Source of the DNA: Acidithrix ferrooxidans
GTDB taxonomy: Bacteria; Actinomycetota; Acidimicrobiia; Acidimicrobiales; Acidimicrobiaceae
Assembly (NCBI RefSeq): GCF_000949295.1
Contig: NZ_JXYS01000089.1
Location: 1-32,147 of the forward strand
Reading direction: 5' to 3'
DNA length: 32,147 bases
Shown: piece after piece, positions 1 through 32,147 of the stretch
Numbering within the stretch: position 1 is the stretch's first letter
Layout: the number at the start of each line of letters is the position of its first letter
Position numbers and translations under genes: made by a program
The notes under the pieces: generated by a model
What the model saw: the letters and a program-made list of their open reading frames with translations, nothing else
Database searches by the model: none
What the model was told of the DNA's origin: nothing

Positions 1-852
1 ATCTTCACCTATGGAGATGCTGGCTTTTACGGTTCAGCCGGAGCCCTACCACTAAATAAGCCAATAGTTGGAATGGCATCTACTCCAGATGGAAAAGGCT
101 ATTGGTTGGTCGCAAGCGACGGTGGAATCTTCACCTATGGAGACGCAGCCTTTTACGGTTCAGGTGAAACTTCCAGTTCTAATCATTCTTCTCGGGTGAT
201 ACTTCCACCTAGCAATCCAGCTACCAATGTACCTCCCGTGCCTAACTACGCTTCGCCATGTCTGGCTAATAATGAAGCAACTTGCCTTTCGGATTCAATC
301 GCTGCCATAAATAACGCACGAGCCTCGCTAGAAGGGCTAGGCCCTATGGTATTGCCTGGTGACTTTGCGTCAATGTCTATGGATCAGCAACTCTTTATCT
401 TGATCAACCAAGAGCGCCAAGCACGAGGGTTACCTTTAGTCTTGGGTTTGGTCTCTCAGTTGAATTCCGATGCTGCGGTAGGTGCGAATGGCTTTATTGA
501 CCCTATCTATCGCAATGAAAGTATTCCTGGGGCGACTGGGGTTTTTGGCTATACAACTCTTTGGTCCAATGACTACTCTTCACCGTCGTCAATCTACGAC
601 TGGATGTACAACGATGGCCTCGGATCCTCGAACATAGACTGCAGTTCTGTATATTCTCTCGGTTGCTGGGGTCACAGAGACTCAATCTTGACGACACCTC
701 CACCAGGTACATCAATAGTTATGGGTGCAGCATCTGTAACTAATGGTTCTTTTGTCTCTCAGGGCGTTCTTTTGGTATACGTAAAGGGAGTTGTTTCCCC
801 CAGTGCTTTTACCTACACATGGGACCAAGCCTTAGCATCCGGAGCATCATAG
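1..852 (+). CDS. Repeat-containing secreted protein with C-terminal CAP/SCP-like domain (5' end outside window)
   Basis: The reading frame is open from base 1 to the TAG at 850-852, so 283 residues are visible and the start lies upstream. The first ~60 residues hold repeats of a roughly 40-residue unit: [14 protein letters not shown] near residue 1 returns as [13 protein letters not shown], joined by [19 protein letters not shown] know this module from long surface or secreted proteins of Acidimicrobiia, probably beta-propeller-like (inference). After a Ser/Pro-rich linker the C-terminal ~180 residues look like a CAP/SCP domain: [13 protein letters not shown] resembles its first helix and CWGHRDSIL the conserved GHR segment, while the usual first-helix His is not obvious. 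Two Cys pairs suggest an exported, oxidised protein. The function is unknown. Confidence 0.75.
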
Positions 853-884
853 AAGCTTTTTGAGAGTCTCTCTGGAAAAACTTC
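852..884 (+). terminator. Hairpin after the CAP-domain gene
   Basis: GAAG-C-TTTTTGAGAG pairs with CTCTC...GAAAAACTTC around a short loop, starting within the stop codon. One C/A mismatch interrupts the stem. No clear U-run follows, so termination is inferred from position and structure only. Confidence 0.35.
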
Positions 885-1101
885 TTCAACCCTTAGGTGT
901 TTGCTATTCGTTCTGAACCCTCTTTTTCCATAACTAATCAGTGCCTTTAGCAATGTGGTTAATTGGATTGGTAAACCAAAGGATGTTTGTGGAATTTAGG
1001 TGCAAACAAACACTCAGGTGTGTTTAGGACGGATCTATTTTACTTTACACGCCGCAGTCAATCTCCTTTGGTGATTGCGCTAGATGCAAGGGCGATCATT
1101 T

Positions 1102-1860
1102 TTATTGAAAGGACCTGGGGAGGATTTTGTTTAGCACGGTCAGACCGATCTTGTTATTTAGCCCTGGTGTGTAAGTTGGCCCTCTCTCAAGGTGGGATAA
1201 GCTCTGGTCAACGACTTTTGCCGGATCGAGTTGCCCAGGGGTCTTTTTTTGTGCTCGAGAGATTAGTCCAGGCGTGGATATGGCTCCCAGTGTTATCGTC
1301 AATATGGAGATATTCTTATCTTTTACCTCGCCCCAAAGTCCTTCGCTTAGTACATGGAGGTAGGCTTTGGTTGCTGCATAAGTCGCGACTCTTGGTGAGC
1401 CCACGTACCCCGATAGTGACGAGACGACAATTAGTCCATCCATGCCACGTTCGTTTTGACGCTTCAGAAACCTTTGGGAAAAGAGAGTCGGTGTTGTGCG
1501 GTTGGTTGTGATTGTCTCTCTCGTCACCGCAGGATCAACTTCTGAAAAATTTCCTATCGGCGAGAGGGCTGCGTTGTATATCGCTATCCCGATATCTAGG
1601 TCTTTGATGCCATTAAATATTTCATCGACGGCTTCTGGTGACGATAGATCGATAGCTAGTGCTATAGCTTCGACACCGTATTTATTTTGTATCTCATTGG
1701 TGAAATCGCTTAGAAGATTATCACGTCTAGCAACTATTACCAGATTGAGACCTCGCTTAGCCAGTGCTTATGACCATTGGGCGCCTAATCCTTGGCTTCC
1801 CTCCCACAATCAAAGCCCATGGTCCGTATCTGCCATTAAAGCGATTCAATGGGTAATCTC
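1102..1860 (-). pseudogene. Short-chain dehydrogenase (SDR), broken by a frameshift and a nonsense codon
   Basis: Read on the minus strand, an SDR can be followed from RYGPWALIVGG near 1830 to the stop at 1102. The nucleotide-binding glycine motif (GGSQGLGAQW) appears only if one extra G in the GGGAGGGAAGCC stretch at about 1797-1803 is ignored. A few codons later CAA has become TAA (WS*AL) near 1771. The rest is continuous: NLVIVARRDNLLSDF, AIDLSSPEAVDE, IAIYNAAL, VVSSLSGYVGSPRVATYAA and the catalytic YxxxK in TYAATKAY. The RYGPWALI start resembles actinobacterial SDRs annotated only as oxidoreductases. The open C-terminal part (1102-1527) would lack the cofactor site, so I treat the locus as dead. 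The exact original start is not clear. Confidence 0.8.
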
Positions 1861-2217
1861 CTTTGTCCTTTGAAAGGGGTTGCCGTGATCTCCATATTCT
1901 GGCAACCTATCAAGAGAGAAACAGCCACTGCAAGTTGTCTTTTAAATCTAAGATCAGTTGTTACCAGCGCTCGCGCCCGAAAATCTATCCCCTCAGAGTA
2001 GTTGTTACAGTCATTAAGATTGCTCAGGGATAGGTTGCATCAGGCGACCTTGTCCAATTTTTGCCTTTCACAAAGCGATAGGTGGCTATCATGCACAATG
2101 GACTAGGTCTTGGCCTTGGCATCAAAGGCTTGTCAGTTAAAACGCTGTCCTTTTGTCACATCGCTCTTGTTTTGGATCGTGGATTGAGTTTCCTGGCGCA
2201 CCCATGAATTTTCTCAA
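1861..2217. other. Gene-free stretch between two relics
   Basis: No open frame with a recognisable protein is seen on either strand. It may include the lost N-terminal half of the ISL3-type transposase that becomes recognisable from about 2218, but I could not identify residues there. Confidence 0.4.
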
Positions 2218-2755
2218 TTGCGATTTGGAGCGGTCGAAGCGCTGCGCTCGAGCTACCCCGAACTTGCACTGGCCTACGATTCAAAGGAAAACTTCTACGG
2301 GATCTATGACAGCCATTATAAAGCTTCTCAATGCGAACCTTCGATGAGCGGGAGAGCTTAATCCTAAACAAGGAGACAAACGAGTCAAATTCCTTTGCGA
2401 TGACGGTTCGAAGCCACCACGCTGAGACCTTTGCGTACTGTGATTCTCGGGTGTAGATTACGAAGGTTTACACGGAGAGTCTGAACGGTCTGATCAAAAT
2501 CGCCAATCGCAATGGCTCAGGGTATAGTGTTGAGATCCTCCGGGCAAAGGTGCCACACGCCAAAGAATCCCACAAGATGTGGAGTACGACTAGGTTGGCC
2601 GACAGCGGGAGAATAGGCGTCCCAACCACTGAAGCTAGGAATCTACTCGATTATGGCTCGCAAAACCCAACCTTGGTGGTGCTGTGTGGGTCAGGTCAGC
2701 TCGAGCAACGGGATGTACCCTTTCCAACCTTAATTTTGCACAGAGCTTTTTTTTA
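2218..2755 (+). pseudogene. ISL3-family transposase relic, C-terminal part
   Basis: Pieces of an ISL3-type DDE transposase are readable in three frames. FGAVEALRSSYPELALAYDS and KENFYGIYDSHYKASQ start near 2224, followed after a shift by MRTFDERES near 2333. TVRSHHAETFAYCDSRV follows near 2405, and after an in-frame TAG come VYTESLNGLIKIANRNGSG and YSVEILRAK at 2467-2550. The Y-TES-LNGLIK-NR-G-GYSFE block is the hallmark of the ISL3 C-terminus, including its last catalytic Glu. The tail (GRIGVPTTEARNLLDYGSQ) runs to about 2755. At least two frameshifts and one stop separate the blocks, so no transposase can be made. The N-terminal half and the inverted repeats were not found. Confidence 0.75.
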
Positions 2756-2809
2756 AACGAGGGTGATCTTTTCAATTCGCGAGTGATTTCGATGGGCTAG
2801 CGTGGGGAG

Positions 2810-3976
2810 ATGAATCAAAAAAGTGATGATAGAGAATTCGTAGATGAGGGCTTTGGCGAAGTGGCCGACGTTTTTCGTCGCCATTTTGACGAGAACCTTG
2901 AAGTTGGTGCCGCGGTTGTGGCCTACATCGGTGACATCAAGGTGGTAGATATTTCAAGGGGATACCGAGACTTGGGCCGAACCAAACCATTTACGAGTCA
3001 AACCCCTGTTATAGTATTTTCCTCCACAAAGGGAATCACTGCGATTGCGATTCATGTAGCAATTTCGCAGGGACTAATTGGTTATGACACACCAATTTCG
3101 CAGGTGTGGCCTAATTTTGGGGATTCGGGAAAGGCCTCTATCACTCTTTATGACACTTTGACTCATCGATCAGGCGTAGCCATCGTCGATGATGAGCTTC
3201 TGTCAATCCAAGACGTTACTAACTGGGATAAGGTTATAGCTGCTATTGAAAGACAGCGGCCTATTTGGGAGCCAGGATCACGGCATGGCTACCATATGAG
3301 AACCTTTGGCTGGATACATGGGGAGCTGCTGCGAAGGCTGTATTCGACCAGTGTTGCTTCTGCGATTTCTGAGACGGTCACATCTCCGCTAGGTGTCAGC
3401 GTCGCCTTGGAGTGGAATGACTCACTTGAAGGCGAGATAGCTGATGTAGTAACCGATCCGGTCGCGGCTGACGTAGATCAGCTGATCGAGATGGAGCGAA
3501 GTGCTGGCCTAGCTGAGGTATCCATTAGTGCTTTCCATGGTCCAGGAAGGCTATTTGCATACGATCAGCGATGGAATAGTCTTGCCTACAGATCACTGGC
3601 TATGCCCTCCTCAAGCGCAATGACCTCAGCTTTGTCTTTGGCGCAAATTTACAAAGGAGGCGTATTTGGTCATAACGGGGTGAGGTTACTTAGCGACGAA
3701 ATTGTGCGTGAAGCGATCATTCCACGCTCTAGGGGAATCGATGAAGTTTTGGGTGTCGAGACTGCCTTTGGCATGGGGTTTGCATTGGCGCCAATGCTTG
3801 GCGAGTCGCTGCCAGCTAGCGCGTTTGGCCATCCTGGAGCCGGTGGGAGCCTTGGCTTTGGTGATCTGGATGCACGTATAGGTTTTGGCTATGCCATGAA
3901 TCGAATGGCAAATGCTTTAATTGACGACTCGCGATCAAATGCTTTGGCCGCTGCGCTATATCGAGTATTGGGCTAG
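2810..3976 (+). CDS. Serine beta-lactamase-family hydrolase / esterase
   Basis: A 388-residue protein of the serine beta-lactamase-like (class C / EstB / LACTB) family. The nucleophile motif SxxK is SSTK at residues 71-74. The second active-site Tyr is probably Y161 in GYHMRTFGWIHGELLRR, the variant found in EstB-like esterases. The third motif is HPG at 341-343 (FGHPGAGGSLGFGD) in place of KTG. Such enzymes hydrolyse esters or amides, and true beta-lactamase activity is uncommon. No signal peptide is visible, so a cytoplasmic location is likely. The ATG at 2810 follows GGGGAG at 2802-2807. The gene stands alone between an ISL3 relic and the DUF192-rsmI pair. The substrate cannot be told from the sequence. 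Confidence 0.88.
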   Translation: MNQKSDDREFVDEGFGEVADVFRRHFDENLEVGAAVVAYIGDIKVVDISRGYRDLGRTKPFTSQTPVIVFSSTKGITAIAIHVAISQGLIGYDTPISQVWPNFGDSGKASITLYDTLTHRSGVAIVDDELLSIQDVTNWDKVIAAIERQRPIWEPGSRHGYHMRTFGWIHGELLRRLYSTSVASAISETVTSPLGVSVALEWNDSLEGEIADVVTDPVAADVDQLIEMERSAGLAEVSISAFHGPGRLFAYDQRWNSLAYRSLAMPSSSAMTSALSLAQIYKGGVFGHNGVRLLSDEIVREAIIPRSRGIDEVLGVETAFGMGFALAPMLGESLPASAFGHPGAGGSLGFGDLDARIGFGYAMNRMANALIDDSRSNALAAALYRVLG

Positions 3977-4201
3977 GTTGTGAAGTGTCGCCAATGGGAG
4001 CCTCCTCCTTTTAGATAACCATGAAATGCTGAGGTGACAAACTTTGAAGGTTGGTGGGATCGTTGAGTCGAAACCTGTTTGATTTGATGATTTCACGTAG
4101 ACGGCTGGCAAATCGATCATTATCTATATTTATTTATTTGGTTGGTTCGCACGACCAGCTAGCGCGTTTGGCTGCAAATGCATCCACGGGGGTTTGTTGA
4201 T

Positions 4202-4534
4202 ATGGGATGGTTACTAAAGGATGCACAAGTTCTGGCGAGTGCTCTAATTTTCGATTCGACCAAGAAGGTAAATGCGACACTGAGGAGCTCGACGCTTGAT
4301 AAGGACGAAGTTGTCATAGTGCGAGGCCGAACTTTTATAAATTCTTTTTTTCATTCTGGGGATGTGCTTTTGGTGCGTTCGGATGGCGACCTTAAGGTAA
4401 ATTCAATCAGAAGGCTAAAGCGTAATCGTATCGGGATTCCCGTTCTCGGCGATACCTTGACCTTTTATATCCCGATTCGCATCGCGGCCAAATTAGACAT
4501 CCACATCGGGGACCAACTTGAAATCAGAGATTAA
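4202..4534 (+). CDS. DUF192-family protein
   Basis: About 110 residues matching the small DUF192 family: MGWLLKDAQVLASALIF is the usual first strand pair. A central RTFINSFFHSGDVLLVRSDG corresponds to the H-T-F/M-x-F-P-I-D-V core. The end, RIAAKLDIHIGDQLEI, matches the family's closing GLxxGDxl. The family is widespread but without an assigned biochemical role, and many members are exported while this one is not. I prefer the ATG at 4202 because GGGGG lies at 4188-4192, nine bases upstream; the longer reading from ATG 4178 has no ribosome site. Its 3' end overlaps rsmI by 17 bases, implying translational coupling. The assignment rests on overall pattern, so it is moderately sure. Confidence 0.7.
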   Translation: MGWLLKDAQVLASALIFDSTKKVNATLRSSTLDKDEVVIVRGRTFINSFFHSGDVLLVRSDGDLKVNSIRRLKRNRIGIPVLGDTLTFYIPIRIAAKLDIHIGDQLEIRD

Positions 4535-5423
4535 TAGGCAAGAAAAGAGAGACGGTGAGGCCACCAATTCCACGCCGTGTCTATATCTAATTGGCACACC
4601 GATAGGTAATCTCGAGGATATAACAATTCGAGCTAAGCGACTTCTTGGCGAGATAGAGGTAATCTTTGCAGAAGACACGCGAAAGACCAAGGCCCTTTTG
4701 TCACACATAGGTGCTTCCAATAGGCGCGTCTTTAGATATTCCGATCATGACCGCACATCAGGAGAGCAGGCGATTCTGCGTGAACTTAGAGACGGTAACG
4801 ACGTAGGATTTGTTACCGATGCCGGAATGCCAGCTATCTCGGATCCCGGCTCTCAATTGGCTGATCTCGTTATTAGGAATGGTTTCAAGATCGATGTAGC
4901 ACCAGGGCCGTCGGCTGAATCAATGGCAGTTGCACTCTCTGGTGTGGTGAATGGGCCGTATATGTTTGTCGGATTTATGCCCTTGGCGAAAGATCGCTTT
5001 GAAACTGTCTTTTCAAGTGCTGCAAATAGTGGTTGTTCTGTCGTTGCTTACGTTGCACCACACGATTTACAGAGAACCTTAAAAATACTAGGTGACGTTA
5101 TCGGCGAGCTGTCTCGAGTCGTTCTTTGCAGAGAGATGACAAAGTTATTTCAATCTCGAATCGACCTTAGTGTCAAAGAGTTGCTCGAACATGAGCGGGT
5201 GCTCTCACCCAAGGGTGAGTATGTCCTTGTTGTACCATCGACCTCTAATCAACCAAGGCAAATAGAGGAGGATCATGCGATCGAGATCATCAAGGTGGTA
5301 AGAGACGTAACACTTTCTCGATCCGAAAAGGCACGTCGACTGACTAAGTTAGCATCAATTTCTCGATCTGCAGCTTATGGACTTTTGGGAGACGATGGAG
5401 GCGGTCGATCTTCTGAGAATTGA
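4518..5423 (+). CDS. rsmI: 16S rRNA (cytidine(1402)-2'-O)-methyltransferase RsmI
   Basis: RsmI uses S-adenosylmethionine to 2'-O-methylate C1402 of 16S rRNA in the decoding centre. All the tetrapyrrole-methylase-fold signatures are present: YLIGTPIGNLEDI (residues 23-35), AEDTR (51-55), FVTDAGMPAISDPG (98-111), APGPSA (128-133) and a C-terminal SPKGEYVLVV. At 301 residues it has the usual length with a small C-terminal helix region. The start is a TTG at 4518 inside the DUF192 gene, with GGGGA at 4508-4512 five bases before it. The next in-frame candidates would cut into the first SAM motif. A group II intron begins 14 bases after the stop codon. Confidence 0.93.
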   Translation: MKSEINRQEKRDGEATNSTPCLYLIGTPIGNLEDITIRAKRLLGEIEVIFAEDTRKTKALLSHIGASNRRVFRYSDHDRTSGEQAILRELRDGNDVGFVTDAGMPAISDPGSQLADLVIRNGFKIDVAPGPSAESMAVALSGVVNGPYMFVGFMPLAKDRFETVFSSAANSGCSVVAYVAPHDLQRTLKILGDVIGELSRVVLCREMTKLFQSRIDLSVKELLEHERVLSPKGEYVLVVPSTSNQPRQIEEDHAIEIIKVVRDVTLSRSEKARRLTKLASISRSAAYGLLGDDGGGRSSEN

Positions 5424-5436
5424 CAGAGGTGTTCAA

Positions 5437-6224
5437 GTGACCCTAGATACCCTCGACGCCAACTGGGGCCTGAGCAAACTTGGCCATGATCGTGTGCTGT
5501 GAATGCTAACCATAAGTCGACCTTTGAGGTCGCTGGCCAAGCAATGCAATTTGAAAGATGACAGAAGGAGATTTTAGCTCCCTGGCCTTTCGATATCCAA
5601 CTTACGAGAAAGGGATATCAAACCGGCACAAGCTGCGTTGGTAAAGAGCCTAAGGTGGCGAGCGTTTTGTTAAAAGGCGGAGATACCTCCGTTGGGTAAG
5701 TACTACGAAGATGAGCGAAAGCGTACCATCCGATGACGCATCGAAACCCAGATGGTTGACATCAGAACCAAGGTCGGCTCATATCCTTGGGATAAGCTTG
5801 GCAGGTTGTCTCGTTCTTGGCCAGACAAAGGTTTCGTGCAAAGGTGGCATGAGCACAGTAGGGGTGGACACAGTAGGGGTGAACACAGGAGGGTCCCAAG
5901 ATGGGCTTTCATGTTGAACTTAAGGAACCAGTCGTGTAGTTGTCCCTTTGGAAACAGAGAGAGCGGGAGTATGCCGAGGCCAAAAGCAAAAGGTAAGAGT
6001 ACCGGATGCTACGCACTGGGGCGGACTGGGGTGTATTAGCGACGTGGGTCTTGTAATGAGACTTTGAGTAAAGGCTAAAGGCGAACGGACTGCAATGGAC
6101 TAGCCAACTCAGCAACGAGGAGGAGCTAACACAAAGCAGTTGCGAGCGAGAAGCCGGATGAAGGGATACTTTCACGTCCGGTTTGACGGGAACGGGAGGG
6201 GGAAGATCCCTCCCGCCACTCTAC
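5437..6224 (+). mobile_element. ORF-less group II intron (reverse transcriptase gene lost)
   Basis: The stretch folds and reads like a bacterial group II intron. The 3' end carries a complete domain V (6151-6184) and domain VI. Domain VI has a perfect 8-bp stem, CGGGAGGG at 6193-6200 with CCCTCCCG at 6208-6215, a probable branch-point A at 6218, and a 3' end CTCTAC at 6219-6224. Upstream are segments typical of domains I-III: GACCTTTGAGGTCGCTGGCC, GATATCAAACCGGCACAAGC, and GGTGGCATGAGCACAGT followed by GGTGAACACAGGAG. The 5' end is set at GTGACCC, the best GUG match, but is uncertain. Only ~190 bases separate the domain III/IV motifs from domain V, so no maturase/reverse transcriptase is encoded. 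A 15-bp unit at 5854-5883 is duplicated within the RNA. Splicing would need a maturase in trans. Confidence 0.8.
6151..6184 (+). ncRNA. Group II intron domain V
   Basis: A 34-nt hairpin with the canonical plan: a lower stem containing the AGC catalytic triad (6152-6154) with its G-U pair, a two-base CG bulge at 6175-6176, an upper 6-bp stem, and a GATA loop where GNRA (usually GAAA) is normal. All 14 pairs are Watson-Crick or G-U. The loop change would weaken docking with domain I. Confidence 0.88.
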
Positions 6225-6288
6225 AAACTGGGACATGAGGAAACTGGGACATGAGGAAACTGGGACATGAGGAAACTGGGACATGATC
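6225..6288. repeat. 16-bp tandem repeat, four copies, at the intron 3' junction
   Basis: AAACTGGGACATGAGG is repeated exactly at 6225, 6241 and 6257, with a fourth copy at 6273 ending ATC instead of AGG. The first copy starts at the base after the proposed intron 3' splice site. The inner GGGACATGAGGAAACTGGGACATG is reminiscent of the multiple transposase-binding repeats at some IS ends, but no such IS is recognisable here. Confidence 0.92.
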
Positions 6289-6637
6289 GGTGTCAGTTAT
6301 GGAATTTCATTTGTTGGTACTTCAACTCAAAGATGGGTAATTTATCAATGTGCCCGATAGTTACTTTGATCTTGTCGGTTGAAGGGATCGATCTAAAGGC
6401 GATTTAATTTAATCACTTGCCTGGGAGGATCCTACTTGATGAAGTAGGTTAGTCAGTGTTCTTTGCGCTGGCCTAAACGAGATACTAGGTAGCAGTTGAG
6501 GTAGAAACCCGCCGAACAACCCGCCTTTGTCGATCGGACTCCTAATCTTATATGGTAAAAGTTTCAATTAATAAGTGACTTTCAATTGGGCGGGATCAAC
6601 TTCCAAACAACTGGAAGTCCATTGCAAGGAAGTCACC
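6289..6637 (+). promoter_or_regulatory. metG upstream region with candidate promoter
   Basis: There is no gene here. A perfect 7-bp hairpin (CCTACTT at 6431-6437, AAGTAGG at 6442-6448, loop GATG) is present. A sigma-70-like promoter candidate is TTGTCG at 6527-6532, an 18-bp gap, and TATGGT at 6551-6556, about 80 bases before the metG start. I looked for a T-box (conserved AGGGTGGNACCGCG and antiterminator) and did not find one. Confidence 0.4.
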
Positions 6638-8140
6638 GTGCCAGATTACTTCATCTCGACGCCGATATATTATGTGAACGACGTACCTCATCTGGGCCAT
6701 GCATATACCATGATCAATGCCGACTCTTTTTCAAGGTGGCATAGAGGAATGGGCGACGACGTGTATTTCCTCACGGGCACAGACGAGCATGGCCAGAAGG
6801 TCGCAGAGTCTGCTGAAAAGGCCAATATGTCTGTCGAAGACTGGTGTGACTCCTACTCTGGTCGCTTTAGGAATGCATGGTCAAAACTAGAGGTCACATA
6901 TGACGACTTCATTCGTACTACCGAGAATCGCCACAGGGTATCGGTGCAGAAGTTCCTGCATGCGGTTTATGACAATGGGTATATCTATTTAGCCAAATAC
7001 GAGGGCCACTACTGTGTCTCCTGCGAGGCTTACTATAGCGATGCTGAAATGGAATCGGGGATGTGTCCGGTCCATAAGCGACCACTTTCTGTAATGGCTG
7101 AAGAGAACTATTTTTTTCGACTTTCCGCATTTCAAGAAGATATCTTGAAGTGGTACGAAAGCGGTAATGACGTCGTATTTCCCGATTTTAGAAAGAATGA
7201 AGCCCTCTCGTTTGTAAGAGGAGGCTTACAGGACATATCTATCTCCCGTACCTCAATTTCTTGGGGAATTCCGCTTCCCTGGGATGAACGTCATGTCTGT
7301 TACGTCTGGTTTGATGCCTTGATCAATTATCTGACTGGAATAGGTTATGGAGAAGGTGGCCCAAAGTTTGAGGCGCGGTGGGCGAATTCACATCATCTTA
7401 TTGGCAAAGACATTATTAGGTTTCACTGCGTCTGGTGGCCAGCTATGTGCATGGCGGCCGGTTTGAAGCCACCAACTCAGGCACTGGTGCATGGTTGGCT
7501 CCTGGTTCAAGGCGAGAAGATGGCAAAATCTGGCGGGAACGGAGTGGACCCGATCAACTTGGTAGAGACCTATGGCGTTGAGGCGGTCCGATACTACCTG
7601 ATGCGCGAGCATGCATTAGGTTCAGATGGTGACTTTTCACTTGAAGCTCTTGAGCAACGTTACAACGTTGAATTGGCGAACAATATCGGTAATTTGCTAT
7701 CGCGGGTAACTAACATTGTGGAGCGCTCTTTAGATTCCATCTCTCCCTCTTCGACCGGACGGGTTATCGACTCCTCGATCGTACAGGGACATGTCGATCG
7801 TGCGCGGGACTTTTGGAATGGCTATGCATCGTCCCGGGCCTTAGAGGAAGTTCAAAATCTAGTTCGATATACAAATTCGGTTCTAGAGGATAGAGCTCCA
7901 TGGAAGGTCAGTGACCTAAACGAACTGGGTGAGATACTCGGAGACGCCCTTGAAGTGCTGCGTCTCGTAGCACTTTTGACCTCTCCGGTTCTAGTACGAT
8001 CGTCCCGCACAATCCTGAGTGCTATTGGAATCGATCCAACAATTATAGACTTTGACTTTAGTGGTCAATTGTCCTGGGGTGAGTATCAAGGTGGGGCTAA
8101 GGTGCTAAAGGCTAAGCCCTTGTTCCCCAGAATTAGCTAG
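6638..8140 (+). CDS. metG: Methionyl-tRNA synthetase
   Basis: A class I aminoacyl-tRNA synthetase that charges tRNA-Met in the cytoplasm. HIGH is HLGH at residues 18-21, and KMSKS is KMAKS at 294-298, a mild variant. A single zinc knuckle is formed by Cys126, Cys129, Cys143 and His146 in the connective-peptide region. WFDALINYLTG and the anticodon-binding helical domain follow. At 500 residues it lacks the C-terminal tRNA-binding domain, as do other actinobacterial short MetRS. I chose GTG 6638 because AAGGAAG lies at 6626-6632 and the next residues PDYFISTPIYYVND match the family's N-terminus; the frame remains open 21 codons further upstream. tatD follows 11 bases after the stop, consistent with one operon. 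Confidence 0.95.
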   Translation: MPDYFISTPIYYVNDVPHLGHAYTMINADSFSRWHRGMGDDVYFLTGTDEHGQKVAESAEKANMSVEDWCDSYSGRFRNAWSKLEVTYDDFIRTTENRHRVSVQKFLHAVYDNGYIYLAKYEGHYCVSCEAYYSDAEMESGMCPVHKRPLSVMAEENYFFRLSAFQEDILKWYESGNDVVFPDFRKNEALSFVRGGLQDISISRTSISWGIPLPWDERHVCYVWFDALINYLTGIGYGEGGPKFEARWANSHHLIGKDIIRFHCVWWPAMCMAAGLKPPTQALVHGWLLVQGEKMAKSGGNGVDPINLVETYGVEAVRYYLMREHALGSDGDFSLEALEQRYNVELANNIGNLLSRVTNIVERSLDSISPSSTGRVIDSSIVQGHVDRARDFWNGYASSRALEEVQNLVRYTNSVLEDRAPWKVSDLNELGEILGDALEVLRLVALLTSPVLVRSSRTILSAIGIDPTIIDFDFSGQLSWGEYQGGAKVLKAKPLFPRIS

Positions 8141-8151
8141 GTAGGAGTAAA

Positions 8152-8958
8152 ATGCTAGATTTAGAACCCCTATGGTTTGATTCACATTGTCATATCCAGG
8201 AGGCACAGAGTCCAAATGAGATAATCGAGGAGTGCCGCCAAAATAATCTGGGCGGATTGATCAACGTAGGTACGACTTTCGCCACCTCTCGTCAAGCGGT
8301 CGATGTTACCTCCAAGGTAGCCCTTGACTTTGAAGGTATGATATTTGGCGCAACTGTCGGTATTCATCCTCACGATGCCGAGGAGGTTGCTGGCGATCAA
8401 TTTGGGGGTTTTTCTGACTTTGCTAAGGAGGCTAAGACAAATTTCCCTGATTTGATCTGTGGAGTTGGTGAATGCGGCCTCGACTATTTTTATGACTACA
8501 GTGACCGAGCCACCCAGAGAGATATCTTTGATAGACAGATCGCTTTGGCCGCAGAGTTGGGTCTTCCGGTCGTGATTCACACTCGAGATGCCTGGGAAGA
8601 TACCTTTTCCATAATGGAGAATTATCCAAATCATCCCTATGTGCTTCACTGTTTCACCGGGGGACCAGCTGAAATGGAACGATGTTTGACCTTTGAATCG
8701 ATGATCTCTTTCTCTGGAATTGTCACTTTTAAAACCGCTCAATTGAATGCGGAAGCTGCCAAGATTTGCCCCATGGATAGGATTATTATTGAGACAGATT
8801 CGCCATTTCTTACTCCGGTTCCACACCGAGGGAAGCCGAATGTTCCTCACTTTGTTTCACTAACGGGTGGGTTTATCGCTAATTTAAAGGCGATGGATCC
8901 CCTTGTCTTTTCTAGGCAAACTTTTGAAAATACCCTGCGTACCTTTGCGCTAGGCTAG
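8152..8958 (+). CDS. tatD: TatD-family metal-dependent DNase
   Basis: A 268-residue TIM-barrel hydrolase of the TatD family, cytoplasmic 3'-5' exonucleases linked to DNA fragmentation and oxidative-damage repair. The metal ligands are in place: DSHCH (residues 10-14), GVGECGLDY, VIHTRD, LHCFTG and IETDSPFLTP. The C-terminal GKPNVPHFV is also typical. GGAG at 8142-8145 supports the ATG at 8152. It follows metG closely, the usual actinobacterial order. The long minus-strand frame opposite this gene is a shadow. Confidence 0.94.
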   Translation: MLDLEPLWFDSHCHIQEAQSPNEIIEECRQNNLGGLINVGTTFATSRQAVDVTSKVALDFEGMIFGATVGIHPHDAEEVAGDQFGGFSDFAKEAKTNFPDLICGVGECGLDYFYDYSDRATQRDIFDRQIALAAELGLPVVIHTRDAWEDTFSIMENYPNHPYVLHCFTGGPAEMERCLTFESMISFSGIVTFKTAQLNAEAAKICPMDRIIIETDSPFLTPVPHRGKPNVPHFVSLTGGFIANLKAMDPLVFSRQTFENTLRTFALG

Positions 8959-9310
8959 GAAGTTTGCTCATCTTATTTTGGCGCATTAAAGTGCTGGTTG
9001 CATAGGTTTTTGATAGCAATTGACCTTGTTTGGTCCAACTTATGGTAGTTTATATAGAGCCGCGGAGACGCCAGAGAAAAGGTAGTTTCCCCAGAGAGCG
9101 GCAAGCCAGTTCTCGTAATAATCAATACGAGGATTTAGGCGCCTTCTTGCTCGTAGCGACTAGTTGCATTTGTCCTCCATTCCGGGAGAGGACTAACTCT
9201 TTGATCTCGAGTTGCAGCTAATTGCATGCCAAAAATAGTTTTGGCCCAAAAGAAAGTGAAGCGATAACGCCCAAGACACACGAATAGTTCTATCCAGTCG
9301 TACTGAACGC
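8959..9310 (+). promoter_or_regulatory. Long leader region of the RlpA-like gene
   Basis: There is no gene here. Two clear hairpins are present: CTCGTA at 9112-9117 with TACGAG at 9126-9131, and GTCCTC with GAGGAC around 9170-9192. A weak promoter candidate is TTGACC at 9020-9025, but its best -10 (TATGGT at 9041) is only 15 bases away. In many Actinobacteria a c-di-AMP (ydaO) riboswitch precedes cell-wall lytic genes; its conserved core was not found here. Confidence 0.35.
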
Positions 9311-10036
9311 TTGAAAGGTTTACACTTGACGGTTCAAAACTACTGGAGAAGTTATGTCGTATTGCCATTAAGTTTTAGCGCAACCTTAATTTCACCGCAA
9401 CTTCTCCAAAATCATAACTCTGCTTTTAACTCTAAAAGTGGGTCGCAAATCAGCGCGATTGCACCCAAATTATCCGATCCACAAGGCCAGAATCTCTCGC
9501 TTGGTAGGCGCAATCTATCGATCATGAGTGCAAAAGCCCTGACTAATGCAGTGGCTAATAAAAGCCATCCATCAAACGTCCCTGTAGAGGCTCTCTCGTT
9601 TGGAGCCCTTATGCCTATCGATGTGGCCTTAATTTCGACTGTGGTATCGCCAGCGATTCCAGTGACAGTTGCGTTGCCGCCAGCGCCGGTGGTAGTGCCG
9701 CCAGCGCCGGTGGTAGTGCCGCCAGCGCCGGTGGTAGTGTCGTCAGCGCCGGTGGTAGTGTCGTCAGCGCCGGTGGTAGTGTCGTCAGCGCTGACTCACG
9801 TCATGAGTGGCATCGGTTCTTGGTACGCAACGTTCTTTGGCAGTTGTGCTAACCTGTCGGCTCCTTTTGGGACGATTATTACGATTACTGACCTATCTAC
9901 AGGCAAGTCGACTACCTGTAGGGTAGATGACCGAGGACCCTATGTAACTGGGCGGGTTATAGATCTTTCGCCGGATGTATTCTCTCAGCTGTCTTCTTTG
10001 TCGAATGGTCTGATACCCGTGAAGATCTCCTGGTAG
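9311..10036 (+). CDS. Exported RlpA-like protein with a double-psi beta-barrel domain
   Basis: A 241-residue protein. An N-terminal hydrophobic stretch (YVVLPLSFSATLIS) suggests a signal peptide or anchor. A long Ser/Ala/Pro linker follows, with a seven-residue repeat: three PPAPVVV then two SSAPVVV. The last ~75 residues are a DPBB domain of the RlpA/expansin type, with GIGSWYATFFGS, TTCRVDDRGPYVTGRVIDLS and two Cys. DPBB proteins bind or cleave peptidoglycan. The conserved Asp (VDDRGPY) fits a catalytic role, but lytic activity is not proven. TTG 9311 is a tentative start. It sits between tatD and ksgA, where Actinobacteria usually carry rpfB, so a cell-wall growth role is likely (inference). 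Confidence 0.82.
   Translation: MKGLHLTVQNYWRSYVVLPLSFSATLISPQLLQNHNSAFNSKSGSQISAIAPKLSDPQGQNLSLGRRNLSIMSAKALTNAVANKSHPSNVPVEALSFGALMPIDVALISTVVSPAIPVTVALPPAPVVVPPAPVVVPPAPVVVSSAPVVVSSAPVVVSSALTHVMSGIGSWYATFFGSCANLSAPFGTIITITDLSTGKSTTCRVDDRGPYVTGRVIDLSPDVFSQLSSLSNGLIPVKISW
9677..9793 (+). repeat. 21-bp minisatellite inside the RlpA-like gene
   Basis: Five full copies of a 21-bp unit, CCGCCAGCGCCGGTGGTAGTG, at 9677, 9698 and 9719, and TCGTCAGCGCCGGTGGTAGTG at 9740 and 9761, plus a 12-base partial copy. Each copy adds seven residues to the linker without changing the frame, so length variation between strains would be tolerated. Confidence 0.93.
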
Positions 10037-10080
10037 CTAACCTTAGATAGATTGAATCTAATAATGCTAGGCGGTCTGGG

Positions 10081-10968
10081 TTGAATATAAAAGATGTGGG
10101 CATAACCAAGAGTGAGATCGCAGCTCTCCTTGGAGATGCCTCGCTTTCTCCGAAGAGATCACTAGGGCAGAATTTCTTAATCGATTCGAGCGTCGCAACC
10201 GCAATTGCACGCTTGGCAGATCCAGATGGACGAAGAATCTTTGAGATTGGACCTGGTCTAGGATCTCTAACCGTTTTTTTAGCAACTCTGGGACAAGACG
10301 TTGTTGTGCTGGAGAAAGATGAAAAGATTGCCGAGTCGTTACAGAAAGTATTGGCCCGCCGAGAGATCTCAAATGTTGAGGTTATAAATGGAGACGCGCT
10401 TCTCTTTGATATTCTGGGCTACTGTGATGATAGACAAATTAGAACAGTCGCCGGTAATCTCCCATATAACATATCCGTGCCCCTGATACTTTCTTTGGTT
10501 GAAAGGCCAAGCAGTTTAGAGAGTCTATCTTTCTTAGTTCAAAAGGAAGTAGCTCACCGATTGTGTGCAGTTCCTGGCGGTAAAAACTGTTCTTTTGTCT
10601 CGCTTAAACTCGCGGTCTATTGCGACTCAAAGGTTGAGTTAGACGTTTCCAATGATGCCTTTGTGCCCAAGCCAAATATTACTTCGTCTGTAATTGTATT
10701 AAAGCCAACGAGTCGTAATGTATCTTGCTATTCTTCTGGTGCAATCGATATCGCATTTTCGATTGCTAGGATTGGCTTCAGCCATCGTCGCCAGATGCTG
10801 AGAAGAAACTTAACTGATCCGATGATAAGAGCAGGTATGGTAGCGCTTGAGATTTCGCAGGAAAAGCGAGCTGAGGAAGTTACGACCACCCAATGGCTGG
10901 ATCTGGGAGATTGGTTGGCGAGGCAAGGCTACCAGGGCCCTGAGAACGGAGTTGTGGACCAACAATGA
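10081..10968 (+). CDS. ksgA: 16S rRNA (adenine(1518)-N6/adenine(1519)-N6)-dimethyltransferase
   Basis: KsgA/RsmA dimethylates two adjacent adenines in the 3' hairpin of 16S rRNA, a late small-subunit maturation step. Motifs visible: KRSLGQNFLID (residues 25-35), the SAM site FEIGPGLGSLT (54-64), acidic VLEKD (76-80), NGDAL (103-107), and catalytic NLPYNIS (126-132). The C-terminal helical domain (GFSHRRQMLRRNL) is present. The length of 295 is normal. The first codon used here is TTG 10081, with GGTCTGGG just before; GTG 10096 is an in-frame alternative. Its TGA overlaps the ispE start in an ATGA. Confidence 0.94.
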   Translation: MNIKDVGITKSEIAALLGDASLSPKRSLGQNFLIDSSVATAIARLADPDGRRIFEIGPGLGSLTVFLATLGQDVVVLEKDEKIAESLQKVLARREISNVEVINGDALLFDILGYCDDRQIRTVAGNLPYNISVPLILSLVERPSSLESLSFLVQKEVAHRLCAVPGGKNCSFVSLKLAVYCDSKVELDVSNDAFVPKPNITSSVIVLKPTSRNVSCYSSGAIDIAFSIARIGFSHRRQMLRRNLTDPMIRAGMVALEISQEKRAEEVTTTQWLDLGDWLARQGYQGPENGVVDQQ

Positions 10969-11867
10969 GATGGTTTGGCTTAGAGCGATCTCCTAATTTA
11001 CTTTACGCGCCAGCAAAATTGACTTTGGGTTTGAAGGTGATTGGTCTACGTGACGACGGATATCATTTGATCGACTCCGAGATGGTGTCGGTCTCTTTAT
11101 TTGATACCTTGGAATACGAACCTGCTTCTGGTTCTGCGCTTGACCTTTCTATTGTTGACTCGTTCGGCTCTGAGGAGATTGATTTCAACATCTGCTCAGT
11201 CGCTCTAGATTCCTCCAATACCATAACAAAAGGGGCTGCATTGTTTGGAATGGGGGGCCACTGTATTGTGTACAAGAGGATACCTCCCGGTGGTGGTCTT
11301 GGTGGCGGTTCGAGTGATGTGGCAGCAATGATTAGGTATTGCACTTCAAAGTATGAACCATTGCTCAATGCCTCTGAACTTTCCAGTGCAATTCTTAGAA
11401 TCGGTGCAGATGTTCCTTTTTGCGTTGGGGTCGATCGAGCTTTCATTAGCGGTATTGGTGAAGTATTTGCTCCTGGGGTGGCCCGGCGCGATAAGTTCGT
11501 ATTGTTTTTGCTCCCTGTGCATTCTTCTACACCCCAGGTCTATCGACGATTCGATGAGATGGGTCCGAACCTTGACTCCTTGGGTGAGCTTGGAGAATTC
11601 GAAAATGATCTTGAATCTGCAGCGATTGCTGTGTCTCCCATCCTTGGTCGTTATCGCAGTGCGTTGACCGATCGGTTTAAAAGGGTGCCGAGCATGGCTG
11701 GCTCTGGCTCTACGTACTTTTGTAATGGAGACTTTGACGATTTGGACCTAAGGGCGATGGGTGAAGTTGCGGGTGCTGAATGGAGTTACGTTGATTTTGG
11801 CGACGATGGTCTTGGGGCGGTTTTAGCGGTTAGTGTACAAGAGGTTCATCGGTCGGATCTTGATTGA
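10965..11867 (+). CDS. ispE: 4-diphosphocytidyl-2-C-methyl-D-erythritol kinase
   Basis: A GHMP kinase of the non-mevalonate (MEP) isoprenoid pathway that phosphorylates the 2-hydroxyl of CDP-methylerythritol. YAPAKLTLGLKV (residues 14-25) carries the conserved Lys18, DGYHLIDSEM follows, the ATP loop is IPPGGGLGGGSSD (106-118), and GADVPF (147-152) carries the catalytic Asp149. MAGSGSTYF forms the C-terminal GHMP motif. ATG 10965 overlaps the ksgA stop by four bases, so coupling is expected. A hairpin spanning the stop codon probably ends the transcript. Confidence 0.94.
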   Translation: MRWFGLERSPNLLYAPAKLTLGLKVIGLRDDGYHLIDSEMVSVSLFDTLEYEPASGSALDLSIVDSFGSEEIDFNICSVALDSSNTITKGAALFGMGGHCIVYKRIPPGGGLGGGSSDVAAMIRYCTSKYEPLLNASELSSAILRIGADVPFCVGVDRAFISGIGEVFAPGVARRDKFVLFLLPVHSSTPQVYRRFDEMGPNLDSLGELGEFENDLESAAIAVSPILGRYRSALTDRFKRVPSMAGSGSTYFCNGDFDDLDLRAMGEVAGAEWSYVDFGDDGLGAVLAVSVQEVHRSDLD

Positions 11868-11904
11868 GGTTGAACTCAGTGAAGCTGATGATTGAGCCTC
11901 AATC
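11862..11904 (+). terminator. Hairpin at the 3' end of ispE
   Basis: GATTGAGG (11862-11869) pairs perfectly with CCTCAATC (11897-11904) around a 27-base loop. The left arm contains the ispE stop codon. An A/T-rich stretch follows, but there is no pure U-run. Confidence 0.4.
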
Positions 11905-11997
11905 ATATTAAATAGATAATAACGGTCATCATTTTGCTCATCACCGCTGTAGTGGGTTATTTAAATGTAGCTTTTGTGCAATGATCGGGAATTTGAG

Positions 11998-12037
11998 TTT
12001 AGGGCCATATTTTAGCAAATGCATCTATAGCCCTAAA
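11998..12037 (-). terminator. Hairpin just downstream of the bS22 gene
   Basis: TTTAGGGC (11998-12005) pairs with GCCCTAAA (12030-12037), extended by ATA/TAT after one mismatch. It starts five bases beyond the bS22 stop codon on the minus strand, the expected place for a terminator, although no long U-run follows. Confidence 0.45.
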
Positions 12038-12041
12038 TCAG

Positions 12042-12140
12042 CTATTTACCAGCCCTACGCTGCCAGCGTGTGGCCTTCATCATCTTCTTATGCTTCTTCT
12101 TGCGCATGCGCTTTCTTCGTTTTTTAATAAGTGATCCCAT
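12042..12140 (-). CDS. Small ribosomal-associated protein bS22 (AURKAIP1/COX24-type), 32 aa
   Basis: A very short gene encoding a strongly basic peptide: MGSLIKKRRKRMRKKKHK at the start, then KMMKATRWQRRAGK. It matches the tiny actinobacterial protein known as bS22, also annotated AURKAIP1/COX24 domain protein, which sits on the 30S subunit. Eighteen of 32 residues are Lys or Arg. There is no Shine-Dalgarno before the ATG. A possible -10, TAGCTT, ends about 10 bases upstream, so a near-leaderless mRNA is possible. A hairpin lies directly downstream. Identity rests on the whole-peptide pattern, which is distinctive. Confidence 0.88.
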   Translation of the reverse strand: MGSLIKKRRKRMRKKKHKKMMKATRWQRRAGK

Positions 12141-12499
12141 AGAAAGATAAAAGCTAGCCGCTAATTGAGCTCGATGTGTAATCGAAGGGCGGTTTTTAGA
12201 TAATTTGTTCTCGAACCTCCTGTTTTCGTCGTTTTTAGCTTGAAATCGTCCGTAATTCCTCGATGATCGGCTTGGGAGTATTCTGTTTGTGGCTTATGAA
12301 TAACTTATATTTTGATTATCAAGCTGAGAGTCTGTGGTGACGGCTGAGATCTCATGGCCATGGTATCGACCTAGCCTCGCTCATCTACTTTTTGTAGTGG
12401 TCATCATTTGGGTATCTTTGTCATTGGATTTAAGTCGATCAGCCAATTGGTCCGTTCATACCACAGCGCAGCACTGTCATGGAACCAAGGCGTCGATTG
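12141..12499. other. Region between bS22 and the TnpB relic
   Basis: Its left part is the presumed promoter region of bS22 (minus strand). Its right part may hold the eroded beginning of the TnpB element, but I cannot align residues before about 12500. Confidence 0.3.
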
Positions 12500-13885
12500 G
12501 GTTCATGGCCCTAGGTGTCAAGGAGAGTAGAAAGCCAAACGCTCTGCGAACAAGTATGACATCCAAAGGTTTCTCAACTCGCTAGATCGACAAGATCGTC
12601 CACTGCACGCCCATACCACTGAAATAATTGCACATGATTTACACGAGGTCATAACCACCTTTAGGACGAACAGTAAAACAGCTATGAAAGTTCGATCTCC
12701 TTGGCGCAAGAAGAACTACCGCCCTCTATCGTTCTCAGCTCTATCGTTCTCAGCTCTATCGTTCTCAGCTCTATCGTACTTAAGGGGGTACGGTTGGCGT
12801 ATCTCCAAAGGCCAACTCCACCTATCACTAGGAAGAGGCCGTCCACGTATTGACGTAGCGATTCCAACTATTTTGGACTCTTATGTCTAACAAGAATGTT
12901 GACCCTGAAGTGTTAACCCAAGCTATGGGGGTGAGATACAACTGTGTTGGGACCAAGACCACAGACGCTTCAGCCTCCATATCCCTTACAAGACGGTGCG
13001 TGAAGGCTCACATGGAGATGCCACCACCGCTATAGACGAGAAAATCATCAACCCTATGGCCAGTAACAGGCGTGCGACATGAGGTCGCCGAATTTAACTG
13101 TTCTAAAAGGAGGAACTTGTCATTCAGCTGGCAAAGCCCGAGCAATCAATTCCCAAAGAAATAAGGCCATAGGCAAGCACCAACATAAGATCAGCAAGTG
13201 TAAGAATGGATCACCTAGGCATCGCCGTCTAGTTGCGGCGAAGAAGAAAGTCAACTTTAAGACAAAGCTAGCACTTTGTGATTTTGACCATCAAGTCTCG
13301 CACAAGGCGGCCAATCACGTCATTAACCACAACACCGCCACACTCATAGTTGGTGACGTAAGAGGGATAGAAAAACATAGTAAAGCCAAACGATCCATGG
13401 GTCGCCACGGTCGCCAGCAACTATTCCAGTGGTCGAGAGGACGCCAAGGGCGCTATCTACAAGAAAAGACCAAGCTAGAGTTGGTTCACCAGGACGAGTC
13501 ATACTCTAGCCAAACTTGTCCAGCGTGTTTAAGACGCAACCGACCATCAGGTCGGCACTACCGATGCAAGAGCCCTATCTGTGGGTTCAGCTGTCATCGA
13601 GACGCCCTAGGAGCAATAAACATTCTCCAGAAGGCGATATACGCAGAGCACTCTCCAATTGGACTAGATACAACAATCTTAGTCACGTATCTTCGAGCTG
13701 AAAAACATTGGTCACTCAATCAACGCAAGACACACCAAAAGGTGCAGTGCCCTAAGACCAGAGCCCGAAGTAGTGCCCAGAACCGGGCCTTGTCTGAGAC
13801 ATCTCAGACAAGCAAGCCGAAACTAGCAAACTCATCTACCAGTGCTAATTCATTAGTACCAGACCAGTCGGTCCCGGTGGCGTGA
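12500..13885 (+). pseudogene. TnpB (IS200/IS605-type RNA-guided nuclease), frameshifted
   Basis: A TnpB gene is readable across several frames. KYDIQRFLNSLDRQDRPLHA starts near 12551, then WRKKNYRPLS and YGWRISKGQLHLSLGRGRP. After shifts near 12885 and 12930 come WGEIQLCWDQDHRRFSLHI and TTAIDEKIINPM (RuvC-I Asp). After a TGA at 13079-13081 a further frame runs open to 13885. It contains GDVRGIEK (RuvC-II Glu), the zinc finger TCPACLRRNRPSGRHYRCK plus CGFSC, and HRDALGAINIL (RuvC-III Asp). All catalytic residues survive, but at least three frameshifts prevent a full protein. A 15-bp unit is triplicated in-frame at 12724-12768. The open segment 13079-13885 alone would lack RuvC-I. No TnpA is present. 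Confidence 0.85.
12724..12777 (+). repeat. 15-bp tandem repeat within the TnpB relic
   Basis: CTCTATCGTTCTCAG occurs three times (12724, 12739, 12754) plus nine bases of a fourth copy. It encodes repeated ALSFS in the TnpB frame where relatives seem to have a single copy, so it is a secondary expansion. Confidence 0.92.
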
Positions 13886-13960
13886 TGGAAGCGATGTTAG
13901 GGAACCCCAACCAAACAGACGAGGCCAGAAGCCCCGTCTGTAAGGGCGTGGAGGTTCACG
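13780..13960 (+). ncRNA. Candidate omega-RNA / right end of the TnpB element
   Basis: TnpB guide RNAs normally span the 3' end of tnpB and the right element end. Here there is a perfect 11-bp inverted repeat, CTTGTCTGAGA at 13789-13799 with TCTCAGACAAG at 13802-13812. A second stem is ACAGACG at 13915-13921 with CGTCTGT at 13935-13941, with an inner GGC/GCC, and GAACC at 13902-13906 can pair with GGTTC at 13952-13956. The structure is seen; the RNA's existence and ends are inferred. The first stem's short 2-base spacing may be too tight for a normal hairpin loop. Confidence 0.35.
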
Positions 13961-14131
13961 TACCCTCTCTGTTATTTTTCGTTCATCCCGACTCATAATT
14001 CGGCTTGAGTCGGCGGTAGTGGTCGTTGGGTGATCTTTTTTTTCAATTTTCCAATTTATTAGAAAATTGCAGGTACTTTGTTTTGAGAACTTTCGCTAGA
14101 CTTTTCATGTTGAATCGCGAGCGCGATCTAT

Positions 14132-14204
14132 TGGCGGATAGTTCAATTGGCAGAACGCCTGACTTTGGATCAGGAGGTTCCAGGTTCGAGTCCTGGTCCG
14201 CCAG
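14132..14204 (+). tRNA. tRNA-Gln (anticodon TTG)
   Basis: A complete 73-base cloverleaf: acceptor TGGCGGA/TCCGCCA with discriminator G, D-stem GTTC/GAAC, anticodon stem CCTGA/TCAGG with loop CTTTGGA (TTG at 14165-14167), a five-base variable loop, and T-arm CCAGG-TTCGAGT-CCTGG. CCA is not encoded. It reads CAA codons. In Actinobacteria a tRNA-Gln often lies a short way after ispE, before glmU; here TnpB debris has pushed it away. Confidence 0.97.
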
Positions 14205-15187
14205 CAATACCAGCGATAGCCGTGCAGCGAGGTGTCTTGATCTCTATCGCAGCTACTCAGGCTGTTTGTTTCAAAACTTTTGAGATGCTTTTGATGCGCA
14301 CCCTCTGAATTGGGGTGTACTCTTATCACTGGGGTCATTAGGGCCATCGATTAGAGTTGAGTATGTGTGCAGTGGGTAAGGCCACGGCAAACCCTCAGCA
14401 GACCGAGGCCGGATAGTGCTACGGTGGTTGAAAGTTCCGCTATCGCATTCGACCAGTCGTATGCTTGATCTTTGGGCTAATATGACCGGATCAATCGAGA
14501 ACTTTTTGAGGTTGTTCAGGATGCCATGACTTTGGCTTTTGGGATTCTTTGACTATGCTGACCGTGTGGCTGGGAGATTTTCCGGGAGCTGTCCTCCAGA
14601 GGGTTCTTTCTCCTGTAATCCGAAAATGATTGGCTTTTGTGCTTCTGGCCCCAAAGGACCATCCGGGGTTGAAATGGCGAGTCAGGGTAATCTAGCTCTC
14701 ACCATTTGAAGCCAGGGTTTTCCTGTTTTGATTTTTTAGCGGGCTTGGGAAAGTTAGGAAATTGGCAATGCCAAGGAGATGAGTGATTGGAAGCCCCGGC
14801 TTATTTACGATTTGCCCGCATGCCTGGTCGAATCTGATTAGCCAAAATCATATGAACCCGTTTGGTCTGGTGACCTAATATTTCTGTTAGAGCACTAAAC
14901 AAATGGAGGTGTTCCTGCTTGATAAAGTCGGAAATTCTAGTGCCCGAGGCACGAGTAATTGCCATGGCAGTGGATTAAAAGCAAAAGAGGAGCATTATGG
15001 CCAAATGTGGACAAAGAGCCATCGAAAGAGGGTGTTGCCAGTCCTATGGCGTCTTTGTTGGAGAGGGATTGCTAAAAAACAAGGTCACTCTGGCGGGTCT
15101 CCATTTAATGGTCCAAAATTAATGTGATTTTTGGATCGGGTTGTTTCTATATGTTAGCGACTCTAAGGAAAATTCATAGAGCTTTTT
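14205..15187. other. About 1 kb with no recognisable gene
   Basis: Only short, unconvincing frames occur. A short inverted repeat (ACCC/GGGT around 14300-14318) follows the tRNA and may be its terminator. The stretch 14903-15127 is open but resembles nothing I know. Given the relics on both sides, this is probably eroded mobile or genic DNA. Confidence 0.4.
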
Positions 15188-15790
15188 GTTAAGTAGTAGT
15201 AGGTTGTTAAGCCTGTCGCCAAAGAGACCTTACCTTTTTGATATTGACATGGTATCCCTTGTCTATGACGTAGCGATATGCTCTTTTGTAACCCTGAGCT
15301 TTGTGTTCTAGGACAAACGTTCTTAGGAGTTGCGTGATCTCTTCGTCTAGATCTGCACTTTTGCGTTCAGGTGCTACGGTACGCTGCGTAGAACGATTTT
15401 GACCTGCTACTTTGCAGGCTCGTCTCTTTAGAAACCCCGAATCGTATCTGTAGTTTGCGAACTACTATGCGACGACGATTCGGGGTTAGAAGTTTCTTAT
15501 CGTCACCTCCTTGGCCATTGAGACATCAAGAGTTAGGTCGGCAACGATGCTCTTTAGAGGACGGTTCTTTAGATTCAAGTTCAATGAGTAAGCTTTACTT
15601 TGGTTCCCTTCAATGCAGCGTAGGTACTCTTCCATCGGTGCCAGGTCGTCTCGGTAAGTGCAGCGCCTTAGGGCTTTTATGGCAAAGCGGCAACTTCACT
15701 TATGGTTGCACCGTCATTTAGCATCTTGTCCCCTTCGGCGATCTTCTTGCGCACCTGCGCCCTGCTTACCTTGAGTAGAACGGGTATGCC
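15188..15790 (-). pseudogene. IS3-family transposase relic (OrfA plus start of OrfB)
   Basis: Read on the minus strand, the OrfA helix-turn-helix appears as KIAEGDKMLNDGATISEVAA near 15745, then after a shift TETTWHRWKSTYAALKGTKV. The linker leucine-zipper region LKNRPLKSIVADLTLDVSM, then AKEVTIRNF, is followed by a stop near 15490. OrfB begins as VSK, shifts one base, then reads RRACKVAGQNRSTQRTVAPE near 15390. It continues with DEEITQLLRTFVLEHKAQGY and KRAYRYVIDKGYHVNIKKVR (the HTH_21 region) and stops at about 15190. The DDE catalytic core is missing. At least three frame breaks show it is inactive. This SxxxC-x-V-x-GQxRSTQR pattern is characteristic of IS3-family OrfB. Confidence 0.8.
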
Positions 15791-16137
15791 TTTTGGACTT
15801 CACAATAATTTCCTCCATCTGCATTATGGATACAAGACTCACATTGGTAGCGGATCAATTAAATGGGAGCCTTCCAACTCATTAACTAGAGTTGAAATCC
15901 TAAAAAGAGATAGTTCGTCCGCTATGATCTCAAAGGAATGAGAATGATTGATTCTGGATCGTTAAATTTCTTTGAATTGGCGAACTAGAGCTCTTTTATA
16001 CGTCGGATGCGTGCATTTGGTCCTAAGATAGGTTTTTGTTTGGAAGCTTATCGGGCTTATCGTAGCGTAAATCATTGCAATGCATGGGATCAAAGGAGCA
16101 AAAACAGAGTGGGCTTCTATGCGGAAGAGACAGCGCA
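15791..16137 (+). promoter_or_regulatory. Upstream region of the ABC transporter with candidate promoter
   Basis: No gene is recognised. A good sigma-70-like candidate is TTGAAT at 15972-15977, a 17-bp gap, and TTTATA at 15995-16000, giving a leader of about 130 bases before the ATP-binding gene. Confidence 0.35.
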
Positions 16138-16872
16138 ATGAATCAAACGATTTTGAACGCGGAGGAACTCAGTCAGGTCTATGGAACGATTACAGCCGTA
16201 GACAACTTTACTGTGAAAATTTATCCAGGTGAGCTTGTAGGCCTATTAGGTCCAAACGGTGCGGGCAAAAGTTCTACCATGCGAATGCTTACCGGTCTCG
16301 TTGCGCCTTCGAAAGGTAGCGTCACATATCGCGGTTATGACATTGCTGATGATCCCATAGATGCCCGTAGACACTTTGGTTATGTGGCTGAGCAACCTAT
16401 GATCATACCTTATCTGACGGGTATTGAGTACGTGGAATTTGTTGCTGGAATGTATGGTATCGACGGCAAAACGGCTAAGTGCCGAGCAGAACCCTATCTA
16501 GAGCGATTTCGGCTGACTGGTGCCATTTACAAAAGAGCTGATCAATATTCTCACGGAATGCAGCAAAAGATCGCATTTATTGCGCAGTTGGTTCACGAGC
16601 CTGATCTCCTGTTGGCCGATGAACCGAGCGTAGGGCTAGATCCTGACGGAATCTTGGAGATGCAAAAGACATTTCGCGAATATGTGGAATCTGGTAATTC
16701 AATTCTTCTGTCCACGCACCAGCTTGAAATGGCCGAAGGAATTTGTAGTCGCGTACTCATTTTGTCCAAGGGGGTTCTGCTGGCAGATCAACGTATTGAT
16801 GAAAACTTGCTCGAATCACATAGCAACCTTCAGAATTACTTTTTTTCCTTGACCAAAGGAACTGAACGATGA
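16138..16872 (+). CDS. ABC transporter ATP-binding protein
   Basis: A 244-residue nucleotide-binding subunit. Walker A is GPNGAGKSS (38-46), the Q-loop is AEQP (85-88), the signature is YSHGMQQK (137-144; SHGMQ in place of the common LSGGQ), Walker B is LLLADEP (157-163), the D-loop is SVGLD, and the H-loop is STHQ. The SxGMxQ signature and the Ccm/Nat-like layout are typical of ABC-2 type exporters and antibiotic/bacteriocin-immunity transporters. I chose ATG 16138, preceded by GGAAGAG; the longer reading from 16075 adds an unrelated polar segment. It overlaps the permease gene by four bases (ATGA), so the two form one transporter. The substrate is unknown. Confidence 0.9.
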   Translation: MNQTILNAEELSQVYGTITAVDNFTVKIYPGELVGLLGPNGAGKSSTMRMLTGLVAPSKGSVTYRGYDIADDPIDARRHFGYVAEQPMIIPYLTGIEYVEFVAGMYGIDGKTAKCRAEPYLERFRLTGAIYKRADQYSHGMQQKIAFIAQLVHEPDLLLADEPSVGLDPDGILEMQKTFREYVESGNSILLSTHQLEMAEGICSRVLILSKGVLLADQRIDENLLESHSNLQNYFFSLTKGTER

Positions 16873-18280
16873 TCTCCTTCGTCATACGTTGGCAACTCTT
16901 TTTGCTGAAACGGCAGCTTCGATACTTTCAAAACTGGTTTCCCTTGATTATGTCAACAGTGATCCAGATGGGCGTTTTGCTCATTTTTTTTCTTGGAGGC
17001 GGAAGGAGTCTCGAAAGACCCCTTGGGGAAGTTGTTCTATTTATGTTCTTGTACTCAATGCCACAGGCCGTTGTTGGATATAGTACCCAGAAGTTAGCCA
17101 CCACCCAAGGAATCATTGGTATCTCTCCACTTCCTTCTTCTGCCAAGTCGGCTTGGGTACTATTGATGTTAAGTATCAACCACTTTCTCAGCTCATTTGG
17201 TGTTGGCTTAGCCTTGGGCATATTGGTGGCGATTCGACTATCGCCATTGGGAGGTCTTGTCATCTTCCCCTGCGCCTTTGTATTCTTCTTTGGTATGCCT
17301 TTTGGGTTTTCTGCACTACTTGAATTGGTGATCAAAACATTCAAGCCAAAGGAGCCTCAAAAAGTATTTGCCCTTGCTGGCTTTTTGATAATGATGCTCG
17401 GTTTCCTCTCTTTGGCTATCTTTGGCAAGCAAAGTAAACCTTGGCTTGAGAAGGTCGGGAAAGGAATTCTTGACGTTGGAACTCTGAACACGCATGCATT
17501 TCCGATAGTGGCTGCCGCCATGATCATCGGCATTGGTGGCTATTGTTTGCGTGTCGTTGTCACCTTGCGCTCGCAAGAAGAGATCAAGGTTATGAAATTC
17601 AAGTCAACTAGCAAGATCTATCGTTCAAAGAGCGCTCCTCATGGTTTGAATAATATGCTTCATTGGGTTGAGGCCATCTACTACAAGCGACGAAGGGCTG
17701 AATTCATCGCCCCTATCCTTATGATATTTGCCTTCACCTTTTTTCAACACCATATGTGGATGTCTGGAGTGGCGATTGCTTCGGGGATATTGGGAGCTTC
17801 ACAACTTCGTTACTTAACTGGGGTCAAAGGGTTGCCGTTGTTGTTCGTAGCACCCGTCTCTCTCTCTCGAAGGTATGGTATTCGCGCATCATCTCATCTT
17901 TGCCCGTGATAGTTGCCTTTTGGGTACTTTCACTTTTGGTAGCGTTAGCGTCATTGGGCCATTTAGCTGTCGTTGAGATGGTAACCAGTCTCGCAGTGGC
18001 CTTCGCGAGCTTCATAGCTGCTTCAGTAGTACAATTTGTCTTTCGTTCGGGCGATATTGATTCATCAAAAACAGAGAGTCCAAAAAAGCGAAGAACTGTG
18101 ATAATGGTATTATCTATGGTTTTTGTGCTGGTGGCAATCCCGTTTGGGTTAGCAACTCGCTCTTATAGCCATGCGCTTTTTGGGACAATTTTGTCTTTGG
18201 CAATTATTCTTAGCTCGTTTTTCACGGGCCGCCATTTGCTAAATAATTCCAAGCCTTTGCGTTACCTTTGGGCCAATTGA
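16869..18280 (+). pseudogene. ABC transporter permease, out of frame at a (TC)6 tract
   Basis: The first frame (16869-17909) encodes a polytopic membrane protein: FPLIMSTVIQMGVLLIFFLG, then repeated hydrophobic segments and VAPVSLS. It derails into RRYGIRASSHLCP and stops. The second frame (open from 17756 to 18280) continues naturally as SKVWYSRIISSLPVIVAFWV with further membrane spans and ends YLWAN. The switch lies in (TC)6 at 17857-17868. Removing one TC unit gives VAPVSLSKVWYSRII and a single 469-residue permease ending at 18280. The gene is therefore either recently inactivated, phase-variable by slipped-strand mispairing, or carries a sequencing error. It is coupled to the ATPase gene upstream. 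I count roughly ten membrane spans in the joined protein. Confidence 0.85.
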
Positions 18281-19646
18281 AGAACGCTGGTTCCGCTTGG
18301 AAGAGACCGTTTTTTTATGATTGTCTGTCTACCGGTGATGGGCATTTTTCCAATTGTTGCTTCCAACTACTTGATGCCAAGTTGATTGTTAGAGTGACTT
18401 ACTTTCGATTTGTGGCGTCAGTTTTATCGTTATGTCGCGGGTATGGTTGGCTAAATGGGTAAGAGATTGAAGGTGGCATCTTCGTTGACCTCAGCGCAAG
18501 GCCACCGATTAATTGGCCAACTGCTGGTGTGAGTTTGGCATGCGTGGTGTACAAGGAAGAAACTATTGTGAACTCCAAAGAAGATACCCTATGCATCCGA
18601 GGTCAGCTGAGCAGCTGTGCTGAAGAAGCTCACATATGAGGAGAACGTGCTCAGTGAGGGTGCAACGCAAAGTGATGTTGTCAATTTATCGTTAAAATCC
18701 AATCGCGCTGTGATCGGGATACTACTTGGTAAACATTCCTACGATGCATTTAAGGGAACCGACGGGTAACTTTCACAAAGAAGGCGAATATAAAGATCAG
18801 TGTTCTAGAGAAGATCGTCGCTGACCCAATTCTTGATACCGCAATTGCCAGGTAGCTGACGGTTGAAAACTTTTAAAACCAAATTCTCATGAGTTGGTAG
18901 TTCTAAAGATACCTTTTGCGAACTATGAGTTCGTACTGGCCTAGTTTTGGTCGTCTAATAGAACTAGCGTTTCGTTCTGGCGGCATTGAATTTAGTAGCG
19001 CCCGTCGATACCACACTTGGGTGAACTTTGAACCTATTTGCCGCACCTCTTATGGAAATGCCTTCTTTATTTGGCGAGGTTCTGATAGTCTCATATAGTT
19101 GCACTGTTAGCATCTTTTTCCATCTTTCGAGTCGTTTCCCATAAACTCAATAATAGGAAATATTGTGTCTAAGAGTGGGGCCACCTAGTCAAGCCGATTG
19201 GGGCCAAATTGCTCCGGTGTTTCCAGGGGATCTATAAAGTTCGACAGATGAATTCCTTTAGCCGACTTCTAAGGCGTTTGGCAGCGTTGATAGTTTGGAC
19301 GAAGCCAATTTCAGTTCTTGGCTATCTCCAAGCAAATAATCCATCTGAGATCTCTCCGTGGTAGTATCCGAGTGATTGCAGATGGTGAATGGGCTATATC
19401 TTGGCCGTTCAGGCTTTTTGGCTGTGGCCGCCCGGGAGGGTCTCGGTGGAACGATCGGTACCATCGAGTGGAATGCTGCGACAGGTGACCCAGCCGAAGC
19501 GGGCCCTGTTGATCTCGACGAAGACCATGGGCTAGGTGTTATAGCTGCCGAGGCCAACCGTCAGACTAACACTGGTCTTAGGCCATTTGTCCATTGGCTC
19601 CTCGTGGGAAATAGCTATATGCGATTGTTCAAGATGACATTTATTG
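18281..19646. other. About 1.4 kb with no recognisable gene
   Basis: Frames are short and broken. 18300-18390 encodes a short hydrophobic run (RFFMIVCLPVMGIFPIVASN) ending in a stop, possibly a remnant of another permease. 18780-18850 reads TKKANIKISVLEKIVADPIL in one frame, faintly like a nitrogen-regulatory PII end, too short to call. 19376-19690 is open and Gly/Ala-rich but unrecognised. I see decayed DNA here. Confidence 0.4.
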
Positions 19647-20330
19647 CTAGGCAAGTTCCTGCCACATTAGCCAATGACCTGATCGATTGAGAACGTATAG
19701 CTCAATGGAGAGTCCTGGGTCACAGGCTGCTACCGTTGCGGTTGCTGAATTGCAGACCACGATCAAGGGGCTGTCTCTTACTATCTTTGCGAAGCAACCT
19801 GAGTAGGCGCTAAGAGGTGTCGGTCGAGAGATCTGTATTTGTACGTGTTCTGCGCTCGCGGCAGACATGACTGGATTTTGTGAGGGTCCTAGTGAGACCT
19901 GGGCCCATAGGGCTCTATCCGATAAGCTAAGCCGCGTCGCTATTGAAGAGGCCATGAGCCACTCTCGGGTCGTCTGGATCAAGGAGGTTCGCAGCTGCCC
20001 AGTAGGATTTGCATCAGCACCAACTCCAAGGGGATTGGGACAGGAAGAGTATTTGGTGCCAGCGAGAGGAGGAGGATATAGCGATTGATCGGACTCCAAT
20101 TTTGCCTCAGTAGCGGCTAAACTCGTCGTCACCGCCGCGGTTGTGGTGGTGGAGTTAGGAACACTAAGTGTTGTAGAGGTAGTTGTAATACTGGTTCGTG
20201 GCGTCAACGTAGTGCTTGAGGTCGCCACCGACGTACCACAGGCGGACAATAGGATCGTAGAACACACTAACAATTGACCTTGGGTCAGTCGCTTTCGGAC
20301 CTGCCACCGGGCGTATTTGGGCGATTTCAT
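19647..20330 (-). CDS. Putative lipoprotein with Ser/Thr-rich linker
   Basis: A 227-residue protein starting KSPKYARWQVRKR after the initiator Met. A hydrophobic core (LLVCSTILLSAC) then ends in a lipobox L-S-A-C with the lipid-bearing Cys at residue 31, so it should be anchored on the outer face of the membrane. Next comes a ~40-residue Ser/Thr-rich linker, typical of actinobacterial lipoproteins, then a ~150-residue globular part with Cys residues (KYSSCPNPLG, YSGCFAKIV, VVCNSA, AACDPG) that could form disulphides, ending HWLMWQELA. I do not recognise the domain. An ATG seven codons upstream (20351) is also possible. It stands alone, with no gene for over 1 kb upstream. Confidence 0.72.
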   Translation of the reverse strand: MKSPKYARWQVRKRLTQGQLLVCSTILLSACGTSVATSSTTLTPRTSITTTSTTLSVPNSTTTTAAVTTSLAATEAKLESDQSLYPPPLAGTKYSSCPNPLGVGADANPTGQLRTSLIQTTREWLMASSIATRLSLSDRALWAQVSLGPSQNPVMSAASAEHVQIQISRPTPLSAYSGCFAKIVRDSPLIVVCNSATATVAACDPGLSIELYVLNRSGHWLMWQELA

Positions 20331-20351
20331 CACTTTAAGGTTCCATGGCAA

Positions 20352-21532
20352 ATAATTCTGTCGATAATACGGTCGATACGGATATTTCCGCTCTTTTTCG
20401 ACTACATGATATTGAGTTTATCGTGACTCGATCTTTAGCTCTCCGTGACCCTTTTGCATTGCATGGTTTTGCATTCTTGCAGTTTCCTTTCCTTGACTGA
20501 AGTAGCGTGATGCACTTTGGATCTTGTGGAATGGATGGCTGATTTAACGAGAGTTCTAATGAGCCTGTGTGACCTTATGTCCTGCAGGCGACATCGGCAA
20601 GCCTTAGGTCCTTATCAGGTTGTGCCAGTTCGAAGATTAATAGGGTGCGCCAATAGTTATGGAGGGGAACCTAATGTGTTTGGTGTCGCCTTCATCTATC
20701 TCGCGCGCGAAAGGATGATAGGAGTTGGATCTAGTTCGAACCAGCAAATACACTGACGGTCACCGCTAATCATCAGCCCTCAAAAATGAACCAATTCGAT
20801 GGAACCAATTCGACAAATCTATCGATCTATCTGTAGATACAGTGTGTGGAAATGAGTTCTGGGAAAGATCGGCGATCGATGCTGGCGAATTCCCAAGTCT
20901 GTTGTGGCTGCACGAGCTCATAGCCTAAGTGACCTCACGTAAAGGATCCTTTTTCTCCAAGGCACTCGTAAATCCCAAGTGACGCTAGATGCCATTTGCC
21001 AAAGCCACCCGAGACCCGGCCCCCTTCAAATCGGCCCCCTTTCGAACCGTATTAAGCCCTTATTATCGATGACATAAAGGCGCGACTGAGAGCACCGAGT
21101 TGACTTCCTCGATTGAAAATGCCTAACGGTTCAGGCTCGTGCACAACAAAGGGCATAGCTTTTTTGATTAGTGTTTCTACTTGTCACGGATTTGTAGATT
21201 TGTGCCCCGAATCTCCCTGTCCAAAGGTAATGTTTGAATCTTCGTTTTTAGAAGATCTAAAGCCTTAGGATGACGCTGAAAGAGCTGCCTACCATGACGA
21301 CCATCGACTCTCTAGAACTGACTGACCGTGGTTGATTGGTCGAAAGACGAAGTAATCATTGATCCAATCAAGCGATCATGTGGGTGTTTTGGATATTGCT
21401 CTGGATTAATTGGTGTAGTTTTCTTTGGTTTTTTAGGCGAGCTTGCACCAGATGTGGCAATTACCAGATGGTCCGTTCGCTTTTTATCGTCTATAGTCGC
21501 ATTATCTAGGAAGCTTGAACGATGGGTAGGAT
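20352..21532. other. About 1.2 kb between lipoprotein and RidA-hydrolase fusion, no gene recognised
   Basis: Small open frames (20517-20756, 21328-21609) resemble nothing known and lack good start sites. A short direct repeat, AACCAATTCGA, occurs twice near 20789-20813, and a GGCCCCCTT motif twice near 21020-21042. The promoters of the two flanking genes, which point away from each other, must lie in this stretch, but I could not place them. Confidence 0.4.
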
Positions 21533-22735
21533 ATGACTTCGCAATTAGATCGATATTCTGTGGCAGGGCTAGGGCGTCTTCGAGAGTTCTCTCACGCCGC
21601 TATGAGTGATGATTTGATCTTTGTATCGGGCACATTGGGAACCTCTGAAGATTTAGGACTAGTTGATGGTGGGATCGGACCACAGACGATCCAATGTCTG
21701 GGGAATATCGAACGGATCTTAAACGAGGTCGGATCGTCCTGGAACGACGTATTGAAGGTGAGCGTCTTCGTTGCGGATATGGCTAACTTTGATGCCATGA
21801 ATCGTTCCTATGCCAGCTTCTTTGACCAGGAGCCACCAGCTCGGATAACAATCGGCGGGGTCGTCTTAGCGTTGGGCGCCGCGGTGGAGATCGAATGTGT
21901 GGCAAGGCGTCATCGTCCTGAGAGGGTCTGGAGTGCGAAAGATATTCCACGCAGGACGGGTTTTTTCGACAATGAAGGCGAGTCCCTCTATTATGAAGTT
22001 ATTGGTGAAGGTGGAGTGCCGTTAATCTTGAGCCATGGTGCGGGAGGAAATCACGCTTCATGGTATCAGCAGGTGGCTGAGTTCGCTCGTGATCGTATGG
22101 TCGTAACTTGGGACCATAGGGGGTATGGGCGCTCCAGCGATCGTGCGGGATTGTCTGGACCAGAAGTGGCGGCACGAGATCTTTTGGCGTTGGTAAAGGA
22201 GCTGTCTATTGGCAAGGCAGACTTCGTCGGACAATCCATGGGAGGATGGAGCGTCGTTGGAGCTGCACTAATGGAGCCATCTTTATTTCGCCGGTTGGTC
22301 TTAGCGGATACACTAGGTGGTTTTATAACCCCTGAAATTCAAGCGGCTGTCGCATCCTCGAAGGGTTTTGAGATCCAGTCCACCGATCATCTTGGTGGTC
22401 ACCCAGCCCTGTCTCTTTCGTTTACGCAAAGGTTTCCAGATCGAGCACACCTCTATCAGTGCCTATCCGCAATGGGAAGTGTCGACGGTCAGGTCATGAT
22501 CCCCCGTTTGCTTGCACATACTCATTCAAAGGAAGATGCGGACTCACTCACCATGGCGATCTTATGTCTCGTTGGAGATAGAGATCCTCTCTTTCCTCCT
22601 AGATCGATTCGGGCTCTTACCGATCTTCTTCCCGATGCCCGCATTACGGAGATTACCGGCTGTGGCCACTCTCCATATTTTGAAGATCCCCAGGCGTGGA
22701 ATTTTGCAGTCAGATCCTTTTTGGATAGGCAATAG
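21533..22735 (+). CDS. Fusion of a RidA-family (YjgF/UK114) domain and an alpha/beta-hydrolase
   Basis: A 400-residue two-domain protein. Residues ~1-126 are a RidA/YjgF domain: LIFVSGTLG (28-36), VLKVSVFVADMANFDAMNRS, then PPARITIGGVVLALGAAVEI and EC (101-122). Arg104 matches the substrate-carboxylate Arg needed for enamine/imine deamination. Residues ~142-400 are an alpha/beta-hydrolase: LSHGAGGNHASW (oxyanion region, 167-178), DHRGYGRS, nucleophile elbow GQSMGG with Ser235, GDRDPLFPP with Asp351, and GCGH with His379. In known pathways RidA proteins (RutC) and alpha/beta-hydrolases (RutD) act on successive or related intermediates as separate proteins, so this may channel an unstable enamine or hydrolyse its product (inference). 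ATG 21533 follows GGGTAGG. No catabolic operon adjoins it. Confidence 0.88.
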   Translation: MTSQLDRYSVAGLGRLREFSHAAMSDDLIFVSGTLGTSEDLGLVDGGIGPQTIQCLGNIERILNEVGSSWNDVLKVSVFVADMANFDAMNRSYASFFDQEPPARITIGGVVLALGAAVEIECVARRHRPERVWSAKDIPRRTGFFDNEGESLYYEVIGEGGVPLILSHGAGGNHASWYQQVAEFARDRMVVTWDHRGYGRSSDRAGLSGPEVAARDLLALVKELSIGKADFVGQSMGGWSVVGAALMEPSLFRRLVLADTLGGFITPEIQAAVASSKGFEIQSTDHLGGHPALSLSFTQRFPDRAHLYQCLSAMGSVDGQVMIPRLLAHTHSKEDADSLTMAILCLVGDRDPLFPPRSIRALTDLLPDARITEITGCGHSPYFEDPQAWNFAVRSFLDRQ

Positions 22736-23050
22736 TCTTTGAGATCTCGCCAATAAAAGGTCGGATCTTGATGCTTTGCAAGGGGTTTTCTTGCAAAAGG
22801 AGGGTTGTGACGGCGAGGTTTCGAGATGGAATAGCCAATTTATAGTTAGGGTTTTTTTGTGGCAATTCCTTTTGACTAATCGATTTTTTTGAGGGAGCTG
22901 CTTTGAGTAAAAGCGGCGCCCTCAAAGCATTGTTCGAATTAAAGTCAAAGTCCACTCCTTTGTCGAAGGTCATACCTTGTGTCATTTGAGGTGCCATGAC
23001 GAGAATGGGACTAAATCACCCACCTTTACCACCGGGGCGTAACTGTTCGC
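22736..23050. other. Convergent intergenic region with two hairpins
   Basis: The fusion gene and lysR converge here. A perfect 8-bp hairpin is TTTGCAAG at 22775-22782 with CTTGCAAA at 22790-22797. A longer one spans 22888-22926 (TTTGAGGG...CCCTCAAA with an inner GCTGCTTT/AAAGCGGC stem, one mismatch). Neither has a U-run on the expected side, but both are well placed to end transcripts from the two strands. Confidence 0.5.
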
Positions 23051-23965
23051 CTACAAGGCAGACTTGGATTCTTTGGCGATCTTTAGGAACTTCAGAGTTG
23101 GTTCGTCTAGGTCGGATTCGTTTCTCCAAATGGCCCTAATTTCTCGAGATAGCGAGAGGCCTTCGATTTGAACTTCGACCATTTTTCCACGTTCGATATC
23201 ATCGTGGACTGCTAACCAACTAATTACAGCTGGGCCGAGTCTGCCTTCAATGGCTGATTTGATAGCCGTGGTGGAGGAGAGTTCAGCGATTGGAGTAACT
23301 AGGGCTCCATGGGGTTTGAGGGATTCCTCGAGTACTTCACGGGTTCCTGAACCAGTTTCACGAAGGACGAGAGGTGTCTTTGCGAGTTGATCGATCGAAA
23401 CTATCCGGTTTTGTTTTGCCCAGGGGTGGTTTGGCGCAACGACAACTACTAGACGATCGTGGTAAACGATTTGGCACTGAAGATCTTTTGGATAATCAAT
23501 ACCCTCGACGAAAGCTAGATTTACGCTACCGTTGGCGAGCAGACGTATGACTTCGGAAGAGTTGCCCATTGTTATGGCTACTGTTAGAGCCGGATCGTGG
23601 TCGTGGAGGGCCACGAGCCATTTGGGCACTAGGTATTCGGCTACGGTCATGCTAGCACCGACTGCTAGGTGCGAGGTTTTGCCTTTGCGAAGCGCTGTCG
23701 ATCCAATCTGAAGGTTGGCTATTGCAACTAGTACCACTTCCGCCCATTCCACTACTGCCAAACCATTAGCGGTCAACTGAGCTCTTCCGCTCGAGCGATC
23801 GATGAGGGTCAGCCCTAGAGTTCTCTCGAGTTCTTTAAGTCTCATGCTCGCAGCCGGTTGGCTGATCCTATGGGCTATCGCGGCTTCGGTGATCGAGCCA
23901 AGGCCTGCAACGCTCTTTAGAAGGTCAAGTGATAGAGCGTCTGGAATTGGTTCAGATAATGGCAT
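23051..23965 (-). CDS. LysR-family transcriptional regulator
   Basis: A 304-residue LysR-type regulator. An N-terminal winged helix-turn-helix (residues ~10-69: LDLLKSVAGLGSITEAAIAH, ISQPAASMRLKELERTLG) is followed by a substrate-binding domain of the CysB/CbbR-like kind (LAVGASMTVAEYLVPKWL, VNLAFVEG, VVVAPNHPW). It is divergent from a YeiH-type exporter, the same pairing as yeiE-yeiH in enterobacteria, so it probably controls that gene and its own. A palindrome with overlapping -10 elements lies between them. On the minus strand TATTAT ends 11 bases before the ATG, so the mRNA may be nearly leaderless. The effector is unknown. Confidence 0.9.
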   Translation of the reverse strand: MPLSEPIPDALSLDLLKSVAGLGSITEAAIAHRISQPAASMRLKELERTLGLTLIDRSSGRAQLTANGLAVVEWAEVVLVAIANLQIGSTALRKGKTSHLAVGASMTVAEYLVPKWLVALHDHDPALTVAITMGNSSEVIRLLANGSVNLAFVEGIDYPKDLQCQIVYHDRLVVVVAPNHPWAKQNRIVSIDQLAKTPLVLRETGSGTREVLEESLKPHGALVTPIAELSSTTAIKSAIEGRLGPAVISWLAVHDDIERGKMVEVQIEGLSLSREIRAIWRNESDLDEPTLKFLKIAKESKSAL

Positions 23966-24035
23966 AAGAATTACTTATAATACCATAATGTAGGCGGGTC
24001 ATAGCCTCGGGTACGCGAGCCATATCGTCTTTTAT
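23966..24035. promoter_or_regulatory. Divergent lysR/yeiH promoter and operator
   Basis: The inverted repeat TTAT-AATACC-ATAA spans 23975-23988. It contains a consensus -10 TATAAT on the plus strand (23976-23981) and TATTAT on the minus strand (23982-23977). The two -10s overlap, so both promoters would be covered by one bound regulator. No clear -35 is present on either side, suggesting dependence on an activator. Confidence 0.55.
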
Positions 24036-25115
24036 ATGGACCCAAATATAACGCCACCAGATACTGAACAAGCCGATGGAGATGTCGTTCAAAATCGATT
24101 TTCTCCTTCGTATTTAATGACCTTGATCCCAGGTGTTGGGGTAGCAGCTGTGATAACTGCGATTGCTACCTACTTGGGACATTTGTTCCCAATAGTCGGC
24201 TCGCCCGTCTTTGCAATTCTTTTTGGTGCGATATCGACGATCTTTATCAAGTTACCGTCTTCTTTTGCACCGGGGGTCCGCTTTACCTCCCGCGGAATCC
24301 TACAAGCTTCGGTAGTCCTTCTAGGCCTCGGCCTCTCACTCTCACAGGTGTTGAGAGTTGGGGCATCTTCGCTTCCTGTCTTGGCGGGAACGCTATTGGC
24401 TGCTATCGGTGGGGGTTTTTTAGTTGGACGGTTACTTAAGATAGAACCCGATATCTCACTTTTGGTCTCAGTCGGGACTGGAATTTGTGGAGCCTCTGCC
24501 ATTGCAGCCATGAGCGCAACCATCGCGGCGACTGAATCTGAAATTGCCTATTCGATAGCGACTATCTTCACCTTTAACGTGGCTGCTGTCTTGACATTTC
24601 CTCTATTGGGCCACTTGATTGGTATGAGTTCACGCTCTTTTGGCCTTTTTGCCGGCACTGCGGTAAATGATATGTCGTCAGTCGTAGCGGCAGCCACGGT
24701 TTTCTCCGGAGCCTCAGTTGGATACGCAGTGATTGTGAAGTTGACTCGAACACTTGCTATCGTGCCTTTGACGGTTGGAACTGCACTCATTCGACAGCGT
24801 CGACATGAGGATCCTGCTTCGTCATCACTCGCAGTCTTTTCTCGTCAAATACGTAAGGGATTCCCTCCCTTTATACTCTTTTTCCTATTGGCAGTAGTGG
24901 TAAGTTCTATTGGAATCGTGCCAACCTTTGTACGAGTTCATGTCTCTACCGTCGCGACTGTGATGATTACCGCAGCGTTGGCTGCCATTGGGCTTTCCAT
25001 CCGTTTTGATCAGATTAGGCGTGCAGGTTTCAAGCCTTTAGCAATGGGTGCCATTCTTTGGGTATTGGTGGCTGGCGTGAGCCTATCTTTGCAGACATTT
25101 TTACATATCAAATAG
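24036..25115 (+). CDS. YeiH/UPF0324-family putative sulfate exporter
   Basis: A 359-residue membrane protein of the UPF0324/YeiH (PSE) family. About ten hydrophobic spans are visible, with family signatures SRGILQASVVLLGLGLSLSQ and VGTGICGASAIAAMS (a half-membrane Gly-rich loop). TAVNDMSSVVAAATVFS and KLTRTLAIVPLT are also present. The family is named for a predicted role in sulfate export, but the substrate is not firmly established. The divergent LysR gene probably regulates it. The ATG at 24036 has no evident Shine-Dalgarno; the leader from the predicted promoter would be ~48 bases. Two strong hairpins follow the stop. Confidence 0.9.
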   Translation: MDPNITPPDTEQADGDVVQNRFSPSYLMTLIPGVGVAAVITAIATYLGHLFPIVGSPVFAILFGAISTIFIKLPSSFAPGVRFTSRGILQASVVLLGLGLSLSQVLRVGASSLPVLAGTLLAAIGGGFLVGRLLKIEPDISLLVSVGTGICGASAIAAMSATIAATESEIAYSIATIFTFNVAAVLTFPLLGHLIGMSSRSFGLFAGTAVNDMSSVVAAATVFSGASVGYAVIVKLTRTLAIVPLTVGTALIRQRRHEDPASSSLAVFSRQIRKGFPPFILFFLLAVVVSSIGIVPTFVRVHVSTVATVMITAALAAIGLSIRFDQIRRAGFKPLAMGAILWVLVAGVSLSLQTFLHIK

Positions 25116-25140
25116 GGTTATTCTTTGCTGGAGAGCGGTT

Positions 25141-25170
25141 GAAGTCGCAAGGAGTATCCAGTGCGACTTC
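25141..25170. terminator. Perfect 9-bp hairpin after yeiH
   Basis: GAAGTCGCA (25141-25149) pairs with TGCGACTTC (25162-25170), loop of 12 bases. It lies 25 bases after the yeiH stop, in a convergent intergenic region, and is the first of two adjacent hairpins. Confidence 0.55.
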
Positions 25171-25173
25171 ATA

Positions 25174-25229
25174 GGTTTGGAGGCCAAGGAGGGCTACCTG
25201 TAAAAATGGTATCCTTTGGTCTCCAAACC
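25174..25229. terminator. Second, larger hairpin between yeiH and carbonic anhydrase genes
   Basis: GGTTTGGAGGCCAAGGA (25174-25190) pairs with TCCTTTGGTCTCCAAACC (25212-25229) through G-U wobbles that exist only in plus-strand RNA; on the other strand they become C/A mismatches. This asymmetry suggests it mainly serves the yeiH transcript. Confidence 0.6.
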
Positions 25230-25243
25230 ATAACCTAAAGGTG

Positions 25244-25756
25244 TCAACTTTGGGATGGATCTACTCGAACGAGTTGATGCTTGTCGACTTCATAGACAAA
25301 ACCGAAGATGTTTTGTTTGTGAGTTACAAATGGAGACGCTGCCAAACGAGCGATCGACTGACGTACGTCGTCGTAGGGATCTCTGAATGCTTCGACTGCC
25401 CAAGATGGACGAATGCCGATCTCTCGTTCAATCTGAAATTTAAAGTCGTCGTCTGAAATCTTTTCTAGACCGCAATCTGTGTGGTGAATTAGAACTATCA
25501 TATTTGTTCCGAGCGACCTTTGTGATACGGCGAGGGAGCGAATTACATCGTCGGTAACAATGCCACCCGCGTTTCTAACGATATGGGCGTCTCCGATATC
25601 AAGCCCCAGTATCCCAAAGAGATCAAGACGAGAGTCCATGCACGATACGATAGTCAGCTTCATGGCAGGATGTACATCTACATGTGGTTTGACGCTCTGT
25701 GATTCGGTGTATTTTTCTGCCGCTGTGACAATTTTTATGATCTCGGTTGGATCCAT
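25244..25756 (-). CDS. Beta-class carbonic anhydrase
   Basis: A 170-residue beta-carbonic anhydrase that interconverts CO2 and bicarbonate. Zinc ligands are Cys39, His92 and Cys95 (SCMDSRL at 38-44, with the Asp41-Arg43 dyad; HHTDCGL at 91-97). HIVRNAGGIVTDDVIRSLA is also diagnostic. It is a short, soluble form resembling the Rv1284 type of actinobacteria. I prefer the internal ATG at 25756 because GGGGGAAAG precedes it and the fold starts there; the frame is open from 25789. It is convergent with the YeiH-type gene and followed upstream by the sulfatase on the same strand. Confidence 0.92.
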   Translation of the reverse strand: MDPTEIIKIVTAAEKYTESQSVKPHVDVHPAMKLTIVSCMDSRLDLFGILGLDIGDAHIVRNAGGIVTDDVIRSLAVSQRSLGTNMIVLIHHTDCGLEKISDDDFKFQIEREIGIRPSWAVEAFRDPYDDVRQSIARLAASPFVTHKQNIFGFVYEVDKHQLVRVDPSQS

Positions 25757-25940
25757 CTTTCCCCCATGAGGTCGTTCAGGCGCTTTCATAAAGATTTGAA
25801 ATCTTGGCCGAGTTGGGTTGATATATCCAGATGTCGCCTCGATTTATTTGTAATTGGGTATTTCGATATCAATAGATTCACGTGCACTTGCCTCAATTGG
25901 TTTCTTTGGAAGGTCAGTTATCTACCTCTAGGCGTGTCCT

Positions 25941-25958
25941 TTGCGAAGCGATTCGCAA
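25941..25958. terminator. GCGA-capped hairpin downstream of the sulfatase gene
   Basis: TTGCGAA (25941-25947) and TTCGCAA (25952-25958) form a perfect 7-bp stem with a GNRA-type GCGA loop, 76 bases beyond the sulfatase stop on the minus strand. No strong U-run follows on either side. Confidence 0.35.
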
Positions 25959-26033
25959 GCCTATTTTGCTGGGGTTTGTATGGGTCTCCAAATGGTCAAC
26001 GTATTCCTGGTCTTATCCTTGATTTTCTCATTC

Positions 26034-27581
26034 TCACCACCACGCATCGCGTTCTTCGATTAGTCCTTCAGACGGAGAGAGAAACTGGCCGCTGTTTAGT
26101 CGTTCGTCGTTTCTCATCCTCCATTGCAGTGCCTTGTTTGAGTACTCCCACCCTATTGATGCTGCGTCGCTCGAGTGGTTTGCAACTAAATCGTAGATTT
26201 GGTTTGGATCCTCTTGCAAATCGAAGATAAGCGGAGGAAGTTTATCCTGGTCGGTGGCGAATGCTACGTACTTGGTCGTAGCGGATCGAATGACATTCAA
26301 GCCACAATGTGCCATTGGTATCTGAAGGATCGACTCTGCCCACTTGGTAGAAGGAGACCTAAAATCCCACTCAAAATGGGCCTCACTTCGCCAATGCGAT
26401 GGAGCCCCTTGGCCATTTATAAATTGCATTAGGGAAAAGCCATCACACTGTAGGGGCTTTTCTATCCCGAGCCATTCGCAGATCGTGGGAACAATATCTA
26501 CGGATTCTGTAAAGTGCTCCACGGTATTGTTGGAAGTCGTTGTATACGGGTCGAAGATTATGAGTGGAATATGGTAACTTTCATCCCAGTAGCCAAGTTT
26601 TTCAAAGAGCCAATGATCTCCTCCCATCTCTCCATGATCGCTAGTGAGGACGGTAAGGGTTGATTCGAAGAGGCCACTGTCGCGTAGATAGCTGAATAGG
26701 ATCTCCAGTTTGTCATCAACTTCGTGCTGAGCCCCGTAGTAAGTTGCGCGCATCTGGCGTTTTTCTCCTTCATCATTAGGCGCGCCTACCCTGGGCAATT
26801 GGGTCGCGATAGCAGCTAGAGGATGAATAGCTGCCTCTTGTTCCTTGGTCTGTGCTCCTTTTGGGTCATCTACATCGTTCGCGTCGTATAGGTCGTGATA
26901 GCCAGGTGGATTTCGACGCGGTGGATGCGGTCTTATGAATGAGGCGTGGATAAAGAAGGGTTTGTCGCCATTTTGGTCTAGGTAGTGCGTGATCTGTTCC
27001 ACCATGAAGGAGGTCTCAGAGTTTTCGGACGAAAAGCGGGTTGGGGCCCATGTTGATCCGTGGGTTGTGGCGCCGGGAAATGTCGTGTCGGGTAGGTAAA
27101 GATCGTGAGGGTTCGAGGGGACGTCTATGCCTTTTTTGGCGAGCCACTTTGCCCACATTGGACTCTTAGCTTCAAATGGATCGTGAACAATTGGACGAAA
27201 GCCGGGAAGAATGCCTTCGTATGAATAAAGTGCCGGGTCATTTTTTGGGACAGTTGACGGATCGATGCTTGTGTCGGTATAACCAAAGAGAACGGGATCA
27301 TATCCTGCATCCCGGGCAAGGAGCGCGATGTTGGTGAATCTTTGTGATAGGGGAGTTCCATTTAGGACTGATCGATTTCTATGAAGATAAGTCCCTGTAT
27401 ACAGACAGGCGCGTGACGGTCCACAAGGGGCCGCGTTTGCCCAATGGTTTTTGAATATCGTTCCTCGCCTAGCCAATTGGTCTAGGGTTTTGGTCTGAAG
27501 AACCGGGTGACCAAGGAGGGAGATTCCGTCACCACGCCATTGATCTAGGGTTATAAAAAGTACATTTCGGGTGGGTTCCAA
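26034..27581 (-). CDS. Sulfatase-superfamily hydrolase (arylsulfatase or phosphonate monoester hydrolase type)
   Basis: A 515-residue enzyme of the alkaline-phosphatase/sulfatase superfamily. NVLFITLDQWRGD (6-18) supplies the metal-binding Asp. CGPSR (53-57) in APCGPSRACLYTGTY is the CxPxR motif in which Cys is converted to formylglycine, so a sulfatase-modifying enzyme is needed. LTSDHGEMGGDHWLFEK gives the second Asp-His pair. The FITLDQWRGD / CGPSRA combination and length fit phosphonate monoester hydrolase / choline-sulfatase-like members better than classical arylsulfatases. No signal peptide is seen, so it is probably cytoplasmic. The substrate is not determinable. A YeiH-type exporter and a CysB-like regulator nearby make sulfate release an attractive idea. 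Confidence 0.9.
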   Translation of the reverse strand: MEPTRNVLFITLDQWRGDGISLLGHPVLQTKTLDQLARRGTIFKNHWANAAPCGPSRACLYTGTYLHRNRSVLNGTPLSQRFTNIALLARDAGYDPVLFGYTDTSIDPSTVPKNDPALYSYEGILPGFRPIVHDPFEAKSPMWAKWLAKKGIDVPSNPHDLYLPDTTFPGATTHGSTWAPTRFSSENSETSFMVEQITHYLDQNGDKPFFIHASFIRPHPPRRNPPGYHDLYDANDVDDPKGAQTKEQEAAIHPLAAIATQLPRVGAPNDEGEKRQMRATYYGAQHEVDDKLEILFSYLRDSGLFESTLTVLTSDHGEMGGDHWLFEKLGYWDESYHIPLIIFDPYTTTSNNTVEHFTESVDIVPTICEWLGIEKPLQCDGFSLMQFINGQGAPSHWRSEAHFEWDFRSPSTKWAESILQIPMAHCGLNVIRSATTKYVAFATDQDKLPPLIFDLQEDPNQIYDLVANHSSDAASIGWEYSNKALQWRMRNDERLNSGQFLSPSEGLIEERDAWW

Positions 27582-27942
27582 GTGCCGTCCTCCTTGAAGG
27601 GTCAGATTGATTAAAAGAATGGTTTTTTGAGAGTCTCGAATCGAAGCTAGAGTTTGAAACTACACAGGTGCTATTTCCAAGGCGCTCGATGCCATGGTCT
27701 CATTTCGTCATATTTGGTGTTGCCTCTGCCTGAATTGCAAATGTACAAGCTTCTCCCAGCGTCTTTATCCGTTTGATTTATCCGTGTGGCACTTGCGAGC
27801 TTCGCATTTGGAAGCCCACCTGCCTCGATGGCTGGATTTATTAACAAATTTGGTGACTTATGACCTAAAGAGTTGGAGCCTTCCAGTCTTTTTAGATTTC
27901 GATAGGAACACTTTGGCCGACTCGAAAGATCTCTATCGGAGG
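27582..27942. other. Intergenic stretch between two minus-strand genes
   Basis: It must carry the promoter of the sulfatase and the 3' end of the SDR transcript. I see no convincing promoter, terminator or small gene; the open frame 27694-27951 has no ribosome site and no recognisable product. Confidence 0.35.
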
Positions 27943-28662
27943 TTACTTTAGTGTAAGCCCGCCATCTACAGTGATTACTTGACCGGTCATATAGGTGGCG
28001 TCGATGATAGAGCAGATAACCGTTGCGACATCTTTGGGCTGTCCTGAGCGTTTTAGCGGTGCGGTTTTGCCTACATGCTCACGAATTTGCTCCCAGTCCT
28101 TGGTCCATGGAGTATCAATCAATCCGGGCGCGACTGCATTTACTCTTACCCCATTTTCAAACGATGCAGCTAGCAGTGTTGTGAGATGGTTAATTGCCGC
28201 CTTAGAGACGGCATATGGTATCGATGAACCCGTAGGCCTTATCCCGGCGATCGAAGTGACATTGATGATACATCCTCCATTTGCTCCTAAGAGGGGATAG
28301 AACTCTTTGCACATCCACCACGTGCCCATGAGGTTGGTGTCGAGTATTTTCGCCCATACGTCGTCACTTGCTCCTTCGAGGTCTCTATGTGGAATCACCT
28401 TGGTGTACCCAGCATTATTTACAAGTACATCAAGGCCGCTGACTTCGTTTTCGATAACTTCATAGAGATTATTTCGGTGCTCTTTATCTGTTACGTCAGC
28501 TTGAACATAGCGAATCGCTCCGTTTGAGGACTCTTCCATTTCGAGTCCAGCCTGGGCGCTTCTGACCGAGGTTGCATAGACCGTATATCCCTTTGCCACA
28601 AGCGCCTCTACGGTGGCCAATCCTATTCCAGATGTTCCACCTGTAACCAATGCAGTTTTCAA
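27943..28662 (-). CDS. Short-chain dehydrogenase/reductase (FabG / 3-hydroxybutyrate dehydrogenase-like)
   Basis: A 239-residue classical SDR. The cofactor loop is TGGTSGIG near residue 7, followed by NNAGYTKVIPH, the INVTSIAGIRPTGSSIPYAVS serine/tyrosine/lysine centre (YAVSK), VNAVAPGLIDTPW, and the terminal TGQVITVDGGLTLK. It should oxidise or reduce a hydroxyl/keto group with NAD(P)(H). I chose the TTG start at 28662 because GGAAGAAGGG (28669-28678 on the minus strand) sits six bases upstream and the protein then begins directly with the first beta-strand (KTALVTGG); the frame is open 19 codons further. The neighbouring acetoacetyl-CoA synthetase makes a 3-hydroxybutyrate/acetoacetate substrate possible, but no residue proves it. 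Confidence 0.9.
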   Translation of the reverse strand: MKTALVTGGTSGIGLATVEALVAKGYTVYATSVRSAQAGLEMEESSNGAIRYVQADVTDKEHRNNLYEVIENEVSGLDVLVNNAGYTKVIPHRDLEGASDDVWAKILDTNLMGTWWMCKEFYPLLGANGGCIINVTSIAGIRPTGSSIPYAVSKAAINHLTTLLAASFENGVRVNAVAPGLIDTPWTKDWEQIREHVGKTAPLKRSGQPKDVATVICSIIDATYMTGQVITVDGGLTLK

Positions 28663-29064
28663 AGCATGCCCTTCTTCCTTGTCTAATTTGAAATTAAAAC
28701 TTATCAATTTAGCGACCAAAGCTGTTTGCTTTGAATAACAAATATTAGGTTATTTGTTCGTTTGTAGAATCTGGCAGGATCTATGGGTCAAGGGCAAACC
28801 ACCACCCGATGATTTGGACCTGTAATGGGACTGGAACTTAGGGGTCAGGGTTTTTGTGTGACCTCGTCTTGTAGGAAGGATCTGTTTTTAAAATTTGGAC
28901 CTTGTCGATTTGATCTTGGGGGCCTTCCGTGAGCACGTGGAGAAAGTCGTCATCGACTATTGGGCTGGCGGTTATTGTCTTACATGAAGACAGCTGCGAC
29001 TTAGCAAGATTTATTTGATGGGTCGAAGGTATTGAACTACTCTTTTTTTCTGGAGGTTCCCGGG
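28663..29064. other. Divergent intergenic region before the small helical protein
   Basis: It separates the SDR (minus) from the plus-strand genes and should hold both promoters. A minus-strand frame at about 28848-28995 is open and of protein-like composition (VDDDFLHVLTEGPQDQIDK) but has no start codon. It may be a coding remnant. Nothing else is recognised. Confidence 0.35.
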
Positions 29065-29283
29065 ATGATCTCGCGTGAAGATGTTAATGGACTTCAAAGC
29101 CGAGTCGAGAGATTGATTGAAGAAGTCGAAGAGCTAGGTTATGCCCGCCTGATTGGAGTTGACCCAAAATTCACCAGTGAGGCCCTAGCAATCGAGAGAA
29201 TTCTATCCAAAGTCCTTCGGGCGCTAAAAAAAGCCCAAGGGGATCTTACCTTGCTAGAACCACACATTAAAGAAGACGAATAG
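29065..29283 (+). CDS. Small helical protein of unknown function (72 aa)
   Basis: A short acidic protein, almost entirely helix-forming, with heptad-like hydrophobic spacing (VNGLQSRVERLIEEVEELGY, then IERILSKVLRALKKAQGDL). It probably forms a coiled-coil or helical hairpin. ATG 29065 has GGAGG at 29052-29056, eight bases upstream; the open frame begins earlier at a TTG (29032) but that start has no ribosome site. It precedes the acetoacetyl-CoA synthetase gene by 164 bases and may share its transcript. I do not recognise a family. Confidence 0.65.
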   Translation: MISREDVNGLQSRVERLIEEVEELGYARLIGVDPKFTSEALAIERILSKVLRALKKAQGDLTLLEPHIKEDE

Positions 29284-29447
29284 TGGCATTTGCAGCCTAA
29301 CATAGCGCACGTCACATTGTGAAATGTGGTCTTGGTCGATTTTGTCAATAGCAAAGCATGTCATTCGCATTGACATTTGGCAACAATGGGTGTTGACTAA
29401 TTCCAGTGATTGGCAGTTTTGTGGATAAATAATTGGAGTGGTCGAAG

Positions 29448-31469
29448 TTGACTGATAAGGCTAAAGCGATGGTTTCTGAAGGTGAAGTTCTTGCTAGGTT
29501 TGATCAAGCCATAGCAAAATCGTCCAACTTGGCTGCTTTTATGGACTGGCTTAACCGTAATATTGGAAGCCAATTTGAAAATTACGATCAGCTATGGAGG
29601 TTTTCCGTTGAGAACTTGGAACGTTTTTGGACCCTATGGTGGGCGTTCATAGATCCGGTATTCGGCCAAAGTGATCTTGGAAGATCTAGCATATCCAATA
29701 TAGGGTTTGATCCTACCTTGGTTTTAGACTCCAGAGATCAACCAGCCAGCGGGTTCTTTGAGGGCCAGCGGTGTAATTATGCCAGTTATTCGCTTGCGCG
29801 GTGTGATGATGCGATTGCGATTGTGGTTGTGTCGGAGCAGAACGAGACAAAGGTAACTTTTAGGGAGTTGAACGCACTCGTAGCCGCATTTTCCAAGAGG
29901 CTAAGAGATCGCGGAGTGCGCGCAGGAGACGGAGTTGTGGGGTATCTTCCTAACTCGCTCGAGGCGTTGGTGGCCTTTTTGGCCGCTGCATCTATCGGGG
30001 CAATTTGGTCTTCGTGCTCGCCAGACTTTGGATCTTCGGCTGTTGCGGATCGTTTCATTCAGCTAAAGCCAAAGGTACTTGTTGCCGTAAGCAGCTACTC
30101 CTATGGGGGAAAGGTCTTTGACCGAAGCTCAGAGGTGCGAGATATTTGCGGCGCTTTGGGCGCCAATCTTGAGCTTCTGATTGTGGATCATACAGAGTCG
30201 TTTGTTGAGGATAGGTTTGGGGTGTTTGCTACTGCTGAGTTCATGGAGCCAATAGAGGGTTTAGATCGACCGCAATTTGAAGATCTCGACTTTAATCACC
30301 CCTTGTGGGTTCTCTACTCGTCGGGTACGACTGGAATGCCAAAGGCGATAGTTCATAGCCACGGTGGAATCTTCTTAGAGCACACTAAGGCATTGTCGTT
30401 GCATTGTGACATTCGAGATGGTGATCTCTTTTTTTGGTTCACAACCACTGGCTGGATGATGTGGAACTTTTTGATTTCTGGCCTTTTAGTTGGATCCGGA
30501 ATCCTTTTGTTCGATGGATCGCCCGGATACAAGGACTTATATCGTCTTTTTGATATTGCGGCTTCTAAGAAGGTGACCTTTCTTGGGGTTAGCGCACCTT
30601 TTATAACCTCGTGTCAGAAGGCCAATATCACTCCAAAACAAAGATATGACTTGCGAGGCCTTCGTACGATAGGTTCAACAGGTGCACCGCTTTCTCCCGA
30701 GGGATTCTCTTGGATCTATGAGAACGTTGCAGATGGAGTTGCCGTAGCATCCGTAAGCGGTGGGACTGATTTGTGTACCGCCTTTTTACTTTCCACTCCG
30801 TTTCATGATACCAAAGCCGGCGTGTTGAATGTGGCTGGCCTGGGTGCATTTGTTATCGCGGCAAATAGTGAGGGGCAGGGCGTAGTGGACGAGGTAGGCG
30901 AATTGGTAATTGTAGACCCAATGCCTTCCATGCCGATCTATTTCTTGAATGATCCTTCGGGTGAAAAGCTTCATGACGCATATTTTTCTACCTATCCAAA
31001 TATGTGGCGCCACGGTGATTGGGTGAAAGAGCGCAGTGATGGTTCGTTTGTAATCTATGGCAGGAGCGACTCTACCTTGAATCGAGGTGGTGTTCGTATG
31101 GGTACCGCTGATTTTTATCGTGTGATTGAGATGATTCCTATGATTGTGGACTCCATGATAATTGATACCTCGAGATTGGGGAATGACGGGAAATTGGTAT
31201 TGCTGGTCGTCATTGAGGCTGGTGGCGTCTTTACGGATGGGTTGAGATCTGAAATTCGCACTCGTATTCGTGAAGAATTGTCCCCTAGGCATGTGCCTGA
31301 TCTTATCGTAGAGGTTTCAGCAATTCCACGAACGTTAAATGGTAAGAAGATGGAGGTGCCGATTAGGCGTTTGCTCCTAGGTGAGGAGATAGATAAAGTC
31401 GCGTCGCGAGGTTCCATGGCGAATCCGGATCTGATCCTTGAATACCAGGACCTCAAGGATCGTCTCTAG
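29448..31469 (+). CDS. Acetoacetyl-CoA synthetase (acetoacetate-CoA ligase)
   Basis: A 673-residue AMP-forming ligase that activates acetoacetate to acetoacetyl-CoA with ATP. The P-loop-like A3 motif is YSSGTTGMPK (290-299), and FWFTTTGWMMWN is the ACS-type aromatic segment. VASVSGGTDLC and HGDWVKERSDGSFVIYGRSD form the hinge. GGVRMGTADFYRVIE distinguishes the acetoacetyl-CoA synthetase branch from acetyl-CoA synthetase (usually G-x-R-I-GTAEIE). The catalytic Lys is in RTLNGKKMEVPIRRLL. The preferred start is TTG 29448, with GGAG at 29435-29438; TTG 29433 is also open. The enzyme serves ketone-body or polyhydroxybutyrate turnover in the cytoplasm. The SDR on the opposite strand could supply acetoacetate. 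Confidence 0.93.
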   Translation: MTDKAKAMVSEGEVLARFDQAIAKSSNLAAFMDWLNRNIGSQFENYDQLWRFSVENLERFWTLWWAFIDPVFGQSDLGRSSISNIGFDPTLVLDSRDQPASGFFEGQRCNYASYSLARCDDAIAIVVVSEQNETKVTFRELNALVAAFSKRLRDRGVRAGDGVVGYLPNSLEALVAFLAAASIGAIWSSCSPDFGSSAVADRFIQLKPKVLVAVSSYSYGGKVFDRSSEVRDICGALGANLELLIVDHTESFVEDRFGVFATAEFMEPIEGLDRPQFEDLDFNHPLWVLYSSGTTGMPKAIVHSHGGIFLEHTKALSLHCDIRDGDLFFWFTTTGWMMWNFLISGLLVGSGILLFDGSPGYKDLYRLFDIAASKKVTFLGVSAPFITSCQKANITPKQRYDLRGLRTIGSTGAPLSPEGFSWIYENVADGVAVASVSGGTDLCTAFLLSTPFHDTKAGVLNVAGLGAFVIAANSEGQGVVDEVGELVIVDPMPSMPIYFLNDPSGEKLHDAYFSTYPNMWRHGDWVKERSDGSFVIYGRSDSTLNRGGVRMGTADFYRVIEMIPMIVDSMIIDTSRLGNDGKLVLLVVIEAGGVFTDGLRSEIRTRIREELSPRHVPDLIVEVSAIPRTLNGKKMEVPIRRLLLGEEIDKVASRGSMANPDLILEYQDLKDRL

Positions 31470-31533
31470 CTGATCAGTGAATATTTAAACCCAAGCCTCG
31501 ATTTCCCGGATCTGGTCCTTGGATTGCGCTTCC

Positions 31534-31568
31534 TGAATTTCATGCTGAATTTCATGCTGAATTTTATG
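31534..31568. repeat. 12-bp tandem repeat
   Basis: TGAATTTCATGC occurs at 31534 and 31546, followed by a third partial copy (TGAATTTTATG) at 31558. It lies between acetoacetyl-CoA synthetase and the IS1595-type transposase. Confidence 0.85.
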
Positions 31569-31700
31569 AGAGGAGAAGGCCAAGGAGAGACTGCTTTGGC
31601 TATGGAAAAGGAACAGAATATTGCTATGTATCATACTTATCAAGTTTCGTAAGTTTCGCCTCCACCGAGACCAGATTGGAGCTAATCTTTAGTAGAACAG

Positions 31701-32147
31701 ATGTTCGATAAAGGAGGCATGGTGGATATCTCAGGCTTTATGGTACGCTTCGCTTCAGAGGAAGCATGTGAAGATCATTTGATCAAATTGCGGTGGAAAG
31801 AGGGATTTAGATGCCCAAAGTGTGACTCTGACCAGTTTACCTTAATCAGGCCAAACCATCGAAGAAATGCAGCATCTCGAGCTCCACTTTTTCAATGTAA
31901 ATCTTGTCACCGTCAAACTAGCGTTACCTCCGGAACCATCTTCCATCGAAGCCATATCTCTTTATCCAAGTGGTTCTCCGCTATCTATCTATTGTCCAAC
32001 GACAAGCGTGGTCTTTCGGCTACTACCATTGCTAAATTCGTTCAAGTATCTTATTCGACTGGCTGGTTGATGCTAAATAAGCTACGAAAAGCAATGGCTG
32101 ACCGAAATGGTTTATATAAACTTGGAGGAAACGTCCAGGTAGATGAG
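31701..32147 (+). CDS. IS1595-family transposase, N-terminal part (runs off window)
   Basis: The frame is open from ATG 31701 to the last base (149 codons, no stop). MVDISGFMVRFASEEACEDH leads into a zinc ribbon (FRCPKCDSDQFTL ... FQCKSCHRQTSVTSGTIF) followed by SLSKWFSAIYLLSNDKRGLS, a helical segment, and VQVDE. The last is the first catalytic Asp region of the ISXO2-like DDE domain. This is the standard IS1595 architecture. ATG 31719 or GTG 31722, close behind AAAGGAGG (31710-31717), may be the true start. No frameshift is visible, so unlike the other transposase genes here this one could be intact. The left inverted repeat was not identified. Confidence 0.88.
   Translation, partial: MFDKGGMVDISGFMVRFASEEACEDHLIKLRWKEGFRCPKCDSDQFTLIRPNHRRNAASRAPLFQCKSCHRQTSVTSGTIFHRSHISLSKWFSAIYLLSNDKRGLSATTIAKFVQVSYSTGWLMLNKLRKAMADRNGLYKLGGNVQVDE

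Follow-up and report, generated by a model that had tools for sequence, protein, structure and literature searches.

The window analyzed here, a stretch of 32,147 nucleotides of Acidithrix ferrooxidans DNA, carries an open reading frame that starts with an ATG, contains no internal stop codon and encodes a RidA-type domain followed by an alpha/beta-hydrolase domain (Table 1). The ~1.2 kb upstream of the gene (positions 20352-21532) is devoid of ORFs of at least 100 aa, and the next ORF of that size downstream encodes a LysR-type regulator on the opposite strand. Elsewhere in the window an ORF at 13079-13885 (+) has a Cas12f1-like/TnpB TNB domain (PF07282, 48.2 bits); we presume that it belongs to an IS605-type element.

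Table 1. Coordinates of the fusion gene, its domains and key codons, and of distant Rid/RutA-like gene pairs in three genomes.
Feature	Position	Strand	Basis
RidA::alpha/beta-hydrolase fusion gene, 400 aa	21533..22735	+	single frame; 15 further intact relatives
RidA-type domain, residues 17-125	21581..21907	+	PF01042, 94.5 bits, cut-off 27.3
Arg104 codon, equivalent of E. coli RidA Arg105	21842..21844	+	alignment; Arg in 16/16 intact fusions
Glu119 codon, equivalent of E. coli RidA Glu120	21887..21889	+	Glu in 16/16 intact fusions; Ala in 3/3 eroded
Linker, about residues 126-145	21908..21967	+	variable, then mostly conserved RRTGF segment (alignments)
Alpha/beta-hydrolase domain, residues 146-397	21968..22723	+	PF00561/PF12697
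Ser235 codon, predicted nucleophile	22235..22237	+	alignment
Asp351 codon	22583..22585	+	alignment
His379 codon	22667..22669	+	alignment
Distant Rid/RutA-like pairs	G000:C111:1826-3325; G004:C73:56915-58135; G008:C44:2990-4201		

A preliminary description of this DNA had proposed that RidA and an alpha/beta-hydrolase are joined in one polypeptide. This is borne out, since both domains exceed their Pfam cut-offs: the hydrolase half matches PF00561 at residues 163-265 (76.5 bits, cut-off 25.8) and PF12697 at residues 164-388 (66.1 bits, cut-off 26.3). The key residues named in that description are in place and are kept in all 16 intact fusions found, namely Arg104 (within PPARIT), Ser235 (GQSMGG), Asp351 (VGDRDP) and His379 (CGHS). 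The protein thus belongs to the Rid family by the curated PF01042 cut-off and to the alpha/beta-hydrolase superfamily by the Pfam cut-offs together with the Ser-Asp-His triad, and it carries in Arg104 the equivalent of RidA Arg105 that marks RidA-type deaminases. A single-sequence monomer model of the protein had a mean pLDDT of 34 and was unusable.

The description had also named a frameshift-type join of two genes as one of the outcomes that would refute its proposal. Such an annotation, assembly or frameshift artefact is virtually ruled out because 16 different genomes, the window's and 15 others, carry the same architecture as one intact single frame. Among the near relatives whose flanks were read, no adjacent split halves were found.

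Distribution and ancestry of the fusion

The fusion is a real, conserved bacterial protein. The 16 genomes in which it is intact belong to four families (f1, f23, f47 and f58) of one order, and the 15 other copies are 53-65% identical to the window protein. Its distribution is patchy. When searched with the full protein, 4 out of 42 genomes of the window's family (G000, G004, G008 and G025 in our genome labels) proved to have a full-length relative in a single frame. In overlapping samples made up mostly of draft genomes, the full-length fusion was detected in 5 out of 298 genomes of the order (G000, G004, G025, G130 and G138; E-value limit 1e-40), in 4 out of 395 of the class (G000, G004, G025 and G551; 1e-45) and in 1 out of 396 of the phylum, the window genome itself (1e-45). 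The family of G551 yielded it in 10 out of 172 genomes (1e-15), that of G138 in one of three (1e-20) and that of G130 also in one of three (1e-20), the other two having a stand-alone hydrolase or a hydrolase fragment. In the order, class, phylum and G551-family searches scoring was limited to the best 4 to 10 candidates of each genome.

No relative turned up in the viral collection, and of 34 phage records with a match none reached 80% coverage of the query. Ten out of 1126 plasmid matches covered at least 80% of it; six of these records are annotated with rutD and rutC, one with a hydrolase and a flavin reductase, and three are unannotated. In the last three the halves are encoded by two genes, each in its own frame, with rutB-like and rutA-like genes next to them (the rutA-like ones named by eye). 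Adjacent separate halves are therefore found in distant relatives, as rutC-rutD in plasmid records. A search of genome contigs recovered only three relatives of the RidA half. We found no description of a RidA-alpha/beta-hydrolase fusion in one library of open-access literature, a scope outside which most subscription papers and the domain-architecture databases lie, and the available parts of PMC4433059, PMC8113886 and PMC4921024 describe none.

In a tree of 42 hydrolase domains, 15 intact fusions, three copies with an eroded RidA half and the RidA-less hydrolase of G180 form a clade with support of 100/99, to which the G162 hydrolase is a weakly supported sister (90/85). This tree leaves out G994 (close to G993 and G995), a Roseomonas hydrolase, family paralogs and RutD, and the fragment matches G1016 (at a contig end) and G087 and the stand-alone hydrolases G1025 and G1027 are omitted from the trees in general. 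An earlier hydrolase tree of 38 rows, which did include the Roseomonas hydrolase, the paralogs and RutD, recovered the clade, then with eight members, at 98/95; RutD sat on a long branch and did not belong to it. In the RidA tree the fused halves form a clade with four stand-alone RidA proteins (100/98). The best RidA tree does not unite the 15 fused halves, but constraining them to a single clade was not rejected (p-AU 0.431). In addition G025 groups with the fusions of genus g76 in the hydrolase tree (95/82) and stands apart in the RidA tree (88/88). One fusion event would fit these trees; it is unproven because the fused RidA halves are not monophyletic in the best tree and because the placement of G025 conflicts. 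No hydrolase relative was found in the flanks searched of the four stand-alone RidA relatives, and no RidA-half relative (E<=1e-3) in the flanks of the stand-alone hydrolases L040-L050; flank reading left out L052-L063.

Conservation, erosion and loss of the RidA half

Like Arg104, the RidA-half residues Asn90, Tyr93, Phe19 and Glu119 are kept in 16/16 intact fusions, and Ser32 is kept in 15, being Ala in G1090. On the hydrolase side, Ser235, Asp351, His379 and His168 are present in 20/20 clade members, be they intact, eroded or RidA-less. The HGxG and GQSxGGW motifs and the catalytic triad are invariant in 19 aligned relatives, and the triad is also invariant in 24 stand-alone hydrolases besides G180, one of them from Roseomonas. 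Outside g76 the two halves diverge about equally (ratio 1.02, 36 pairs, 9 out of 11 genomes). For the intact g76 fusions, six pairs without G1090 gave dN/dS values (Nei-Gojobori method, own script) of 0.18-0.41 for the RidA half against 0.15-0.20 for the hydrolase half, and the RidA half is therefore somewhat less constrained there. The conservation of both active sites in all intact fusions speaks for a coupled two-step enzyme of a new pathway, in which both sites would act sequentially on one substrate, an enamine released by hydrolysis, for example, being deaminated at once, as the preliminary description had proposed. We nevertheless regard this reading as doubtful, as a series of changes within g76 argues against it.

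Five g76 genomes with an intact fusion were found (G551, G1078, G1080, G1087 and G1090). In three others (G1068, G1072 and G1082) the RidA half is recognisable but altered: Phe19 is replaced by Arg or Pro, Ser32 by Ala, Gly33 by Pro, Asn90 by Asp, Ala or Glu and Glu119 by Ala. One of these halves scores 20.2 bits against PF01042 (cut-off 27.3) and the other two give no match at E<=0.001. In G180 the RidA half is absent and the hydrolase is kept; its short leader at the N terminus resembles the G1072 one (MxARARATEG) and is followed almost directly by an LSRRTGF segment, an arrangement that looks as after an internal deletion of the RidA half. The three eroded proteins and that of G180 form a clade (100/100) nested inside the intact fusions, and all four retain the catalytic triad. 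The tree requires at least three changes of state, as would be expected if the RidA half was gained once, eroded once and lost once. The erosion of the RidA half in three genomes and its deletion in a fourth, all within one genus, are new here.

The eroded proteins are 33.5% identical to their intact congeners in the RidA half and 63.6% in the hydrolase half, and among themselves they are 71% and 79% identical, respectively. Measured against the hydrolase, divergence is faster in the eroded half (ratio 1.37) than in the RidA half of the intact congeners (1.17). In the eroded lineage, dN/dS values resting on three pairs and 99 codons are 0.31-0.33 for the RidA half and 0.27-0.34 for the hydrolase half of the same pairs, the latter being less constrained than the hydrolase half of the intact congeners (0.15-0.20). 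With a dN/dS of ~0.3, like that of the hydrolase half, the eroded RidA half is not in free drift. All three eroded proteins still align an Arg with Arg104, next to a gap in the alignment; the loss of deamination that we infer for them is therefore deduced from the other residues. We read the eroded half as a fold that may have been retained for a structural role once its pocket had been altered, though it may instead have acquired a new function.

Judged by these sequences, the hydrolase is the retained core of the fusion, because its triad is kept where the RidA half is eroded or deleted. That four of the 20 clade members keep the hydrolase with a RidA half altered (three) or gone (one) also argues against an obligate coupling of deamination to hydrolysis.

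Gene neighbourhoods and Rid complement

Neighbouring genes were called with our own script and mostly named by eye, a subset being scanned against Pfam or NCBIfam. The neighbourhoods of the fusion differ between lineages, and no common pathway context links these lineages. In G004 the fusion shares its strand with genes for DUF429, isochorismatase-type, HyuB, HyuA and CaiB proteins, the isochorismatase-type neighbour scoring 44.9 bits against RutB (cut-off 377.95). This set would fit the degradation of a cyclic ureide or amide and so lends some weight to a coupled two-step enzyme, as does a gene of the dienelactone-hydrolase family that lies close to the G130 fusion on the opposite strand. However, none of the other fusions whose flanks were read showed the G004 set, including that of the near relative G008 (on a contig of only 3.4 kb). 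HyuA, which is present in 5 out of 8 genomes searched, was not found in two of the seven intact-fusion genomes among them (G008, which is 86% complete, and G551), nor in G180. A hydantoin/isochorismatase pathway was not adopted because the G004 gene set did not reappear in those flanks. G993 and G994 have an FGGY kinase near the fusion, and the neighbours in G138 and G025, as named by eye, differ from those in other lineages.

The g76 locus is syntenic, with a divergent AMP-ligase-like gene in 9/9 loci by resemblance (one of them scanned) and a PAS-GGDEF-EAL gene next downstream in six scanned loci (L104, L155, L156, L157, L159 and L160); no PAS-GGDEF-EAL gene was called downstream of the fusion in G1082. 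From this neighbour a link of the g76 locus to c-di-GMP signalling is possible. Two observations concern stand-alone Rid genes. In G146 (L101:7851-10294) a RidA gene of the fused-half clade overlaps a molybdopterin oxidoreductase gene (PF00384) by 4 nt, which suggests that the two form an operon and that RidA may have a further partner here. Three genomes from the genus of the window have a distant Rid gene, with the Arg, that divergently adjoins a gene with sub-threshold similarity to RutA (Table 1).

The PF01042 complement was determined for 14 genomes, which among the g76 clade members cover G551 and G180, the other seven lying outside the set. No PF01042 protein other than the fusion was found in G551, and three of its congeners without an intact fused RidA (G180, G114 and G149) each have a stand-alone RidA. 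Apart from the fusion, G000 and G004 each have a single distant Rid (46 and 53 bits). These counts favour two independent housekeeping activities, the fused half being the genome's general RidA and the hydrolase having an unrelated job. We consider this rather improbable, since among these draft genomes G008, G025, G130 and G138 have the fusion plus a further RidA-like protein carrying the Arg, the distant Rids of G000 and G004 keep the Arg, and G013, G017 and G024, which lack the fusion, manage with one distant Rid each (45-54 bits). The latter three indicate that a genome of this family can lack a canonical RidA; G003, likewise without the fusion, has a canonical and a distant Rid. That the fusion stands in for a general RidA is thus allowed by these complements, not established.

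Proposed function and comparison with known enzymes

The window protein falls below the cut-offs of more specific models. Its RidA domain scores 84 bits against TIGR00004 (cut-off 106.25). The hydrolase half is below the cut-off of all 25 NCBIfam models listed (of 26), the nearest being TIGR02427 (PcaD, 3-oxoadipate enol-lactonase; 99.5 bits, cut-off 255.85), and it scores 33 bits against TIGR03343 (the meta-cleavage product hydrolase BphD; cut-off 462.15). Against solved chains the hydrolase profile of the clade matches esterases best, with 5egn at the top, followed by 3-oxoadipate enol-lactonase and numerous further chains. Because of this match, action of the hydrolase half on an ester or lactone is suggested by resemblance. 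The hydrolase might also degrade an acyl-lactone or similar signal: 5egn is deposited as Esterase and is, we assume, an acyl-homoserine-lactone esterase, and the PAS-GGDEF-EAL gene downstream in g76 would suit such a role. As that neighbour was seen only in g76, and as 423 distinct solved chains of many specificities match the profile at E<=0.001, a signal-lactone hydrolase is highly improbable.

The preliminary description had also compared the fusion with RutC and RutD of pyrimidine degradation and with 2-aminomuconate deaminases. A Rut-like or 2-aminomuconate-type catabolic enzyme, in effect RutC joined to RutD, would be in line with the two superfamilies standing in the same order as rutC-rutD and with the isochorismatase-type neighbour in G004. 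The comparison with RutC and RutD is not supported: the protein stays far below the cut-offs of TIGR03610 (RutC; 55.7 bits, cut-off 169.1) and TIGR03611 (RutD; 65.7 bits, cut-off 238.5), E. coli RutD has Ala where the window protein has the predicted nucleophile Ser235 and falls outside the hydrolase clade, and RutA is above cut-off in 0/8 genomes searched, with weaker matches in seven. A Rut-type pathway was rejected on the model scores, the Ala of RutD and the RutA result, and we give the reading as a whole hardly any credence. As to 2-aminomuconate deaminase, the match between the RidA half and the solved chain 6izh (5e-10) is weaker than those to many other Rid chains, and among the neighbours, mostly named by eye, the dienelactone-hydrolase-family gene near the G130 fusion is the one relevant to an aromatic-cleavage setting.

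In the parts of the literature available to us, the Arg105-type Arg is needed for deamination by RidA (PMC4433059), the corresponding Arg is needed in RutC (PMC8113886), and in both its replacement by Ala nearly or fully abolishes activity. By analogy, Arg104 should enable the RidA half to bind an imine or enamine that carries a carboxylate. Rid proteins are typically trimers and several Rid subfamilies are without known function, according to the accessible text of PMC4433059.

The explanation that we favour, tentatively and with a probability of about 0.45, is a bifunctional protein in which a RidA-type imine/enamine deaminase was fused before an existing small-molecule serine hydrolase and the RidA fold is partly structural. 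One fusion event would have put the RidA-type domain in front of the hydrolase. The RidA domain would form its usual trimer, displaying three hydrolase domains, and the hydrolase (Ser235-Asp351-His379, esterase/lactonase-like) would perform the main reaction. The RidA half would, in most members, act on an imine or enamine as well, hydrolysing it; this could be the unstable nitrogenous substrate or product of the hydrolase itself, or else general 2-aminoacrylate-type by-products. Where RidA catalysis is not needed, the fold would be kept for assembly and could eventually be dropped. A counterpoint to this explanation is that the RidA pocket, as aligned, is not fully canonical. It is conceivable, though unlikely, that the protein is a lineage-specific channelled deaminase-hydrolase whose nitrogenous metabolite is still undescribed, with RidA recruited to a serine hydrolase as both trimeric scaffold and second catalyst, and that one genus made RidA purely structural and then lost it. 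The stable fusion names a candidate partner activity for Rid proteins, and the intact, eroded and lost states within one genus offer a natural experiment that separates catalytic from structural use of the Rid fold.

With the RidA subfamily, within the Rid (YjgF/YER057c/UK114) family, the fusion shares PF01042 and keeps the equivalents of Arg105, Ser30, Asn88 and Glu120. It differs in its C-terminal hydrolase and in having Phe for Tyr17, Thr for Gln32 and Thr for Cys107; RutC likewise has Phe where E. coli RidA has Tyr17. The stand-alone RidA proteins of the same order (L074-L077; G069, G118, G146 and G153) share a clade with the fused halves and are 50-57% identical, but have such a hydrolase neither attached nor adjacent. 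Similarly, stand-alone alpha/beta-hydrolases from within the class, such as G162, G462 and G239, share HGxG, GQSxGGW and the triad at 35-47% identity, yet lack the RidA half and have varied neighbours where these were read. E. coli RutC and RutD are of the same superfamilies and are encoded by adjacent genes in the order of the fusion halves, but they are separate proteins. Precedents for covalent joining differ in the partner. In the PcaCD/PcaDC fusions a hydrolase of this type is joined to a small second enzyme, which is 4-carboxymuconolactone decarboxylase there and RidA in the window fusion. In tandem 3x-RidA, as described in the accessible part of PMC4433059, a Rid domain is covalently joined, but to further Rid domains and not to a hydrolase.
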